Positions 1 to 64,000 of a stretch of 64,000 bases of DNA are shown piece by piece. Position 1 is the first letter of the stretch, and each line of letters starts with the position of its first letter. Below the pieces are notes generated by a model that saw nothing but the letters and a program-made list of their open reading frames with translations, did not search any database and was not told the origin of the DNA. Source of the DNA: Synechococcus sp. PROS-7-1 (GTDB lineage: Bacteria; Cyanobacteriota; Cyanobacteriia; PCC-6307; Cyanobiaceae); assembly GCF_014279795.1 (NCBI RefSeq), contig NZ_CP047945.1:2190572-2254571 (forward strand). The letters run 5' to 3'. Made by a program: the position numbers and the translations under genes.

Positions 1-74
1 CGCGCTCCTTTCAACCCATCCAATCATCAGCGCTTCTTGGACAGAGCGTTGATTGATGGTCTAGTCAACAGTCA

Positions 75-101
75 ATAAAAAACCCCCTCGAATTGAGGGG
101 G
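75..101 (-). terminator. Rho-independent terminator of the first porin gene
   Basis: A perfect 7-bp G/C-rich stem (83-89 with 95-101, loop 90-94) is followed on the minus strand by a run of six T. It lies about 90 nt past the porin stop codon. A weaker hairpin (about 149-168, a CCGT/ACGG stem extended by GGG/CCC) sits between the stop and this terminator. Bases 1-74 hold no gene that I can support. Confidence 0.75.
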
Positions 102-189
102 AATCAAAGTGTGTGAAAAGTGAATGATGTGAGGAAAAGAATCTCGAGGGCCCGTACAAACGGACCCAAGAGATCGTGCTGATGTCAGA

Positions 190-2058
190 TCAGAACTTGA
201 AGGTGGTCTGGATCAGACCGCCGAACACGTTGAACTGACCGTCGTAGCCCTGACCGTTCTCCACCAGGTTGTTGGTGTACTGACCCATGGGGCGGGACAG
301 GTAGAAGATCGCAGGGGTGACCTTGATGTTGTCGGTGACCTGGAAGTTGTAGAACAGTTCGAAGACGTAGTTGCCGTCGAAGGGGGTGGAACCACAAACT
401 TCACGCTTGTCGCTGCGCTTGCCGTCGCAGGACTCGAGGCCGGTGGCGAAGGTGGGCTGACCCACAGCGAAGCCGAGGTCGTTGCCCTTCAGGAACACGT
501 CGTCCCACTTCAGGCCAACCATCCAGCTCTGGCTGTTGACGGGAGTGCCGCCAACCTTGTTGCTGGTGGTGTTCTGGTTGATGCCCCAGCCCACAGAGAT
601 GGAAGGGATGAAACCAGGGTTCTCGGGCTGCCAGTAGGCGTTCAGCGCGTAGCTGTTGGTGGAAGCACCACCACGCTTCTTGGGATCACCGTTGGGGACG
701 GCGTACTTGGTGCCGTCAACGTTGACAGTCTTAGTGGGCTGATAGAAGCAGTTGTTGTTCCACTTGTCCTGCTTGGCGAACTCGGTGCCACGGCGATAGC
801 CGTTGCCGCTGTCGCACTGGCCGTAGCGGTAACCGAACGCCAGACCCCACTGAGGACCGGCATAACCGATCTGAGCCAGGAAGCTGGCCTCGGAGTTGTC
901 GGTCAGGAAACCACCAGTGGTGGGATCGGTGGAGTTGCCGTTGCCGTCGTCAGCAACGTAGTTGACAGACACGCTGAAAGCGTTCTGGCCCTTGTCGACC
1001 TTCTGCTTCCAGTAGGCACCGATCAGCTGTCCGGTCTCCTTGTTGTAAACACCGCTGGTGCCCATCAGAGCAGTCCAGTCGAGGATCTTGGAGGCACCCT
1101 TGTTGTAAACAGAAGGCCAGAGAGCGATGGACTCGGTGTTACGAGCCAGTGCACCGGCGATCACGGTGAACTCTTTGCCAACCGGGAACTTGTAGAACAG
1201 ACGGTCGAGGGTGACGATGTTGGCCTTCTCGTCCTGCACACCGGAGTCGGTGGCGATGTCGAGAGCGGTCAGGTTCACACCGGAACCACCGAAGGCGTTG
1301 CCGTTACCGCTCTTGCTGAAGTTACCAGTACGCAGACGGGCAACCAGCAGGTCCTTACCGGTGAAGCTGGTGTTCAGCTTCAGGCGCTGGTCATAGTTGA
1401 AAGTGAAGGCGCCGTAGTTGCGGTTGTAGGCGTTGGCTCCACCGTTGGTGCCGTTCTTGTTGAACTTGGTGTTGCGGTTCTTGCGCTGCACCTTGCCGAT
1501 CTGCTTGACAGCGTCAGCAGAGTCGTCGAAGTAGGTGGCGTTGGTGTCGTAGATGTACTTGGAACCGTCGTCACCGCCGGCGGTCACAGCACCAGTCACG
1601 AAGGTGGTTTGACCCTTCAGCTTGGTGGTGGTGGTGAACTGGGTCGCTTCCAGCTCGCCCACGCGGGCTTCCAGACCGTCAACACGGCCCTTGAGGATGG
1701 CGAGTTCCTTCTCGAACTCCTTCATCAGGCGCTTGAGCTCGTCGGTCACTTCGGTGACGCGGTCGAGACAGGCATTCAGCAGGGCAGCCGCTTCAAAGCG
1801 GGTCATTGCCCGGTTGCCGCGGTAAGTGCCGTTGGGATAACCAGCGACGCAGCCGTAGCGCTCGATCAGGTTGCTCAGTGCCTGGTATGCCCAGTCGGTG
1901 GGATACACATCGGAGAACTGAGTGATGCTGGTGACCTGCTCGCCGGACTCGGCGTAGTCGGACACACCGTTGATGTTCAGCTCAGTGGCGTTGGCGGCCA
2001 TGGGAGCCAGAAGGCCCAGGGCTGCAGGTGCCACCAGCAGTTGCTGGAAAAGTTTCAT
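190..2058 (-). CDS. SLH-domain outer-membrane porin (Som type), downstream paralog
   Basis: Predicted 622-aa cyanobacterial outer-membrane porin allowing passive uptake of small solutes. It has a signal peptide (about residues 1-24, ending ANA), one S-layer-homology domain (about 45-105, which in this family binds peptidoglycan-linked polymer), a short coiled coil (about 108-155) and a long beta-barrel region ending in Phe (TTFKF), the usual outer-membrane protein end. The ATG at 2058 was chosen because a GAGGA ribosome site lies 5-9 nt upstream; a longer reading to 2202 would put sequence ahead of the signal peptide. It is the second of two tandem paralogs, and the first about 150 residues are almost identical to the neighbour at 2249-4066. 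The barrel parts differ, so the two pores probably differ in selectivity. The substrate cannot be read from sequence. Confidence 0.93.
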   Translation of the reverse strand: MKLFQQLLVAPAALGLLAPMAANATELNINGVSDYAESGEQVTSITQFSDVYPTDWAYQALSNLIERYGCVAGYPNGTYRGNRAMTRFEAAALLNACLDRVTEVTDELKRLMKEFEKELAILKGRVDGLEARVGELEATQFTTTTKLKGQTTFVTGAVTAGGDDGSKYIYDTNATYFDDSADAVKQIGKVQRKNRNTKFNKNGTNGGANAYNRNYGAFTFNYDQRLKLNTSFTGKDLLVARLRTGNFSKSGNGNAFGGSGVNLTALDIATDSGVQDEKANIVTLDRLFYKFPVGKEFTVIAGALARNTESIALWPSVYNKGASKILDWTALMGTSGVYNKETGQLIGAYWKQKVDKGQNAFSVSVNYVADDGNGNSTDPTTGGFLTDNSEASFLAQIGYAGPQWGLAFGYRYGQCDSGNGYRRGTEFAKQDKWNNNCFYQPTKTVNVDGTKYAVPNGDPKKRGGASTNSYALNAYWQPENPGFIPSISVGWGINQNTTSNKVGGTPVNSQSWMVGLKWDDVFLKGNDLGFAVGQPTFATGLESCDGKRSDKREVCGSTPFDGNYVFELFYNFQVTDNIKVTPAIFYLSRPMGQYTNNLVENGQGYDGQFNVFGGLIQTTFKF

Positions 2059-2060
2059 TG

Positions 2061-2085
2061 GATTCCTCACACCAAAAATTGAGGG
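2061..2085 (-). promoter_or_regulatory. Porin leader block with Yfr1-complementary ribosome binding site
   Basis: These 25 nt directly upstream of the ATG at 2058 are identical to 4069-4093 before the other porin, whereas sequence just beyond the block differs. On the mRNA they carry GTGTGAGGA (2064-2072), which contains the Shine-Dalgarno sequence. It is an exact 9-nt complement to UCCUCACAC, part of the conserved single-stranded core of the cyanobacterial sRNA Yfr1 as I recall it. A 5-bp CCTCA/TGAGG hairpin could also hide the ribosome site. The sRNA gene itself is not in this window. Confidence 0.6.
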
Positions 2086-2159
2086 ATAGGACATTTCTGT
2101 CCAGCCAGAACTTAATGGTGAGGACACAGCTTGCACAGGAGGCCGCTGTACAAGCTGTC

Positions 2160-2193
2160 CACAAAACCCTCTCCACTCAAAAAGTGGAGAGGG
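2160..2193 (-). terminator. Terminator between the tandem porin genes
   Basis: An 11-bp perfect inverted repeat (2167-2177 with 2183-2193, 5-nt loop) is followed on the minus strand by TTTTGT. It lies 56 nt beyond the stop of the upstream porin (2249-4066), so each porin probably has its own transcript. A second hairpin (about 2206-2237, AAGGCTGGAT with ATCCAGCCTT) lies closer to that stop. Confidence 0.75.
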
Positions 2194-2248
2194 ATGAGAC
2201 ACGCAAGGCTGGATCAGACGGATCCAAATCCAGCCTTCGCTGCTGAAA

Positions 2249-4066
2249 TCAGAACTGGAAAGTGGTCTTCACAAGACCGCCGAACTGATTGAAGGTTTCA
2301 CCCTGGGTTGTCGTTCCGAAAGGACGGCTGAGATAGAAGATCGCAGGGGTGACCGTGATGTTGTCGGTGACCTGGAACATGTACCACCATTCCCAGGCGT
2401 ACTGACCGTCACGAACCAGAGTCTCTTCGACATCCGAAGCACTTCTGAACCGGTCGCCGTCGTTCGAGAGATCCAGGGCTGTTACAAAGCCCTGCTGACC
2501 GACAGCCATACCAGCCATGTTGCCCTTCAGGAACACATCGGCCCACTGAAGACCCACAGACCAGGACTGAGTGGTGGCTGAGTCGAAGTCATAGCCAAAC
2601 AGGGTGGAGTCGTTAGTACCGCTGGTTGAGTTCAGACCCCAACCGACGGAAATTGAAGGAATCCAACCTGGGTCTTCAGGAGACCAGTAAGCACTGACAC
2701 CCACGGAGTTGGTGTTACCGAGACCGCCGACTTCAGTCGCAAGCGGTGTCGCAGTGCCCTGATACATGTTTCCGAAGTTCTCGGAGCTGTAGTTGTAGGC
2801 AGCTGCAAGGCCCCAGTTGTCCTTGGCGTAAGCGATTTGAACGGTTCCAGTTCCCGAGGCTCCATCAGTGGCGATACCAGCGATCCTTGGGTCTGACTCG
2901 TTGCCGTTGCTCGACACGTAGTTGGCACTCACGCTGAAGCCATCGTTCTCCCACCAGATACCAGCACCGGAACCGAGGTTCAGGTTGTAAGTACCCGGAG
3001 CACCGGCATAGGTGAAGAAGTCGAGGACGGTGTCAGCTGGATAAGCACTCGGCCACACAGCCAGCATGTCGTCCTGACGGACTTGACCACCGGCAGTGAC
3101 AGTGAAATTACTGCCGAGGGGGAATTGATAAAAGAGTCGGTCAACAATGATGGCGTTACCGGCAACTCCTTCCTCAAAGGCAGCTTCCATGCCTGAGGGA
3201 GTTTTGAATTGACCACCAAAGGGGCTTCCGATTCCAGTCGGCGCATTAAAGCCGAAAGCGCTGTTCTGGAAGTTACCGGTGCGCAGACGGGTCTTGAGGA
3301 GATCCTTACCGGTGAAACTGGTCAGGAGTTCCAGCTGAAGGTCGTAGTTGAAAACGGCTGCACCAAGATTGGCAGCAGCTTTATCAGCCAAATCAGCCTT
3401 GGTTACTTCAATTTCATTGCCATTAGCCAACTTAATCTTGCCGCCCTTTTTCAAGGCTTCCTTAGCTTTTTTTCGATCGTCTACATTTTCAAAGCGCTGA
3501 TCAACAAGCCGACCCAGAAGACCAGCAGGGACTCCTCCAATCAACTCATCACCTTGAGAAATGTTGAGTTGCTTGGCATCACCGCCGAAGGAGTTGGCAC
3601 CAATCACGAAGGTGCTTTTGCCCTTCAGCTTGGTGGTGGTGGAGAACTGGGTGGATTCCAGCTCGCCCACGCGGGCTTCCAGACCGTCAACACGGCCCTT
3701 GAGAATCGCGAGTTCCTTCTCGAACTCCTTCATCAGGCGCTTGAGCTCGTCGGTCACTTCGGTGACGCGGTCGAGACAGGCATTCAGCAGGGCAGCCGCT
3801 TCAAAGCGGGTCATCGCCCGGTTGCCGCGGTAAGTGCCGTTGGGATAACCAGCGACGCAGCCGTAGCGCTCGATCAGGTTGCTCAGTGCCTGGTATGCCC
3901 AGTCGGTGGGATACACATCGGAGAACTGAGTGATGCTGGTGACCTGCTCGCCGGACTCGGCGTAGTCGGACACACCGTTGATGTTCAGCTCAGTGGCGTT
4001 GGCGGCCATGGGAGCCAGAAGGCCCAGGGCTGCAGGTGCCACCAGCAGTTGCTGGAAAAGTTTCAT
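2249..4066 (-). CDS. SLH-domain outer-membrane porin (Som type), upstream paralog
   Basis: Predicted 605-aa porin of the same type as its downstream neighbour: signal peptide (about 1-24), SLH domain (about 45-105), coiled coil (about 108-155) and a beta barrel with terminal Phe (TTFQF). The ATG at 4066 has GAGGA 5-9 nt upstream; a GTG at 4078 in the same frame lies inside the ribosome site and is unlikely. The N-terminal 440 or so bases match the paralog with only a few substitutions, but the barrel has diverged and carries its own insertion (about residues 175-235, charged and rich in Lys/Asp/Gly). The upstream region is shared with the divergent membrane-protein gene at 4271. Confidence 0.93.
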   Translation of the reverse strand: MKLFQQLLVAPAALGLLAPMAANATELNINGVSDYAESGEQVTSITQFSDVYPTDWAYQALSNLIERYGCVAGYPNGTYRGNRAMTRFEAAALLNACLDRVTEVTDELKRLMKEFEKELAILKGRVDGLEARVGELESTQFSTTTKLKGKSTFVIGANSFGGDAKQLNISQGDELIGGVPAGLLGRLVDQRFENVDDRKKAKEALKKGGKIKLANGNEIEVTKADLADKAAANLGAAVFNYDLQLELLTSFTGKDLLKTRLRTGNFQNSAFGFNAPTGIGSPFGGQFKTPSGMEAAFEEGVAGNAIIVDRLFYQFPLGSNFTVTAGGQVRQDDMLAVWPSAYPADTVLDFFTYAGAPGTYNLNLGSGAGIWWENDGFSVSANYVSSNGNESDPRIAGIATDGASGTGTVQIAYAKDNWGLAAAYNYSSENFGNMYQGTATPLATEVGGLGNTNSVGVSAYWSPEDPGWIPSISVGWGLNSTSGTNDSTLFGYDFDSATTQSWSVGLQWADVFLKGNMAGMAVGQQGFVTALDLSNDGDRFRSASDVEETLVRDGQYAWEWWYMFQVTDNITVTPAIFYLSRPFGTTTQGETFNQFGGLVKTTFQF

Positions 4067-4068
4067 GA

Positions 4069-4093
4069 GATTCCTCACACCAAAAATTGAGGG
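4069..4093 (-). promoter_or_regulatory. Porin leader block with Yfr1-complementary ribosome binding site (second copy)
   Basis: Identical to the block at 2061-2085. GTGTGAGGA (mRNA sense) occupies 4072-4080 and ends 5 nt before the ATG at 4066. Sequence further upstream is unrelated to that of the other porin, so the block stands out as conserved. Translational control by an antisense-pairing sRNA is inferred, not shown. Confidence 0.6.
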
Positions 4094-4270
4094 AACACGC
4101 CGAAGCGATGAACGGAATTTGTTGCATTACCAACCCTTAACCAGCAGCCGTGTGCCGGACATTCGTCCGACCTGTATCAACCGATTCTTTTTGAAGCGCA
4201 AATGGCACTCCTTGATACAAAAAACCTGGGCGGGGGTGGGAATGCACACCGTGCAGAATGAACTGATTGG

Positions 4271-5950
4271 TTGAGCTGGACCTCTCGTTCGTCGCGTGTG
4301 ACAAACCATCAGCGATGCGAAGGCCGCAGCCGTTCCAATGCCCTCGTGCTGGCGGCCAGCCTGTTTGCCGTTGTGACGCTCGGATTGCAGCTGTGGAAAT
4401 CCTGGGTCCTGCTCGCCGGATACGACCAGGGAATTTTCCAACAGGTGGCATGGAACAGCCTGCATGGCCATTGGTTTGAGAGTTCCCTCTCCTCGCAACT
4501 CTCCACCAACGTTGTTCATGCCGGTCAGCTCCCATTCGTGGGTTACGAACGGCTCGGCCAACACTTCACACCCACCCTGCTGCTCTGGGCGCCACTGCTT
4601 GTCGTCTTCGGCTCCACTGCCCTTCCTGTTGTGCAGGTGGGCCTGATCACGGCTGCTGGCTTGGTGCTGCACCGACTGGCGACCCCACGCCTCCCAGCAA
4701 GAACGGCGAACTGGCTTGTAGTTGCCTACTTCGCAGGCAATGCGCTGATCGGACCCACCCTCGGCAATTTCTCCGATCTCTGCCAGCTGCCTCTGGCCGT
4801 GTTCGTGTTGATGCTCGGCTTGCTGGAGAACCGACGTGCCCTGATCTTGACAGGAGCCCTGCTTATGCCCCTGATCCGCGAGGACACAGGAGTGATACTC
4901 GTTGCCATTGGGGTATGGCTTCTTGTGCGATCCCGGGAGCGCTGGCGCTTGGCGTTGATGCTGATCGCCTGGGGTGGTGGCTGGGTTGTTGTTTGCACCA
5001 ACGTGTTGATGCCGTTGTTCTCCGACGACAACAGCAAGCGCTTCATGGTGGAGAACTTTGGCCAGTACCTCGGCGCTGATCCGAACAAGGGGAGCAGCAG
5101 CCTCGGGGTGCTCAGGCGTGTCCTGAGCCAACCGGCCTTGGTTGCTCAGCAACTGATCGATCCACCAGGGAAAACCCTGCGATACCTGCTGGGCCACAGC
5201 CTGCCCTTTCTTTTTGTCCCCCTGATCAGTCTCGATACCTGGCTGCTCGCAGGTCCCAGCCTGTTGGGGCTGTTTTTAGCCCAGGGAACCAATGACCCCC
5301 TGGCGATCACCATTCGCTACACCTGGTTGGTGGTGCCCGGTTTTGCCTTGGGAGCCTTGTTCTGGTGGGAGCGCCGTGCTGATCCATCACCAGGACCACG
5401 CATGCGACTGGCTTGGGGAACAGCCCTGGCCCTATCGCTCCTGCTCACCCTGACCAGCAATCCCCACCGCAGCCTGTCCTTGGTGATGCCTGACAGCATC
5501 GACCCTTGGATTTACGCCCCACCGACGAAGCAATGGGCCCATGGGCTAGAGGCGCGGGAGGCCCTGAAAGTGATCCCAGCAACAGCCTCTGTGGCAGCGA
5601 ACACGCCCCTGGTACCCCTGCTGGCCCAACGTCGGGCAATCGTGCGCTTTCCCTACGCCACCGAGTATCTGGATCAGAACCGCCAGGAGCAGAGCGTGGA
5701 GTGGATTGCCGTGGATCTCTCACTCCTGGAGCGCTACGGGATGGCGTTCCGAAGGGACTGGCGCCAACTGAAGAAAAGCCTGGCCTGGATTGAAGCAAAC
5801 CATCAGACCTACACCCCGCAAGCCATCCGGGATGGCGTTGTCGTCTTGCAGCGGCAGGGACCGCGCCATCCCATCCTTGACAGCGAACTCGGCACACTGC
5901 TGGAACGCCCTCTTCCACCATCCCCCTCGCGGCGCACCAAACGCTCTTAA
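4271..5950 (+). CDS. DUF2079 family multispanning membrane protein
   Basis: 559-aa integral membrane protein that looks like the DUF2079 family. Members resemble glycosyltransferase-C-fold proteins, but the reaction is unknown. The N-terminal third has an acidic loop after the first membrane segment (AGYDQGIFQQVAWNSLHG), placed where GT-C enzymes carry catalytic acidic residues. About ten hydrophobic segments follow, then a soluble C-terminal part (from about residue 415). The TTG at 4271 follows an in-frame stop at 4259-4261; a GTG at 4298 is an alternative start and no clear ribosome site decides. The gene is divergent from the porin and is followed by a hairpin at 5958-5984. A second GT-C-like protein lies at 6131, so the pair may act on the same envelope glycan or lipid (inference). 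Confidence 0.8.
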   Translation: MSWTSRSSRVTNHQRCEGRSRSNALVLAASLFAVVTLGLQLWKSWVLLAGYDQGIFQQVAWNSLHGHWFESSLSSQLSTNVVHAGQLPFVGYERLGQHFTPTLLLWAPLLVVFGSTALPVVQVGLITAAGLVLHRLATPRLPARTANWLVVAYFAGNALIGPTLGNFSDLCQLPLAVFVLMLGLLENRRALILTGALLMPLIREDTGVILVAIGVWLLVRSRERWRLALMLIAWGGGWVVVCTNVLMPLFSDDNSKRFMVENFGQYLGADPNKGSSSLGVLRRVLSQPALVAQQLIDPPGKTLRYLLGHSLPFLFVPLISLDTWLLAGPSLLGLFLAQGTNDPLAITIRYTWLVVPGFALGALFWWERRADPSPGPRMRLAWGTALALSLLLTLTSNPHRSLSLVMPDSIDPWIYAPPTKQWAHGLEAREALKVIPATASVAANTPLVPLLAQRRAIVRFPYATEYLDQNRQEQSVEWIAVDLSLLERYGMAFRRDWRQLKKSLAWIEANHQTYTPQAIRDGVVVLQRQGPRHPILDSELGTLLERPLPPSPSRRTKRS

Positions 5951-5984
5951 AAACGATGCCCCCGCTCGGAATCCGAACGGGGGC
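5949..5984 (-). terminator. Hairpin terminator of a short minus-strand unit
   Basis: Inverted repeat 5958-5969 with 5973-5984 (11 of 12 positions paired, 3-nt loop). The T-run (five T) lies on the minus-strand side, 4 nt past the stem; the plus-strand side has no T-run. It therefore serves the small minus-strand ORF at 6040-6093 better than the plus-strand gene ending at 5950, though it could act on both. Confidence 0.6.
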
Positions 5985-6039
5985 TCTCGCCGGGTCCGCT
6001 CTGGCGCGGAACCGATTGATCAGTCAGAAGATGAAGCCG

Positions 6040-6093
6040 TCAGCCGGCGTTCTCCGCGATCAGCAGACCCTGGGTGAAAGAACTGGAACTCAT
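6040..6093 (-). CDS. Possible 17-residue peptide gene with a very strong ribosome site
   Basis: An ATG at 6093 opens MSSSSFTQGLLIAENAG and stops at 6040. It is preceded by AGGAGGAGG about 5 nt upstream, one of the strongest Shine-Dalgarno sequences in the window, and followed 55 nt later by a terminator on the same strand. It lies alone between two plus-strand genes. I do not recognise the peptide; it has no membrane segment and no known leader motif. It could be a real small protein, the coding part of a dual-function RNA, or the remnant of a longer gene. Function unknown. Confidence 0.4.
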   Translation of the reverse strand: MSSSSFTQGLLIAENAG

Positions 6094-6130
6094 GGACACC
6101 TCCTCCTGGATGGATTGATGATCGCCGGTG

Positions 6131-7795
6131 ATGCATCCGAAGGAGTTCTGGATCCGAAGATCAACGAACACCCCCACACCACTGCGGTCTGAACACTTGA
6201 ACCTTAACGGAAGCGGACGGACTCGGGGTCTACTAGCGCCCCTGACTCTCTGGATCACAACACTCGCGGTCTGGCTTCCCTGGCTCGGCAATGTTCCGTT
6301 AAGGGACTGGGATGAGGGAATCGTGGCCACTGTGGCTCGCGCCACATCCCAGCAAACCGGACTGCGCTGGCTGCTGGCCGTGAAGGATGCTGGCGAGCCC
6401 TATCTCAACAAGCCGCCTGCACTGCACTGGCTGATCGGCACAAGCATCCAGAGCTGGGGGGAAGGAGAATGGGCTGTGCGCGCAGTGCCGGCCCTGGTAT
6501 CCACCCTGGCCGTGCCCTTGCTGGTGTTGCTGCGCAGGGAACTCAGCCGCGATGAGCAAGGAGAGCGATCAGCGCTGACTGCTGGATTGGTGCTGATGAC
6601 CCTGCTGCCGATGGCACGCCATGGTCGTCTAGCAATGCTTGACGGAAGCCTCGTGAGTTGCAGCCTGATGCTGTGGCTGGGATGGCTGGGCAGCCGGCGG
6701 CATGGCCGCTACGCAGTGCTGGCGGGGCTGGGGTGCACCGGCGTGCTGCTGCTCAAGCCTCCAGCCCTGATCGGGTTCGCTGCGATCATCGTCGCAATCG
6801 GAGTGCTGGAAAGGGTGAGCCAGCAACACCTGAGCCGAGACCCGCAACCTCGAGCACCCAGCATCCCAATCAGCCGACGCTTCGGATTGCTGCTGCTTGG
6901 GGCTTCGCCTGGCCTCGCCTGGCATCTCTGGCATGGCTGGTGGCGTGGACTGGATGCCCTTCTGATGTGGGGTGGTCAGGGCCTGAGCCGGGTGACCACT
7001 GTGGTGGAAGGCAATCAGGGGAGCTGGCTCGTTCCCATCACGGAGGTGCTGGAGGGCGGATGGCCGTGGTTGTTGCTTCTGCCAGCTGGATTCCGCTGGG
7101 CGTGGCATCACCGCCATGAACGCGCCGGACTCTGGGAGCTGGGACTGCTCCTGGGTAGCGCTGCGCTTGTGCTTCCGCTGCGCACCCAGCTGCCCTGGTA
7201 CAGCCATCTGCTCTGGCCGGCCATCGCCCTGCTCTGCGGTGAGGGACTGAGTCAACTGTTGGCGAGTGGCAAGCCCCGTTGGGTGCCACTCATCTGGACA
7301 GGGCTTGGCGCGGGTTTACTGCTAGCTGGCTCAATGACCATGCTCGGAGTCACCGACGCCTTCCCCCCCGCACCGTTCCTTTGGGCGGGCGTCGGGTTAC
7401 TGATGGGAGGCCTCTGGCTGCGCTCACTCAACAAGATCAGGCGATTACGTGGTCTGATGTTTCTGCTGATCGGCTGGAGTCTGGCTCTACTCAGCCTTTG
7501 GTATAGCCGTCTCTGGCTTTGGGAATTGAACGAAACCTGGGATCCAAGGCCCCTCGCTGCCGTCATCCGCACAGTTCCAGACGAGGATCCGGTGTATTTG
7601 CAGGGACCAACCCGGCCTTCACTGGGCTGGTACTCCGATCGAGCCCTTCGCCGGCACCAATCGGAACGCCCTAGCGAACGCCACTGGCTGATCACCCGCA
7701 AAACGCCCGCATCCTGCAAACAACAGACGATGTCACTCGACGGTGATTGGCAATTGTGGCTTTGTCCTGCAACATCGGCATCCACACAGAACTGA
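6131..7795 (+). CDS. Glycosyltransferase family 39 / ArnT-like membrane glycosyltransferase
   Basis: About 554-aa inner-membrane protein of the PMT/ArnT type (GT-C fold), which transfers a sugar from a polyprenyl-phosphate donor to lipid or protein on the outer face of the membrane. After the first membrane segment comes WLGNVPLRDWDEGIVATVAR, whose Asp-Trp-Asp-Glu matches the conserved acidic first loop of GT39 enzymes. Next is the family-typical YLNKPPALHWLIG at about residue 90, then some ten hydrophobic segments and a short soluble tail. Start uncertain: GTG 6128, ATG 6131 and TTG 6197 are in frame, and the hydrophobic core begins only near residue 35. The acceptor is unknown. Confidence 0.82.
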   Translation: MHPKEFWIRRSTNTPTPLRSEHLNLNGSGRTRGLLAPLTLWITTLAVWLPWLGNVPLRDWDEGIVATVARATSQQTGLRWLLAVKDAGEPYLNKPPALHWLIGTSIQSWGEGEWAVRAVPALVSTLAVPLLVLLRRELSRDEQGERSALTAGLVLMTLLPMARHGRLAMLDGSLVSCSLMLWLGWLGSRRHGRYAVLAGLGCTGVLLLKPPALIGFAAIIVAIGVLERVSQQHLSRDPQPRAPSIPISRRFGLLLLGASPGLAWHLWHGWWRGLDALLMWGGQGLSRVTTVVEGNQGSWLVPITEVLEGGWPWLLLLPAGFRWAWHHRHERAGLWELGLLLGSAALVLPLRTQLPWYSHLLWPAIALLCGEGLSQLLASGKPRWVPLIWTGLGAGLLLAGSMTMLGVTDAFPPAPFLWAGVGLLMGGLWLRSLNKIRRLRGLMFLLIGWSLALLSLWYSRLWLWELNETWDPRPLAAVIRTVPDEDPVYLQGPTRPSLGWYSDRALRRHQSERPSERHWLITRKTPASCKQQTMSLDGDWQLWLCPATSASTQN

Positions 7796-7840
7796 AACCG
7801 ATACGTAACTGAATAGATACGTCAACGTGTGATTTCGCTA

Positions 7841-7894
7841 GGAAGCTCTCCATCAAAAAGCGCCTGCCGAAGCAGGCGCTATTCAAGAGCTTCC
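7841..7894 (-). terminator. psbD terminator with nested outer stem
   Basis: Inner 9-bp stem 7859-7867 with 7872-7880 (tetraloop TTCG on the minus strand), followed on the minus strand by a five-T run (TTTTT, plus-strand 7855-7859): a classic terminator 29 nt past the psbD stop. An outer perfect repeat, GGAAGCTCT (7841-7849) with AGAGCTTCC (7886-7894), encloses it. The outer stem could stabilise the psbD mRNA 3' end or act on the convergent gene ending at 7795. Confidence 0.8.
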
Positions 7895-7908
7895 GATCGG
7901 AACGTTGA

Positions 7909-8964
7909 TCAGAGAGCGTTGCCGCGAGGCAGAACCTCTTCAGGGAAGACGAAGTTTTCGTGCGGCTGGTCAGCCGGTGCCATCCAGGCACGCAGACCTT
8001 CATTGAGAAGGATGTTCTTGGTGTAGAAGGTCTCGAATTCGGGATCTTCTGCAGCGCGGATCTCCTGCGACACGAAGTCGTAGGCGCGCAGGTTGAGGGC
8101 CAGGCCGATGATGCCGATGGAGCTGGTCCACAGGCCCATCACAGGCACGAACAGCATGAAGAAGTGCAGCCAGCGCTTGTTGGAGAACGCAATTCCGAAG
8201 ATCTGGCTCCAGAAGCGGTTGGCGGTGACCATGGAATAGGTCTCTTCTTCCTGAGTGGGCTCGAACGCCTTGAAGGTGTTGGCCTGCTCGCCGTCCTCAA
8301 ACAGGGTGTTTTCCACTGTTGCGCCGTGAATGGCACACAGCAGTGCGCCGCCGAGGATGCCGGCCACGCCCATCATGTGGAAGGGATTCAGGGTCCAGTT
8401 GTGGAAGCCCTGGAGGAAGAGGAGGAAGCGGAAGATCGCAGCCACACCGAAGGAGGGCGCGAAGAACCAGCTGCTCTGGCCGAGGGGGTACATCAGGAAG
8501 ACGCTGACGAACACCGCAATCGGACCGGAGAAGGCGATGGCGTTGTAAGGGCGGATGCCCACCAGACGAGCAATCTCGAACTGACGAAGCATGAAGCCGA
8601 TCAGAGCGAAGGCGCCGTGGAGTGCCACGAAGGCCCAGAGGCCGCCGAGCTGACACCAGCGAACGAAGTCGCCCTGGGCCTCAGGGCCCCAGAGAAGAAG
8701 CAGGCTGTGACCCATCGCATCAGCGGGGGTGGACACAGCAGCGGTGAGGAAGTTGCAACCTTCCAGGTACGACGAGGCGATGCCGTGGGTGTACCAGGAG
8801 GTGACAAAGGTGGTGCCAGTGAGCCAGCCACCGATGGCCAGATAGGCCGTTGGGAAGAGAAGAATGCCGGACCAGCCGACAAATACGAAGCGGTCGCGCT
8901 TGAGCCAGTCATCGAGGACGTCAAACCATCCCCGCTGTGGCGCGCGTCCTACAGCGATCGTCAT
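7909..8964 (-). CDS. psbD: Photosystem II reaction-centre protein D2
   Basis: 351-aa D2 protein, with D1 the core of photosystem II. It binds P680 chlorophylls, pheophytin and plastoquinone QA in the thylakoid membrane. It has five membrane helices, the GNPFHMM-like segment ([11 protein letters not shown], about residues 192-202) with the chlorophyll-ligating His, the redox-active Tyr region ([13 protein letters not shown]) and the QA/non-heme-iron His region (WLHFFMLF, about 265-272). Length is normal. No psbC follows: the gene ends in its own terminator, whereas the standard psbD overlaps psbC. This is therefore probably the second, monocistronic psbD copy (psbD2 in Synechococcus), which in relatives is induced by high light. 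A 14-bp palindrome (8970-8983 region, AGCTTCATGAAGCT) lies in the leader just before the ATG. Confidence 0.98.
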
Positions 8965-9047
8965 GAGAGAGCTTCATGAAGCTTTACGTGACGAGCCTAG
9001 TGGTCATCGACGGTTTGTGGGCAAGAAAGCCGAACAACAGGCCCGAC

Positions 9048-9383
9048 ATGAGTACAAATGCCCAACAACCCGGGGAACGCGCTGATTGGCGAAGATGGTT
9101 CCGTCTACGGGATTGGTCTGTGTACGTGATTGAGCTGGCTCTGCGCATGAGCCCGATGCCGGTATCCGTGCAGAGAAAGGAGCACGATTCGGCAGAAGCG
9201 CTTTACCAACAAGTGCGCTCGGCCCTTGAACAAGGACAGCCACGTCTGCTCGAGCTCAGCTGCGAAAAGGTGGAGGGCAAGCGCCTCAGCGTTCTGACGA
9301 GCGATCTACTGGCTGTACAGATTTACGAGAAAACAGCCGCCAGCGGAGGCACGAAGCGCCCGGGCTTCTCCTTTGAAGCCTGA
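9048..9383 (+). CDS. Conserved hypothetical protein
   Basis: 111-aa soluble basic protein that I do not recognise. The N-terminal half is Trp/Arg-rich ([22 protein letters not shown]) and the C-terminal part contains [23 protein letters not shown], a compact alpha/beta pattern. The ATG at 9048 was preferred over an upstream start at 8976 because the latter would run into the psbD leader. It ends 5 nt before the CbiO-like ATPase gene, so the two are probably co-transcribed. No signal peptide or membrane segment is visible. Confidence 0.7.
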
Positions 9384-9388
9384 CCAGA

Positions 9389-10093
9389 ATGCGACCGGTG
9401 GAACAGGCCGACTCTGAGCAAGCAGCGCTTCGCTTTGATCGGGTCAGCTTCTGTTGGCCCTGCGGAACCAGGGCACTCGATCAATGCAGCATCCAGATCC
9501 GATCCCCCGGACTCTGGATGCTGGTGGGCAGCAACGGGAGCGGCAAGAGCACCCTGTTCCGGATGATCTGCGGCCTGCTCAAGCCGCAGAGCGGCCAAGT
9601 GCACTGTGCTCTGCGGCCTGCTTTGGTCTTCCAGAACCCCGACCATCAACTGCTGCTCCCGAGCTGCGGCAGCGAGCTTCTGCTCAATCTGCCGTCCCAT
9701 CTCTCGAGGCCCGAGAAGTCCAAGAGGATTCAGGACTTGCTCGAGCAGGTCGGCCTGGCCGGTATGGCTGGCCGTCCGATTCACACCCTGAGCGGTGGGC
9801 AAAAGCAGCGCCTCGCCATTGCAGGGTCTCTCGCCAGCGAAGCCAATCTGCTGTTGCTCGACGAACCCACCGCCCTTCTCGACACGGCGAGCCAGGTCTC
9901 GATCCTGGCAACAGTTCAACAGCTCTGCCACCGCTCCAAAAGCCCTCTGACCGCACTCTGGGTCACCCATCGCCTCGCAGAGCTGGATCACGCCGATGGC
10001 GCTGCCCGCATGGAAAACGGGCGCATCGGAGCCTGGGGCAGCGGCACAAGCTTGCGACGAAAGCTCGAGCCTCTTGCGGGACGGAGGGCCTGA
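9389..10093 (+). CDS. ABC transporter ATP-binding protein, CbiO/ECF-like
   Basis: 234-aa nucleotide-binding subunit. It has Walker A GSNGSGKST (about residues 48-56), a Q-loop FQNPDHQLLLPS typical of cobalt/energy-coupling-factor ATPases, the signature LSGGQKQRLAIAG, Walker B LLLLDEP and a switch His (VTHR). The family couples ATP hydrolysis to uptake of metals or vitamins via a separate membrane partner. No transmembrane or substrate-binding partner gene lies next to it, so its substrate is unknown. It sits 5 nt after a small hypothetical gene and just before tRNA-Asn. Confidence 0.88.
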   Translation: MRPVEQADSEQAALRFDRVSFCWPCGTRALDQCSIQIRSPGLWMLVGSNGSGKSTLFRMICGLLKPQSGQVHCALRPALVFQNPDHQLLLPSCGSELLLNLPSHLSRPEKSKRIQDLLEQVGLAGMAGRPIHTLSGGQKQRLAIAGSLASEANLLLLDEPTALLDTASQVSILATVQQLCHRSKSPLTALWVTHRLAELDHADGAARMENGRIGAWGSGTSLRRKLEPLAGRRA

Positions 10094-10116
10094 AGGGTAA
10101 GTTCTCTTGGTCACAT

Positions 10117-10188
10117 TCCTCGGTAGCTCAGCGGTAGAGCGGTCGACTGTTAATCGATTGGTCGCAGGTTCGAATCCCGCCCGGGGAG
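10117..10188 (+). tRNA. tRNA-Asn (GTT)
   Basis: 72-nt cloverleaf. The acceptor stem TCCTCGG pairs with CCGGGGA (one G-T), the D arm contains AGCGGTAGA, and the anticodon stem GTCGA/TCGAT encloses loop CTGTTAA with anticodon GTT. The T arm is GCAGG-TTCGAAT-CCCGC and the discriminator base is G. CCA is not encoded, which fits the CCA-adding enzyme gene at 23574. Confidence 0.97.
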
Positions 10189-10200
10189 CTTTCATCACCA

Positions 10201-10235
10201 CACACCACAGCGAGACGCTTGTGGTGTGTTTTTTT
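10201..10235 (+). terminator. Rho-independent terminator after tRNA-Asn
   Basis: Stem CACACCACA (10201-10209) with TGTGGTGTG (10220-10228), followed by seven T. It lies 12 nt past the tRNA. Confidence 0.9.
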
Positions 10236-10252
10236 GGGATAACAGTCCGGCA

Positions 10253-10387
10253 ATGGATCAATTCCTCCTAGCGATGGAATTTCGTTACCAGAACCCACCC
10301 GAAACCGAAGACTTCCTGAAGAGGCAAGCATCACGATCAGCGCCAGCTTTTCGCCCAACCCGTTCCGCCGCAGTGGATCCAAGCTGA
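10253..10387 (+). CDS. Possible 44-residue ORF between tRNA-Asn and rpaA
   Basis: ATG 10253 opens a 44-codon frame (internal ATG 10274) containing [17 protein letters not shown] and ending Asp-Pro-Ser at 10387. There is no good ribosome site and no recognised family, and it could be chance. It is the only candidate in the 317 bases between the tRNA and rpaA; apart from it and the terminator at 10201-10235 I see nothing distinctive in 10189-10505. Confidence 0.25.
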
Positions 10388-10505
10388 TCAGCCCTTTCAG
10401 AGCTCCCGCAATGAATCACTGCAAGTTCAAGGGAACCTTGAGAGAATCTGTCAAGCCACGACGCGGCATCACCACGTCTTCCCTGATCCAACCGCCTGCG
10501 AGTCG

Positions 10506-11303
10506 ATGAAGCCCTGCATCCTGCTGATCGAAGACGACCGGGACATGCGCGAGCTGGTCAGCGGCCATCTCGAGCACAGCGGCTTTGACGTTCAAAGCGC
10601 TGAAGACGGCATTAAAGGCCAGGCTCTCGCCCTTCAATACAGCCCAGACCTGATTCTTCTCGACTTGATGCTCCCGAAAGTCGATGGGCTGACCCTCTGC
10701 CAGCGGCTCCGGCGCGATGACCGCACTTCGGGGATACCGATCTTGATGCTCACGGCACTTGGCGGGACCAAGGACAAAGTGAGCGGCTTCAACTCCGGCG
10801 CTGATGATTACCTCACGAAGCCCTTCGATCTCGAAGAGCTTCAGGTGCGTATCAAGGCCCTATTACGTCGGAGCGACCGGGCTCCTGTGGGCACATCCGG
10901 CAACCACCACGAAATTCTCAGCTACGGCCCGCTCACCTTGGTTCCTGAGCGCTTCGAAGCCATCTGGTTCGACAAGCCTGTCCGCCTCACCCACCTCGAA
11001 TTCGAGCTACTGCACTGCCTGCTCCAGCGTCACGGCCAAACGGTTGCACCCTCTTTGATCCTCAAAGAAGTGTGGGGGTACGAGCCCGACGATGACATTG
11101 AAACCATCCGTGTTCATGTGCGTCACCTGCGCACCAAGCTCGAACCTGATCCCCGCAAACCCCGTTTCATCAAAACGGTCTACGGAGCTGGTTACTGCCT
11201 GGAACTTCCCACCGGCGCCCAATTAGAGGGTCTCGAAGATGTTCTTGCCCAGGCTCGGCAGGATCGTGAGCAGAACGATCAGAACAACCGCGCAAGCGCC
11301 TGA
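10506..11303 (+). CDS. rpaA: Response regulator RpaA, OmpR/PhoB type
   Basis: 265-aa transcription factor. It has an N-terminal receiver domain (about 1-120: EDD near residue 9, phospho-acceptor Asp in [13 protein letters not shown] at about 54, Lys in LTKPFD) and a C-terminal winged helix (about 135-235) with [27 protein letters not shown] and [26 protein letters not shown]. The segment [19 protein letters not shown] is characteristic of RpaA rather than RpaB. In cyanobacteria RpaA is phosphorylated by SasA and carries KaiABC clock output to gene expression. It ends one base before the convergent holB stop, so the two 3' ends share the same DNA. Confidence 0.92.
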
Positions 11304-11304
11304 A

Positions 11305-12279
11305 TCAAGGGGTCGGAACGCTGATCAAATTAAGAAGAGTCACTTCCCAGGCCAAACGAGGCTGCACAAACGACAACAGCTGCTGACGCAGGCGATTCAG
11401 GCGTTCCACAGACGCCCTGCTGAGTTCCTGTCTCCAGAGAACGGTTTGCCACCAACTGATCAACCAGAGCTGCTGCTCTCCCTCCAGCTGTTCGCAGAGA
11501 TCCCTCGCAAGAGCGAGCGCAGCCAGGGGGGTTTGCGGGCGACGCTTCAGGCGCTCCCTTAAGTCCTCCGGAATCGTGCCCCAAACACGCACGTGTTCGA
11601 GCAGTGCTCCAGGAGAGCCTGACGCCAGAGCCACAAGCTCAGGCTCAGCTGCAGCAATCTCCAGAGCTTGGTGACCGGATCCATCAGGCAGCTGGGCCAG
11701 CACGGCATGCATCGCACCTTCTGGCAACCGAGTGAAACGAATCTGCTGGCATCGAGAGCGGATGGTGGTCAGCAAGCGATCAGGGGCAGCCGATAGCAGG
11801 ATCAACAATCCGTGGCCCGGCTCTTCAAGGGTCTTGAGCAAGGCATTGGCCGCCCCCTCCGCCATCGCCTCCGGTTGCTCAAGGACCACCAGCCCTCGCG
11901 CCGACTCCAAGGGCTGTCGAGCCAGAAAACGACCGAGATCACGAATTTGCTCCAAACGAACTTGAGGCGGTGTGCGCCTGTTCACGCCAGCGGCTTCAGC
12001 TTCAGACCTGGAGATGAGACGCCCCTGATGGCTGTAGGTGGGCTCCACCCAAAGCAGATCTGGATGGTTGCGCTCTTCAAGACGTCGGCGCTCCCTGGGG
12101 TCTTGGCTGCCGCCACCAAGCACACCTTCCATGAAGCGCAAGGCAGCAAGCCTGCGACCCACACCGTCAGGGCCGCTGAACAAATACGCCGGTGCAAGGC
12201 GCTGAAGCTCTAAGGCGGATTGCAGCAACTGGGTGGCAAGGGGCTGGCCATGAAGATCAGCAAACAACGCGCTGGCCAT
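11305..12279 (-). CDS. holB: DNA polymerase III delta-prime subunit
   Basis: 324-aa clamp-loader subunit, part of the complex that places the sliding clamp at primer ends. It has an AAA+ N-terminal domain with a degenerate Walker A (GPDGVGRR, Arg for Lys, usual for non-ATPase delta-prime), an LLKTLEEPG helix and the arginine-finger SRC motif (TIRSRCQQIRF, about residue 175). The usual four-Cys zinc module is absent. It follows tmk by 3 nt, and tmk-holB is a common pair in bacteria. Confidence 0.9.
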   Translation of the reverse strand: MASALFADLHGQPLATQLLQSALELQRLAPAYLFSGPDGVGRRLAALRFMEGVLGGGSQDPRERRRLEERNHPDLLWVEPTYSHQGRLISRSEAEAAGVNRRTPPQVRLEQIRDLGRFLARQPLESARGLVVLEQPEAMAEGAANALLKTLEEPGHGLLILLSAAPDRLLTTIRSRCQQIRFTRLPEGAMHAVLAQLPDGSGHQALEIAAAEPELVALASGSPGALLEHVRVWGTIPEDLRERLKRRPQTPLAALALARDLCEQLEGEQQLWLISWWQTVLWRQELSRASVERLNRLRQQLLSFVQPRLAWEVTLLNLISVPTP

Positions 12280-12282
12280 CGG

Positions 12283-12924
12283 TCACGGCCTCCTGAGGGC
12301 AGTGTTCCCTTCCAGAGCAAGACGGATGGCTTTATGAACCTCACCTGGGCTCAAATCGGCAGGGATCACAACCCAGTCCCGTTCCGCGGCCAGCACCCGG
12401 AATCCATTGGCCACCCTGCTCAGAAAGGCCTGCCCCTCAGCCTCAATCCTGTCCTCAGCCCGATCGCCCCGTCGGGCAATGCTCGCTTCAAGAGGCAAAT
12501 CGAGCCAGAGCGTGACATCCGGCACGAGGCCAGCGGTGGCAATCCGCTCCAAATCAAGAATCAATTCTCTGTCCAAACCACGCCCATCGCCTTGATAAGC
12601 CAGGGTTGACCCACTGAAGCGGTCACTGAGCACCCAGTCGCCGCGCTCAAGGGCTGGAAGAATTCGGCGTTGCACGTGCTGAGCCCGGTCGGCGGCATAC
12701 ATCAGAAGCTCGGCCTCCGGGCATGGAGCCACTTCATCAGGCGGGTGAAGCAGCAGTTCACGCAAAGCACGACCGAGGGGAGTCCCGCCAGGTTCACGGG
12801 TGAGATGCAACGTTGCCCCAGCAGGCATCAGGCCACTACCCGGAAGCCAATCGGCAAGCTGGCGCAGCTGCGTGGTCTTGCCGCAGCCATCGATCCCCTC
12901 CAGCACCAAGAAACGCCCCCTCAT
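12283..12924 (-). CDS. tmk: Thymidylate kinase
   Basis: 213-aa cytosolic enzyme converting dTMP to dTDP for DNA synthesis. It has P-loop GIDGCGKTTQ (residues 10-19), DRF motif (LSDRFSGSTLAYQGDGRG) with the substrate-binding Arg, and LID region (IARRGDRAEDRIEAEG). Length is normal. It lies 2 nt after the copper-ATPase gene and 3 nt before holB, in one operon. Confidence 0.95.
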   Translation of the reverse strand: MRGRFLVLEGIDGCGKTTQLRQLADWLPGSGLMPAGATLHLTREPGGTPLGRALRELLLHPPDEVAPCPEAELLMYAADRAQHVQRRILPALERGDWVLSDRFSGSTLAYQGDGRGLDRELILDLERIATAGLVPDVTLWLDLPLEASIARRGDRAEDRIEAEGQAFLSRVANGFRVLAAERDWVVIPADLSPGEVHKAIRLALEGNTALRRP

Positions 12925-12926
12925 GG

Positions 12927-15293
12927 TCAGGGGAGCCGCAGGCTGAGGGCATTGACCACGACGGAGACCGAACTCAGGGCCATCAACAATGCAGCAAGGG
13001 GAGGGGAGAGAAGAATGCCGAAGCCTGGTAGCAGAACCCCTGCCGCAACGGGCAGTGCGATGAGGTTGTAGCCGAACGCCCAGAAGAGGTTCTGACGGAT
13101 CTTGCGCATCGTGCGCCGCGCCAATCCGAGGGCCTCGGGCAATGCCTCCAGGCGATCACCCATCAACACCAAATCAGCTGTGTCCTGAGCGATCTGGGTA
13201 CCGGTCCCCACGGCAATCCCCAAATCAGCGGCTGCCAGAGCTGGCGCATCATTGATGCCATCACCCACCATCGCCACTGGCTGAGACTGGCGCCAACGCT
13301 CCAGCCGTTCAAGCTTCTGATCGGGAAGCAGCTGCCAGGCCATCTCATCGGCTTGGATCCCCAGCGTCTGGCCCACCCGTTCCACGGCCTGTCGGCGGTC
13401 ACCGCTGAGCATGCCGAGTGATAGTCCCTGGGATCGCAGGCGCTGCAACGCAATCACCGCATCGGGACGCAGACGATCGTCGATGGCTACCAGGCCGATC
13501 GGCCGCTCCCCCAGACTTACAGCCACCAAGGACTGTCCCCTGGCCTGAGCCGTTTCAACGGCGTGCCGCTGGTGATCGGGCCATTCGACCCCGTGGCCCC
13601 GCAACCATTCCAGGGATCCAACGCGCAGCTGGTCTGGAGAGTCGAGCAATGATCCCTCCATCCCTGCTCCCGGCACAGTTCGACTCTCCTGAACCGGAAG
13701 CAGAGGGAGGTTGAGGCGCTGTGCCTCCTGCAGCAGGGCATGGGCCAAGGGATGACGACTGGTCTGCTCAAGGCTGGCCGCCAGCTGAATCGTGCGCGAC
13801 GGGTCATCACTCAAGAGCACCGCGTCCACCAATGGCCTCCCCAGCGTGAGGGTGCCGGTTTTGTCGAAAATCACGCGCTCGATCGCAGCGGAACGCTCGA
13901 TCACATCACCACCCCGAAACAGCCAACCCTGGCGAGCTGCCAAACCCGACGACACGGTGATCACCGTGGGGGTCGCCAAACCAAGAGCACAGGGGCAAGC
14001 CACCACCAGAACGGCAATCGCCAGCTGCAGTCCAAGGGCGAACGGCGTCTGGGCGGCTGCTCCGAGGGAGTGATGAACTCCATGCCCTTGGCCATGATCC
14101 ATCAGCACGACAGGAACCTCCAGAACCTGCGGCCAAAGGCTGCTACCAATCAACCACCAGAACAAGAAGGTGAGCAGCGCCAGCGACACCACGCCGTAAC
14201 AGAAGCGTCCAGCCACCCGATCGGCGAGCCCTTGGATCGGCGCTCGCCGCGCCTGAGCCTGTTCCACCAAGGAGATGATGCGGGCAAGGGCTGTTTCATG
14301 ACCCACCCGGCGCACCTCCATCACAAGGGTGGCCTCGAGATTGAGACAACCGGAACTGAGCTCCGTTCCTGGCCCGGCGTCTACAGGCAACGGTTCACCC
14401 GTGAGGCTGGACGAATCCACCGCAGAAAAGCCCTCCTCGATCACACCGTCCACCGGGATGCGATCTCCGGCGAGCAGTTCAATGCGCTCACCGGGCCGCA
14501 GCAGCTCCACCGGCACGTCCCGCACGATCCCGTCGGCCATCACAAGCCGTGCCGATGACGGTTGGAGTGCTGCCAGTTCCTTGAGAGCTCGACCGGTACG
14601 CCGACGGGCCCGTTCCTCGAGAAAACGGCCGAGGAGCACAAAGCCCAAAAGCATCACCGGTTCGTTGAAGAAACAGGGCCAGCCCACCGCAGGCCAGACC
14701 AAGGCCACCACACTGGCGAGATAGGCGCTGCCAACGCCCAGGCTCACCAACGTGTCCATGCTGGGAACACCACTCACAGCCGCGGCCCAACCACCTCGCA
14801 GGATGGATCGCCCCGGTCCAAGCAGAGCGACTGTGGCCAGTCCCGCATGGAACGGCAACGTCCCGATCCACGGCAAGGAGAGCGTCCCTGCCTCAGCCAG
14901 ATGGCCAAGGACCGAGAGCAGCAACAGCACCAGGGCCACCATCAGCTGACGCCACTGGTTCCACCACCCCCAGGCCCGGTCGGGCTCAGCATCTCCACCC
15001 AAGACCCCACTCTGGCGGGGCTGGGCAGAAAACCCCCTGCTGCGCAAGGCCTCGAGAGCCCCCTCAAGGGACTGCTGAGCATCCAGACCCGTGGGTTCGA
15101 AGCGCAGCCAAGCACTGCGGGTCACCAGGTTGACGCTGGCTTCCTGGACTCCAGGCTGATCCTGCAGTGTGCGTTCAACGGCGCGCACGCACCCACCGCA
15201 CTTCATTCCCTCCACATCCAGCAGCACAACCTGGGCGCTGGACGTGGAGGTACTCGCGACTGACGACGATGTGGACACGGCGACGGATTCCAT
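12927..15293 (-). CDS. Copper-transporting P1B-type ATPase (CtaA/PacS-like)
   Basis: 788-aa membrane ATPase moving Cu(I). It has an N-terminal heavy-metal domain with GMKCGGC (about residue 30), an actuator motif SSLTGEP, a membrane metal site CPCALGLATP, phosphorylation site DKTGTLTLGRP, an HP motif SRHPLAHAL and hinge GDGINDAPALAAADLGIAVGTG. In cyanobacteria CtaA loads copper into the cytoplasm and PacS into the thylakoid for plastocyanin; sequence alone does not settle which this is. Odd feature: a His-rich stretch (MDHGQGHGVHHSLG) in the loop before the CPC helix. The ATG at 15293 was chosen; a TTG lies one codon upstream. Divergent from ycf3. Confidence 0.92.
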   Translation of the reverse strand: MESVAVSTSSSVASTSTSSAQVVLLDVEGMKCGGCVRAVERTLQDQPGVQEASVNLVTRSAWLRFEPTGLDAQQSLEGALEALRSRGFSAQPRQSGVLGGDAEPDRAWGWWNQWRQLMVALVLLLLSVLGHLAEAGTLSLPWIGTLPFHAGLATVALLGPGRSILRGGWAAAVSGVPSMDTLVSLGVGSAYLASVVALVWPAVGWPCFFNEPVMLLGFVLLGRFLEERARRRTGRALKELAALQPSSARLVMADGIVRDVPVELLRPGERIELLAGDRIPVDGVIEEGFSAVDSSSLTGEPLPVDAGPGTELSSGCLNLEATLVMEVRRVGHETALARIISLVEQAQARRAPIQGLADRVAGRFCYGVVSLALLTFLFWWLIGSSLWPQVLEVPVVLMDHGQGHGVHHSLGAAAQTPFALGLQLAIAVLVVACPCALGLATPTVITVSSGLAARQGWLFRGGDVIERSAAIERVIFDKTGTLTLGRPLVDAVLLSDDPSRTIQLAASLEQTSRHPLAHALLQEAQRLNLPLLPVQESRTVPGAGMEGSLLDSPDQLRVGSLEWLRGHGVEWPDHQRHAVETAQARGQSLVAVSLGERPIGLVAIDDRLRPDAVIALQRLRSQGLSLGMLSGDRRQAVERVGQTLGIQADEMAWQLLPDQKLERLERWRQSQPVAMVGDGINDAPALAAADLGIAVGTGTQIAQDTADLVLMGDRLEALPEALGLARRTMRKIRQNLFWAFGYNLIALPVAAGVLLPGFGILLSPPLAALLMALSSVSVVVNALSLRLP

Positions 15294-15351
15294 CAACTCA
15301 CGCTAGGCATCACCCGTTGGGTTCAGGATGGATCCATCCGTCCAGCTCTAC

Positions 15352-15873
15352 GTGCCCCGCAGCAACCGCAACGACAACTTCATCGACAAGAGCTTCACGG
15401 TGATGGCTGACCTGATCGTGAAACTGTTGCCGATCAACGCCAGAGCGAAGGAGGCCTATGTGTATTACCGAGATGGGCTCTCTGCTCAAAATGACGGCGA
15501 CTATGCAGAAGCACTGGAAAATTACGAGGAAAGCCTGAAGCTCGAGGAGAACCCCATCGACCGGGGCGAAACCCTCAAGAACATGGCCATCATCTACATG
15601 AGCAACGGTGAAGAAGACCGAGCTCTGGCGACCTATCAGAAAGCCCTGGATGAAAACCCCAAGCAGCCGTCGTGCTTGAAAAACATGGGGCTGATTTACG
15701 AGAAACGTGGACGCACCGCAGAGGAAGAGGGGCGCCGAGACGATGCCGATGGCTGGTTTGATCAAGCCGCCGACGTTTGGACGCAAGCCGTGCGACTGAA
15801 TCCCGGCGGCTACCTCGACATCGAAAACTGGCTGAAGTCAAGTGGCCGCAGCAATGTGGACGTTTACTTCTGA
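15352..15873 (+). CDS. ycf3: Photosystem I assembly protein Ycf3
   Basis: 173-aa tetratricopeptide-repeat chaperone needed for assembling photosystem I on the thylakoid. Three TPR units are visible (about residues 32-65, 69-102 and 114-148 with [39 protein letters not shown] and [12 protein letters not shown]). The GTG at 15352, giving (M)[14 protein letters not shown], matches the usual Ycf3 start; an ATG at 15328 would add eight residues (AGG lies 5 nt before it), so the start is not certain. Convergent with radA, 12 nt apart. Confidence 0.95.
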
Positions 15874-15885
15874 TCGCGACCCCGC

Positions 15886-17280
15886 TCAATCGTCATCGCC
15901 GGGATTCACTCCCAAACCGAGAACGAGAGCTTCAGTGATCGATCCTGCTTCAAGCAGAGCAAGATCAAGGCGTGCGGCTAAAGGGCCCAGCCCGCTTCCC
16001 CGAGGGACCACTGCGCGGGTAAAGCCGAGGCGCACGGCTTCCTGCAAGCGCAGTTCCAGCTGTCCCACCGGCCGAAGCTGACCACCCAGGCCCAACTCCC
16101 CAAGCAAGACGGTTCCGGCAGGGAGGGTCAGATCCCGGTAGCTGGCCACCACAGCCGCGGCCACACCCAGATCAGCAGCGGGCTCCTCCACATCCAAACC
16201 ACCGGCCACAGCCAGATAACAGTCGAACCTCGACAGGGGCAAGCCCATGTGTTTTTCCAGCACCGCGAGAATCTGGTGCAATCGGTTCACAGCGATGCCT
16301 GTCGCCGTGCGGCGCGGGCTGGAATAACTGGTAGTGCTCACAAGAGCCTGCAAATCCACCACCAGCGGACGGGTCCCCTCGCAAGCCACGATCGTGGCCA
16401 CTCCACTCGCCCGTTCCCCGCTGAGAAAAAGCTCGCTGGGATTCACCACTTCGGCAAGGCCCTGCCCCCGCATCTCAAACACACCCAGTTCATGGGTGGC
16501 GCCGAAGCGGTTCTTCACAGCCCGCAGCAAACGATGGCTGGCGAAGCGATCGCCCTCGAAGGTGAGCACAGCATCCACCAGATGTTCCAGCACCTTCGGG
16601 CCGGCGAGCACGCCTTCTTTGGTCACATGTCCCACCAGCAGCAAGGCGGTGTTCTGTCGCTTGGCCACGCGCTGAAGTGCGGCCGCACACTCCCTCACCT
16701 GGGCTACTGAGCCAGGAGCACTAGAAAGATCGCCGTCGTGGAGCGCCTGGATGCTGTCGATGATGGCCACATCGGGCTGCAGAGCCTCAAGTTCCTCGAG
16801 CACCAGATCCAGATCGGTTTCGGCCAGAAGCTGAAGATCGCTGGGGTCTGCGGTGAGGCGCTGCCAACGCAATTTCACCTGCTGGGCCGACTCCTCCGCA
16901 CTGACGTAAAGCACGGAACGATGGCTGGCGATGGCCGATGCGCTCTGCAGCAAGAGGGTGCTCTTACCGATCCCAGGGTCACCCCCCACCAGAACGAGCG
17001 AACCGGGAACCAGCCCACCACCGAGGACGCGATCCAGTTCCCCATACCCGCTTGGGAGACGCTGCAGTGGCTGGTCGCCAAGGGCAGCCATCGACGTTGA
17101 ACGACGCGCCTGAGGCCCGGCGCCTTGATCGGCTCCAGCACGGCGGCGGCGTGAATCCTGCTTCGGGGCGGACTGCTCGACGAGAGAATTCCAGCTGCCG
17201 CAGCTGTTGCAGCGACCGAAGAACTGCCGAGTCTGCGCTCCGCAGCTCTGACAGACGTAAAGAGTGGACGGACGAGGCAC
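15886..17280 (-). CDS. radA: DNA repair protein RadA
   Basis: 464-aa recombination factor (branch migration of RecA intermediates). It has an N-terminal four-Cys zinc finger (CQSCG...CNSCGSW), RecA-like ATPase with Walker A GGDPGIGKST and Walker B VAIIDS, the RadA-specific KNRFG motif (VKNRFGATHELG) and a C-terminal Lon-like domain. Start set at GTG 17280, which gives MPRPSTLYVCQSCG like other family members; a TTG at 17316 would add 12 residues. Divergent from rpaB across about 90 nt. Confidence 0.95.
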   Translation of the reverse strand: MPRPSTLYVCQSCGAQTRQFFGRCNSCGSWNSLVEQSAPKQDSRRRRAGADQGAGPQARRSTSMAALGDQPLQRLPSGYGELDRVLGGGLVPGSLVLVGGDPGIGKSTLLLQSASAIASHRSVLYVSAEESAQQVKLRWQRLTADPSDLQLLAETDLDLVLEELEALQPDVAIIDSIQALHDGDLSSAPGSVAQVRECAAALQRVAKRQNTALLLVGHVTKEGVLAGPKVLEHLVDAVLTFEGDRFASHRLLRAVKNRFGATHELGVFEMRGQGLAEVVNPSELFLSGERASGVATIVACEGTRPLVVDLQALVSTTSYSSPRRTATGIAVNRLHQILAVLEKHMGLPLSRFDCYLAVAGGLDVEEPAADLGVAAAVVASYRDLTLPAGTVLLGELGLGGQLRPVGQLELRLQEAVRLGFTRAVVPRGSGLGPLAARLDLALLEAGSITEALVLGLGVNPGDDD

Positions 17281-17370
17281 GTCGAATAATGAAGAAAGTT
17301 GGCGTTGCGTGAACAAAAAGGCATGCCGCTCGCCTATTTGTGACCCATAACTTGAAGCATTGCCGGCGAC

Positions 17371-18117
17371 ATGACGGCCTCAGCCCCTACCAAGGAAACC
17401 ATTCTCGTAGTGGACGACGAGGCCAGTATCCGCAGGATTCTGGAAACCAGGCTGTCGATGATCGGCTACAACGTCGTCACCGCCTGCGACGGCACTGAAG
17501 CGTTGGCCTGCTTCCAGGAATGCGAGCCGGATCTGGTCGTGCTCGACGTGATGATGCCGAAATTGGATGGCTACGGGGTCTGCCAAGAGCTGCGCAAGGA
17601 ATCGGATGTGCCGATCGTGATGCTCACCGCCTTGGGCGACGTGGCCGACCGCATCACTGGACTTGAGCTGGGCGCGGACGATTACGTGATCAAGCCCTTC
17701 AGTCCCAAAGAGCTGGAGGCCCGAATCCGCTGCGTGCTGCGCAGGGTGGAAAAAGAACACGCCGCCGGCATTCCCAACTCCGGATTGATCAAGGTGTCGG
17801 ACCTGCGAATTGACACCAACAAACGCCAGGTGTTCCGAGCCGATGAACGCATCCGCCTGACGGGGATGGAATTCAGCTTGCTTGAACTGCTGGTGAGCCG
17901 CTCAGGCGAACCATTTAGCCGTGGTGAGATCCTGAAGGAGGTTTGGGGCTACACCCCGGAACGACACGTTGATACACGCGTGGTGGATGTTCACATTTCC
18001 CGTCTTCGTTCCAAACTGGAAGACGACCCGGCCAATCCCGAGCTGATCCTCACAGCTCGAGGAACCGGTTACCTGTTCCAGCGCATCGTCGATTCCGTTG
18101 CCTCCGAAGGACCCTGA
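17371..18117 (+). CDS. rpaB: Response regulator RpaB (Ycf27), OmpR type
   Basis: 248-aa DNA-binding regulator. It has a receiver domain (about 9-125: DDEASIRRILETRLSMIGY, phospho-Asp in LVVLDVMMPKLDGYG) and a winged helix (about 145-240: RLTGMEFSLLELLVSRSG, EVWGYTPERHVDTRVVDVHISRLRSKLE). The receiver sequence is diagnostic of RpaB/Ycf27, partner of the kinase NblS, which controls high-light and photosystem genes through HLR1 sites and is essential. Its last 20 nt overlap the plsX reading frame, linking a light regulator to lipid synthesis. With rpaA 7 kb away, both master regulators are in this window. Confidence 0.96.
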   Translation: MTASAPTKETILVVDDEASIRRILETRLSMIGYNVVTACDGTEALACFQECEPDLVVLDVMMPKLDGYGVCQELRKESDVPIVMLTALGDVADRITGLELGADDYVIKPFSPKELEARIRCVLRRVEKEHAAGIPNSGLIKVSDLRIDTNKRQVFRADERIRLTGMEFSLLELLVSRSGEPFSRGEILKEVWGYTPERHVDTRVVDVHISRLRSKLEDDPANPELILTARGTGYLFQRIVDSVASEGP

Positions 18118-19405
18118 GCTGAACCCAGCCTCCACACCGCGGAACAAGCCCCGCCGCTCCAAGGCGGTGCGCCGTCTGGTGATCTGGTATCGGCGCAATG
18201 CTGCTGTGACCAGCCTTGTTGGCACGGCGACGACCTCGGCCAATGCCGCAGGCTCCATGGCCGGATCCGTGACCTCCATGGCCGGATCCATGCTGCAACC
18301 GGTGATGGATCCCCTCCGCCGCCTGCAAGGCGGCCTGCCCGGTGAAGACATCGAGATCAACGACCAGGAGAGGATCTGGGTCGCTGTGGATGGCATGGGC
18401 GGTGACCATGCTCCCGCGCCAATCCTGGAAGGCTGCCTGCAAGCCATCGAACGGCTGGCCGTACGCATTCGATTCGTCGGTGAGACGGATCGAATCCTCA
18501 AGGCTGCGGCGGCCTCAGGCCTCACCGAAGCATTGAATGCTGCGATGGATGCCGGTCATCTCGAACTGATCAGGAGTGGGCCGTCAGTCGAAATGCATGA
18601 AGAAGCCACGGTTGTGCGTCGCAAACGCGACGCCAGCATCAATGTGGCCATGGACCTCGTGAAACGCGGTGAGGCCAAGGCGGTGTATTCCGCTGGAAAT
18701 TCAGGCGCTGTGATGGCATCGGCCATTTTTCGGCTGGGACGCCTCACGGGAATTGACCGGCCAGCCATCGGCGCCCTCTTCCCAACCAAAGACCCCGGAC
18801 AGCCAGTCCTAGTGCTTGATGTGGGCGCCAACATGGACTGCAAGCCCACTTACCTCCATCAGTTCGCGCTTCTGGGCAACATCTACAGCCGCGATGTTCT
18901 GCAGGTTGCTCAGCCCAGAATCGGACTGCTCAACATCGGCGAGGAAGAGTGCAAAGGCAATGACCTGGCACTCAGCACCTACACGCTCCTGAAAGAGGAG
19001 TCTCGCTTGCACTTCGCCGGCAATTGCGAGGGCCGGGACGTGCTCTCCGGAGCGTTCGATGTCGTGGTGTGCGACGGCTTCACAGGCAATGTCCTTCTCA
19101 AGTTCCTTGAATCCGTCGGAAGCGTGCTGTTGGGAGTGCTCAAGGCCGAACTCCCGAGGGGCCGTCGCGGCAAGGTTGGCTCAGCCTTTCTGCGCAGCAA
19201 TCTCAAACGCATCAAGAAACGACTGGATCACGCCGAGCATGGTGGTGCTCTTCTTCTTGGGGTGAATGGCATCTGTGTGATTGGCCATGGCAGCAGCAAG
19301 GCCCTGTCCGTTGTCAGTGCCCTGCGCCTGGCCCATTCAGCCGCCAGCCATGGCGTGATGGAGGATCTCGCTGCGCTCAGCCAGCAAACGACGGTGCAAG
19401 CCTGA
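18098..19405 (+). CDS. plsX: Phosphate acyltransferase PlsX
   Basis: Makes acyl-phosphate from acyl-ACP, the first committed step towards phospholipids. The catalytic domain begins near residue 92 (RIWVAVDGMGGDHAPAPILEG) and continues normally (VYSAGNSGAVMASA, VLDVGANMDCKP, VCDGFTGNVLLKFLE). The frame opens with TTG 18098 inside rpaB, giving an N-terminal extension of about 90 residues that is basic, then Ala/Ser/Gly-rich with two copies of SMAGS. The true start is unclear; a CTG at 18119 would avoid the overlap. First gene of plsX-fabH-fabD-plsC. Confidence 0.93.
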   Translation: MPPKDPELNPASTPRNKPRRSKAVRRLVIWYRRNAAVTSLVGTATTSANAAGSMAGSVTSMAGSMLQPVMDPLRRLQGGLPGEDIEINDQERIWVAVDGMGGDHAPAPILEGCLQAIERLAVRIRFVGETDRILKAAAASGLTEALNAAMDAGHLELIRSGPSVEMHEEATVVRRKRDASINVAMDLVKRGEAKAVYSAGNSGAVMASAIFRLGRLTGIDRPAIGALFPTKDPGQPVLVLDVGANMDCKPTYLHQFALLGNIYSRDVLQVAQPRIGLLNIGEEECKGNDLALSTYTLLKEESRLHFAGNCEGRDVLSGAFDVVVCDGFTGNVLLKFLESVGSVLLGVLKAELPRGRRGKVGSAFLRSNLKRIKKRLDHAEHGGALLLGVNGICVIGHGSSKALSVVSALRLAHSAASHGVMEDLAALSQQTTVQA

Positions 19406-19427
19406 GCTTCCCCCTGCCGGACTGTGG

Positions 19428-20471
19428 TTGACTGACGCCACCCGCTTGGATCTTCTCTTGGCTGGACAATCACCGCAGGTTCTTGGCGTGGCCCTGATCG
19501 GCAGCGGCAGCGCACAGGCAGCACAGGTGATCAGCAACGATCAGCTCAGCCAGAGGGTTGATACCAATGATGAATGGATCCGCACACGCACGGGCATCGG
19601 TCGTCGCAGAGTCAGCGGTGCAGGTCAGACCCTGGTCGATCTTGCTTCGGAGGCAGGTCGAAACGCCCTGACCATGGCCGGTCGATCTCCCCAGGATCTT
19701 GACCTCATTCTCCTGGCCACCTCCACACCCGATGATCTGTTCGGTTCAGCCCCAAGAGTGCAGGCCGACCTCGGCGCGACCAATGCTGTTGCCTTCGACC
19801 TCACGGCTGCATGCAGCGGTTTTCTGTTTGCACTGGTCACGGCAGCGCAGTACCTGCGAACGGGCGCGATGCGCCGTGCCCTGGTGATCGGTGCGGACCA
19901 GCTCAGCCGCTTCGTTGACTGGGACGACCGCCGCAGTTGTGTGTTGTTTGGCGATGGCGCCGGAGCCGTCGTTCTGGAAGCCACGGATCAGGATGGACTC
20001 CTCGGTTTTCTGCTTCAGAGCGACGGGTCGCGCGGCGCCGTTCTCAATTTGCCAGCCATTGGCGCCGCCTCTCCCCTCGTCGATGGGGCCGAGCACCGTG
20101 CAGGTGGGTTTCAGCCGATCGTGATGAACGGCCAGGAGGTGTATAAGTTCGCGGTCCGAGAGGTTCCCGCTGTCCTCCAGTCACTCTTGAAGCGCTGCGA
20201 CGTTTCACCCGATCAACTGGACTGGCTCCTGCTCCATCAAGCCAACCAACGCATCCTCGATGCAGTCGCGGATCGACTGTCGGTTCCCAGCGCCAAGGTT
20301 CTGAGCAACCTGGCGGAATACGGAAACACCTCGGCAGCCACCATCCCATTGATGCTCGACGAGGCTGTGCGCGATGGACGGGTTTGCTCCGGCGATCTTT
20401 TGGCCAGTAGCGGGTTTGGTGCCGGGCTGAGTTGGGGAGCAGCCCTACTTCGCTGGCAGGGGCCCGCGTAG
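19428..20471 (+). CDS. fabH: 3-oxoacyl-ACP synthase III
   Basis: 347-aa ketoacyl synthase that starts fatty-acid elongation from acetyl-CoA and malonyl-ACP. Catalytic Cys is in FDLTAACSGFLFA, His in LLHQANQRILDAV and Asn in YGNTSAATIP. The TTG at 19428 is the first in-frame start, 22 nt after plsX; a TTG at 19446 is also possible. An extra stretch of about 20 residues precedes the usual fold start (VLGVALIGSGSA). Confidence 0.96.
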   Translation: MTDATRLDLLLAGQSPQVLGVALIGSGSAQAAQVISNDQLSQRVDTNDEWIRTRTGIGRRRVSGAGQTLVDLASEAGRNALTMAGRSPQDLDLILLATSTPDDLFGSAPRVQADLGATNAVAFDLTAACSGFLFALVTAAQYLRTGAMRRALVIGADQLSRFVDWDDRRSCVLFGDGAGAVVLEATDQDGLLGFLLQSDGSRGAVLNLPAIGAASPLVDGAEHRAGGFQPIVMNGQEVYKFAVREVPAVLQSLLKRCDVSPDQLDWLLLHQANQRILDAVADRLSVPSAKVLSNLAEYGNTSAATIPLMLDEAVRDGRVCSGDLLASSGFGAGLSWGAALLRWQGPA

Positions 20472-20498
20472 GCTCCAGCAACGATTGCGCCGTCAAGA

Positions 20499-21395
20499 AT
20501 GTCGATCGCCTGGGTGTTTCCTGGTCAGGGGTCTCAGAAAGTCGGAATGGCTGATCCGGTCCTCAGCCTTCCTGGTGCCGAAGAGCGCTTTGCGATGGCA
20601 TCCAGGCTGCTGGGCCGCGATTTACTGGCGATTTGTCGCGGTGAACCAGGGGATGCTGGTGATCCTGTGGATTTGAACGACACGCGCAATACCCAGCCTG
20701 CGCTGTTCGTGGTCGAATCACTGATTGTGGATGAGCTGCGCCGTCAGGGTCGCGAGCCTGCCCTGGTCGCAGGTCACAGCCTCGGTGAACTGGTTGCCCT
20801 CTATGCCGCTGATGTCTTCGATGCTGCGACCGGTCTTGAACTGATGCAGCGCCGGTCTGAACTGATGGCTGCAGCTGGCGGAGGAGCGATGGCCGCCGTC
20901 ATCGGTTTCGAGCGCAGCGAGCTCGACGACCTTGTGAACGCAACAGAAGGCGTGGTGATCGCCAACGACAACAGTGCGGCCCAGGTGGTGTTGTCAGGCA
21001 CAGCAGACGCCGTGGCGGCGGTTGGAGAGGCCCTCACCTGCAAACGATTGATCCCCCTGGCTGTATCTGGAGCCTTTCATTCGCCCTTCATGCAGGACGC
21101 GGCGGATGCCTTCTCGCAACACCTCAATGATCTCGCGTTTGAGGATGCCCGCTTCCCAGTCCTGAGCAACACGGACCCCACCCCCTGCATGGATGCGGCT
21201 GAGCTCAAGCGCCGCCTGCAACGGCAAATGATCACAGGTGTTCGCTGGCGTGAAACCATGCTCGCGATGACCGAAGCCGGAGTGGAGACCCTGGTGGAAG
21301 TCGGCCCAGGGGCTGTTCTCAGTGGGCTTGCCAAACGCGCCATGCCCGGGGTCACGCTGTCCCAGCTTGCTGGAGCTGGCGATCTCGGTCTCTAA
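20499..21395 (+). CDS. fabD: Malonyl-CoA:ACP transacylase
   Basis: 298-aa enzyme loading malonyl groups on acyl carrier protein. It has the N-terminal FPGQGSQ motif, nucleophile Ser in AGHSLGELVAL (about residue 91), Arg in MQRRSELM and catalytic His in SGAFHSPFM (about 200). Normal length. It follows fabH by 27 nt and precedes plsC by 2 nt. Confidence 0.97.
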   Translation: MSIAWVFPGQGSQKVGMADPVLSLPGAEERFAMASRLLGRDLLAICRGEPGDAGDPVDLNDTRNTQPALFVVESLIVDELRRQGREPALVAGHSLGELVALYAADVFDAATGLELMQRRSELMAAAGGGAMAAVIGFERSELDDLVNATEGVVIANDNSAAQVVLSGTADAVAAVGEALTCKRLIPLAVSGAFHSPFMQDAADAFSQHLNDLAFEDARFPVLSNTDPTPCMDAAELKRRLQRQMITGVRWRETMLAMTEAGVETLVEVGPGAVLSGLAKRAMPGVTLSQLAGAGDLGL

Positions 21396-21397
21396 GC

Positions 21398-22063
21398 GTG
21401 AACACTCCTGACTCCCAGAATCAACCGTCAGGACCCCTGATCTTGACGCCACGACCGAGTCTCACCTACCGGCTTGTGAGCGGAGTGCTGGTCTTTCCGC
21501 TATTCCGGCTGCTGTTCCGAGGAAGTACCCGCGGGAATGAGCAAGTCCCCATGCAGGGTCCTCTTGTGGTGGTGGCCAACCATGGTTCCCATCTCGATCC
21601 ACCCCTGTTGGGGCATGCCCTGGGGCGTCCTGTGGCCTTCATGGCGAAGGCGGAACTCTTCCGTATTCCCCTGCTGGGCCCTCTGATCCGGGCCTGCGGG
21701 GCCTACCCCGTGAAACGTGGCGCCAGTGACCGAGAAGCAATCCGCACCGCCACAGCCCGCCTTCAGGAAGGATGGGCGATTGGCGTGTTCCTGGATGGAA
21801 CGCGCCAGCCAGACGGCCGTGTCAATCACCCCATGCCCGGAGCGGCCCTGCTGTCCGCTCGTTCAGGAGCACCGCTTCTGCCCGTGGCCATCCTCAACAG
21901 TCATCGGGCCCTGGGCACGGGGCGAAGCTGGCCCAGGTTGGTGCCCGTCCAGCTGCGCATCGGTGAGCCGATCCCTGCCCCCACAAGCCGCCGCAAACCC
22001 GACCTGGAGGCCGCCACCATCGAACTCCAACGCAGGATCAATGCCCTGCTCGATCAGGGCTGA
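21398..22063 (+). CDS. plsC: 1-acyl-glycerol-3-phosphate acyltransferase
   Basis: 221-aa membrane-associated acyltransferase making phosphatidic acid. It has the HX4D catalytic motif (VVANHGSHLDPPLLG), a substrate motif (FLDGTRQPDGRV, in place of the usual FPEGTRS) and PVKRGASDREA. The GTG start at 21398 lies 2 nt after fabD. Its last 10 nt overlap the convergent ydcF-like gene. Confidence 0.93.
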   Translation: MNTPDSQNQPSGPLILTPRPSLTYRLVSGVLVFPLFRLLFRGSTRGNEQVPMQGPLVVVANHGSHLDPPLLGHALGRPVAFMAKAELFRIPLLGPLIRACGAYPVKRGASDREAIRTATARLQEGWAIGVFLDGTRQPDGRVNHPMPGAALLSARSGAPLLPVAILNSHRALGTGRSWPRLVPVQLRIGEPIPAPTSRRKPDLEAATIELQRRINALLDQG

Positions 22064-22641
22064 GAGAAGAGTTCGGGCCATTGCCGAAGTGCCCAGGGCT
22101 TCAGATCACGCCCACTGATCACCCAGGCCAGGGCGCGGAGGCCATCACCCCACCGTTTTCCCATGCTTTCCGTTCGGCATCGCTCGGCACAGCTCACCGG
22201 CACGCCCGTCAAGCGGATTCCACGGCTGCCGGCCACGATCCCCCCAACAATCATGGCGCGAGGCAAATGATCCTCACTGGTCACCAACAACACATGCTCA
22301 ACCCCCTCACCCTCCAGCTCATCGACGAGTGAGGTGAAATTGCCGAGCGTGTCTTGCGCCCGGTAATCAAGTCGAACCTCGTTCTTCCCCAGTCCCTCAT
22401 GCTCCATCAACCATTGGGCGTACTCAGGATTGGTTCCGCCGCTGACCACCAGCGGCAACTCCAGTTGGCGAGCCAACCGTAAACCGATGCGTTCTCGATC
22501 TGCATCACCACCCAGCACAAGAATTCTCTGCGGATTTTGCCGGGTCAGCGCTGCCTTGGTGAAAGGCCGAAGTGGCGTCGCGAGAGCGGCTCCGCCCACC
22601 AACGCTGAAACCAACAGGAGGGAGCGGATGCCAAGGCCCAT
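22054..22641 (-). CDS. YdcF/ElyC family (DUF218) protein
   Basis: 195-aa protein with one N-terminal hydrophobic segment (signal anchor) and a DUF218 domain: RILVLGGDADRERIGLRLA, LPLVVSGGTNPEYA, AQDTLGNFTSLVDELEGEGVEHVLLVTSEDHLPRAMIVG. Members are linked to envelope precursor metabolism, but the reaction is unknown. The ATG at 22641 shares its A with the tsaB stop (TGATG), so the two are translationally coupled. No clear catalytic claim can be made. Confidence 0.85.
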   Translation of the reverse strand: MGLGIRSLLLVSALVGGAALATPLRPFTKAALTRQNPQRILVLGGDADRERIGLRLARQLELPLVVSGGTNPEYAQWLMEHEGLGKNEVRLDYRAQDTLGNFTSLVDELEGEGVEHVLLVTSEDHLPRAMIVGGIVAGSRGIRLTGVPVSCAERCRTESMGKRWGDGLRALAWVISGRDLKPWALRQWPELFSQP

Positions 22642-23291
22642 CACACGGCTCCCACCGGGGAGGTGGGGTAAATCGGCAGCACGGCGTCCCAGGGACCCGA
22701 TGCATGGCTTGCATGGCGATCCTGACAGAGGCGCAGCAGTTGAAGCACATCACACCCCACATCGACGGCCATGGTCAGCGCAGGGGCCGGCTGCTCAGCG
22801 TCATCAAGCAGCACCGGAACCTTCAGTTCCCTGAGATCCGTCTCCGCGCAAGTCGCGTTGTCTTGGTTCCAGCCGTCACGCACCTGATAACGCCCGGCGA
22901 CCCGACCCCGCCGAGGCAGAACCTGAACAATGGAGAAAGGTTCACCTCGCTGCGCAGCAGGAAGCTCAAGCTGCAGACGCGGGGCCATTAATAGAAAGCT
23001 GCTCAAGCCATCGAGAGGACATTGGAGCTGTTGAGCCAGCGTGCGAGCCAGCACGACCGTCAACCGGGTGCCTGTGAATCCCCCAGGGCCTGTGGCCACA
23101 GCCAGGCGACGAATTCCAGGCCATTCAGACACCGGCAAGACCTCCTCCAGCACGGAGGGAAGCGCATTCGTCAGCGCACGCCCCATGGGATGGCAGAGAA
23201 CATTCGCCGAGCTGAGGGGTGCCCGCGCAGAGACCATGGCCAGACCCAGGGTTTCCGATGAGCTGTGCAGTGCTAGGACCCAGTCGCTCAT
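22641..23291 (-). CDS. tsaB: tRNA threonylcarbamoyladenosine factor TsaB
   Basis: 216-aa ASKHA-fold partner of TsaD in making t6A37 on ANN-decoding tRNAs. It has the N-terminal LALHSSSETLGLAMV, then LAVATGPGGFTGTRLTVVLARTLAQQL, the TsaB hallmark (GPGSFTGLR type). Sits between ycf34 (ATGA overlap at 23288-23291) and the ydcF-like gene (TGATG overlap), so the three form a coupled operon. Confidence 0.93.
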   Translation of the reverse strand: MSDWVLALHSSSETLGLAMVSARAPLSSANVLCHPMGRALTNALPSVLEEVLPVSEWPGIRRLAVATGPGGFTGTRLTVVLARTLAQQLQCPLDGLSSFLLMAPRLQLELPAAQRGEPFSIVQVLPRRGRVAGRYQVRDGWNQDNATCAETDLRELKVPVLLDDAEQPAPALTMAVDVGCDVLQLLRLCQDRHASHASGPWDAVLPIYPTSPVGAV

Positions 23292-23539
23292 TGAGGCACC
23301 TCTTCACCAGGGCGCAACCTCGCCCATCGTCCTTGATCGAGGGTGAAGCTTCCGCAGGCACGCACATCCCATTCAACGCCGACCTGCCCATGGGGAAGGT
23401 CATGCACACTGATGTGAATCCTCGGTTCAACAGGCTTCATCTGCGGGGCCTCGCAGAGATGCACGGCACCATGCTGACGCTCAACCGCGTGATAGGCCTG
23501 ACAACGATCGACCCAGCGGCAGTCCACACAGATGCACAT
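23288..23539 (-). CDS. ycf34: Ycf34 family iron-sulfur protein
   Basis: 83-aa protein opening MCICVDCRWVDRCQAYHAVERQH, with the four Cys typical of Ycf34, and ending in the conserved GVEWDVRACGSF region. In cyanobacteria Ycf34 is an Fe-S protein important for photosynthetic electron transport and for balance between the photosystems. An ATG at 23566 would add nine residues and sits only 7 nt from the divergent cca start at 23574; 23539 gives the usual length. The 3' end overlaps the tsaB start by 4 nt. Confidence 0.88.
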   Translation of the reverse strand: MCICVDCRWVDRCQAYHAVERQHGAVHLCEAPQMKPVEPRIHISVHDLPHGQVGVEWDVRACGSFTLDQGRWARLRPGEEVPQ

Positions 23540-23573
23540 GCCCAACGGTTCCAGTGCGGACACCATTCTGACG

Positions 23574-24803
23574 ATGGATCCAGAGCGACTGCCTGGCCTG
23601 CTCTGGCACCGACTCGAGCCGGATCGATGGCCTCTCAAACCCTCTCAGCTACCTGAAGGAGCGGTTCTGGTTGGCGGAGCGGTTCGCGACGGTTTGTTGA
23701 ACCGATTGCCCCCCTGCCCTGACCTCGATCTGGTAATCCCTGGTGCGGTGCTGGGCACCGTCCAACGCCTCGCCAAGGATCACGGTGGCGTGTGTGTGGT
23801 GCTGGACGAACAGCGAGACATGGCTCGGCTGGTACTGAAGGGCTGGACGATCGATTTCGCCAGGTTCGAGGGAGATGACCTAATCGAGGATCTCTTCCGA
23901 CGCGACTTCAAACTCAACGCCATTGCACTGAGTCTGTCGGATCCCCAGCAACTGATCGACCCCACGGGGGGCATCCAAGATCTTCAGAACGGGCTGATCT
24001 GTGCAATCCGAGAGAGCAATCTCCGCGATGACCCCTTGCGCTTGCTGCGCGCACTGCGCTTGATGGCCGAACTGGACATGCGCATTGATTCAGACACCCT
24101 GGCCATGGTGCAAGCCAACAGCCCATTGCTGAGGCATTCGGCCCCGGAACGAATTCAGGCCGAATTACTGCGACTCGTGGCTGCTCCCGCTGCCGACGAG
24201 GCGATTGCACTCCTGCAGTCGTTGGCACTTCTCAACCCATGGAGTCCACCAGACGTGGAGCATTCGCACTCCACCCTGGGCCGAGCGCTGATCGCGGACT
24301 TATCAATGACGCTGGAGGAGCAAACGCTGGCCCTACCACTGGCTCGGTTAACAGGACTGCTGAGCGATCCAGGACTGAAGTCGCTTCGCTTCAGCCGCCG
24401 ACAGATCCAACGATGTTCCAGGCTGCGTTACTGGCAGGAACGCATCGGTGTTGGCGGCAGTGGCAACTTGAACGAAACCGAGAGGCTTCGCCTGCATCAG
24501 GACCTCGAGGCTGATCTTCCAGCCCTGGTTCTTTGCTGGCCGAAGCAATGCAGAGACGAATGGATGCAGCGGTGGCGAGACCCGAAAGACCCGCTGTTTC
24601 ATCCCTGCTCCCCATTGGACGGCGACACCCTGCAACAGGAGCTCTCTCTCGAGCCAGGTCCAAGGCTTGGAGCCTTGATCCTGCACCTCACAACGGCTCA
24701 CGCCTATGGTCGGATTTCAACGCGTGAGCAGGCCCTCGACGAGGCCCGCCGATGGCTCCACCGGCCTCCATCGACAAGCGAGTCGAGCAGGCGCTGTGAT
24801 TAA
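23574..24803 (+). CDS. CCA tRNA nucleotidyltransferase / poly(A) polymerase family
   Basis: 409-aa class II nucleotidyltransferase. Nucleotide-binding loop is VLVGGAVRDGLLNR, catalytic acidic pair DLDLVI, further acidic residue IDFARFEGDDLIEDLFRRDFKLNAIAL, and the basic motif RDDPLRLLRALRLMAEL follows. It adds CCA to tRNA 3' ends, needed here because the tRNA-Asn gene lacks CCA. In some bacteria CC and A addition are split between two such proteins, which this sequence alone does not resolve. ATG 23574 is preferred over an in-frame 23532 start that would overlap ycf34 entirely. Confidence 0.9.
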   Translation: MDPERLPGLLWHRLEPDRWPLKPSQLPEGAVLVGGAVRDGLLNRLPPCPDLDLVIPGAVLGTVQRLAKDHGGVCVVLDEQRDMARLVLKGWTIDFARFEGDDLIEDLFRRDFKLNAIALSLSDPQQLIDPTGGIQDLQNGLICAIRESNLRDDPLRLLRALRLMAELDMRIDSDTLAMVQANSPLLRHSAPERIQAELLRLVAAPAADEAIALLQSLALLNPWSPPDVEHSHSTLGRALIADLSMTLEEQTLALPLARLTGLLSDPGLKSLRFSRRQIQRCSRLRYWQERIGVGGSGNLNETERLRLHQDLEADLPALVLCWPKQCRDEWMQRWRDPKDPLFHPCSPLDGDTLQQELSLEPGPRLGALILHLTTAHAYGRISTREQALDEARRWLHRPPSTSESSRRCD

Positions 24804-24868
24804 CTGCCATTGCAGCGACGACAACGATCGGCCCTGACACGCAGTTTTCCGTTTTTCTCTCCCGTTTC

Positions 24869-25303
24869 ATGAGCGTGCGTCTTTACATCGGCAATTTGCC
24901 GCAGAATTTTGAAAGCAAAGAGCTTGAAGCTCAGCTCACCAGCGTGGGGGAAGGCGTCCGCTTCAAAGCTGTTTTCGACAGGGAGACCGGAGCTTGTCGT
25001 GGTTTTGGCTTCGCCAACATCGATGATGAGAAAGTCGCCGATGCTGTGATCGAACAGTTCAACGGAAAGGAGTTCAACGGCAACGCCCTTCGTGTCGAAC
25101 GCTCTGAACGACGCGACAACAACAGTGGTGGTGGTCGTCGCCCCGGTCAGAACGGGGGAGGTCATGCTCCTGGCTCAGCCCGCAAGGCTGTCAATAAAGT
25201 GGTCCACAGCGATGCAAAAGCTGAGGACGGCCCTGATCCTCGCTGGGCAGGAGAACTCGCCAAACTCAAGGATTTACTCGGGAATCAAAAAACAGCCGTT
25301 TGA
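24869..25303 (+). CDS. RRM-type RNA-binding protein
   Basis: 144-aa protein with one RNA recognition motif (residues 1-80): RNP2 LYIGNLP and RNP1 CRGFGFAN. A Gly/Arg/Asn-rich linker (NNSGGGRRPGQNGGG) and a short C-terminal helix (WAGELAKLKDLLG) follow. Cyanobacterial Rbp proteins of this form bind mRNA and several respond to cold or help locate photosystem mRNAs. It is monocistronic with its own terminator. Confidence 0.93.
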   Translation: MSVRLYIGNLPQNFESKELEAQLTSVGEGVRFKAVFDRETGACRGFGFANIDDEKVADAVIEQFNGKEFNGNALRVERSERRDNNSGGGRRPGQNGGGHAPGSARKAVNKVVHSDAKAEDGPDPRWAGELAKLKDLLGNQKTAV

Positions 25304-25326
25304 AGATTTCATCTTCTCAGTAGTTC

Positions 25327-25352
25327 AAAAGGCCCGGAAGAGGGCCTTTTTT
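25327..25352. terminator. Bidirectional terminator
   Basis: AAAAGGCCC with GGGCCTTTTTT around a 6-nt loop, between convergent genes ending at 25303 (+) and 25385 (-). T-runs exist on both strands. Confidence 0.85.
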
Positions 25353-25384
25353 AATGACTTACCACAAAAGAAAGGGACAGTGCC

Positions 25385-25561
25385 TCAAGGAATGAGGGCA
25401 GCAATTGCGATCACGCCTCCAAAAATACCGAGAAACAAAAAACCCATTTTTGTCATGTTGGACTCATGGTCGTCCACGCCTTCATCGATGGCATCCTTCA
25501 TTTCAGCCCTGAAGGAATCCATCGCCTGATCCATTTCGCTATCCGCTGGTTTTTGTGACAT
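25385..25561 (-). CDS. Small single-span membrane protein
   Basis: 58-aa protein. An acidic, Met-rich N-terminal half (SEMDQAMDSFRAEMKDAIDE) is followed by one C-terminal membrane helix (GFLFLGIFGGVIAIAALIP). I do not recognise a family. The amphipathic-then-hydrophobic layout is protein-like and ends next to a proper terminator, but no good ribosome site precedes the ATG. It is downstream of and on the same strand as the cNMP-binding protein (64 nt), which ends in a similar membrane tail; they may work together (inference). Confidence 0.65.
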   Translation of the reverse strand: MSQKPADSEMDQAMDSFRAEMKDAIDEGVDDHESNMTKMGFLFLGIFGGVIAIAALIP

Positions 25562-25625
25562 GGGAGAGAGGGGTCAAAGGGAAAGAAAGTCAAACTGTGC
25601 TGTGCTGCGCCTGGCTGGCCTGGGA

Positions 25626-26144
25626 TTAAGCCCTGTGGAAGAACCAATAGGAGCCAACAGCGAGAACAACCAACAAAATAATTGGCACAGCGATCGCAGC
25701 CATTCCATTGTGGCTCTTGAGGACCCTGGATTCGTGGGCGACGACCGCATCACGAATGCTCACATGCATTTCCTCTCTTAGACGCTCGAGGTCAGAATCA
25801 ATCGAGGCGTCATCGTAAAGAGATCGAAGATGTTCAAAAGTCGACTTTCCAAGGATCAGACTCTTCTCGGGCTTCTCATAAAGGATCTCCATGAGCTCTT
25901 CTTTCGGAATCTCAACGATCTGGCATGACCTTGCAGCACGCGCATTGGCAATGCGAGGTCGACTATCAATGATCTCAACCTCCCCAAAGACGTGCCCAGG
26001 CCCATGGGTCTCGTCCACGCCCTCCCCGGTCTCCGGATAGAGCGTGGTCATCTCCACGGATCCGGATTTCACTAGATAGATGGCTGAGCTGTCTTGATCA
26101 GCCTTGTAGATGTAATCGCCCTGTTCAACCGCAAACCTGCGCAT
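25626..26144 (-). CDS. Cyclic-nucleotide-binding domain protein with C-terminal membrane anchor
   Basis: 172-aa protein. A CRP/CAP-type nucleotide-binding barrel (about 5-110: GDYIYKADQDSSAIYLVKSGSVEMT, phosphate cassette GHVFGEVEIIDSRPRIANARA) is followed by a charged helix (about 110-143) and a terminal hydrophobic helix (about 147-168). It has no DNA-binding domain, so it is not a CRP regulator. It looks like a tail-anchored receptor; ligand (cAMP or cGMP) and output are unknown. Divergent from devBCA across about 78 nt. Confidence 0.85.
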   Translation of the reverse strand: MRRFAVEQGDYIYKADQDSSAIYLVKSGSVEMTTLYPETGEGVDETHGPGHVFGEVEIIDSRPRIANARAARSCQIVEIPKEELMEILYEKPEKSLILGKSTFEHLRSLYDDASIDSDLERLREEMHVSIRDAVVAHESRVLKSHNGMAAIAVPIILLVVLAVGSYWFFHRA

Positions 26145-26222
26145 GGGAACTCAAGGAAATTTCGACCACCTTATCCAGGCATGCATTAGGGTGCAGCGCC
26201 ATTGGAAATCCGTGTTTCAACG

Positions 26223-27125
26223 ATGACAGAGCAGCCCGCACGACGCGGCGTCATCCGCGGCACGTTGATCACGCTTGGGGTTGTTGCCGTTGGCGCGCTT
26301 GGCTGGACGGCTTTCAAACCCAAGCCCACGCCCAAACCCGTGGTGAGTCGTCCTCAGCAGGTCACGGCCCTCGGACGCCTGATGCCCGAGGGAGGCCTGG
26401 TGCCGCTCTCAATCCCCGCCGGAACAGCAGGGGGCAACGAAGTGGTTCAGCAATGGTTTGCGGGAGAGGGAGACCCCATTCGCAAGGGTCAAGCGCTCGT
26501 CAGGCTCAGCAGCTTTCAGGAGCTGCAGGCCGCTGTCGTCCAAGCCCAGTCCAAGCTTCAATCCACTGGAGCTTTGCTGCCGTTCCTCAAGATCAGCCAG
26601 AGCCGAGGCAAGGAGCTGTTTCAGGGAGGTGCAATCTCGGAAGAGGAGCTTGCAAAAACAACCGCAAGCATTTTGGAAAAGCAAGCTGACGTTGAGGGAG
26701 CTCGCGCATCCCTTGTTCAAGCCCAAAGCCAGTTGAAAGCCGCGGAGGTTCGCTCACCACTGGATGGTCGCCTAATCAGGATTTACAGCTGGCCAGGGAT
26801 GAAGGAGAGCGAGGAAGGGCTTGCAGTCGTGGGCCGCACAGGGTCAATGCAAGCCTGGGTCCAGGTCTTCCAGACAGACGTTGAGCGTTTACGGATCGGA
26901 CAGAAAGCCTCGATCACCGCTGAGACAGGCGGTTTTCCCGGAAAAGTTCAGGGCACACTCAAGTCCATTATCGGCAAGGTCTCAGAACGTGATTTGTTTG
27001 CGGTCGCGGCCAACAACGATGTCAATGCACGGGTGGTTCTCGTGAAACTCGATCTCGAGCCGAGCCCTGACCTCCAATTGGATCGTCTCAGCGGCCTCAA
27101 TGTGACAGCGCGCTTCGAGCCATGA
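26223..27125 (+). CDS. devB: DevB-type membrane fusion protein of an ABC exporter
   Basis: About 300-aa HlyD-family periplasmic adaptor. It has an N-terminal membrane anchor (VIRGTLITLGVVAVGALGW), a lipoyl half-motif (GGNEVVQQWFAGEGDPIRKGQALVRL), a coiled-coil hairpin (about 105-170), the second lipoyl half (VRSPLDGRLIRIYSWPG) and a beta domain. It links the DevCA inner-membrane transporter to a TolC-like channel. No outer-membrane channel gene adjoins; a TolC gene exists 7 kb away at 33849. ATG 26223 chosen over 26202. Confidence 0.85.
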   Translation: MTEQPARRGVIRGTLITLGVVAVGALGWTAFKPKPTPKPVVSRPQQVTALGRLMPEGGLVPLSIPAGTAGGNEVVQQWFAGEGDPIRKGQALVRLSSFQELQAAVVQAQSKLQSTGALLPFLKISQSRGKELFQGGAISEEELAKTTASILEKQADVEGARASLVQAQSQLKAAEVRSPLDGRLIRIYSWPGMKESEEGLAVVGRTGSMQAWVQVFQTDVERLRIGQKASITAETGGFPGKVQGTLKSIIGKVSERDLFAVAANNDVNARVVLVKLDLEPSPDLQLDRLSGLNVTARFEP

Positions 27126-28321
27126 CACGCGGTGGGGGATGGAAATCGCGGCTGAACTGGCACGATCTGCCTTTGGCTTGGCTGCAGCTAAAACGCCAGC
27201 CGGTCCGTTACCTGGTTGCCGTCACCGGGATCGGTTTCGCTGCATTGCTGATGTACATGCAGCTCGGCTTTCAGTCCGGTTTGCTAAAAAGCGCCACCAC
27301 GTTTTACAACGCGCTCGACACCGACCTGGTACTGATTAGCCCTGCCACCGTCAACAGCGGCAGTTACCAACAGTTCCCACAATCCCAGCTGTTTCAAGCC
27401 CTAGGCCTACGCGGCATCAAGGAAACCATTCCTCTTTACATTGCCAACATCAACGCTCAACAGCTTGGCGGGGTCAAACCAACGTCGCTGCGGATGATCG
27501 GCTACGACCCTGATCTCACGGTCTTGAATGTTCCCGAGATCAACGCACAAAGCGATCAGCTCAAAACGCCGGGATTTGTTCTCTTCGACACACTCGGCAT
27601 TGCCATCAAAACAGGCCCTGTAGGCAAAACCTTTAAGGCCGATGGTCCACTCGACATGATTTTGTCCAACTTCGAGAAGACCTTCCGCATCAAGGGGCTA
27701 TTCCAACTGGGTTCAACCTTTGTTGCAGACAGCAATTTGATTGGTAGTGAGGCGACAGCCTTACAGCTTGCGTCAAGACAAATCAACCTTGGCGAAATTT
27801 CCTTAGGGCTAGTTCGAGTCAACAATCAATCCGAAATACCCAGAATCCAGAGAGACTTAAAATCGCTTTATGGAAATGAGCTACAGGTCCTCACCAAACC
27901 AGAGCTAATCAGCCAAGAGCGGGACTATTGGAATAATGTTTCGTCTTTTGGCGTCATTTTCGGTTTCGGAACAATCATGGGACTTCTCGTGGGAGGTGTG
28001 GTTGTTTACCAAGTGCTCTATACCGATGTCAGCGATCACCTCAAGGAGTACGCCACGCTCAAAGCCATGGGATTTTCCGATCAATTTATTTTGATCGTAG
28101 TCATCCAGGAAGCAGTCCTCCTCGGAGCTTCCGCATTCATCCCCGCGACGATTCTCAGTGCCATTCTCTACGCAGCGCTGACAGCAGTATCCGGCATCCA
28201 ATTACAAATGACTTTTGACAAATCTCTGCTGGTTGGCGCACTCACCATCAGCGTCTGCGCCATTGCATCCGCCATCGCAATCCGCAAATTGAGCGATGCC
28301 GATCCGGCGTCTGTTTTCTGA
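27122..28321 (+). CDS. devC: DevC-type ABC exporter permease
   Basis: 399-aa FtsX/MacB-like permease: one N-terminal membrane helix, a large periplasmic domain (about 60-265) and three C-terminal helices. ATGA overlap with devB at 27122-27125. In heterocyst-forming species DevBCA exports envelope glycolipids; this organism type does not form heterocysts, so the cargo here is unknown, possibly a lipid or glycolipid. Confidence 0.87.
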   Translation: MTRGGGWKSRLNWHDLPLAWLQLKRQPVRYLVAVTGIGFAALLMYMQLGFQSGLLKSATTFYNALDTDLVLISPATVNSGSYQQFPQSQLFQALGLRGIKETIPLYIANINAQQLGGVKPTSLRMIGYDPDLTVLNVPEINAQSDQLKTPGFVLFDTLGIAIKTGPVGKTFKADGPLDMILSNFEKTFRIKGLFQLGSTFVADSNLIGSEATALQLASRQINLGEISLGLVRVNNQSEIPRIQRDLKSLYGNELQVLTKPELISQERDYWNNVSSFGVIFGFGTIMGLLVGGVVVYQVLYTDVSDHLKEYATLKAMGFSDQFILIVVIQEAVLLGASAFIPATILSAILYAALTAVSGIQLQMTFDKSLLVGALTISVCAIASAIAIRKLSDADPASVF

Positions 28322-28327
28322 ATTTTT

Positions 28328-29053
28328 ATGCAGAACCCCTCTCCGAACACACCAGTGATCCGAACGGAGAACCTTTGTCACAGCTATGGCAAAGGGGAGT
28401 TGCGGACCCAAATCCTGCACGATCTGACATTCGATGTGCGCCGTGGTGAAATCACCCTGTTGGTCGGCCCCTCAGGCAGCGGAAAGAGCACGCTCCTGAC
28501 CCTGATTGGAGCCCTTAGATCGGTAGAAGAAGGATCAATTCAAGTTCTTGGCCAGGAACTGAACGGTGCTGATGAAACGGTATTGATGCAGACACGGCGG
28601 AGGATCGGCTTCATCTTCCAAAGCCACAACCTGGTGTCTTCACTGACCGTGCTGCAGAACGTACAAATCCTGCTTCAGCTCACGGAACCGCAACCGCAGA
28701 AGCGCCGTGACAAGGCCGTAGCCTTACTGGAGGCTGTGGGACTGAGCCACCGGCTGCATCATTTCCCCGAAGAACTGTCAGGAGGTCAGCGACAGCGGGT
28801 GGCGATTGCTAGGGCTCTTGCCCCCGAACCCGAATTGGTGCTTGCGGACGAGCCGACAGCATCCCTCGACAGCCGGTCTGGCCAGGATGTAGTGGAACTT
28901 CTCGGTAACCTCTGCCGCGATCGTGGCAGTGCTGTACTCCTGGTGACACACGATCTCAGACTGCTCAATGACGCTGACCGCATCTGGGCCATTGAAGATG
29001 GCCGCGTCAAAGCGTGGACTGAATCCAGCGGCAATGTCGTGCAGACTCACTGA
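28328..29053 (+). CDS. devA: DevA-type ABC exporter ATPase
   Basis: 241-aa ATPase of the MacB/LolD class: Walker A GPSGSGKST, Q-loop FQSHNL, signature LSGGQRQRVAIARALA, Walker B LVLADEP, switch His VTHD. It starts 6 nt after devC and completes the exporter. Confidence 0.9.
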   Translation: MQNPSPNTPVIRTENLCHSYGKGELRTQILHDLTFDVRRGEITLLVGPSGSGKSTLLTLIGALRSVEEGSIQVLGQELNGADETVLMQTRRRIGFIFQSHNLVSSLTVLQNVQILLQLTEPQPQKRRDKAVALLEAVGLSHRLHHFPEELSGGQRQRVAIARALAPEPELVLADEPTASLDSRSGQDVVELLGNLCRDRGSAVLLVTHDLRLLNDADRIWAIEDGRVKAWTESSGNVVQTH

Positions 29054-29073
29054 GCCGCATTAAGGTCCCAACC

Positions 29074-30039
29074 GTGCCCGCCAGTGCCACTGCAGCCGTC
29101 TTCCCTGATCACTGGATCAAGGAAGGAACCTGGAAGAACCACAGGATCAGCTGGATTGCGACAGACCATCGTGATGGTGAGAGGACAGCGCTCCTCATTC
29201 ACGGTTTCGGGGCCTGCAAAGAACACTGGCGACACAACGTGAAGGCCCTGACTGGGGAACACCAGGTTGTCGCTCTCGACTTGCTGGGCTTTGGATCGAG
29301 CGACAAGCCACCTTCAATCCTTGAAGGGGAACAACCCATTCCTGAGGGTGTGCGCTACAGCATCGACCTCTGGGCCAATCAGGTGGTGGATTTCATTGCG
29401 CACCAAGGGCTCACTGGTGTTGATCTGATTGGCAATTCGATTGGTGGAGTCGTCGCACTTCGCGCCGCCGAAATCCTTGAGGAACGCGACCAACCTGCAG
29501 CAATGGTTGTGCTGATCGACTGTGCTCAGCGTGCGATCGACGACAAACGCGTTTCGGAACAACCACCTTTCAGAGCCTTCAGTCGCCCCCTGCTGAAACA
29601 ACTCGTACGGCAACGCTGGCTGACACGCTCCCTTTTTCTGAGCCTGGCACGACCCGGGGTGATCAGAAGAGTTCTTCAGTTGGCTTACCCCACTGGAGCT
29701 TCGGTGGACGACACTCTGGTGGAGGTTCTTCACCGAGCAGCACGCAGTCCAGGAGCGACTGAATCCTTTCGCGGTTTCATTAACCTCTTCAATGACCATC
29801 TCGCACCTGATGTTCTTCAGAGAATCCAAACACCGGTGAAGATGATCTGGGGAGAAGCCGATCCCTGGGAGCCACTCAGCCAGGCTCAACAGTGGACGCG
29901 TTACGCATCCGTACGCGAACTCGCGATCATTCCATCTCTGGGCCACTGCCCGCACGATGAGGGACCTGAACAGGTCAATCCCGTCCTGCAGCGAATGCTC
30001 AACCCCAATGGCAGTCCTGCCGAGGAGCTTAACTCTTGA
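29074..30039 (+). CDS. Alpha/beta-fold hydrolase
   Basis: 321-aa hydrolase. Oxyanion region is LLIHGFGACKEHWRHN, nucleophile Ser in LIGNSIGGVVALRAA (about residue 128), acidic residue in MIWGEADPWEP and His in SLGHCPHDEGPEQVN. The GNSIGG elbow and overall layout resemble pheophytinase/chlorophyll dephytylase-like plastid and cyanobacterial hydrolases, but the substrate is not proven. GTG start 21 nt after devA; its stop overlaps the MFS start. Confidence 0.8.
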   Translation: MPASATAAVFPDHWIKEGTWKNHRISWIATDHRDGERTALLIHGFGACKEHWRHNVKALTGEHQVVALDLLGFGSSDKPPSILEGEQPIPEGVRYSIDLWANQVVDFIAHQGLTGVDLIGNSIGGVVALRAAEILEERDQPAAMVVLIDCAQRAIDDKRVSEQPPFRAFSRPLLKQLVRQRWLTRSLFLSLARPGVIRRVLQLAYPTGASVDDTLVEVLHRAARSPGATESFRGFINLFNDHLAPDVLQRIQTPVKMIWGEADPWEPLSQAQQWTRYASVRELAIIPSLGHCPHDEGPEQVNPVLQRMLNPNGSPAEELNS

Positions 30040-31229
30040 ACAAAAAAATCCTTCTCGTCCTCTGCCTCGTGGTGGCAGTGGATGCCGCCAGCTTCGGCCT
30101 GCTGCTGCCTGTCGTGCCGTTCTTCGTGCATCAGCTCACCGGCTCCTTCAACGCCATCGCTGTGACCAGTGTCACGGCGACCTACTCAGGCCTGCAATTC
30201 ATCGGCGCACCGGTGATCGGACGTTTGTCCGACCGATGGGGGCGGCGCAGTGTTCTGACGGTCACCGTGGCCATCAGTGCGGTCGCTTTGATCGGTCAGG
30301 CACTCTCCACCTCGCTTCTGATCCTTCTGTTGTTCTCTGGCTTGAATGGCGCATCCTCCGGTGTCTTTGCAATCTCCCAGGCGCTGGTTGCTGACACCGT
30401 CGAGGATCGCAATCAGCGCACCGTTGGATTCGGAGCCATCGGTGCAGCTCTGGGACTTGGCTTCATCATCGGCCCTGGCATCGGTGGGGCACTCGGGGCC
30501 ATTGATCCACGCTTTCCCTTTTTTGTGGCATCAGCTTTTTGCCTGCTGAATGTTGTCTTGATTCGCCTTTATCTCCCAAAAGCGTCGAAGCCCAAACAAC
30601 CCATCACCTCCCAAGAAAAAGCGACGAATCCTTTATTCACCCGAGGGGACCATCGCCTAAAAAAGCTCATCAGCATCTATTTTCTCTTCTATCTGGGCTT
30701 CAGTGCCTTTTCGGGAATCTTCGTACTGGCAGCCAAAGAACGGTTCAACTGGGGGCCGCAACCCACCTCCCTGGTGCTCGTGTATGTCGGAGTGGTTGCC
30801 GTCGTTGTACAGGGTGCATTGTTACCTCGCCTACTGAAAGCCATTCGTCCCGACAAGCTCTCGATCATCGGGCTCAGCCTTGTTGCCGTGGCAATGCTGG
30901 GAGTATCCGTCATCAGCGAAGGACGTGATCTTTATGCCACCCAACTCTTGTTTGCGGGGGGCGTGGGACTCAGCACCCCTGGCCTGCGCTCGGCAATGTC
31001 CCTATGCGTCAACGAAAATCAACAGGGAGTCCTCGGAGGCATGACCCAGTCGGTGGTGAGTCTGACGTCCCTGATCGGGCCCTTGCTTGCAGGACAAATG
31101 TATGAATCAGCAGGCTACGGAGCCACGTTCCAGACTCAAGCTGTTCTGGTGTTCGTTGCGGTCGGTCTGTTGGCCTCCATGCCAAGACTGCCGGCTGATC
31201 CTCAGGCTGTAAAAACACCCTCGGCATAA
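30036..31229 (+). CDS. Major facilitator superfamily transporter
   Basis: 397-aa transporter with 12 predicted helices; loop 2-3 motif is GRLSDRWGRRSV and motif C-like segment GAALGLGFIIGPGIGGALG (antiporter type, as in tetracycline/multidrug exporters). TTG start overlaps the hydrolase stop by 4 nt. Substrate unknown. Last 28 nt overlap the convergent VOC gene. Confidence 0.88.
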   Translation: MNKKILLVLCLVVAVDAASFGLLLPVVPFFVHQLTGSFNAIAVTSVTATYSGLQFIGAPVIGRLSDRWGRRSVLTVTVAISAVALIGQALSTSLLILLLFSGLNGASSGVFAISQALVADTVEDRNQRTVGFGAIGAALGLGFIIGPGIGGALGAIDPRFPFFVASAFCLLNVVLIRLYLPKASKPKQPITSQEKATNPLFTRGDHRLKKLISIYFLFYLGFSAFSGIFVLAAKERFNWGPQPTSLVLVYVGVVAVVVQGALLPRLLKAIRPDKLSIIGLSLVAVAMLGVSVISEGRDLYATQLLFAGGVGLSTPGLRSAMSLCVNENQQGVLGGMTQSVVSLTSLIGPLLAGQMYESAGYGATFQTQAVLVFVAVGLLASMPRLPADPQAVKTPSA

Positions 31230-31618
31230 CCGATCAACTCAATCTGGTGACCATCGGGATCTGACAGAAAAAGAGCTCGGCAGCGGGGGCCGTAATCAAA
31301 AGCTGTGATCGAGAGGCCTTGCGATTCGAGCCTCGTCTGAACGTCGTCGAGGCAGGCATAGGTGATGCGAAATGCCACATGGCGCATCGCCACAGTGCTG
31401 TGGTCAGGCACAGGCTTGAGCTGAGCACTGTCCGCGGGAAAGAGATTCAAATAGTTGCCTTCAGCAACCCGCAGTAGAAAAGGCGGTCCTTGCTGCAGAC
31501 CTTCCATTGCAGCAGGCTTGAAGCCCAGCACGTCCTCATACCAGCGCATGGATCGTTGGGGATCACTGACGGTGAGAGCGACGTGATCAAGGGCTTCGAT
31601 CGGAAGAGAAGAGGCCAT
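31202..31618 (-). CDS. VOC (glyoxalase/dioxygenase) family protein
   Basis: 138-aa metal-dependent fold of two beta-alpha-beta3 modules: LDHVALTVSDPQRSMRWYEDVLGF and RHVAFRITYACLDDVQTRL, ending LFLSDPDGHQIELIGY. Metal ligands are likely His in DHVAL and RHVAF and Glu in QIELI. Could be a lactoylglutathione-lyase-like enzyme or a detoxification protein; substrate unknown. Confidence 0.85.
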   Translation of the reverse strand: MASSLPIEALDHVALTVSDPQRSMRWYEDVLGFKPAAMEGLQQGPPFLLRVAEGNYLNLFPADSAQLKPVPDHSTVAMRHVAFRITYACLDDVQTRLESQGLSITAFDYGPRCRALFLSDPDGHQIELIGYAEGVFTA

Positions 31619-31664
31619 GGCTTAGGCAGTGAACAATGGGAGGTCAACAACAGCGGAAGGTCGA

Positions 31665-32714
31665 TTACCGAAAGAGTCCGGCATCGCGCTTTTCTCTCAA
31701 CATGCGGCGAAGGGCAAGGGTTGAGACATCGCTGGCGACCAGGAGATCGCCATGTCCATCGAGATCAGGAATCAGAGGCCTGAGGGTCTCAACCGTCCGT
31801 TGATCTTCAGCCATGAAACGGTCGACACGACCGCGCGCATTGCTGTCAGCCAGAGGACTGCGCAAAAAAGAACGGAAGTGACGCCAGAGATTGCGGGTTG
31901 TGGTCCCATCAACTGGAACGTGGGCCGTGAGGAGTGAGATCTGGAAATCACCGAAGACCACGCGAACCAGAGACACATTCGCCAGCCAGAGCTGGATGTG
32001 TTGTTCCCCGCCGTCATCAGAGGAGATTGAGGATCCTTGCTCATCACCTTGGTTGAACCAAGCGCGCAATCCTCGGCCCTGATCAGCGCGATAGTGACGG
32101 TCACGAGGGGCCAGAACCCTCTCGTAAACACTATCGTCCTTCGCCCACTGCTCAACGGGCATCAGCTGGTCCGGTGCCATCGCCCCGAAGCTGCCACTGT
32201 GCACAAACGGCGCATGGGTGAGGTCCATGAAAGCCTCAAGGACCCTCATCCAGTGGGCCTGCCACTCAACAGAGCCTTCGAGAGAACGCCAGGAGCGATC
32301 TCCATCCTCCGGGACAGGACCAACCTTCGGTAAAGGGGGCAACTCTTCGGAAGAGGACCGTGCGTCAGGATCCCACCAGATCCAGATAAAGCCAACCGAC
32401 TCATGACAGTGGAGTGAGGACGCTTGTGCCCGCCGAGGGATGGACTGCGAGCTGTCTTGGGCTGGGATCTTGCTGCAGTGGCCATCCGCCTGATAACACC
32501 AGCCGTGATAAGGGCATGCCAAGCCCTGTTCACCCACGAGTCCTGCACTGAGGCTCGCTCCCTTGTGCGGGCAGCGGTCAAACAGGACAGAAAGCTGGCC
32601 ATCAGGAGCTCTCCAGATAGCAAACGCCTGACCGTGGAAGTCAAGACGGCGCACAGATCCCGCGGGAACCGCGGATGAATGCTCAACGGCGTACCAGGAG
32701 CGAGTCAGCTGCAT
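31665..32714 (-). CDS. Rieske [2Fe-2S] oxygenase, PaO/CAO-like
   Basis: 349-aa oxygenase. N-terminal Rieske domain has DRCPHKGASLSAG and LACPYHGWCY (C-x-H ... C-x2-H cluster ligands at about residues 47-69). The catalytic part has EAFMDLTHAPFVHSGSFG, whose Asp and two His fit the mononuclear iron site. Plant relatives act on chlorophyll breakdown products or chlorophyllide; the cyanobacterial substrate is not known. Last gene of the minus-strand run starting at crtP, 12 nt after the 92-aa ORF, which suggests a pigment-related role. Confidence 0.87.
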   Translation of the reverse strand: MQLTRSWYAVEHSSAVPAGSVRRLDFHGQAFAIWRAPDGQLSVLFDRCPHKGASLSAGLVGEQGLACPYHGWCYQADGHCSKIPAQDSSQSIPRRAQASSLHCHESVGFIWIWWDPDARSSSEELPPLPKVGPVPEDGDRSWRSLEGSVEWQAHWMRVLEAFMDLTHAPFVHSGSFGAMAPDQLMPVEQWAKDDSVYERVLAPRDRHYRADQGRGLRAWFNQGDEQGSSISSDDGGEQHIQLWLANVSLVRVVFGDFQISLLTAHVPVDGTTTRNLWRHFRSFLRSPLADSNARGRVDRFMAEDQRTVETLRPLIPDLDGHGDLLVASDVSTLALRRMLREKRDAGLFR

Positions 32715-32726
32715 GGTGGTGATGGC

Positions 32727-33005
32727 TTAAGAACCGAGATGGGTTTTCCAGACGTCGGAATCCGGGGAGGACATGAACCAGCGCCGATCCTGCAAAGCCC
32801 TGAGAAGGCTAATAGCAGACTCGCTCTCTAAAGCCAGACCCCAATCGGAGTCAAGACATTGACGAAGTTCGGCAGTGGAAAGTCCACGCCGCAAACCCTT
32901 TTTGAGCAGACGGCGGAGAGGGGGATGATCAAGCTGAACCATGAGTGCCATGGTGAGAGGCCCGCTGGGCAGCGCCTCCAAGTCAAGGGAAGCCCCTTCA
33001 GTCAT
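32727..33005 (-). CDS. Unknown 92-residue protein coupled to the ParA-like ATPase
   Basis: Opens at ATG 33005, overlapping the parA stop by 4 nt (ATGA), so translation is coupled. Sequence includes HPPLRRLLKKGLRRGLSTAELRQCL and ALESESAISLLRALQDRRW, a basic helical protein perhaps with a winged-helix-like core. No family recognised. Partner genes of ParA ATPases are often small basic proteins encoded next to them, so it may be the cognate partner (inference). Confidence 0.72.
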   Translation of the reverse strand: MTEGASLDLEALPSGPLTMALMVQLDHPPLRRLLKKGLRRGLSTAELRQCLDSDWGLALESESAISLLRALQDRRWFMSSPDSDVWKTHLGS

Positions 33006-33772
33006 GCAGAAACAGACGCTTCCATGAGGGACTTGCAAAGATCTCTGACTGCAGTGGACCAGGTGTGATTAGGAAATTCAAGAACAGCAAGTCCACCACT
33101 GGCCAGGGTGAGCAAATCTTCACTCAGAGGAAGAATTGATCCAATACTCACCTCATAACTTTCCTGCATACGCAGGCGAACTTCATCTCTACTGAATTGA
33201 CTGGGAAGCTTATTCATCACAAGCTGGATATTTGCCACATCCAACCGTTGCGCCACCTCAATGGCAACAGCAGTTCCGAGATAATCCTGACTATCTGGGC
33301 GCATGACCATGACCAAACAATCAGCAATGGCAGCTGAAAGCAAGGTCTCTTCGTTGATACCAGGGTGGGTATCGACAATGACATAATCGAGCTTAAGAGA
33401 GTCTGCTAAAGCAAAAATCGCATCATTCAACTTTTCAACCTGATATCCTTCTCGTAGTAATCTTGCGATCCGATCACTATCCATTGAGGCCGGGGCAAGG
33501 AACACATGTCCTTTCGCTGCCTTGACGGGAGCCGGGGTTACTTCATGAACACAATCCTTGATCGCTGCATCTTCCTGAAGGAAATCATTAAGGCAAAGAT
33601 CACCGTCTTCATGGGTATAACCAAAAAGAACATGCACACCTGGCGAGGCCAAATCGGTATCGAAAATAGCGACGCGCTGACCTTGAAGCCCCAGACTTGT
33701 CGCCAGATTCGCAGTGAGATTGGATTTTCCCGTGCCTCCTCTAAAAGAGTGAACAGCAATGATCTGCGTCAT
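33002..33772 (-). CDS. ParA/MinD-family ATPase
   Basis: 256-aa deviant-Walker ATPase: SFRGGTGKSNLTANLATSLG with the signature Lys, switch I FDTDLASPGVH, Walker B YVIVDTHPGI. Such proteins form nucleotide-dependent dimers on the nucleoid or membrane and position cargo. It lacks a MinD-like C-terminal amphipathic helix that I can see. The FRGGTGKSN P-loop differs from plasmid ParA and MinD (KGGxGKT). It lies 76 nt after tolC in a run of signalling and export genes. Confidence 0.88.
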   Translation of the reverse strand: MTQIIAVHSFRGGTGKSNLTANLATSLGLQGQRVAIFDTDLASPGVHVLFGYTHEDGDLCLNDFLQEDAAIKDCVHEVTPAPVKAAKGHVFLAPASMDSDRIARLLREGYQVEKLNDAIFALADSLKLDYVIVDTHPGINEETLLSAAIADCLVMVMRPDSQDYLGTAVAIEVAQRLDVANIQLVMNKLPSQFSRDEVRLRMQESYEVSIGSILPLSEDLLTLASGGLAVLEFPNHTWSTAVRDLCKSLMEASVSA

Positions 33773-33848
33773 GGTGACTCCGGGGAAGAGAAGGCCGCGT
33801 TACTTAGGAGACAGGTTAACTGGCAACACCGAAAAATTCACGCAACCT

Positions 33849-35483
33849 TCATCCGTCTGAGTTGAAGGAGTTTTTCGCCCTTCGCAGGATTGAGGTCAAT
33901 CCCAACTCAGACAAGGGATCACCAACCTTTTGAACCAAACCTGGATCGGCTGCAAAGGTCAGTCCGCTAGCACGCGAAAGATTGACCAGAGCAAGGTTGT
34001 AATCGGAAAGCTGACTTATATAGGACTCAACGGCCTGGGTCAGATCTTGCTGAGACTGCACGACATCAGTAATCGTTCCGTAACCTGCGTTGAATCGAAG
34101 CGACTGAAGCTTTAATGCGGTCGATGCAGCTTGAACCCTCTGCGAAGCCACGATGACAGCTTCTCTGCCCTCAACAGACTGAGAGAAGTACTCCCGAACC
34201 TCTTCAATCACGGAATTAATAGATTGCTGGGCTGCAGCCTGGGCAGATTTTGCACGCTTGCGTGATGCTTCGGCGTCCATGCGTGCACGTCCACCATCAA
34301 ACCCCGTCAAAGTGACTTGAATCACGGATTCAGAATTCCAAAAATCACTTCGACCTGTTTCGATGATCCAAGGAGAACCTGAGCTTGGAAAACCTAAGTT
34401 TTTAGTCCAATACAGAGAATTGACAAGTTCAATTGTTGGCTTATAAATTGCCAAATCAATCTGCGCCTGCAATTCATTTTGCTGAGCAATCGAAAGATTT
34501 TTAACAATGACCTGACGGTAGTCCAGGGCCGACTCGATCGTTTCATCAAGAGAAACCTGCCAAGAGCCCAGAGGACTGAGCGCTTCGCTGGGCTTAATTT
34601 TGTTGGCCCTCGGATCATTCAATAAGGCAGCCAGCTCGGCTTGTGCAACCATCGAACTACTTTTGGAATTAACAAGATTGACCTGATCAGTTCTTAGAAC
34701 AGTCAACTGCTTAGCAACATCAAGTTCAGACGAAACGCCTAGCTTTTTCCTAGACTTTGCAAGATCGAGCAACAGCATATCATTCTCAACAAGCTGTTCG
34801 CTGGTAAGAATAGACGCAAGAAACTTCTGCAAGCGCACGTAAGCCTGTTGCGTCTGAAGTGCATAATCACGGCGTGAAATAATGTAATCACTTCCCGCCT
34901 CTTTAACAAGGTACTTACCTTTCCAGATCTGGGGCTGACGCACAGGATCATAGATCTTCCAATTCAAATCAAGAGTTTGCACACCTTGAAGGTAACTACT
35001 TGTGTAAGAACGCGCAAAGATATAAGAGGGGAGCTCGCTTGCAGAGGCCCCATATTCAGAATAGATTGAAGTATCAATACCACTGTTTGCACCCGCATAG
35101 TTATAGTAGGAATTTTGGTTGTAATTACCAAAATTAAGATTAAAGCTCAACACAGGCCACCACGTTGCAAAGTCGGAACCAAGTGAATCTTGAGCCGCCT
35201 TGAATGATTGCAGATTTTCAAGAATGACTGGGTTCCTCTCTTCTGCTAAACGAACGGCTGTCTGCATATCGAGGTTTTGAAGGGCATCCTCTGGAATCGA
35301 CGGCGAAACGGGCTGTGGCAACCGACGACTCACTGGCCAAGACCCAGTAATCGCCTCGATTGAGGAAGCAGTTGGGAGCTCTTGTTCAGCACGAACTCTG
35401 CCGCAACTAAAACCCTCCAGCAGAAGCAATGCAGCGTTGACTGCTGCGAACGAAGATATCAGTTTCACACAAAAGAGTCTCAT
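33849..35483 (-). CDS. TolC-family outer-membrane efflux protein
   Basis: 544-aa outer-membrane channel: signal peptide (about 1-32), Pro/Ser-rich segment, then the two-fold repeat of long helices and barrel strands (LDMQTAVRLAEERNPVILENLQSFKAAQ near 72; second repeat from about 300), with the closing LRFNAGYGTITDVVQSQQDLTQAVESYISQLSDYNLALVNLSRASG. Serves type I secretion or ABC/RND export. Start codon overlaps the crtB stop by 4 nt (35480-35483), so it is coupled to carotenoid synthesis. G+C is low here (22/60 at 34381-34440). Confidence 0.9.
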   Translation of the reverse strand: MRLFCVKLISSFAAVNAALLLLEGFSCGRVRAEQELPTASSIEAITGSWPVSRRLPQPVSPSIPEDALQNLDMQTAVRLAEERNPVILENLQSFKAAQDSLGSDFATWWPVLSFNLNFGNYNQNSYYNYAGANSGIDTSIYSEYGASASELPSYIFARSYTSSYLQGVQTLDLNWKIYDPVRQPQIWKGKYLVKEAGSDYIISRRDYALQTQQAYVRLQKFLASILTSEQLVENDMLLLDLAKSRKKLGVSSELDVAKQLTVLRTDQVNLVNSKSSSMVAQAELAALLNDPRANKIKPSEALSPLGSWQVSLDETIESALDYRQVIVKNLSIAQQNELQAQIDLAIYKPTIELVNSLYWTKNLGFPSSGSPWIIETGRSDFWNSESVIQVTLTGFDGGRARMDAEASRKRAKSAQAAAQQSINSVIEEVREYFSQSVEGREAVIVASQRVQAASTALKLQSLRFNAGYGTITDVVQSQQDLTQAVESYISQLSDYNLALVNLSRASGLTFAADPGLVQKVGDPLSELGLTSILRRAKNSFNSDG

Positions 35484-36421
35484 TTTGCTTGCGAAAGAAT
35501 AAAGGAAAAGGGCAAATCAATGAGTTTGCGATATCGCGGCACAAAAGCACGATAATTAAAGACATCATAATCGTTATTTTCGATTCTCGATAGAATCCCC
35601 CGGTACAGTCGCAGAGATGTCCATACTGGCCAGCGCGCGTCAGGTGCCAGAAAACGCACACCCGACTCGGAACGCTTGAACCAATCACGAGCACGTTGTA
35701 TCTGAAAAGCCATCAGGTTTCGCCATTGATCATTAATGACACCATCGAGAAGTTCAGACTCAGAATATCCAAAACCATTAATCTCATCTAGAGGCAAATA
35801 AATCCGACCTCGTTGTCGATCTTCACCAACATCACGAAGAATATTCGTGAGTTGGTTGGCAATTCCTAAAGCAACTGCTGCTCCAGATGTTTCAGTCTCT
35901 TCACTCCACGGTGCTGACGTGTAGCAATCATCAATCCCCATCACTTTTTCAGACATTAAACCAACAGTGCCGGCAACCCGATAACAGTACAATTGCAGAT
36001 CTGAAAAAGACTGATAGCGCAAACTAGTGAGATCCATGCGCATACCCTCAATCATGTCAAGATAAGGCTGAAGTGGCTGGGAAAAACGATGGATCGTGTC
36101 AACCATGACTTTGTCCAACCAAGTATTGACGCAGCCTTTGAACATTTCACGGGTGTGCTCTTCCCAGGAATCCAATTCAGCCAATAATTGCTCTTTTGGC
36201 TTGGACAGAGCCTCAGGACTGTCCATGATTTCATCTGTGCGCCTGCACCAGACATAAATAGCCCATATTGCTTGCCGTTTCTCTAACGGCATCAGCAAAG
36301 TACCAAGATAAAAAGTTTTCGCCCACTCTTCAGTCTCTGCTCGACACCGTTCAAAGGCCTCCCTTAACGAAAGAGGAGTGGCATCAGGCACAACCGAAGA
36401 GTAGGAGGATACCGTAGCCAT
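35480..36421 (-). CDS. crtB: Phytoene synthase
   Basis: 313-aa enzyme joining two geranylgeranyl diphosphates to phytoene, entry to carotenoids. Two Asp-rich sites: RRTDEIMDSP (about residue 60) and NILRDVGEDRQRGRIYLP (about 195), plus YCYRVAGTVGLM. Length is normal. In cyanobacteria it usually follows crtP directly; here three two-component genes separate them. It starts 2 nt after the DHp-REC gene and overlaps tolC. Confidence 0.97.
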   Translation of the reverse strand: MATVSSYSSVVPDATPLSLREAFERCRAETEEWAKTFYLGTLLMPLEKRQAIWAIYVWCRRTDEIMDSPEALSKPKEQLLAELDSWEEHTREMFKGCVNTWLDKVMVDTIHRFSQPLQPYLDMIEGMRMDLTSLRYQSFSDLQLYCYRVAGTVGLMSEKVMGIDDCYTSAPWSEETETSGAAVALGIANQLTNILRDVGEDRQRGRIYLPLDEINGFGYSESELLDGVINDQWRNLMAFQIQRARDWFKRSESGVRFLAPDARWPVWTSLRLYRGILSRIENNDYDVFNYRAFVPRYRKLIDLPFSFILSQAK

Positions 36422-36423
36422 CG

Positions 36424-37458
36424 TCAGGCACCAAGCTGCTGACGTCGTTGCCGCATCAACCGAGCACGTTCCGATAATGACTGGAAAGCAGGATCGCTAG
36501 TAATGGCTTTGACCTGCGAAACAACAGATTGACGGCTGATCTTAACCTCTAGCTTCTGGATTGTCACATGCAATGCCGTGTCGTTTTCGACCAACACAGA
36601 TGCAATCTCGGAGACATGGCTGAGCAGACGCATCACGCTGGCATCGTTACTGGCCGTAGCCGACAATTGGCTAATCACCGACTGTGCCTGATCAATCTGA
36701 GAGCGAACGCGTGACTGGGCTTCCTTGAGATTGTCGTAGAGCGACAAATCATCGTCATAACGAAATTTCTTTTCTAAAGATGAGTCAACACGAGCACGAA
36801 GCAATGTGAGATTGCATGGTTTAGGCAAATAATCATCTGCACCAACGTCGATACAACGAATAACAACATCGATGTCATCAAGACCAGATATCATAATGAC
36901 TGGAATCATCGACAACTGATCATTACCCTGCAAAAATTCCAGAACTTCTTCCCCATTACAGCGAGGCATCTGCACATCCAAGAGAATCAAATCAAAGGGT
37001 TTCTCTTGTACGATATTGATCGCAACTTCACCATCCTCAGCAGTCGACACAACATGATGATCCCGTGTCAATGCTGCAACGAGCATATCCCTATTGCTAG
37101 CGTTGTCATCGACAACCAAAACACGACCTTTGCGACCTCCTAGTCGATCTGATTGTCGTTGGTGAGGTGTCTTTGAAAGACTAGTTTTAAGCTGAACAAC
37201 AGATCCTGATTTTTTATTGTTTTTCAATACATGTTTCTCGGCCTGTAACTCTTGAGGTGTTAATCGGCTGCGGATCATCTCAAGCAAGACAAGGGCAGAA
37301 TCTCGGATCCTGGAGAGGTCTTCAGCCGCAAGTTCTTCTCCTGCTTCTAATTCTTCAGTCAGTAGCTCGCTGTAACCAACAATTTGATTGATTGGATTAT
37401 AAAGATCATGACGCAATAGCTTGAGATTTGTCTCTTCGGAAAAAAACTGTTCAGACAT
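36424..37458 (-). CDS. DHp-like and receiver-domain protein without kinase domain
   Basis: 344-aa protein. Residues about 8-65 resemble a histidine-kinase dimerisation domain (NLKLLRHDLYNPINQIVGYSELL, candidate phospho-His at 17). Then a linker, a full receiver domain (about 111-230: VLVVDDNASNRDM, phospho-Asp at about 161 in LILLDVQMPRCNG, Lys in YLPKPCN) and a C-terminal coiled coil and helix (about 235-340). No ATPase domain is present, so the His may act as a phospho-relay or dimer contact. It follows the CheY-like gene directly (1-nt overlap) and precedes crtB by 2 nt. Confidence 0.85.
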   Translation of the reverse strand: MSEQFFSEETNLKLLRHDLYNPINQIVGYSELLTEELEAGEELAAEDLSRIRDSALVLLEMIRSRLTPQELQAEKHVLKNNKKSGSVVQLKTSLSKTPHQRQSDRLGGRKGRVLVVDDNASNRDMLVAALTRDHHVVSTAEDGEVAINIVQEKPFDLILLDVQMPRCNGEEVLEFLQGNDQLSMIPVIMISGLDDIDVVIRCIDVGADDYLPKPCNLTLLRARVDSSLEKKFRYDDDLSLYDNLKEAQSRVRSQIDQAQSVISQLSATASNDASVMRLLSHVSEIASVLVENDTALHVTIQKLEVKISRQSVVSQVKAITSDPAFQSLSERARLMRQRRQQLGA

Positions 37459-37832
37459 TATGAAGCACCCTTGGACAACAGTGAGTTGATTTTCTCAAGC
37501 AAACGGGGCAACTCGATCGGCTTTGTATCAAAATCATCACATCCAGCACCCAGGCAAGCTTCGCGGTCCTGCATCATCGCATGGGCGGTCAATGCAATCA
37601 CTGGAATGGATTGGGTCTGAGGATCATCTTTTAATTTTCGAGTCGCATCGAAGCCGTCCATGACTGGCAGGCCTATGTCCATCAAAATCAAATCAGGACG
37701 AAGCTCATTGGCCCTTTCAATTGCCGCCGCGCCATCGCACGCAATCTCTACCGTAAAACCTTTACGTGTTAGTCGACGAGAAAGCATATCTCGATTCAAC
37801 TCGTTGTCCTCGACAAGGAGAATCACTGTCAT
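37458..37832 (-). CDS. Single-domain CheY-like response regulator
   Basis: 124-aa stand-alone receiver: acidic pair VEDNE, phospho-acceptor Asp 52 (LILMDIGLPVMDGFDATRKLK), Thr in ALTAHAM and Lys in DTKPIEL. No output domain. Start overlaps the hybrid kinase stop (ATGA, 37829-37832), so kinase and regulator are made together. Confidence 0.92.
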   Translation of the reverse strand: MTVILLVEDNELNRDMLSRRLTRKGFTVEIACDGAAAIERANELRPDLILMDIGLPVMDGFDATRKLKDDPQTQSIPVIALTAHAMMQDREACLGAGCDDFDTKPIELPRLLEKINSLLSKGAS

Positions 37833-40507
37833 GACTTTGAAGGTGCCTCGGTAGAGAGCGTAATGAGTTCTTCAATTACAGAGATAAGCACATGAACACT
37901 ATCATTAGATAATGGAAGCCAACGTGTGCCGACGGAATCCAAACGCATCAAAATGTCAGGCGTCAAACTTTCTGACGACATGGCGACAAGCGGTAATTTT
38001 CTAGCATTATAGTGTTGGCGAATGTTCTCAATCATGGAAATTGTTGACTCTACGCGATAGGTCATGTCCACAATCATGAGATGCGGGCAATTATTTAAAA
38101 CGAATGTCTCCATTAAACCTGGATCCTGCATCACCGTTAAGTGACATTGAATGTCTTCTAGCGCCTCAAGCCTTTGTTGAATCATCGAGCTAAGTTCAGA
38201 GCAATTTTGCAACAGGGCAACATCTAGTTGATCCACTTTGTGGCTAATGCTAAGTCGATTCAAAATCGACTCTAAACGCCCCCAGTCAATCGGTTTCTGT
38301 AAACAACCAGCTGCACCAAGCATCGCTGACAATTTTTGTGTGTCATCTCGACTGACAACAACAACCGGCAGAGAGGATAACCTCTGATCACTTTTAACCA
38401 TTGCCAAAACGTTCCATTCATCTGAATTTGAAGTATTAATATCCACAATCACGGCATCCGGCATAATGCCAGCTATCGATTCAAAACCAATTTCGCTATT
38501 GGGAACACCAATGACCTCAAAATTGTTTTTCGTCAGAAAGCGCTTGATCAAATCCATCGAATCTTGATCATCGTCAGCCACAACAATTTTTCCGCGACTC
38601 ACTAATGATGAAGTTGTTGAGTCCACCTCAGAACTTTTAGCCTTTTCTTCGTCGTGAAGGGAATGAGTATCTTCGTTTTCTTCAATCACAGCAGAGGACG
38701 CATAACGAGGCACGATCATCGTGAACGTGCTTCCATCCCCAAGCGAACTTTGAACACTAATGTCTCCGCCCATTAAGCGGCTGAGTTTACGACTTAATGA
38801 CAAGCCAAGACCGGTTCCTCCGTATTGACGAGTCGTACTTGCATCCGCCTGACTGAAGTCGCTAAAGAGCTTGGACTGTTGTTGTTCTGTCATGCCAATT
38901 CCAGTATCGATGACTGAGAATGAGATTTGTGGAACTCCAGCCTCTGAATTAATGAATCTGCACGATAGTCGTACAGTGCCGTTCTCCGTAAACTTGCAGG
39001 CATTGCCAATAAGATTAATCAAAGACTGGCGAACCTTTGTGATATCCAAGAATGCAATATCATCAGACTTGCTGGGCCTTTCGCAAATAAACTCATTATT
39101 ATTTTTGAGGGCAAGAGGCTCTGCTGTCGCGCAAACATCATCTAAAATTCTATTCACTGAATATTTCTCATTATAAACCGTCATTTTACCTGCCTCAATT
39201 TTTGAAAGATCTAGAACGCCATTAATTAAGCCCAGCAAATGACGACCTGAAGACAATATCTTCTCCAAATCAGAAACGAAATCACTTGGCTCTAATTCTT
39301 CCGACTCTTCAATAAGCATTTCGCTATAGCCGATAATGGCATTCATTGGCGTGCGTAATTCATGACTCATATTCGCCAAAAATTCACTTTTCGCTTTACT
39401 TGCAAGGAACGCCGTTTTCTTAGCTCGATGGGCTCTTAAACTTTGATGCTCTGCTTCAAGGCGAAGTTTCTCTCCTTCTAGCAAAGTGGATTTAAGCCGC
39501 CTTTCAAAGAAAACAGTAACCAAAATCACAGACAGCAGAATTAGGATAATTGGTGCCATCGCTACAAAAACGATGCGAGCTGCCAAATCATTGATTTCGG
39601 AGACTTTTGAGCCTACATAAATTTGAAATCCCCAGCGCTCAAACGGGTATTGCTGAATGTCATATCCAGCTATACGTTCCAGAGCATTATTGGATTGTCG
39701 CGACTGATCAATTATCTTCTGGATTTCTTCGCGTGGTTTGCCGAGCGTGAGATAAACAATATCTCCTTTATCATCAACGAGAGTCAAAAAACCCAAGGAA
39801 CCAACAGCTGATGTCTGGATGACTTGACCAACATCACGAAGTTCGTCAAGGGGATATCCAACACCAATAGCTCCGACGACAGCTTGTTGCTGATTCTCAA
39901 TAGGTTTGTAGTGGGTGATATAAGGCCGACCAAAAAGATATTCAATTCCATAAGATTCTTTACCCTGAAGCAAGAGAGGCTTAACTCTCCCGTCCAAATT
40001 AAGAACTGTTCCCTTGGCTAATTCTCCACTCTGGTTACGCACAGTTGTTTTCGCTCGAACGAATTCACCGTCTCTAACAGTGAATATCGTGGCTTGAGCA
40101 CCTAAGCCATCTTCAAGCATTTCAAAGATGCGATTCAACTTCTGCGAAGGGCGGACATCCAATTGCTTCAGGGTGTTAAGAATAAGCTCCCGAGATTGTT
40201 CGTCAGACTGGAATGAATATGCCTTGCCATCGCTTAACGTTGCGAAGATAAAACTAAGATCTGCTTCAGTTAAACTTCGATAAAAAGAATCGACCAAGTC
40301 AAGCTGAGCAGCAGTTGAACGGATAAGTTGATCAGTTCTCTCCAAGAAGTATTCCTGAGTGCGCTCGCGTAAACGCACATAAGTATAAGCAACAGATCCA
40401 GCAATTAAAGTAGCGACAACAAGTATCCAGGTTCGAGACAAACGCTGAACACGCTCGGATCGGGATTCCGATGTTCCGATTAATCGTCGACGTAATGAGC
40501 TCATCAT
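37829..40507 (-). CDS. Membrane-bound hybrid histidine kinase with Cache-like sensor
   Basis: 892-aa kinase. It has TM1 (about 27-45), a periplasmic sensor (about 46-308) with a Cache-type look (ATIFTVRDGEFVRAKTTV, ITHYKPIENQQQAVVGAIGVGYPLDEL), TM2 (about 310-335), coiled coil, DHp domain with His about 382 (SHELRTPMNAIIGYSEM), ATPase domain (NLIGNACKFTENG, DTGIGM, GGTGLGLSLS), receiver (about 640-755, Asp about 689) and a final pseudo-receiver (about 761-885) that keeps an Asp (MIVDMTYR) but lacks the acidic pair and the conserved Lys. It senses a periplasmic ligand (unknown). It lies 5 nt after crtP. G+C is about 35 percent at 39121-39180. Confidence 0.92.
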   Translation of the reverse strand: MMSSLRRRLIGTSESRSERVQRLSRTWILVVATLIAGSVAYTYVRLRERTQEYFLERTDQLIRSTAAQLDLVDSFYRSLTEADLSFIFATLSDGKAYSFQSDEQSRELILNTLKQLDVRPSQKLNRIFEMLEDGLGAQATIFTVRDGEFVRAKTTVRNQSGELAKGTVLNLDGRVKPLLLQGKESYGIEYLFGRPYITHYKPIENQQQAVVGAIGVGYPLDELRDVGQVIQTSAVGSLGFLTLVDDKGDIVYLTLGKPREEIQKIIDQSRQSNNALERIAGYDIQQYPFERWGFQIYVGSKVSEINDLAARIVFVAMAPIILILLSVILVTVFFERRLKSTLLEGEKLRLEAEHQSLRAHRAKKTAFLASKAKSEFLANMSHELRTPMNAIIGYSEMLIEESEELEPSDFVSDLEKILSSGRHLLGLINGVLDLSKIEAGKMTVYNEKYSVNRILDDVCATAEPLALKNNNEFICERPSKSDDIAFLDITKVRQSLINLIGNACKFTENGTVRLSCRFINSEAGVPQISFSVIDTGIGMTEQQQSKLFSDFSQADASTTRQYGGTGLGLSLSRKLSRLMGGDISVQSSLGDGSTFTMIVPRYASSAVIEENEDTHSLHDEEKAKSSEVDSTTSSLVSRGKIVVADDDQDSMDLIKRFLTKNNFEVIGVPNSEIGFESIAGIMPDAVIVDINTSNSDEWNVLAMVKSDQRLSSLPVVVVSRDDTQKLSAMLGAAGCLQKPIDWGRLESILNRLSISHKVDQLDVALLQNCSELSSMIQQRLEALEDIQCHLTVMQDPGLMETFVLNNCPHLMIVDMTYRVESTISMIENIRQHYNARKLPLVAMSSESLTPDILMRLDSVGTRWLPLSNDSVHVLISVIEELITLSTEAPSKS

Positions 40508-40512
40508 CTGGG

Positions 40513-41961
<1,449 letters not shown>

Positions 41962-42042
41962 TTAAAAGGAGAGCCTCCTGCTCCGCTTCCTAAAGTCGAA
42001 CCCAATTCGTTCACGCGGTGCTGAAGCCGCAACGTTGCCCCC

Positions 42043-42390
42043 ATGGCCGAGACCCTGCTCAAGAGCACCACGCGCCACATCCGCCTCTTCACGGCTCGGG
42101 TTGAAAACGGTGATCTGGTCCCCGATCCAGATCAGCTCACGCTGGATCTTGACCCTGACAACGAATTCCTCTGGACTGAGAGCACGGTGACCACAATCCA
42201 GACGCGCTTCCGCGACCTGGTTCAAAGCTATGCAGGCCAACCCCTCAACGACTACAACCTTCGGCGCATCGGCACCGAACTCGAAGGAAGCATCCGCGAG
42301 CTTCTTCAAGCTGGAAGCCTCACTTACAACCCTGACTGCAGGGTGATGAACTACTCCATGGGCCTGCCAAGGACCCCTGAACTGCTGTGA
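42043..42390 (+). CDS. ndhM: NDH-1 subunit M
   Basis: 115-aa oxygenic-photosynthesis-specific subunit of the NDH-1 complex (cyclic electron flow, respiration, CO2 uptake). Typical core: [37 protein letters not shown] and the closing [21 protein letters not shown]. The stop overlaps the next start (GTGA). Confidence 0.95.
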
Positions 42391-43019
42391 GCCGATCCCC
42401 CTACGACCGTCCCCGTGCGGGAAACGCCCGTCGCCCCGATGATCGGCGTCGGAATCCAGACGCCCGACTGGATGAGCGACGAAGTGGCCGAGGCTATGGA
42501 GGCCCTCCTCCGGAGCCACCGGCCAATGGAGGGCTACGCCTTAACAGCGCAACGGCCGCGATCCTGGCTGGTGTGCTCGTCATCGGAATCGGCATCGGCA
42601 GTGCTGTGACCAGCACCACCCAGGGAGACCAAGGCAATATCGCCAGTTCTCAACAGCTCGACATGGCCGTGCCGGATCCTGAGTTTTGCCGTCAATGGGG
42701 CGCTAGCGCCTTTGTGATGGATATCGAGATGTACACCACACTCAACCCTTCCAGCAGCTTCGTCACCCAACCCACGCTTCAGCCTGGCTGCGTGATCCGT
42801 CGGGAAAACTGGGCTGTGCTGAGAAAGGAAGGTGCCATCACCTCGTCTCAAGAACGTGAATGCAAGCAGAGGATGAACACCTTCGCCTACATCGGGTCCG
42901 TTCGAGACAAACCTGTTGTGCGCTGCGTCTACCAAACCGACATCAGCCAGAACAAGTTTCTGACCCGTGGCGTGGCCGACGACACCGTGGGCATCACCCC
43001 TGAAGCTGATCAATTCTGA
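42387..43019 (+). CDS. DUF3172 family single-span membrane protein
   Basis: 210-aa protein: Arg/Pro-rich cytoplasmic N terminus (about 1-50), one membrane helix ([21 protein letters not shown]) and a lumenal or periplasmic domain with five Cys ([42 protein letters not shown]). This matches the cyanobacterial/plastid DUF3172 family, function unknown. GTG start coupled to ndhM. Last 10 nt overlap rbcR. Confidence 0.85.
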
Positions 43020-44014
43020 TCGTTGCTTGGCAGGGGGGCGTCTCCTGCCTCCACAGGCGCCGCACCTCCTCTGGTTTGGCGCAAGGGGCTATCGGCACTG
43101 GCAAACACGGGTAAAACATCCCGTCGAAAAGCCTCTGCAGCTCGGGAGCAATATCGGGACGGGTTGGTGATGAGCTTTAGCTGTCGGCGCACCTGCAGAT
43201 CCACAACCGCAGGGCGATGAAGGGTGTTCGCGGTGAGCTCCCGCTCAATCGACACCACAGGCAGAAAAGCTGCTCCAAGGCCGGCCTGAACAGCATTCTT
43301 AATGGCCTCGAAGGAATTCAGCTCCATCTCGATGCGCAGACGCTGCACATCGAGACCTGAACGAGCCAGAAGCTGATCCACCATCTTTCGCGTTGTGGAC
43401 TGGGCATCCAGGCTGACGAAGCCAAGTCGGTAGAGATCATCTTTGCTGAGCTCCACCAGGCGCGACAGGGGATGCTTGACAGGCAAAACAAGAGCCAGTT
43501 CATCGCTGGCGTAAGGCACGACCTGCAGGAGCTCGTTGAGTTCCGCGGGGAGCTCCCCGCCGATAATCGCCAAATCGATTTGACCATTAGCCACGCTCCA
43601 TCCCGTCCGCCGGGTGCTGTGCACGTGTAGCTGCACCGACACGTCAGGAAATTTTTGACGGAACAGTCCAATCATCCGCGGCATCAGATAGGTGCCGGTG
43701 GTCTGGCTAGCGCCCACGAGCAGAGAGCCACCTTTGAGGTCATGGAGATCGTCCAACGCGCGGCAGGCCTCGTGGCACTGGCTGAGGATCCGATCGCAGT
43801 AACTGAGGAGAAGATGGCCAGCTTCGGTGAGCTGAGCCTTGCGTCCACCTCGGTCGAACAGCGACACCTCGAGCTGTTTCTCAAGATTCTGGATCTGGAG
43901 GCTCACAGCCGGCTGGGTGACATAGAGGCTGTCAGCAGCCTTCTTGAAGCTTCCCTCGCTGACGATGGCCCGCAGAATGCGTAGCTGATCCAGAGTGAAG
44001 GGCAGATCGGCCAT
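43010..44014 (-). CDS. rbcR: LysR-type regulator RbcR
   Basis: 334-aa regulator: winged-helix N terminus ([61 protein letters not shown]) and an effector-binding domain (about 95-300). Sequence and the ndhM/ndhF neighbourhood fit RbcR, which controls Rubisco and carbon-concentrating genes with 2-phosphoglycolate or similar metabolites as effector in relatives. The C-terminal tail (about 305-334) is low complexity. Confidence 0.9.
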
Positions 44015-44103
44015 GGAGAGCTGCCTTGAGGCAGCAGGGGCTTGAAAACTGTAAGTGGATCCCTCCCCCCAGCCTCCAGAATCAAAGCTCTCGCAGCATC
44101 TCG

Positions 44104-44847
44104 TTGGCTGAAGTATCCGGCGACCTCCACCACAGCAGCCTTGTGATGGTTCTGCTGCTGCTGGTTTTCGCCATCATTCACAGCGGCGGTGCGGCCTTGC
44201 GCAGTCGAGCGGAGGCCAGGATCGGTGCTCGGGCCTGGCGATTGATCTTTGCTGCCCTGAGTATTCCATCCGCGGTTGTGGTGATTGGCTACTTTCTCGC
44301 CCACCGCTACGACGGCATCCGTCTATGGAATCTCCAGGGTGTTCCTGGAATGGTCCCCGGCGTTTGGATCGTGACGGCCATCAGTTTTCTATTTCTCTAC
44401 CCAGCCACTTACAACCTGCTGGAAATTCCCGCCGTCCTGAAACCGCAGGTGCGTCTCTACGCCACAGGAATCATCCGCATCAGTCGGCACCCCCAAGCTG
44501 TTGGACAAATTCTTTGGTGCCTCAGCCACGCCCTCTGGATCGGCAGCAGCTTCATGTTGGTGACCTGTGCCGGTCTGATCGGACATCATCTTTTTGCCGT
44601 CTGGCACGGCGACCGTCGCCAGAGGGCTCGGTTCGGGGATGCGTTCGAAACACTGTGCTCTGAAACCTCGGTCGTTCCATTCGCGGCGGTTCTCGATGGT
44701 CGGCAACAACTGATCTGGGAAGAACTCTTCAGGCCAGCTCAGCTGGGGATCACCATCGCCGTGGGAGTGTTCTGGTGGGCGCATCGCTACATCCCAGCCG
44801 GAGGGATGGCCTTCCTGCATTCCCGTCTCGGAGAGCTGCTGAACTGA
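44104..44847 (+). CDS. NnrU-family membrane protein, candidate zeta-carotene isomerase
   Basis: About 247-aa protein with six or seven helices. NnrU domain features [32 protein letters not shown] and [22 protein letters not shown], whose His residues could bind heme. Plant Z-ISO and its cyanobacterial ortholog (9,15,9'-tri-cis-zeta-carotene isomerase) belong to this family, and crtP and crtB lie nearby. The start is unclear: TTG 44026, TTG 44104, and a GTG/ATG near 44144-44147 are all in frame. It ends 34 nt before ndhF. Confidence 0.75.
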
Positions 44848-44881
44848 GCTGCTTACACTCAGCACAACACGTCTTCTCCGG

Positions 44882-46894
44882 ATGCCCTCGGCTGCCGACT
44901 CCGCCTGGATGATTCCGGTGCTGCCCTTGATCGGGGCTTTGATCACCGGTCTCGGCCTCATCAGCTTCAACCGCACCATCAATCGACTGCGCAAACCGGT
45001 TGCACTGCTGTTGATCAGCTGCGTTGGTGCCGCGGCAGTGATCAGCTACGCCGTTCTCTTCGAGCAGTTGGGGGGGGCTCCGCCCGTCGAACACCTGTTT
45101 GTCTGGGCCAGTGCCGGTGATTTCAGCCTGCCAATGGGCTACGTGGTCGATCCTCTTGCCGCTGTGATGCTGGCTCTGGTCACCACCGTGGCTCTGCTGG
45201 TGATGATCTACTCCCATGGCTACATGGCGCACGACAAAAGCTATGTGCGCTTTTTCACCTACCTGGCGATCTTCAGCAGCTCAATGCTGGGCCTGGTGGT
45301 GAGCCCCAACCTGCTTGAGATCTACGTGTTCTGGGAGCTGGTGGGCATGTCGTCCTACCTGCTGGTTGGTTTCTGGTACGACCGTGATGGAGCAGCCCAC
45401 GCTGCGCAGAAAGCTTTTGTGGTGAACCGTGTGGGCGACTTCGGCCTTCTCCTTGGCATCCTTGGCTTGTTCTGGGCGACGGGTAGCTTCGGCTTCCAAG
45501 AAATCGCCGATGGATTATCGGCGGCCGTTAGCAGTGGTGTTGTTCCTGGCTGGGCCGCGCTGGCCCTGTGCCTGTTCGTGTTCATGGGCCCGATGGCGAA
45601 GTCAGCCCAGTTCCCTCTGCACGTGTGGCTGCCTGACGCCATGGAAGGCCCCACTCCTATCTCGGCATTGATTCATGCCGCCACGATGGTGGCTGCCGGT
45701 GTGTTCTTGGTTGCCCGCCTCGAACCGCTCTACAGCCAATTCCCGAGTGTCGGAGTGTTCATCGCTGTGATCGGAACACTGACCTGTTTCCTGGGTGCCT
45801 CGATCGCACTCACCCAGATGGATCTGAAAAAAGGCCTGGCCTACAGCACTGTCTCCCAGCTGGGTTACATGATGCTGGCCATGGGTTGCGGTGCTCCGGT
45901 TGCCGGAATGTTTCACCTCGTTACCCACGCGTTTTTCAAGGCCATGCTGTTCCTGGGATCAGGATCAGTGATTCACGCCATGGAGGATGTGGTGGGGCAC
46001 GAGCCAGTGCTTGCACAGGACATGCGCCTGATGGGAGGCCTACGCAAGAAAATGCCCATCACAGCCATCACCTTTCTGATCGGCTGCGTCGCCATCAGCG
46101 GAATTCCTCCCTTGGCTGGTTTCTGGAGCAAAGACGAAATCCTCGGTCAGGCGTTTCAGACCTTTCCCCTGCTTTGGGTCGTGGGCTTCCTGACCGCAGG
46201 CATGACAGCCTTTTACATGTTCCGCCTTTACTTCCTCACATTTGAAGGACAGTTCCGCGGTGACGATGAAGCCCTGCAGGCTCGCCTGATGGAAGCCGCA
46301 GGCAAATCCATGGATACGGAGCACCCCCACCATGCAGGAAGCCTGCATGAGTCGCCCTGGTCGATGACAACACCGCTCATCGTGCTGGCCGTCCCTTCCA
46401 TCCTGATTGGCTTGCTGGGCACTCCTTGGAACAGTCGGTTTGCCGCCTTGCTCAACCCGGAGGAAGCCGTTGAGATGGCCGAACATTTCAGCTGGGGTGA
46501 GTTCCTTCCCCTTGCCGGCGCCTCCGTCGCCATCTCGGCAGCGGGAATCACGGTGGCTGTTTTGGCCTATGCCCTGCACCGGATCGATCTTGGACAGCTT
46601 GTGGCGGCTCGCTTCCCAAGCGTGAATGCCTTCCTCGCCAACAAGTGGTATCTCGATGCCATCAACGAGAAACTTTTTGTGCGCGGCAGCCGGAAAATTG
46701 CCCGGGAAGTGCTGGAGGTGGACGCCAAAGTCGTAGACGGTGTCGTGAACCTCACTGGCCTCTTAACTCTGGGCAGTGGCGAGGGCCTCAAGTACTTCGA
46801 AACGGGCCGGGCTCAGTTCTATGCCTTGATTGTGTTTGGAGGTGTGATCGCCCTCGTGGTCTTGTTCGGTGTGTTGGGAGGCCCGATCGCCTGA
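44882..46894 (+). CDS. ndhF: NDH-1 subunit 5 (NdhF, NDH-1L type)
   Basis: 670-aa proton-pumping antiporter-like subunit with about 16 helices. Conserved IYVFWELVGMSSYLLVGFWYDR, Lys/His in WLPDAMEGPTPISALIHAATMVAAGVFL, and a long C-terminal lateral helix. Length and pairing with ndhD match NdhF1/NdhD1 of the respiratory and cyclic-flow complex, rather than CO2-uptake NdhF3/F4. Confidence 0.95.
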   Translation: MPSAADSAWMIPVLPLIGALITGLGLISFNRTINRLRKPVALLLISCVGAAAVISYAVLFEQLGGAPPVEHLFVWASAGDFSLPMGYVVDPLAAVMLALVTTVALLVMIYSHGYMAHDKSYVRFFTYLAIFSSSMLGLVVSPNLLEIYVFWELVGMSSYLLVGFWYDRDGAAHAAQKAFVVNRVGDFGLLLGILGLFWATGSFGFQEIADGLSAAVSSGVVPGWAALALCLFVFMGPMAKSAQFPLHVWLPDAMEGPTPISALIHAATMVAAGVFLVARLEPLYSQFPSVGVFIAVIGTLTCFLGASIALTQMDLKKGLAYSTVSQLGYMMLAMGCGAPVAGMFHLVTHAFFKAMLFLGSGSVIHAMEDVVGHEPVLAQDMRLMGGLRKKMPITAITFLIGCVAISGIPPLAGFWSKDEILGQAFQTFPLLWVVGFLTAGMTAFYMFRLYFLTFEGQFRGDDEALQARLMEAAGKSMDTEHPHHAGSLHESPWSMTTPLIVLAVPSILIGLLGTPWNSRFAALLNPEEAVEMAEHFSWGEFLPLAGASVAISAAGITVAVLAYALHRIDLGQLVAARFPSVNAFLANKWYLDAINEKLFVRGSRKIAREVLEVDAKVVDGVVNLTGLLTLGSGEGLKYFETGRAQFYALIVFGGVIALVVLFGVLGGPIA

Positions 46895-46997
46895 TCCCCA
46901 CCTCGCGATTTCGGCGTTGTGTGTGTCAACGCCTATCGACGGGGTGCCAGTTCACTCAGCATTTCTACACTCCGAACAGTGGTGAATGTGCTGACTC

Positions 46998-48653
46998 TTG
47001 CTGGACTTTGCCGTCAGTGCTCCGTTTGACCCGGCAGCTGATATTTCCGCGGGCATCATCTCCGCCCAATTTCCCTGGCTGAGCCTTTCGATTCTGTTTC
47101 CGATCGTTGGTGCGTTCATGGTCCCCTTCATCCCAGATCAGGGTGATGGACGGCAAGTGCGTTGGTTCGCGCTCGGAATCGCCCTAACAACGTTTCTGAT
47201 CACAGTCGCCGCTTATCTCAACGGCTACGACCCCGGCTTCAGTGGCCTTCAGCTTTCAGAACGAGTGAGCTGGCTTCCGAATCTTGGTCTGACCTGGGCC
47301 GTAGGGGCCGATGGCTTGTCCATGCCCCTCATTCTTCTGACCAGCTTCATCACAACCCTGGCTGTGCTGGCCGCATGGCCGGTGACCTTCAAACCCAAGC
47401 TGTTCTTTTTTCTGATCCTGGCCATGGACGGAGGGCAGATCGCTGTCTTCGCGGTTCAGGACATGCTGCTGTTCTTTTTGGCGTGGGAACTTGAGCTACT
47501 TCCGGTGTATCTGCTGCTGGCGATCTGGGGTGGGAAGAAGCGGCAATACGCGGCCACCAAGTTCATCCTTTACACCGCAGGAAGTTCTCTATTCATCCTT
47601 TTGGCCGCCCTCGCGATGGGCTTCATGGGCGGGGGGGCTCCCAGCTTTGAATATTCCGTGCTGGCTCAAAAGGGATTCAGCACAAGTTTTCAGCTTCTCT
47701 GTTACGCGGGACTGCTCATCGCTTTCGGCGTCAAGCTGCCGATTGTGCCTCTGCACACCTGGCTTCCGGATGCCCATGGTGAAGCCACAGCTCCGGTTCA
47801 CATGCTTCTGGCTGGAATCCTTCTAAAAATGGGGGGGTATGCGTTGATGCGTTTCAACGCCGAAATGCTTCCGGAAGCTCACGCACAGTTTGCACCTCTG
47901 CTGGTGGTTCTCGGCGTGGTCAACATCATTTACGCAGCGCTCACATCCTTCGCCCAACGCAATCTCAAACGCAAGATTGCTTACAGCTCGATCAGTCATA
48001 TGGGATTTGTGTTGATCGGCATCGGCAGCTTCAGCGCGCTTGGTACCAGCGGAGCCATGCTTCAAATGATCAGCCACGGACTGATCGGTGCCAGCCTGTT
48101 CTTTCTTGTGGGCGCCACCTATGACCGCACCCACACTCTGCAGCTTGATGAGATGGGCGGTGTTGGCCAGAAAATGCGCATCATGTTTGCGCTTTGGACC
48201 GTGTGCTCCCTCGCCTCTCTGGCTCTTCCTGGGATGAGTGGGTTTGTGAGCGAACTGATGGTCTTTACAGGATTCGCCACCGACGAGGCTTATACCCTCA
48301 CGTTCCGGATCGTGATCGACGGTCTGGCGGCCATTGGCGTGATCCTGACGCCGATCTACTTGTTGTCGATGTTGCGTGAGATCTTCTTCGGTAAGGAAAA
48401 CGTGCAACTGGCCTCCAACACCAACCTGGTGGATGCTGAGCCCCGAGAGGTTTACATCATCGGCTGCTTGCTTGTGCCGATTATCGGCATCGGTCTTTAC
48501 CCACGCCTGATGACGGACAGTTACCGCACGGCAATCGAAGCACTCGTCGATCGTGATGTGGCGGCCATGGAGGCCATCAGCCGACCCACAGCGCCGCTGA
48601 TCAGAAATCCATCCATCGCTCCTGCCTTATTGCAGGCCCCCAAACTTCCTTAG
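46998..48653 (+). CDS. ndhD: NDH-1 subunit 4 (NdhD)
   Basis: 551-aa antiporter-like proton-pumping subunit with about 14 helices: [36 protein letters not shown], and [37 protein letters not shown] start at 46998; the 103-nt gap after ndhF suggests one transcript. The C-terminal tail extends past the last helix. Confidence 0.95.
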
Positions 48654-48697
48654 GACTGGCTCATCCCTTCCAGGATCGGTACTTTTCCAGAAGTTGG

Positions 48698-49609
48698 TTG
48701 TTGCTAGTGCCTGACGCTGCGCTGAATCCAAATGCTGATTCCGGCGCCAGGCTTGCCATCCGTCTGCTTCAGGATGCTGCTCAACGCGGCGATCTAGACC
48801 CCTGGGATGTGGATGTGATCGCGGTGGTTGATGGATTCCTTGACCAGCTCAAGCAAAGGATCGAGGTTCCCAGACGCGTGGCGGCGGAGATCGCCAATCG
48901 AGGAGGCAGCTATGAACGTGATCTGGCCGACAGCAGCGAAGCCTTTCTGGCCGCATCAGTGCTGGTGAGCCTCAAAGCTGAAGTGCTGGAAGCCCAGACT
49001 TTCCCACCGGAACCGGTGCTTGAGGAGGCTTTCGATGCTGATTTCGGTGATCAGGGTTGGCTGGATCCGAGCTTTGACCTCCCCAGACGCCCTGAAAGAC
49101 ATCTTCTGCGCCGCCCCGTAGCGCCGCCACCCTTGCGGCGACCCGTCACGCTCGGAGAGCTGATTGAACAGCTGGAGTCGATTGCTGAACAGCTGGAGTC
49201 GGATGAGCTGGAGATACGCCGACGACAACGACAGAAACGATTCTCCAATCGAGAAGCGATTGCTCAAGTGGCCGCCCTAGCCCATCGCGAGAAGCTTCCA
49301 GAAACCACCGCGGCGCTTGGACTGTTCCTTAACAACTGGGAGCCAGCACTGCAGTGGGTCAACTTCGAAACCCTTGTGGAGCGATGGGGCACCGCCGCCG
49401 CGCCGGATCTCGACAAAGATCGAGTCGGTGTGTTCTGGGCCCTGCTTTTCCTCTCTTCACAGGGCCAAGTCGAGCTGGAGCAGTTCGGGGTTTTGCATGG
49501 ACCGATTCAGCTCAGACGGCTTCTGGCGCCGGGGGCCATGGCACAACTGCCCTTGACCAGTCTTGACGTGCCAGATGTCATGCCGGCCAAAGCAGCGATA
49601 GCTGCCTGA
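48698..49609 (+). CDS. scpA: Segregation and condensation protein A
   Basis: 303-aa kleisin that bridges SMC heads for chromosome compaction. N-terminal helix set (ARLAIRLLQDAAQRGDLDPWDVDVIAVVDGFLDQL, AEAFLAAS-like segment EAFLAASVLVSLKAEVLE), a variable linker and C-terminal winged helix (VGVFWALLFLSSQGQVELEQFG). Longer than typical (about 250) by linker. In-frame GTG 48707 is an equally possible start. 44 nt after ndhD. Confidence 0.88.
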   Translation: MLLVPDAALNPNADSGARLAIRLLQDAAQRGDLDPWDVDVIAVVDGFLDQLKQRIEVPRRVAAEIANRGGSYERDLADSSEAFLAASVLVSLKAEVLEAQTFPPEPVLEEAFDADFGDQGWLDPSFDLPRRPERHLLRRPVAPPPLRRPVTLGELIEQLESIAEQLESDELEIRRRQRQKRFSNREAIAQVAALAHREKLPETTAALGLFLNNWEPALQWVNFETLVERWGTAAAPDLDKDRVGVFWALLFLSSQGQVELEQFGVLHGPIQLRRLLAPGAMAQLPLTSLDVPDVMPAKAAIAA

Positions 49610-49624
49610 GCCCCCACTTATGGT

Positions 49625-49643
49625 GGCTTTTCTAATAAAAGCC
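49625..49643 (+). other. Hairpin in the leader of the nucleotidyltransferase gene
   Basis: GGCTTTT (49625-49631) pairs with AAAAGCC (49637-49643) around a 5-nt loop, 11 nt before the ATG at 49655. It could attenuate from scpA or regulate translation; no T-run supports a terminator. Confidence 0.35.
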
Positions 49644-49654
49644 GTGTAACGCCG

Positions 49655-50833
49655 ATGAAGGCGATGATCCTGGCCGCGGGCAGAGGAACAAGGGTTCAGC
49701 CGATCACCCACGTGATCCCCAAACCCATGATTCCGATCCTGCAAAAGCCGGTGATGGAATTCCTGCTCGAACTTCTCAAGGAGCATGGCTTTAAAGAAGT
49801 GATGGTGAATGTGTCTCACCTCGCTGAAGAAATCGAAAACTACTTCCGAGACGGGCAACGCTTCGGTGTTGAAATTGCTTACAGCTTTGAGGGGAGAATC
49901 GAAGATGGAGAGCTGATTGGTGATGCCCTTGGCTCAGCTGGCGGACTTAAAAAAATTCAGGATTTTCAGGAATTTTTCGACGACACCTTTGTGGTGCTTT
50001 GCGGAGATGCCCTGATCGACCTTGATCTCACCGAGGCCGTGCGCCGCCACCGTGAGAAAGGAGCGATGGCCAGCTTGATCACCAAAAGAGTCCCGAAAGA
50101 CCAGGTGAGCAGCTACGGCGTCGTTGTCAGTGATGACGAAGGTCAGATCAAAGCTTTCCAGGAAAAACCGAAGATTGAGGAAGCCCTTAGCGACACAATC
50201 AATACGGGAATCTATTTGTTCGAACCCGAGATCTTCGACCACATCCCATCCGGTCAATCGTTTGATATAGGTTCCGACCTCTTCCCGAAGCTGGTTGAAA
50301 TTGGGGCACCCTTTTATGCCCTGCCCATGGATTTTGAATGGGTGGATATTGGGAAAGTTCCTGATTACTGGCAGGCCATCCGCAGCGTGCTGCAGGGCGA
50401 GGTGCGTCAAGTCGGTATCCCGGGCAAGCAGGTGCGTCCGGGAGTCTTTGCCGGCCTCAACGTCGCGGCCAACTGGGATCGGATCAATGTGCAGGGCCCG
50501 GTTTATGTAGGCGGGATGACCCGGATCGAAGACGGAGCCACCCTCATCGGGCCGTCAATGATTGGTCCCAGCTGCCACATCTGCGAAGGGGCCACGATCG
50601 ACAACTCCATCATTTTTGATTACTCGAGGATCGGTGCCGGTGTGCAGCTGGTGGAGAAACTCGTGTTCGGTCGTTATTGCGTCGGCCGCAACGGTGACCA
50701 TTTCGATCTTCAGGAAGCAGCGCTCGATTGGCTGATCACGGATGCCCGTCGCCAAGACCTTGTGGAGCCCTCTCCACAACAGAAAGCCATGGCTGAACTG
50801 CTCGGCACCGATCTCACAGCACCGGCAAGCTGA
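49655..50833 (+). CDS. Sugar-phosphate nucleotidyltransferase (GDP-mannose pyrophosphorylase-like)
   Basis: 392-aa enzyme making a nucleotide sugar. N-terminal Rossmann-like domain MKAMILAAGRGTRVQPIT with KPMIPI, VLCGDALIDLDL and EKPK; C-terminal left-handed beta-helix repeats (GPVYVGGMTRIEDGATLIGPSMIGPSCHICEGATIDNSIIFDYSRIGAGV). Sugar specificity (mannose-1-P or glucose-1-P) is not resolvable; product likely feeds envelope polysaccharide. Its 3' end overlaps metF by 20 nt on the other strand. Confidence 0.88.
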   Translation: MKAMILAAGRGTRVQPITHVIPKPMIPILQKPVMEFLLELLKEHGFKEVMVNVSHLAEEIENYFRDGQRFGVEIAYSFEGRIEDGELIGDALGSAGGLKKIQDFQEFFDDTFVVLCGDALIDLDLTEAVRRHREKGAMASLITKRVPKDQVSSYGVVVSDDEGQIKAFQEKPKIEEALSDTINTGIYLFEPEIFDHIPSGQSFDIGSDLFPKLVEIGAPFYALPMDFEWVDIGKVPDYWQAIRSVLQGEVRQVGIPGKQVRPGVFAGLNVAANWDRINVQGPVYVGGMTRIEDGATLIGPSMIGPSCHICEGATIDNSIIFDYSRIGAGVQLVEKLVFGRYCVGRNGDHFDLQEAALDWLITDARRQDLVEPSPQQKAMAELLGTDLTAPAS

Positions 50834-51707
50834 CACCAGCACGCTCCAGCACCTCGGGGATGCGCTGTTCCGCTTTCACGGCCATTAAGTGAACCCCCTG
50901 GGCGATTCCTGTGAACTGGCGTACCTGCTCAGCAGCGATGGCAATGCCTTCAGCCATCGGATCATCCGCCTGATCCAAACGTGTAATCAGATGGTCTGGA
51001 ATGCAGGCACCCGGCACCATGCGATTGATGAACCGGGCATTACGGGCTGACTTGAGCAAAAACACCCCAGCGAGGACTGGCAGCTCAAGGGGATCAGCAA
51101 GATCCCTGCAAAACCTCTCAAGAGCACGAGGATCCATCACCATCTGCGTCTGCACGAATCGGGCACCTGCCTCACGCTTGCGCGCGAGTCGACGCGACAG
51201 ACCTGACCAGCTGGCGCAATGGGGGTCAGCGGCAGCCCCGGCGAACAGATTGATCGGACCGTCAGCAAGCTTTTCCTTGACGGGATCTTCACCACGATTG
51301 AACGCGCTCACCTGCTGCAGAAGACGAACGGATTCCAGTTCGTGGACCGAGCGAACTGACGATTGATCGCCCGCACGCACGGGATCTCCCGTGAGGCAGA
51401 GCACATTGCGGATCCCCAGGGCATGGGCTCCCAGCAAGTCACCTTGGATTGCGATGCGGTTGCGGTCGCGTCCAGCCATCTGCAGAACGGGCTCCAAGCC
51501 CACATCGATCAGAAGACGACACACCGCCAGGCCGCACATGCGCATCACCGCCCGGCTGCCATCCGTGACATTGATGGCGTGAACACGGCCGCGGAGGCAC
51601 TCTGCCATCGCGATGGTGTGGGCAGGATCCCCTCCTCTCGGCGGCATGACCTCAGCAGTGATCGTGATGGACCCAGCCTCAAGGCTGCGCTGCAGCGCGG
51701 AACTCAA
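50814..51707 (-). CDS. metF: 5,10-methylenetetrahydrofolate reductase
   Basis: 297-aa flavoprotein barrel making 5-methyl-THF for methionine. TIM-barrel features: EVMPPRGGDPAHT at strand 1, INVTDGSRAVMRM, GIRNVLCLTGDPVRAGD, GARFVQTQMVMD and PVLAGVFLLKSARNARFINRMVPG. Normal length, single-gene unit. Divergent from pedR. Confidence 0.93.
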   Translation of the reverse strand: MSSALQRSLEAGSITITAEVMPPRGGDPAHTIAMAECLRGRVHAINVTDGSRAVMRMCGLAVCRLLIDVGLEPVLQMAGRDRNRIAIQGDLLGAHALGIRNVLCLTGDPVRAGDQSSVRSVHELESVRLLQQVSAFNRGEDPVKEKLADGPINLFAGAAADPHCASWSGLSRRLARKREAGARFVQTQMVMDPRALERFCRDLADPLELPVLAGVFLLKSARNARFINRMVPGACIPDHLITRLDQADDPMAEGIAIAAEQVRQFTGIAQGVHLMAVKAEQRIPEVLERAGVSLPVL

Positions 51708-51795
51708 ACGAACGAACGCTTCTGAGGGCCACTATGCAAGATCACGTTCTGCAGCGATGCCTAGGATGGGGGCTAGGTTGAACACATCGGTCAGC

Positions 51796-52074
51796 ATGAC
51801 CAGTGGCGAGGGAGCAGACGCAATGAATGTTTCCCTCTCCGCAAGGGAGCTTGAAATCATCGAACTCGTCGCAGAGGGACTGACGAACCAAGAAATTGCC
51901 GAGCGACTGACCATCAGCAAACGCACCGTTGATAATCACGTGAGCAATGTGTTCACAAAAACCGGATCAAAAAACCGCGTTGCCCTCCTCAACTGGGCGA
52001 TGGATCACGGCAAGATCTGTCGTGATGGATTCAATTGCTGTTCGCTTCCGGAAGCATCCGACGACGCGCCCTGA
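51796..52074 (+). CDS. pedR: Small LuxR-type regulator PedR
   Basis: 92-aa DNA-binding protein lacking a receiver domain. HTH is LSARELEIIELVAEGLTNQEIAERLTISKRTVDNHVSNVFTKTGSKNRVALLNWAMDHGK, followed by a C-terminal tail with Cys (KICRDGFNCCSLP). Size, HTH and Cys-containing tail match PedR (Synechocystis Ssl0564), whose activity responds to photosynthetic electron transport through thioredoxin. ATG 51796 chosen. The last 44 nt overlap the small convergent ORF. Confidence 0.85.
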   Translation: MTSGEGADAMNVSLSARELEIIELVAEGLTNQEIAERLTISKRTVDNHVSNVFTKTGSKNRVALLNWAMDHGKICRDGFNCCSLPEASDDAP

Positions 52075-52216
52075 CCGCCAGCGGCAAAGGCACGGGTAAA
52101 TCGAGCATCGAACAGTGCGTCAAGGAGAGGTCGAAGAGGTCGGCATAGGCGACGCAGGCCTCGCGATCGAGACCGATGAATCGCAGAATCCCCTCATGGT
52201 CATAGAGGCCGTGCAC
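52031..52216 (-). CDS. Small conserved hypothetical protein
   Basis: 61-aa soluble protein: YDHEGILRFIGLDREACVAYADLFDL, a pattern I associate with a small conserved picocyanobacterial protein family of unknown function. GTG start at 52216 with AGGA about 12-15 nt upstream. It lies antisense to the pedR 3' end and 66 nt after the CYTH gene on the same strand, so it may be the tail of that operon. Confidence 0.65.
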   Translation of the reverse strand: MHGLYDHEGILRFIGLDREACVAYADLFDLSLTHCSMLDLPVPLPLAVRARRRMLPEANSN

Positions 52217-52282
52217 GGCACACTCACGTTTCCTGGGAGAAATCTAAAGGAAAACCAAAGAATCCTTCAAGGGTGTTTGAAC

Positions 52283-52792
52283 TCATTGAAGAGTGCCGAT
52301 GCCGTAGCGACACCTGACCTCTTCAGGCCATGACGAAATTGGAGCGGCAGCCAGAGCCGCATTGCTCCAGCGACCATCACTTGTGACTTCCTGGCCGCAC
52401 CAAGGAGGAAGCTCCATGGGTGCATCGGCAGTTTCCAACTCCACCTCAGCAAGAACAAGAGGCGCGTTATCACCCTCAAAGCAGTCCACAACCCATTCAC
52501 CACCTGAGAGAGCGAGGGAGTAGCGGGTCTTGATCAAGCGATGGGGTGCGAGGTCCCAGAGCGCCTCCGCATCGGTGGTTGGCAGGGAGTATTCGAACTC
52601 ATGGCGTGCAATTCCGGACGCGGGTGCCTTGAGCGTTAGCCAAGCCTCGCCATCGGTACGCAAGCGCATCCGCACGGTGACACCATCCTTGGACGCCGCC
52701 AGATAGCCCTGCTTCAGCGGCTGAGGGGCACCAGCCAAGGCACGCCAGCCGGATCCTGTCACCAGGAAACGTCGTTCGATTTCGAGCGGCAT
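52283..52792 (-). CDS. CYTH domain protein
   Basis: 169-aa triphosphate tunnel metalloenzyme fold. N-terminal EIERRFLV (Arg at the usual Lys of ExExK), then KQGYLAASKDGVTVRMRLR, WLTLKAPASGIARHEFEY, IKTRYSL and VLAEVELETAD, which supply the charged tunnel. Members hydrolyse tripolyphosphate or related substrates. ATG 52792 is 8 nt after nadK. The gene is co-directional with the nadK/ndh operon. Confidence 0.88.
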   Translation of the reverse strand: MPLEIERRFLVTGSGWRALAGAPQPLKQGYLAASKDGVTVRMRLRTDGEAWLTLKAPASGIARHEFEYSLPTTDAEALWDLAPHRLIKTRYSLALSGGEWVVDCFEGDNAPLVLAEVELETADAPMELPPWCGQEVTSDGRWSNAALAAAPISSWPEEVRCRYGIGTLQ

Positions 52793-52800
52793 CGGTTGTT

Positions 52801-53742
52801 TCAGTTCGGCGATGGCATGCTGTCGACCAAACTGCCCGCCCAATGCAGTTTGCGAGACAGGGTTCGGTAGTACGAAGGATTCTGCTCCAGCTGCACCATC
52901 AGGGCGTGATGGGGAGCCCGCTGTATCACGCAGCATTCACCCGGTGCCATCACTTCGCCGGCGGCGCCATCCTTCCAGAGCTTCACCTGGCGGTGAGAAT
53001 CTCCGAGAGGCCAGATCACAAGACGCGACCGCGGGGGCAGCACAATCGGCCGACTCGACAGACTCATCGGACAAATTGCACTAACAATGATGGCGTCAAT
53101 GCCAGGGTGAAGGATGGGTCCACCAGCAGCCATGGCATATCCGGTGGACCCAGTGGGTGTGGCCAGGATCAATCCATCACCCCTCACCTGATCCACCACC
53201 TCTCCATCGATCTCCAGTTCCAACGTGCAGGTTGGGGCGAGATCCTCGCGATAGGGGCGCAGATAGATGTCGTTGAGAGCCCAGTGCCTTTCCTCCACGG
53301 ACGAATCGTCCGGGAGCATTCCAGAGACCGGGCAAGTCAAGGCATCGGCCCGATGGACCACGGCCTGAAGCATCATCCGCCGCTCCATGGCGAAATGATC
53401 CTCCAAAATCCGCGTCCAGAGCGTGTCGTTGTGGAGCAGACCGGGCTCATGGGTCAGGAATCCCAGATGACCACCCACGTTGAAGCAGAGGATGGGAACA
53501 TCCAGCACAGCCAGGTGTCTCGCGGCTCCAAGAACAGTGCCATCGCCACCGAGCACAACAGCGAGGTCGGGAAGCTCAGGCTCTGAGGCGAGGAGGCCCG
53601 GAAAGGGGTCGGCCATGAGCCCACTCATGGCGATCGCTACGGATACACCCAGTGACTCCAACTGGGATGCACACGCTTTTGCTTCCTTCAGAGCAAGTGG
53701 ACTATCAGCTCTGTAGATCAGCCAAACCCTTTGCAGCTGCAT
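52801..53742 (-). CDS. nadK: NAD kinase
   Basis: 313-aa enzyme making NADP from NAD. It has GGDGT ([17 protein letters not shown], about residue 64), [19 protein letters not shown] and [16 protein letters not shown]. Located 15 nt after ndhE in a run of NDH-1 genes, coupling pyridine-nucleotide supply to the complex. Cyanobacteria usually have two NAD kinases; only this one is here. Confidence 0.95.
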
Positions 53743-53757
53743 GGTGGGGGCGCTGCC

Positions 53758-54090
53758 CTACCAGCGCAGAAGGTTGAAACGTTCCATGTCCACTGTGACG
53801 CGATTGCGATAGAGCGACAAAAGAATCGCCAAACCGACTGCTGCCTCGGCCGCAGCCACGGTGATCACAAAAACCGAAAACACCTGTCCTCGAATCAGCT
53901 GTCCATCCACGTAAGAGGAGAACGCCATGAGGTTGATGTTCACCGCATTGAGCATCAACTCGATACTCATGAGCACGCGCACAGCATTACGACTGTTGAT
54001 CAGGCCCCAAACTCCTGTGCAGAACAGCACTGCAGCAACAAGGAGATACGCCTCGAGAGGAACAGAACCGGAAAGCAGCTCAGAAGCCAT
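53758..54090 (-). CDS. ndhE: NDH-1 subunit NdhE (NuoK)
   Basis: 110-aa three-helix membrane subunit. Conserved Glu in [19 protein letters not shown] and [18 protein letters not shown] in the proton path. Normal length. Confidence 0.96.
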
Positions 54091-54111
54091 GGGGAAGAAA
54101 GGAAGAGGAAA

Positions 54112-54711
54112 TCAGGCGGGTGGCTGATCCACCAGCAAAGGAGTGCGTGCCTTTTCGATCAGGCCTTGGTCAACAGCTTCACCAGTCCCAGGATCAACTG
54201 CTTGTACATCACGCCGCGCCAGCACGATGGCCCCGATCATGGCCATCAGAAGCAGCACAGACGCCAGCTCGAAGGGAAGCAGGTAATCGGTGAACAGATG
54301 CTCACCGATGCGAATCGTCGCTCCCTCACCGATCGGCTCTGGCCCTTCAGCCCAAGGGGTGGTGAGAACCACTCGGGTGAGAAGAACAAACAAGCCTGCA
54401 CAGACACCACCAGAGAGAAGACGTCTTACCGCAATCCCAGGAATCGGTGCCAGGTCTTCGCGCTTGTTGACCAGCATGATCGCAAACAGGATCAGAACAT
54501 TGACAGCCCCGACGTACACCAACACCTGGGCGGCAGCGACGAAGCTCGCATTCAGCAGCAGGTAGAGGCCGGCGACAGCAAGAAAAACGCCACCTAGCAG
54601 GAAGGCCGAATAAACAATGTTGCTGAGGAGCACAACACCAAGGGCTCCCAGGATGATGACTGCGCTGAGAACAAGAAAGCTGATCAGCTGCGTCGACGCT
54701 GCGATCGTCAT
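54112..54711 (-). CDS. ndhG: NDH-1 subunit NdhG (NuoJ)
   Basis: 199-aa membrane subunit with five helices: [64 protein letters not shown]. Its start overlaps the ndhI stop by 4 nt (54708-54711). Confidence 0.96.
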
Positions 54712-55364
54712 TCAGCGCTCTCCTTGCCGTTGGTGGTTGATGTGGCCGATTCTCCCTCATTGCCCGCTGCGTCACCAGCGCTCGTCTTGAGGGAGGCCAG
54801 AACCTGGTCCGGCCTCTGACCAGCCCGGGGACGGTCCGGATCGACCCCATGGGGGTGGACTTCACCTGCCGGAAGATACGCCAGCTCCCTAAGGGGTTGT
54901 ACGGCCGGATCAGTGGTCACGCTGGTGGGTAAACGGCCCAGGGCCACGTTGTCGAAGTTGAGGCTATGGCGATCGAAAGCAGCCAGTTCGTACTCCTCGG
55001 TCATCGACAGGCAGTTGGTGGGGCAGTACTCCACGCAGTTGCCACAAAAGATGCAAACCCCGAAATCAATGGAGTAGTTCCGCAATTCCTTCTTCTTGGT
55101 CTCCTTGTTCATCACCCAATCCACTACTGGCAGGTTGATGGGACAGACCCGAACACAGACCTCACAGGCGATGCACTTGTCGAACTCGTAGTGAATCCGT
55201 CCGCGGTAGCGCTCTGAAGGAATGAGCTTCTCGTAGGGGTACTGCACCGTCACGGGACGGCGCTTCATGTGGTCGAAAGTGACAGCCAGGCCTTGCGTGA
55301 GGTTGCGCGCTGCATCAACGGCTTCGCGGGTGTAGTCACCAACCTGTTTAAGAAAACCGAACAT
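54708..55364 (-). CDS. ndhI: NDH-1 subunit NdhI (8Fe-8S ferredoxin type)
   Basis: 218-aa iron-sulfur subunit carrying two [4Fe-4S] clusters: [20 protein letters not shown] and [18 protein letters not shown]. Passes electrons from ferredoxin toward plastoquinone in NDH-1. A C-terminal low-complexity tail (about 175-218) follows the folded part. 81 nt after ndhA. Confidence 0.97.
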
Positions 55365-55445
55365 TGGCTGAGGTCAGGTAAGGAGCGGTCTGTCGAAGAG
55401 GAACCAGAGCGTCATGATGACGTCGCCTGGATCAAAGTGTCGTGT

Positions 55446-56600
55446 TCACCCACCGAAAGCGATGGGGAACGCGAGCTTGAGAGCCGCGGTGACCAGCAGG
55501 TTCACCAAGGCCAGGGGAAGCAGAAATTTCCAACCCAGATCCAAAAGCTGGTCGATGCGCACCCGCGGCGTGGTCCAGCGCAACAGGATGGCGATGAACA
55601 CCAGCAGATAGGCCTTCAGCACAGTCATCACAATGCCTGTCGCACCCGTGATCACCTGAACGAGCGGTGCATCCACAGACTGCCCTAGCCAACCGGCAAG
55701 CCATTCCACAGGAACCGGAAATCCCCAGCCACCGAGATACAGAACGGAAACCAGGAGCGCTGACAGCACCAGGTTGATGTAACTGCCCAGGTAAAACAGG
55801 GCGAATTTCATTCCTGCGTATTCAGTCTGGTATCCAGCGACAAGCTCCTCTTCAGCCTCAGGGAGGTCAAAGGGAAGACGTTCACACTCAGCCAGGGCAC
55901 AGATCCAGAAGATCAGGAAACCCACTGGTTGGCGCCAGATGTTCCAGCTCAGAATTCCAGCCCCCGTCTGCTGACTGACGATGTCAACGGTGCTCAGTGA
56001 GTTGCTCATCATCACCACCGCAAGCACCGCAAGGGCGAGCGGGATTTCGTAGCTGATCGACTGGGCTGCAGCCCTGAGTCCACCCAAGAGGGAGTACTTG
56101 TTATTGGATGCGTAGCCACTCATCAGCAGACCGATGGGCTGAACGCTGCTGAGGGAGATCCACAAGAAGATGCCAACGCCCACATTGCTGATCAGCAGAT
56201 TCTGTCCAAAAGGAACGATCAACCAGGACAGGATCACCGGCACCACAACCAGCACGGGGCCAAGCGTGAAGAGAAGCCCATCGGCCCTGGCTGGGATGAT
56301 GTCTTCTTTCACCAAAAGCTTGAGGCCATCAGCCAGGGGCTGAAGAACGCCGAGGGCTCCCGCATATTCCGGGCCGATGCGCTGCTGAACAGCAGCAGAG
56401 ATCTTGCGTTCCAACCAAACCGTGACCAGCACACCAACCACTGCTGCCACAAGCACCAGCAGCATGGGTAGCGGCAGCCAGATCAATCGGGCCGCTTGAT
56501 CGGAGAGTCCGAAGCCCTCAAGGGTCTGACTGAAGCTCTGTTCGAGATCCAGACCAGGACTCACTAGAGCCGGTGCATTGGTGGCAAAGAAAGTCACCAT
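55446..56600 (-). CDS. ndhA: NDH-1 subunit NdhA (NuoH)
   Basis: 384-aa quinone-site membrane subunit with eight helices: [43 protein letters not shown] and [30 protein letters not shown]. 24 nt after gltA. Confidence 0.97.
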
Positions 56601-56624
56601 GAACTGAGGATTGATGTGTGCAAC

Positions 56625-57815
56625 TTAGGTGCTTGCGGAGGGGAGTCGGTCTTCAAGCGAGCTCCACTGACGCATCGAATGGCCCGTGTAGATCTGAGAG
56701 GGCCGGAAAATGCGGTTGGCGCCAAGCTGTTCCCGCCAGTGGGCTAGCCATCCCGCCACCCTGGCGATGGCAAACACAGGCGTGAACAGATCCCTGGGAA
56801 TTCCGAGCTTGCGGTAAACCAAACCGGAGTAGAAGTCCACATTGGGGAAAATCCCTTTCGGTCCAAGACGACGTTCAGCAGCTGCTTCAAGAGCCCTGGC
56901 CACGTCATACATTTCGTCGTGGCCGAAGCGGGCAAACAGCTCCTCTGCCAGCTCCTGAAGAATCACGGCACGGGGGTCCTTCACCCGATACTCCCGATGC
57001 CCGAAACCCATGACCTTGCGTTTACTCGCCATGGCTGCATCGAGGTAATCAGCTGCACGGTCTGCTGTACCGATCTCATCCAGCATGGCCAGCACATCTT
57101 CATTGGCCCCTCCATGCAGAGGTCCTGCCAGGGTTCCCACGGCTGATGCGACGACTGCATAGGGATCGGTCAGTGTGCTGGCCGTAACCCTCGCACTGAA
57201 CGTACTGGCGTTCAGGCTGTGTTCCGCATGCAGGATCAGACAACGGTCAAAGATCCTTGAAGCCAGAGGGTCAGGTTCACGCTCCATGAGCATGTAGAGG
57301 AAGTTGGCCGAATAGGCCAGATCATCGCGAGGTTGGATCGGATCCTGTCCTTTGCGGATCAGCTGAAAGGCGGCGACCATCGTGGGGATCTTGGCGATCA
57401 ACCGCACCACGGCGTCATAGATGTATTGGGGGTCATCGATGGCACGCCTGGAATAAAACAAGCCAAGCGAAGCCGCACTCGACTGCAGAGCATCCATCGG
57501 ATGCCCATCCGATGGAAAACACTTCATCATGTCGCGCACGCGGAAGCTCACCCTTCGGTGCATCTGCACCTCTTGCTCGAAATCCCTCAACTGCTGACGA
57601 CTGGGCAGTTCACCCCAGATCAGCAAATACGTAGTTTCCAAGAAACTGCAGTGAGAAGCGAGATCGTCAACGGGATAGCCGCGATAGGAAAGCAGCCCCT
57701 TTTGCCCGTCGATATCACAGATTGACGACTGCGTCGCCGGAACCCCTTCCAACCCAGGACGGAACACCAGACCGGTGCGCTCATGACGGATTTCGCCCCC
57801 CTCGGTTCGACTCAC
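56625..57815 (-). CDS. gltA: Citrate synthase
   Basis: 396-aa enzyme condensing oxaloacetate and acetyl-CoA. Catalytic His residues in CLILHAEHSLNASTFSARV and GPLHGGANEDVLAML, Arg/His in GFGHREYRVKDPRA, and Asp in NVDFYSGLVYRKLGIP. GTG start. It lies 24 nt before ndhA in one operon with NDH-1 and NAD kinase. Confidence 0.97.
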   Translation of the reverse strand: MSRTEGGEIRHERTGLVFRPGLEGVPATQSSICDIDGQKGLLSYRGYPVDDLASHCSFLETTYLLIWGELPSRQQLRDFEQEVQMHRRVSFRVRDMMKCFPSDGHPMDALQSSAASLGLFYSRRAIDDPQYIYDAVVRLIAKIPTMVAAFQLIRKGQDPIQPRDDLAYSANFLYMLMEREPDPLASRIFDRCLILHAEHSLNASTFSARVTASTLTDPYAVVASAVGTLAGPLHGGANEDVLAMLDEIGTADRAADYLDAAMASKRKVMGFGHREYRVKDPRAVILQELAEELFARFGHDEMYDVARALEAAAERRLGPKGIFPNVDFYSGLVYRKLGIPRDLFTPVFAIARVAGWLAHWREQLGANRIFRPSQIYTGHSMRQWSSLEDRLPSAST

Positions 57816-57840
57816 CGACTGCCTTCAGCTCCATGGCAAC

Positions 57841-58341
57841 TTAATCGGAGCTTGGGAGGAGAAGTCGCGGTTTGAGCAAAGCCTGGAGCTCAGCATGTCC
57901 GAAGGGATCGTTATGAAGGGCATCCCAGGAGAGATGGCAGAAGCCTGCCTTCCGCAATCGCAGCCCCCCGGGTGCGGCGCCGATGAGTGCAGCGGCGACC
58001 ACGCTCAGATCGGGCTCATGGCCGACCAGGAGACATCGACCACGAAGTGATCTCACCAGAGGTCTGGGATCACCCCCAGGCGCGAGGGTGGCCTCGATCC
58101 TCTTCGCCGAAGCCAGACCCGCCTGAACGGCCAGATCGGCGGTCTCCACGGCCCGCCTGTAAGGACTACAGAGCATCTGGTCGGCTTGATAACCAAGAGC
58201 CTGAAGGCGATTAGCCACTGCGAGCGTGCGCTCCACCCCGAGCGTCGTCAGGGGGCGATCCGGATGGTCCTGCCCATGCTCCCGTTCAATAGCGATGCCA
58301 TGACGGAACAAGAAGAGATCAACCGAAACGGAGTCGGGCAT
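57841..58341 (-). CDS. sixA: Phosphohistidine phosphatase SixA-like
   Basis: 166-aa histidine phosphatase: catalytic RHG (LFLFRHGIAIERE, about residues 13-15), second His LLVGHEPDLSVV, and CSPYRRAVETADLA. SixA proteins remove phosphate from HPt or PTS histidines. No HPt kinase is adjacent. ATG 58341 lies inside the 3' end of the DUF3352 gene (23-nt overlap). Confidence 0.85.
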   Translation of the reverse strand: MPDSVSVDLFLFRHGIAIEREHGQDHPDRPLTTLGVERTLAVANRLQALGYQADQMLCSPYRRAVETADLAVQAGLASAKRIEATLAPGGDPRPLVRSLRGRCLLVGHEPDLSVVAAALIGAAPGGLRLRKAGFCHLSWDALHNDPFGHAELQALLKPRLLLPSSD

Positions 58342-59950
58342 GCAGGCGCAGGCTGCTCGCCTCCCCACTCTGACTCGACGTCTGATCTGGCGCTGCAACC
58401 AGAGTGAGGCTCTGCACAGCAGGACTCAGTGAACGTCCTCCAAGGCCCTGGAGAAGAATCCATGGACGCCACTGGGCGAGACCATCTCGACTCGGATTGG
58501 CGGCAAGCGCGAGCTGTTGCGTACTTGGGGCCTTGGCCTGACTGCGCAGCTCCTGAAGTTGCTGCTTGAGACCGCTCGGATCGCCGCCACTTCGGCGCTG
58601 ACGCAGTCCCTCAAGGGTCTGTCCCCACCAGTTCAAGCGAGCATCGTGTTCCAAAGCCACGGCAAGATCCGCCGTCAGCGACTCCTCTCCATGGCGTCGT
58701 TGACGCACAAGCCTGGTCCAAACCTCAAGCGATTGCCCATCGGCATCCAGGGTGGATCCCACAAGGCCGTCCTGCTCAAGCTTGCTGCTCACGGCCTCCG
58801 ATGGTGGTGAATCCGCGATGGTCCCGAGAAGCCAACCCGCCTCACCCTGTTGGAGAAGCAATGGGCCGGAGTCGAGAGCAACAACGGCCGCTGCTCCTTG
58901 CGCAGAGGCGGAGTCCAAGGTCCGTTGCAGAACTGGAGCAATCCACTGCGCCAAGGGATTGCGGCTGTCGGGATTGATCAATGCCTGGGGCGCTGACAGC
59001 AGAGCTAGCGCCTGAGCATCCCCGCCTGCACCAGCAAGAAGTGCCTCAGCATCAGATCGTCCATCCGCCTCAGGAATCACCTCATCGCGGAAGTGAACCA
59101 AAGCCTTCAGGTCAAGATCCATCCCATGGGTGACCATGCCAGCCACCAAACCGGAGAGATCACTACGGTCTGCGATCGCAGCCGGAACACCCAGCCAGCG
59201 CTTCATTGCGGCCGGACTTGCCGTGAGAAATGCCACACCCGAACCGAGTGATTTCAAATCGTTGGCCAGATCTGCGTCACCTTGAAGGTGCAAACTTTCG
59301 AGCTGCGATACATCCAGGGCCTGCTCCAACACCCCGCGACCTGACGCCAAAAGCAGCAGGTCATCGTCGATCAGTGCCGTAGCAATCGGCTGGGGATCAC
59401 GACCCAACAGGGCACCCCGACCACTGATCAAGCCCATGCCCCGGTACCGGGTGATCTGCAAGTCAGTCCCTGCCAGGCTGCGAGTTTGCCAAAAACGCTG
59501 CAGAAAACGTCTAGCTCCGTCGTGATCCTGACTGGATAGGGCCAGAACCCACCCCAGACCGCCCTGATCGCCAGCTTGAGAGCTGCTGTCATTCAGCACA
59601 GCAAAACTGACCTGCGGGCCAATCCAATCGGCCAGTTCGTCGTTGAAATTCAGCCCTGCCAGGGCGAACGCGCCATCACGGAGCTGACGGGTGCTTTCAT
59701 TCACGGCCTGCCTCTGACGCACCGGAGCGACAGCTCGGGCATAGGCCGGGATGCGCGATGGATCCACCAGCCAATTCAAAGTGAGTTCTGCATCGCGGGG
59801 CATGAACCGTGCTGCCCGACTGAGCTCCAGCGGGCGATCAACGATCCGCAGCGGACTCTGTTTGGCCATCGCCCACCACACGCCAAGGGCCAGGGTGAGG
59901 AGCACCATGGCCGATGCGACCAGAGCGAGCAGGAACGAACGCCCCTTCAT
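58319..59950 (-). CDS. DUF3352 family membrane-anchored protein
   Basis: 543-aa protein: signal anchor (about 4-30) then a large extracytoplasmic domain, beginning PRDAELTLNWLVDPSRIPAYARAV. This fits cyanobacterial DUF3352 proteins, function unknown. ATG 59950 chosen because the signal anchor follows at once; the frame could extend to 60040. Begins the minus-strand operon sixA-gltA-ndhAIGE-nadK-CYTH. Confidence 0.85.
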   Translation of the reverse strand: MKGRSFLLALVASAMVLLTLALGVWWAMAKQSPLRIVDRPLELSRAARFMPRDAELTLNWLVDPSRIPAYARAVAPVRQRQAVNESTRQLRDGAFALAGLNFNDELADWIGPQVSFAVLNDSSSQAGDQGGLGWVLALSSQDHDGARRFLQRFWQTRSLAGTDLQITRYRGMGLISGRGALLGRDPQPIATALIDDDLLLLASGRGVLEQALDVSQLESLHLQGDADLANDLKSLGSGVAFLTASPAAMKRWLGVPAAIADRSDLSGLVAGMVTHGMDLDLKALVHFRDEVIPEADGRSDAEALLAGAGGDAQALALLSAPQALINPDSRNPLAQWIAPVLQRTLDSASAQGAAAVVALDSGPLLLQQGEAGWLLGTIADSPPSEAVSSKLEQDGLVGSTLDADGQSLEVWTRLVRQRRHGEESLTADLAVALEHDARLNWWGQTLEGLRQRRSGGDPSGLKQQLQELRSQAKAPSTQQLALAANPSRDGLAQWRPWILLQGLGGRSLSPAVQSLTLVAAPDQTSSQSGEASSLRLHARLRFG

Positions 59951-60026
59951 GGACAAGCGGTGAAGGACATCAGCGTCATCTTCATGCATCCAGGATGCAT
60001 GGCCAGCCCAGAGCCAGACTGATTCG

Positions 60027-60377
60027 ATGAACCAACGCATGCCTCAACCCCTGAAAGCCGCCGAGCTGGCGGCCTGGCTGGAGAGGGAGCCTGCGTTGAC
60101 CCTGGTCGACGTTCGTGAGCACAGAGAGCTGACGATCGCTGCATTTCCTTACCCAGTGGAGCATTTGCCGTTAAGCGAAGCGGAGCAGTGGATCGATGCG
60201 ATCGACCAGCGGCTGCCGGCGTCTCGGACCGTGGTTGTGCTTTGCCATGCAGGGGTGCGCAGCTGGAACTTCGGATGTTGGCTGCTGGAGCGCCATCCCT
60301 CGCAAGAGGTCTGGAATCTGGAGGGTGGCATTGATGCCTGGAGCCTTGCTGTGGATTCCTCCGTGCCCCGCTATTGA
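60027..60377 (+). CDS. Single-domain rhodanese
   Basis: 116-aa sulfurtransferase domain with catalytic Cys in CHAGVRSWNFGCWLL (about residue 74) and VDVREHRELTIAAFPYPVEHLPLSE. It has the full active-site loop so is probably active; acceptor unknown. Divergent from the DUF3352 gene and upstream of hrcA by 93 nt. Confidence 0.92.
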   Translation: MNQRMPQPLKAAELAAWLEREPALTLVDVREHRELTIAAFPYPVEHLPLSEAEQWIDAIDQRLPASRTVVVLCHAGVRSWNFGCWLLERHPSQEVWNLEGGIDAWSLAVDSSVPRY

Positions 60378-60470
60378 GCGCAATCTCTGCCCGAACAGCA
60401 GTCAGCTTCATGACGGCCGTGCTCGAATCCATCAAATCGTCCGTACGATCAAACCATCTCATTCGTTGCT

Positions 60471-61463
60471 GTGGAGCTCCTGCCCCGACGCCAACAGGAA
60501 GTGCTGCAGGCCACGGTCCATCACTACGTGGACACGATTGAGCCGGTGGGAAGCAAAACCCTTGTTCAGCGTTTTGGGCTCCAGGCAAGCTCCGCCACGG
60601 TGCGTTCAGCGATGGGAGCTCTTGAGCAAAAAGGACTGCTGGTTCAGCCCCATCCATCCGCCGGGCGGATTCCCAGCCCAATGGGATATCGCCACTACGT
60701 GGACTGCTTGCTGCCGAAGCCTGGAGCCGCCGTGCATCATCTCGAGCAGGAGCTCACCCAACTGAGCTTGCGCTGGGCTGCACTCGACGATCTACTGCAG
60801 CAGCTAGCACGGCGTCTCACTGACTTCACAGGGCTGATGAGCCTGATCACCCTGCCGCAACCGACAGAGCAGCGACTGCACGCGATCCGCTTGGTTCGCA
60901 CAGATGAAAGGCTTTTAGTGATGCTGGTGGCTGATTCCAGCCACACCCATCACCTCAATCTGCGGTTGCCCTATGGCTGTGCCGATCAGGTAGCAGCCCT
61001 CGAACGTTGGACCGATGACCAACTGCGTCAATCCGGACAGCTTGGCTGGGAGTGCCTACCCCAGCAGCTGCAAACCTGCGGGCAAGCGCTGAGGGAAGCA
61101 CTCGAGCACAAGGATCCCTTCATCAGCCCAAGCGAGCAGAGCGCCCACGTTCATGGCGTTTCCAGGTTGGTAGCGCAGCCGGAGTTCAGCGACAGCGCCA
61201 AGGTGCGCCCTCTCCTGGATCTGATGGATTGCAACCCAACCGCCTTCATCCCCAGCGATCCCTGTCGTGATGACTGGGTTTGGATCGGCGGGGAACATCC
61301 CCACTCGGCCCTGAGCGACTGTTCCGTGATCCAATCGAGCTATCGCAGCGGGCAAGGCGGTGTCGGACAAGTGGCTCTAGTGGGCCCGATGCGCATGGCT
61401 TACGCCACAGCACGTGCAGCCGTTCAATCTGTCGCGAAACACCTCAACAATCTTCTGAGCTGA
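60471..61463 (+). CDS. hrcA: Heat-inducible transcription repressor HrcA
   Basis: 330-aa repressor binding CIRCE operators upstream of groESL and similar genes. Winged-helix N terminus (LLPRRQQEVLQATVHHYVDTIEPVGSKTLVQRFGLQASSATVRSAMGALEQKGLL, AGRIPSPMGYRHYVD) and GAF-like C terminus (VGQVALVGPMRMAYATARAAVQSVAKHL). GTG start. I saw no CIRCE element near this gene. Confidence 0.95.
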   Translation: MELLPRRQQEVLQATVHHYVDTIEPVGSKTLVQRFGLQASSATVRSAMGALEQKGLLVQPHPSAGRIPSPMGYRHYVDCLLPKPGAAVHHLEQELTQLSLRWAALDDLLQQLARRLTDFTGLMSLITLPQPTEQRLHAIRLVRTDERLLVMLVADSSHTHHLNLRLPYGCADQVAALERWTDDQLRQSGQLGWECLPQQLQTCGQALREALEHKDPFISPSEQSAHVHGVSRLVAQPEFSDSAKVRPLLDLMDCNPTAFIPSDPCRDDWVWIGGEHPHSALSDCSVIQSSYRSGQGGVGQVALVGPMRMAYATARAAVQSVAKHLNNLLS

Positions 61464-61484
61464 GTGGGCAATCTCAGAGCTGAA

Positions 61485-62735
61485 TCAGAGGGCGTCTCCG
61501 AGGCGTTCCGCCACTGTGTTGACGTCCTTGTCGCCGCGACCTGAGCAATTGAGAACCACCTCGGTTCCCGCCGGGAGTGTGGGACACAGGGTCTCGAGCC
61601 AGGCGAAGGCATGGGCCGTTTCCAGTGCAGGAATGATCCCTTCCAGACGACTCACAAGCTGCAAGGCATCCAGTGCCTCGGCATCAGTAACGGCACCGTA
61701 TTCAGCTCGCCCGATTTCACGCAGGTAGCTGTGTTCAGGGCCGACACCTGGGTAGTCCAGCCCGGCACTGATGGAGTGGGCTTCCTGCACCTGACCGTCC
61801 TGGTCTTGCAAAAGGAGACTCATCGCCCCGTGCAGCACGCCCACCCGTCCTTCGGTGATGGTGGCGGCATGGCGTCCTGTCGCCACGCCGTCACCAGCGG
61901 CTTCCACACCAATCAAACGCACATCGGTGCATTCAACGAAGGGGTGGAACAGACCCATCGCATTCGATCCGCCGCCGACGCAGGCCATCAGAACATCAGG
62001 CAAGCGTCCGAACGCCTCCCGGCACTGCTGACGGGTTTCCTGGCCGATGACCGCATGAAAGTCACGCACCAACATTGGATAGGGGTGGGGACCCGCCACG
62101 GACCCGAGGATGTAGTGCGTGGTCTCCACATTGGTGACCCAGTCACGGATCGCTTCACTGGTGGCGTCTTTGAGAGTGGCCGTCCCTGCAGTCACGGGAC
62201 GAACGGTGGCACCCAGCAGGCGCATCCGGAACACATTCAAGGCCTGACGGCGCATGTCTTCAGCGCCCATGTACACCACACACTCCAAACCGAAGCGGGC
62301 ACAAACAGTGGCCGTGGCCACACCGTGCTGGCCGGCACCGGTTTCAGCGATCACCCGCTTCTTGCCCATGCGCAGAGCCAGAAGGGCCTGCCCTAACGCA
62401 TTGTTGATCTTGTGAGCGCCGGTGTGATTGAGATCTTCCCGCTTCAGCCAGATGCGGGGGCCACCGTCGGCACGGCGGTAATGCTCTGTGAGCCGTTCCG
62501 CTTCGTAGAGCGGTGTGGCCCGACCGACGTAGTTCTTTAAGAGCCGATTGAGTTCCGCGGTAAACGCGGGATCTTTCCAGGCCTCAGCAGCCGCAACTTC
62601 CAGCTCGGCCAGAGCCGGCATCAGTGTTTCAGGTACGTACTGACCGCCGTAACGCCCAAAACGTCCGGCTGCCGCCGGACGCGAGCTAACGGCGAGATCA
62701 GAGGCAGAGGGGTTCGAAGGCAGGGTGCTGGTCAC
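61485..62735 (-). CDS. trpB: Tryptophan synthase beta chain
   Basis: 416-aa PLP enzyme joining indole and serine. PLP Lys in [56 protein letters not shown], phosphate loop [15 protein letters not shown]. Stand-alone, no trpA adjacent. Convergent with hrcA. Confidence 0.98.
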
Positions 62736-62773
62736 GAAGCAACGGACCGCGCGCGCGACCCTTGAGCGTTGAC

Positions 62774-63733
62774 TCAGCGTAAGCAGGCGATCACGCGATG
62801 CCGTGGATCGCAGGTCTTGATCCGCAGATCTCTGAAGCCTGCGGATTGCAGGGCTGCTGCCATATCAAGGCTGAAGTACTGCTCGATGTAAGGCTCCGTG
62901 CTTTTTAACAACGTGGCGATCGCAGCAGGCAAACGCTGCAGAACCGACGACGCGGGGTCTTGATCCACCATCACCAGGGCACCACCAGGCCGAAGCAACC
63001 TGAACGCTTCCGCGAGCACGGCATGCGTGGCGCTCTGAGGCAGCTCATGGCACACAAATTGCAGGCTGATCAGGTCGAACGACGACGCCTCCAGGCCTGT
63101 GTTTTCCGCAGCGGCATGCACCCAACCATCGACCACCCCCTCTTGATCTCGCACGCTGGCGACAGCGAGCATCTCAGGGGAAAGATCCAGACCGCGCGTG
63201 CGAACTGGTGAATCCTGTCGACGTTCGGCACGCCGATGCAGCCAGCGGCTGAGGTGCTGGGTGCTCACGCCCACAGAACAGCCCAGATCCAAGGCCTGCT
63301 GCACCGGAGTGGTCAGCAATGGCTCCACCACCTGATGAATCGCATCCCGCAGACGGGTCTGGGCGATCAGGGGGGTCAGGGTCTCCTCCGGCCAGATGCG
63401 TAGAGCCATGGCATCGGTGGCTTGCTCAGCCTCCGTTGCGGCCTGCCAGCAGAGATTGCCCTGCTCGTAGGCATGGAAGCGAACGCAGTAGTAGTCGGGC
63501 GGAACCACGCCAGGCGAGCTCACGGCCGGGAGAAGCGGGCTCGCTTGATCACGCAGCCTCTTTCGCCGCTCCCTCCAGGGGATGCCGTTGCGTTCAGCTG
63601 TGCGGATGATCAGCTGGCGGGCCTGAAAGAACAACGGTCGTCGCAGCCAGCCAATGTTGATCAGCCGCTCGATCCAGAGCCCAACACCCTGACTCGAATC
63701 AGCCCATTGCGGGGTGGATGCTGAATCATTCAT
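62774..63733 (-). CDS. SAM-dependent methyltransferase
   Basis: 319-aa class I methyltransferase. Motif [23 protein letters not shown] (about residues 144-165), acidic ribose residue [14 protein letters not shown], motif IV-like [16 protein letters not shown] and [14 protein letters not shown]. An N-terminal region (about 1-140) of unknown role precedes the fold. Substrate unknown. 38 nt upstream of trpB on the same strand, so possibly one operon. Divergent from the SUI1 gene. Confidence 0.85.
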
Positions 63734-63771
63734 CTCAGAGACGGCAGGATGGTGTGGGATTAGGGAGAACG

Positions 63772-64000
63772 ATGCCGAAGGGAGGCTGGCAGGAATTCAG
63801 CAACATCGACAGTCTGCAGCGACCGATAACAGCGTCGTCAGACCCGACACCCAAGGCAGAACAAAGGGTGCGAGTGCAGCCCACCCGGGGGGGCAAGGGA
63901 GGCAAGACCGTCACCGTGATCAGCGGACTGGATCTCGACCCTGCCGGCTTTAAATCACTGCTCAAAAAGCTGAAAACCAGGATCGGCAGTGGCGGCACGG
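63772..64000 (+). CDS. SUI1/eIF1-like translation factor (YciH type), partial
   Basis: First 76 residues of a factor that monitors translation start-site choice. It begins MPKGGWQEFSN, with RVRVQPTRGGKGGKTVTVISGLDL and LKKLKTRIGSGGT, the SUI1 domain core. Good ribosome site (GGGAG) 6 nt before ATG 63772. Cut by the window end. Confidence 0.88.
   Translation, partial: MPKGGWQEFSNIDSLQRPITASSDPTPKAEQRVRVQPTRGGKGGKTVTVISGLDLDPAGFKSLLKKLKTRIGSGGT

Follow-up and report, generated by a model that had tools for sequence, protein, structure and literature searches.

The window, by which we mean the whole stretch of 64,000 nucleotides analysed, comes from a single-contig genome of 2,565,218 bases that is a marine Synechococcus as judged by its relatives. 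Synechococcus WH7803 is the nearest named relative, with 94% identity in the ATPase described here. The features on which the argument draws are:

25626-26144, minus strand: cNMP-binding protein, 172 aa, with a hydrophobic C-terminal end (by eye)
26202-29053, plus strand: DevB-DevC-DevA exporter genes
32727-33005, minus strand: winged-helix partner, 92 aa, an ORF overlapping the ATPase gene
33002-33772, minus strand: ParA/MinD-family ATPase, 256 aa, with a Pfam ParA match
33849-35483, minus strand: TolC-type outer-membrane protein
36424-37458, minus strand: HisKA-REC protein, 344 aa, with a C-terminal tail
36436-36588, minus strand: the tail, 51 aa, predicted to form a helix and, after it, a basic helix at the C-terminus
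37458-37832, minus strand: single-domain response regulator, 124 aa (Response_reg, 100.4 bits)
37829-40507, minus strand: hybrid sensor histidine kinase with Cache_3-Cache_2, HisKA, HATPase and REC domains, its presumed role deduced from gene order

As the initial annotation of this DNA had stated, the ATPase gene and the 92-aa ORF overlap by ATGA (33002-33005), and TolC and a kinase lie upstream of the pair; both genes are on the minus strand, which that annotation did not give. Its reading of the larger gene as a ParA-like ATPase is borne out by matches above the Pfam cut-offs for ParA (59.4 bits, cut-off 27.1), AAA_31 (47.5, cut-off 27) and CbiA (46.8, cut-off 25.4). By sequence, the nearest solved structures are of MinD and FlhG-FleN (MinD-type 4v03, the nearest, at E 3.7e-13; FleN 5j1j at E 7.9e-8), but by the NCBI cut-offs the protein is not a MinD and falls far below them (TIGR01968, 46.3 bits against 212.9; TIGR01969, 85.0 against 201.75). 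MinD furthermore has a signature lysine where this ATPase has arginine, and has other partners. The KGGVGR-motif variant AAA ATPase family (NF047398) also combines a ParA/MinD-type domain with a variant P-loop; its loop variant is a different one, and our ATPase scores 75.1 bits, below the cut-off of 90. PADLOC matched the ATPase to PDC-M28B (6.7e-13), which we put down to the common P-loop domain.

The P-loop in the window reads HSFRGGTGKSN, in which R11, aligned to the K of MinD, replaces the signature lysine of KGGxxGK[ST]. All 18 aligned homologues share H8, S9, R11, G12, G13, T14, G15, K16, S17 and N18, and likewise D38, D40 and D134; we take K16 to be the Walker A lysine and the three aspartates to be catalytic. 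Over 166 homologous ORFs from 137 loci, some of which come from the same or near-identical genomes (e.g. L048 and L068), the loop is HSFRGGTGKSN in 128 and HSYRGGTGKSN in 30, and deviates in 8. As HS[FY]RGGTGKSN is near-constant among these ORFs, the loop is a family signature; it is thus unusual, as had been claimed, when set against plasmid ParA and MinD, but not within its own large family, where 158 of the 166 ORFs carry it. The family counts at least 586 confirmed stretches in the genome collection, and the 79 loci kept are from Cyanobacteria, Chloroflexota, Actinomycetota, one Planctomycetota and one MAG labelled Bacteroidetes. A single member was found in the host genome, whose two further matches to it are 26% identical and 38% identical over 52 residues, respectively. 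Between the host and WH7803 the dN/dS of the ATPase is 0.03.

The 92-aa ORF is under purifying selection (dN/dS 0.16 at 86% identity to its WH7803 counterpart) and is therefore a real gene. Its product had been described as basic; with 11 K+R against 12 D+E, a pI of 6.06 and a charge of -1.3 at pH 7 it is not, and 10 of 14 aligned Synechococcus-type homologues are also net negative. The suggestion that it is a conserved partner of the ATPase is borne out by the pairing described next; the reason given for it, a basic activator, is wrong. Conservation of the pair had been named as the check to make, and we find the ORF in 9 of the 121 genomes of the host's family (the host's own included), which are precisely those with a full-length ATPase at >=62% identity, leaving out of the count G087, where the ATPase is a fragment cut by the contig end. 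A further genome of the same genus, G385, likewise has the ATPase and a homologue of the small protein. Pfam, NCBIfam and PADLOC gave no family for the 92-aa protein at the thresholds applied. An AlphaFold2 model (pLDDT 85.6, from an alignment of 15) predicts a winged helix, with helices at 19-24, 28-39, 44-55 and 62-73 followed by strands at 77-80 and 85-88. Its structure matches are mostly winged helices of many families, at Z <=6.3 and with a Roc-COR protein in the top row, and as Foldseek returned nothing at E <= 0.001, we claim for the model a common winged-helix fold alone; the structure matches give no function.

The pairing extends well beyond Synechococcus. In many Anaerolineae and some filamentous cyanobacteria the ORF directly 3′ of the ATPase gene encodes 90-130 aa, and profile searches iterated separately from a Synechococcus, a Nodosilinea-type and a Chloroflexota seed converge on overlapping sets. 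Among 21,945 ORFs of the ATPase loci there are 95 winged-helix matches, 83 of which adjoin an ATPase gene, about 34 of the 95 being seeds and hence adjacent by construction. An adjoining match is present at 84 of the 166 ATPase genes; the other 82 have none, so that a neighbouring partner is not obligatory. By group, the neighbour is found at 18 of 20 ATPase genes in the Synechococcus-type loci, 16 of 70 in other cyanobacteria, 47 of 68 in Chloroflexota, 3 of 6 in Actinomycetota (of which L130 alone has a clear small protein downstream and the other two are weak matches) and 0 of 2 elsewhere. On a tree of 157 ATPases built by a quick method the winged-helix label is clustered, with 20 changes against 52.5 in shuffles, and is present in many parts of the tree; the Synechococcus-type clade has it in all 18 rows, and its sister L050 lacks it. 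Profile alignment with hhalign joins the window partner to 13 other cyanobacterial partners (88.4%, E 2.8e-6, score 39.8; of 40 alignments with shuffled columns, 20 per set for two sets, none scored above 16.5). The alignment of the window partner is weak with the set from the second Chloroflexota paralogue (18.7%) and not significant with the main Chloroflexota downstream partners (0.3%); both Chloroflexota sets align with the other cyanobacterial partners, and it is through those that the link to the window runs. When solved structures were searched with the Chloroflexota partners, the one match was weak, to the repressor AdcR at E 0.46.

In genome G383 the two genes occur as a natural fusion of 378 aa, the ATPase at residues 3-259 and the winged helix at 286-367, and in two further loci the partner winged helix forms the N-terminal domain of TIR-WD40 proteins:

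L207, 3248-4381, plus strand: ATPase-winged-helix fusion with the loop HSFRHGTGKSS; a separate pair (L161) is present in this genome as well
L201, 3945-7046, plus strand: TIR-WD40 protein with the partner winged helix, TIR assigned by eye
L202, 1127-4330, minus strand: TIR-WD40 protein with the partner winged helix, TIR_2 listed by Pfam

A domain that heads TIR-WD40 and other large proteins favors the role of an adaptor. The TIR-WD40 proteins are possibly an effector branch of the module. The same winged helix also heads proteins of ~920-980 aa in L203-L206 (L203 and L206 were scanned, with no clear Pfam identity), and in the Actinomycetota loci L110 (5698-6684, minus strand), L111 and L114 it follows a domain that, in L110, the one scanned, matches alpha-acetolactate decarboxylase. 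Searching whole genomes with the winged-helix model gave matches in 63 of 292 at E <= 1e-4, many of which are probably generic winged helices. With a post hoc cut at E <= 1.1e-9, 18 of 20 matching genomes had the ATPase, although 11 of these 18 had contributed rows to the model, and some of the matches lie in long proteins, and we do not rely on this cut. A narrower model, A2, matched 5 of 292 genomes; its match in G045 (6.5e-4), a genome without a family ATPase, we take as chance.

The second element associated with the ATPase is a tail of ~50 residues common to diverse sensors. It is C-terminal in most of them, with ~25 to 165 residues beyond it in some cyanobacterial proteins. Like endings were noticed on sensor proteins adjoining distant homologues of the ATPase, and a profile built from six such tails, the window left out, yielded 123 domain lines at first and 137 in the second and later rounds. 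The domain is present at E <1e-5 in 103 proteins, including the HisKA-REC protein of the window, which is also found at E 2.5e-7 (in a search of the window and the 21,945 locus ORFs) by a model from 42 tails that holds no rows from the Synechococcus family. Pfam domains in 81 of the 103 proteins were HAMP (38), cNMP (18), dCache (14), REC, PAS and GAF (7 each), CHASE2 (6), Tll0287 (5) and FHA (1), and in some of the proteins HAMP is all that Pfam sees ahead of the tail. When 61 tails alone were compared with Pfam, no trusted family emerged, the best match being to HAUS2 at 0.00055.

In the window, crtB and TolC come between the ATPase gene and the tail gene, which is 2.6 kb away, and the structure model of the tail gene's product has long helices at 217-268 and 273-320 and a C-terminal helix at 323-343 (block means of pLDDT from 61 to 91). 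The sensor varies among related islands: in L042, L045, L046 and L065 a HAMP tail protein adjoins the ATPase gene in divergent orientation, and L045 and L065 additionally retain the HisKA-REC tail protein. No natural fusion of ATPase and tail, or of tail and winged helix, was seen among the locus ORFs.

The distribution of the tail follows that of the ATPase closely. Among 292 cyanobacterial genomes, with cut-offs of E <= 1e-30 for the ATPase and E <= 1e-6 for the tail, the tail is found in 39 of 41 with the ATPase and 0 of 251 without it (Fisher 1.7e-46), and among 151 Chloroflexota genomes in 21 of 21 and 1 of 130 (Fisher 8.4e-25), both Fisher values ignoring the relatedness of the genomes. 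The ATPase matches of the two tail-less cyanobacterial genomes (G207 and G245) are weak or partial, and the sole exception in Chloroflexota, G509, is a partial tail match at 2e-7. Of the 121 genomes in the host's family, 17 have an ATPase of the HS[FY]RGGTGKSN family and 16 the tail, which is missing from G022, a 62% complete genome. Here the ATPase split (E <= 6e-45, the next match being at 1.1e-9) was read from the gap in E-values; the other ATPase and tail thresholds, in the cyanobacterial, host-family tail and Chloroflexota searches, were set with the search itself. Within the 8 genera of mixed presence, tail and ATPase agree in 27 of 27 genomes.

Because the seeds of the tail and winged-helix models came from ATPase neighbourhoods, genomes that contributed rows are positive by construction, which applies to at least 13 of the 39 cyanobacterial genomes with a tail; the zeros among the ATPase-free genomes are unaffected by this seeding. 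In 14 of the 39, every tail found is >15 kb away from any family ATPase or on another contig, and 9 of these 14 assemblies have <=7 contigs. These unlinked tails indicate that the co-occurrence is more than linkage. The kinase that had been pointed out upstream of the pair is tied to it more firmly than was guessed, since the HisKA-REC protein adjoining the kinase bears a tail whose presence goes with that of the ATPase in two phyla.

The ATPase family is thus associated with a small winged-helix protein and also with sensors that have a tail in common. We consider it probable, on balance, that the three form a signalling module in which a ParA-type ATPase is controlled by sensors by way of the tail and cooperates with a winged-helix adaptor; all interactions among the ATPase, the tail and the winged-helix protein we infer. 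In the window genome the signal would pass from the Cache-type hybrid kinase to the small receiver protein (the 124-aa response regulator), the likely relay step, and on to the HisKA-REC protein. The tail, which is helical and has a basic helix at its end, could then dock on the ATPase and set its ATP-bound dimer or its hydrolysis. The winged-helix protein would bind the ATPase as an adaptor or second regulator and might tie it to a target, either DNA or an effector protein. Candidates for the target in the island, put forward with reserve, are the co-conserved DevBCA, TolC, Rieske and MFS genes, and the cNMP protein might conceivably add cyclic-nucleotide control over the island's output.

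What is new here is the common tail of diverse sensors co-occurring with the ATPase. In the open-licence literature searched we found no paper on a module of ATPase, winged helix and tail, and none containing the string RGGTGKS. Many ParA/MinD ATPases are "orphans" whose partner is not known, as stated in the portion of the source available (PMC10241942). For the ATPase described here there are now two candidate partner types, and the co-occurrence in two phyla makes the link directly testable. The host genome and WH7803 each hold one ATPase of the HS[FY]RGGTGKSN family, one tail and one winged-helix partner, a set small enough to be suited to a first study. If the tail is a docking element, sensors without an obvious output domain would gain an output, and the ParA-type ATPase would be a hub of signal transduction, more than a positioning motor. 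We raise tentatively, and hold to be somewhat doubtful, the wider reading of a signalling architecture general to bacteria, alongside two-component and second-messenger systems, in which a common tail addresses one ParA-type ATPase. The sensors of such an architecture would comprise extracellular Cache, heme-type Tll0287, cNMP, GAF, PAS, REC, CHASE2 and FHA proteins, and its adaptors would be winged helices that stand alone or are fused to the ATPase or to effectors (TIR-WD40).

The closest arrangement that we found in print is PomX/PomY/PomZ of Myxococcus xanthus, also a ParA/MinD ATPase with two types of partner in the part of the account at hand (PMC13170346), though this is a likeness of arrangement and not membership. 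In that text PomZ has two activators, one of which, PomY, carries a winged-helix domain without DNA binding in the assay (PMC13170346). The cargo of PomXYZ is the division site, whereas the module described here has as its other partner element a tail carried by many unrelated sensors, and its winged helix is mostly a small protein of its own. The ATPase-activating peptides known are, according to the same portion, mostly N-terminal (PMC13170346), unlike the C-terminal tail of the module. In cyanobacteria, McdA-McdB, which positions carboxysomes, likewise consists of a ParA-family ATPase and a partner protein, but neither a winged helix nor a sensor tail is mentioned in the opening lines of the abstracts; a scan of 12 distinct window proteins gave no match to a carboxysome family. 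In the VMAP/vWA-MoxR ternary conflict systems MinD/ParA-like domains, winged helices, cNMP and TIR domains occur, but those of MinD/ParA type are predicted to be inactive effectors, in the sections accessible (Kaur 2020, PMC7159879). Neither MoxR nor vWA is among the 25 most frequent of the 85 Pfam families in 99 ATPase neighbours.

In the window the pair adjoins an island (25626-32714) made up of the cNMP protein, DevBCA, an alpha/beta hydrolase, an MFS protein, a glyoxalase-like ORF and a Rieske oxygenase. The hydrolase, by eye and motif, presumably resembles pheophytinase, and together with the Rieske enzyme it suggests a chemistry of pigment breakdown or export. Among 20 Synechococcus-type loci, which differ in length, the hydrolase is present in 19, MFS and Rieske in 18 each, TolC in 16, and DevC and cNMP in 15 each. 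The ATPase family is much wider than this island. Outside the Synechococcus-type loci, homologues of DevB-DevC-DevA occur in L084 and of DevB in L079, homologues of the 172-aa cNMP protein directly adjoin the ATPase gene in L050, L079, L083 and L084, and L166 has Rieske, glyoxalase, MFS and cNMP homologues <3 kb from it; part of the island therefore predates the Synechococcus family. DevA-like matches also turn up at many other loci, where they probably represent generic ABC ATPases. In L180 the gene immediately upstream of the ATPase encodes a TolC-type OEP, and in L174 the ATPase gene has an ABC exporter as a neighbour. It is possible that the ATPase pair positions an envelope machine, as the initial annotation proposed, and the co-location of TolC and DevBCA in the Synechococcus-type island is circumstantial evidence for this, but exporter or OEP neighbours elsewhere are a minority of the loci inspected.

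Strict positioning is the best placed of the other explanations, although we regard it as rather unlikely. The ATPase would form gradients on the nucleoid or membrane that move or space a cargo, either sensor clusters or an exporter, and the tail and the winged-helix protein would be its activators, as in PomXYZ or McdAB. The ParA/MinD fold, with MinD and FleN as the relatives of solved structure, and the exporter or OEP genes next to some relatives (L084, L180 and L174) would fit this. Partners of such ATPases are said to be diverse and to link them to cargo in the available text of one source (PMC10241942), and in that of another the region which activates PomZ takes in the winged helix (PMC13170346). 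Against this, the ATPase is strongly acidic (pI 4.73, charge -14.9) and inspection by eye revealed no clear amphipathic membrane helix of MinD type at its C-terminus, and the tails are also found on cNMP, GAF and REC proteins besides HAMP and Cache sensors. No cargo gene stands out as common among the 99 neighbours (alignment A6), whose most frequent families are cNMP (11), HAMP (10) and sigma-70 (7).

A transcription switch, in which the winged-helix protein is a DNA-binding regulator held or released by the ATP-bound ATPase, we judge unlikely. FleN acts on FleQ in such a way, and the predicted fold of the small protein matches, among others, ArsR, PadR and IclR regulators. Sigma-70 domains in 7 of the 99 neighbours and sensors as input would also suit a switch, and 2 of 16 partners matched MarR_2, if weakly (best E 0.015). 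What speaks against DNA binding is that 27 of 35 winged-helix partners are net negative, and that the domain heads the TIR-WD40 proteins L201 and L202 and other large proteins, which suggests an adaptor. In PomY, moreover, the winged helix bound no DNA according to the part of that report available (PMC13170346). That the ATPase is an orphan ParA relative whose neighbours hitch-hike in an accessory island is suggested by the patchiness of the island (same-genus genomes G034, G075 and G101, and likewise G329, lack the ATPase, the tail and the small protein alike), but this is close to refuted by partner adjacency beyond the phylum, the natural fusion and the co-occurrence of unlinked tails.

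Some gene arrangements recur around the ATPase in other lineages. In L071, L077, L086, L093 and other Anaerolineae two ATPase paralogues lie on opposite strands a few kilobases apart, most of them accompanied by their own winged-helix gene, and one of the two has a tail-bearing protein as a neighbour. In Herpetosiphon (L082, L097 and L121) a tandem ATPase paralogue has the loop HSFRPGTGKSQ. A recurrent arrangement in cyanobacteria, as in L051, L052, L152, L154 and L156, is the ATPase gene followed by a glutaminase-type gene, assigned by motif, and a tail-bearing sensor; Pfam confirmed a glutaminase in 2 of the 99 neighbours scanned.
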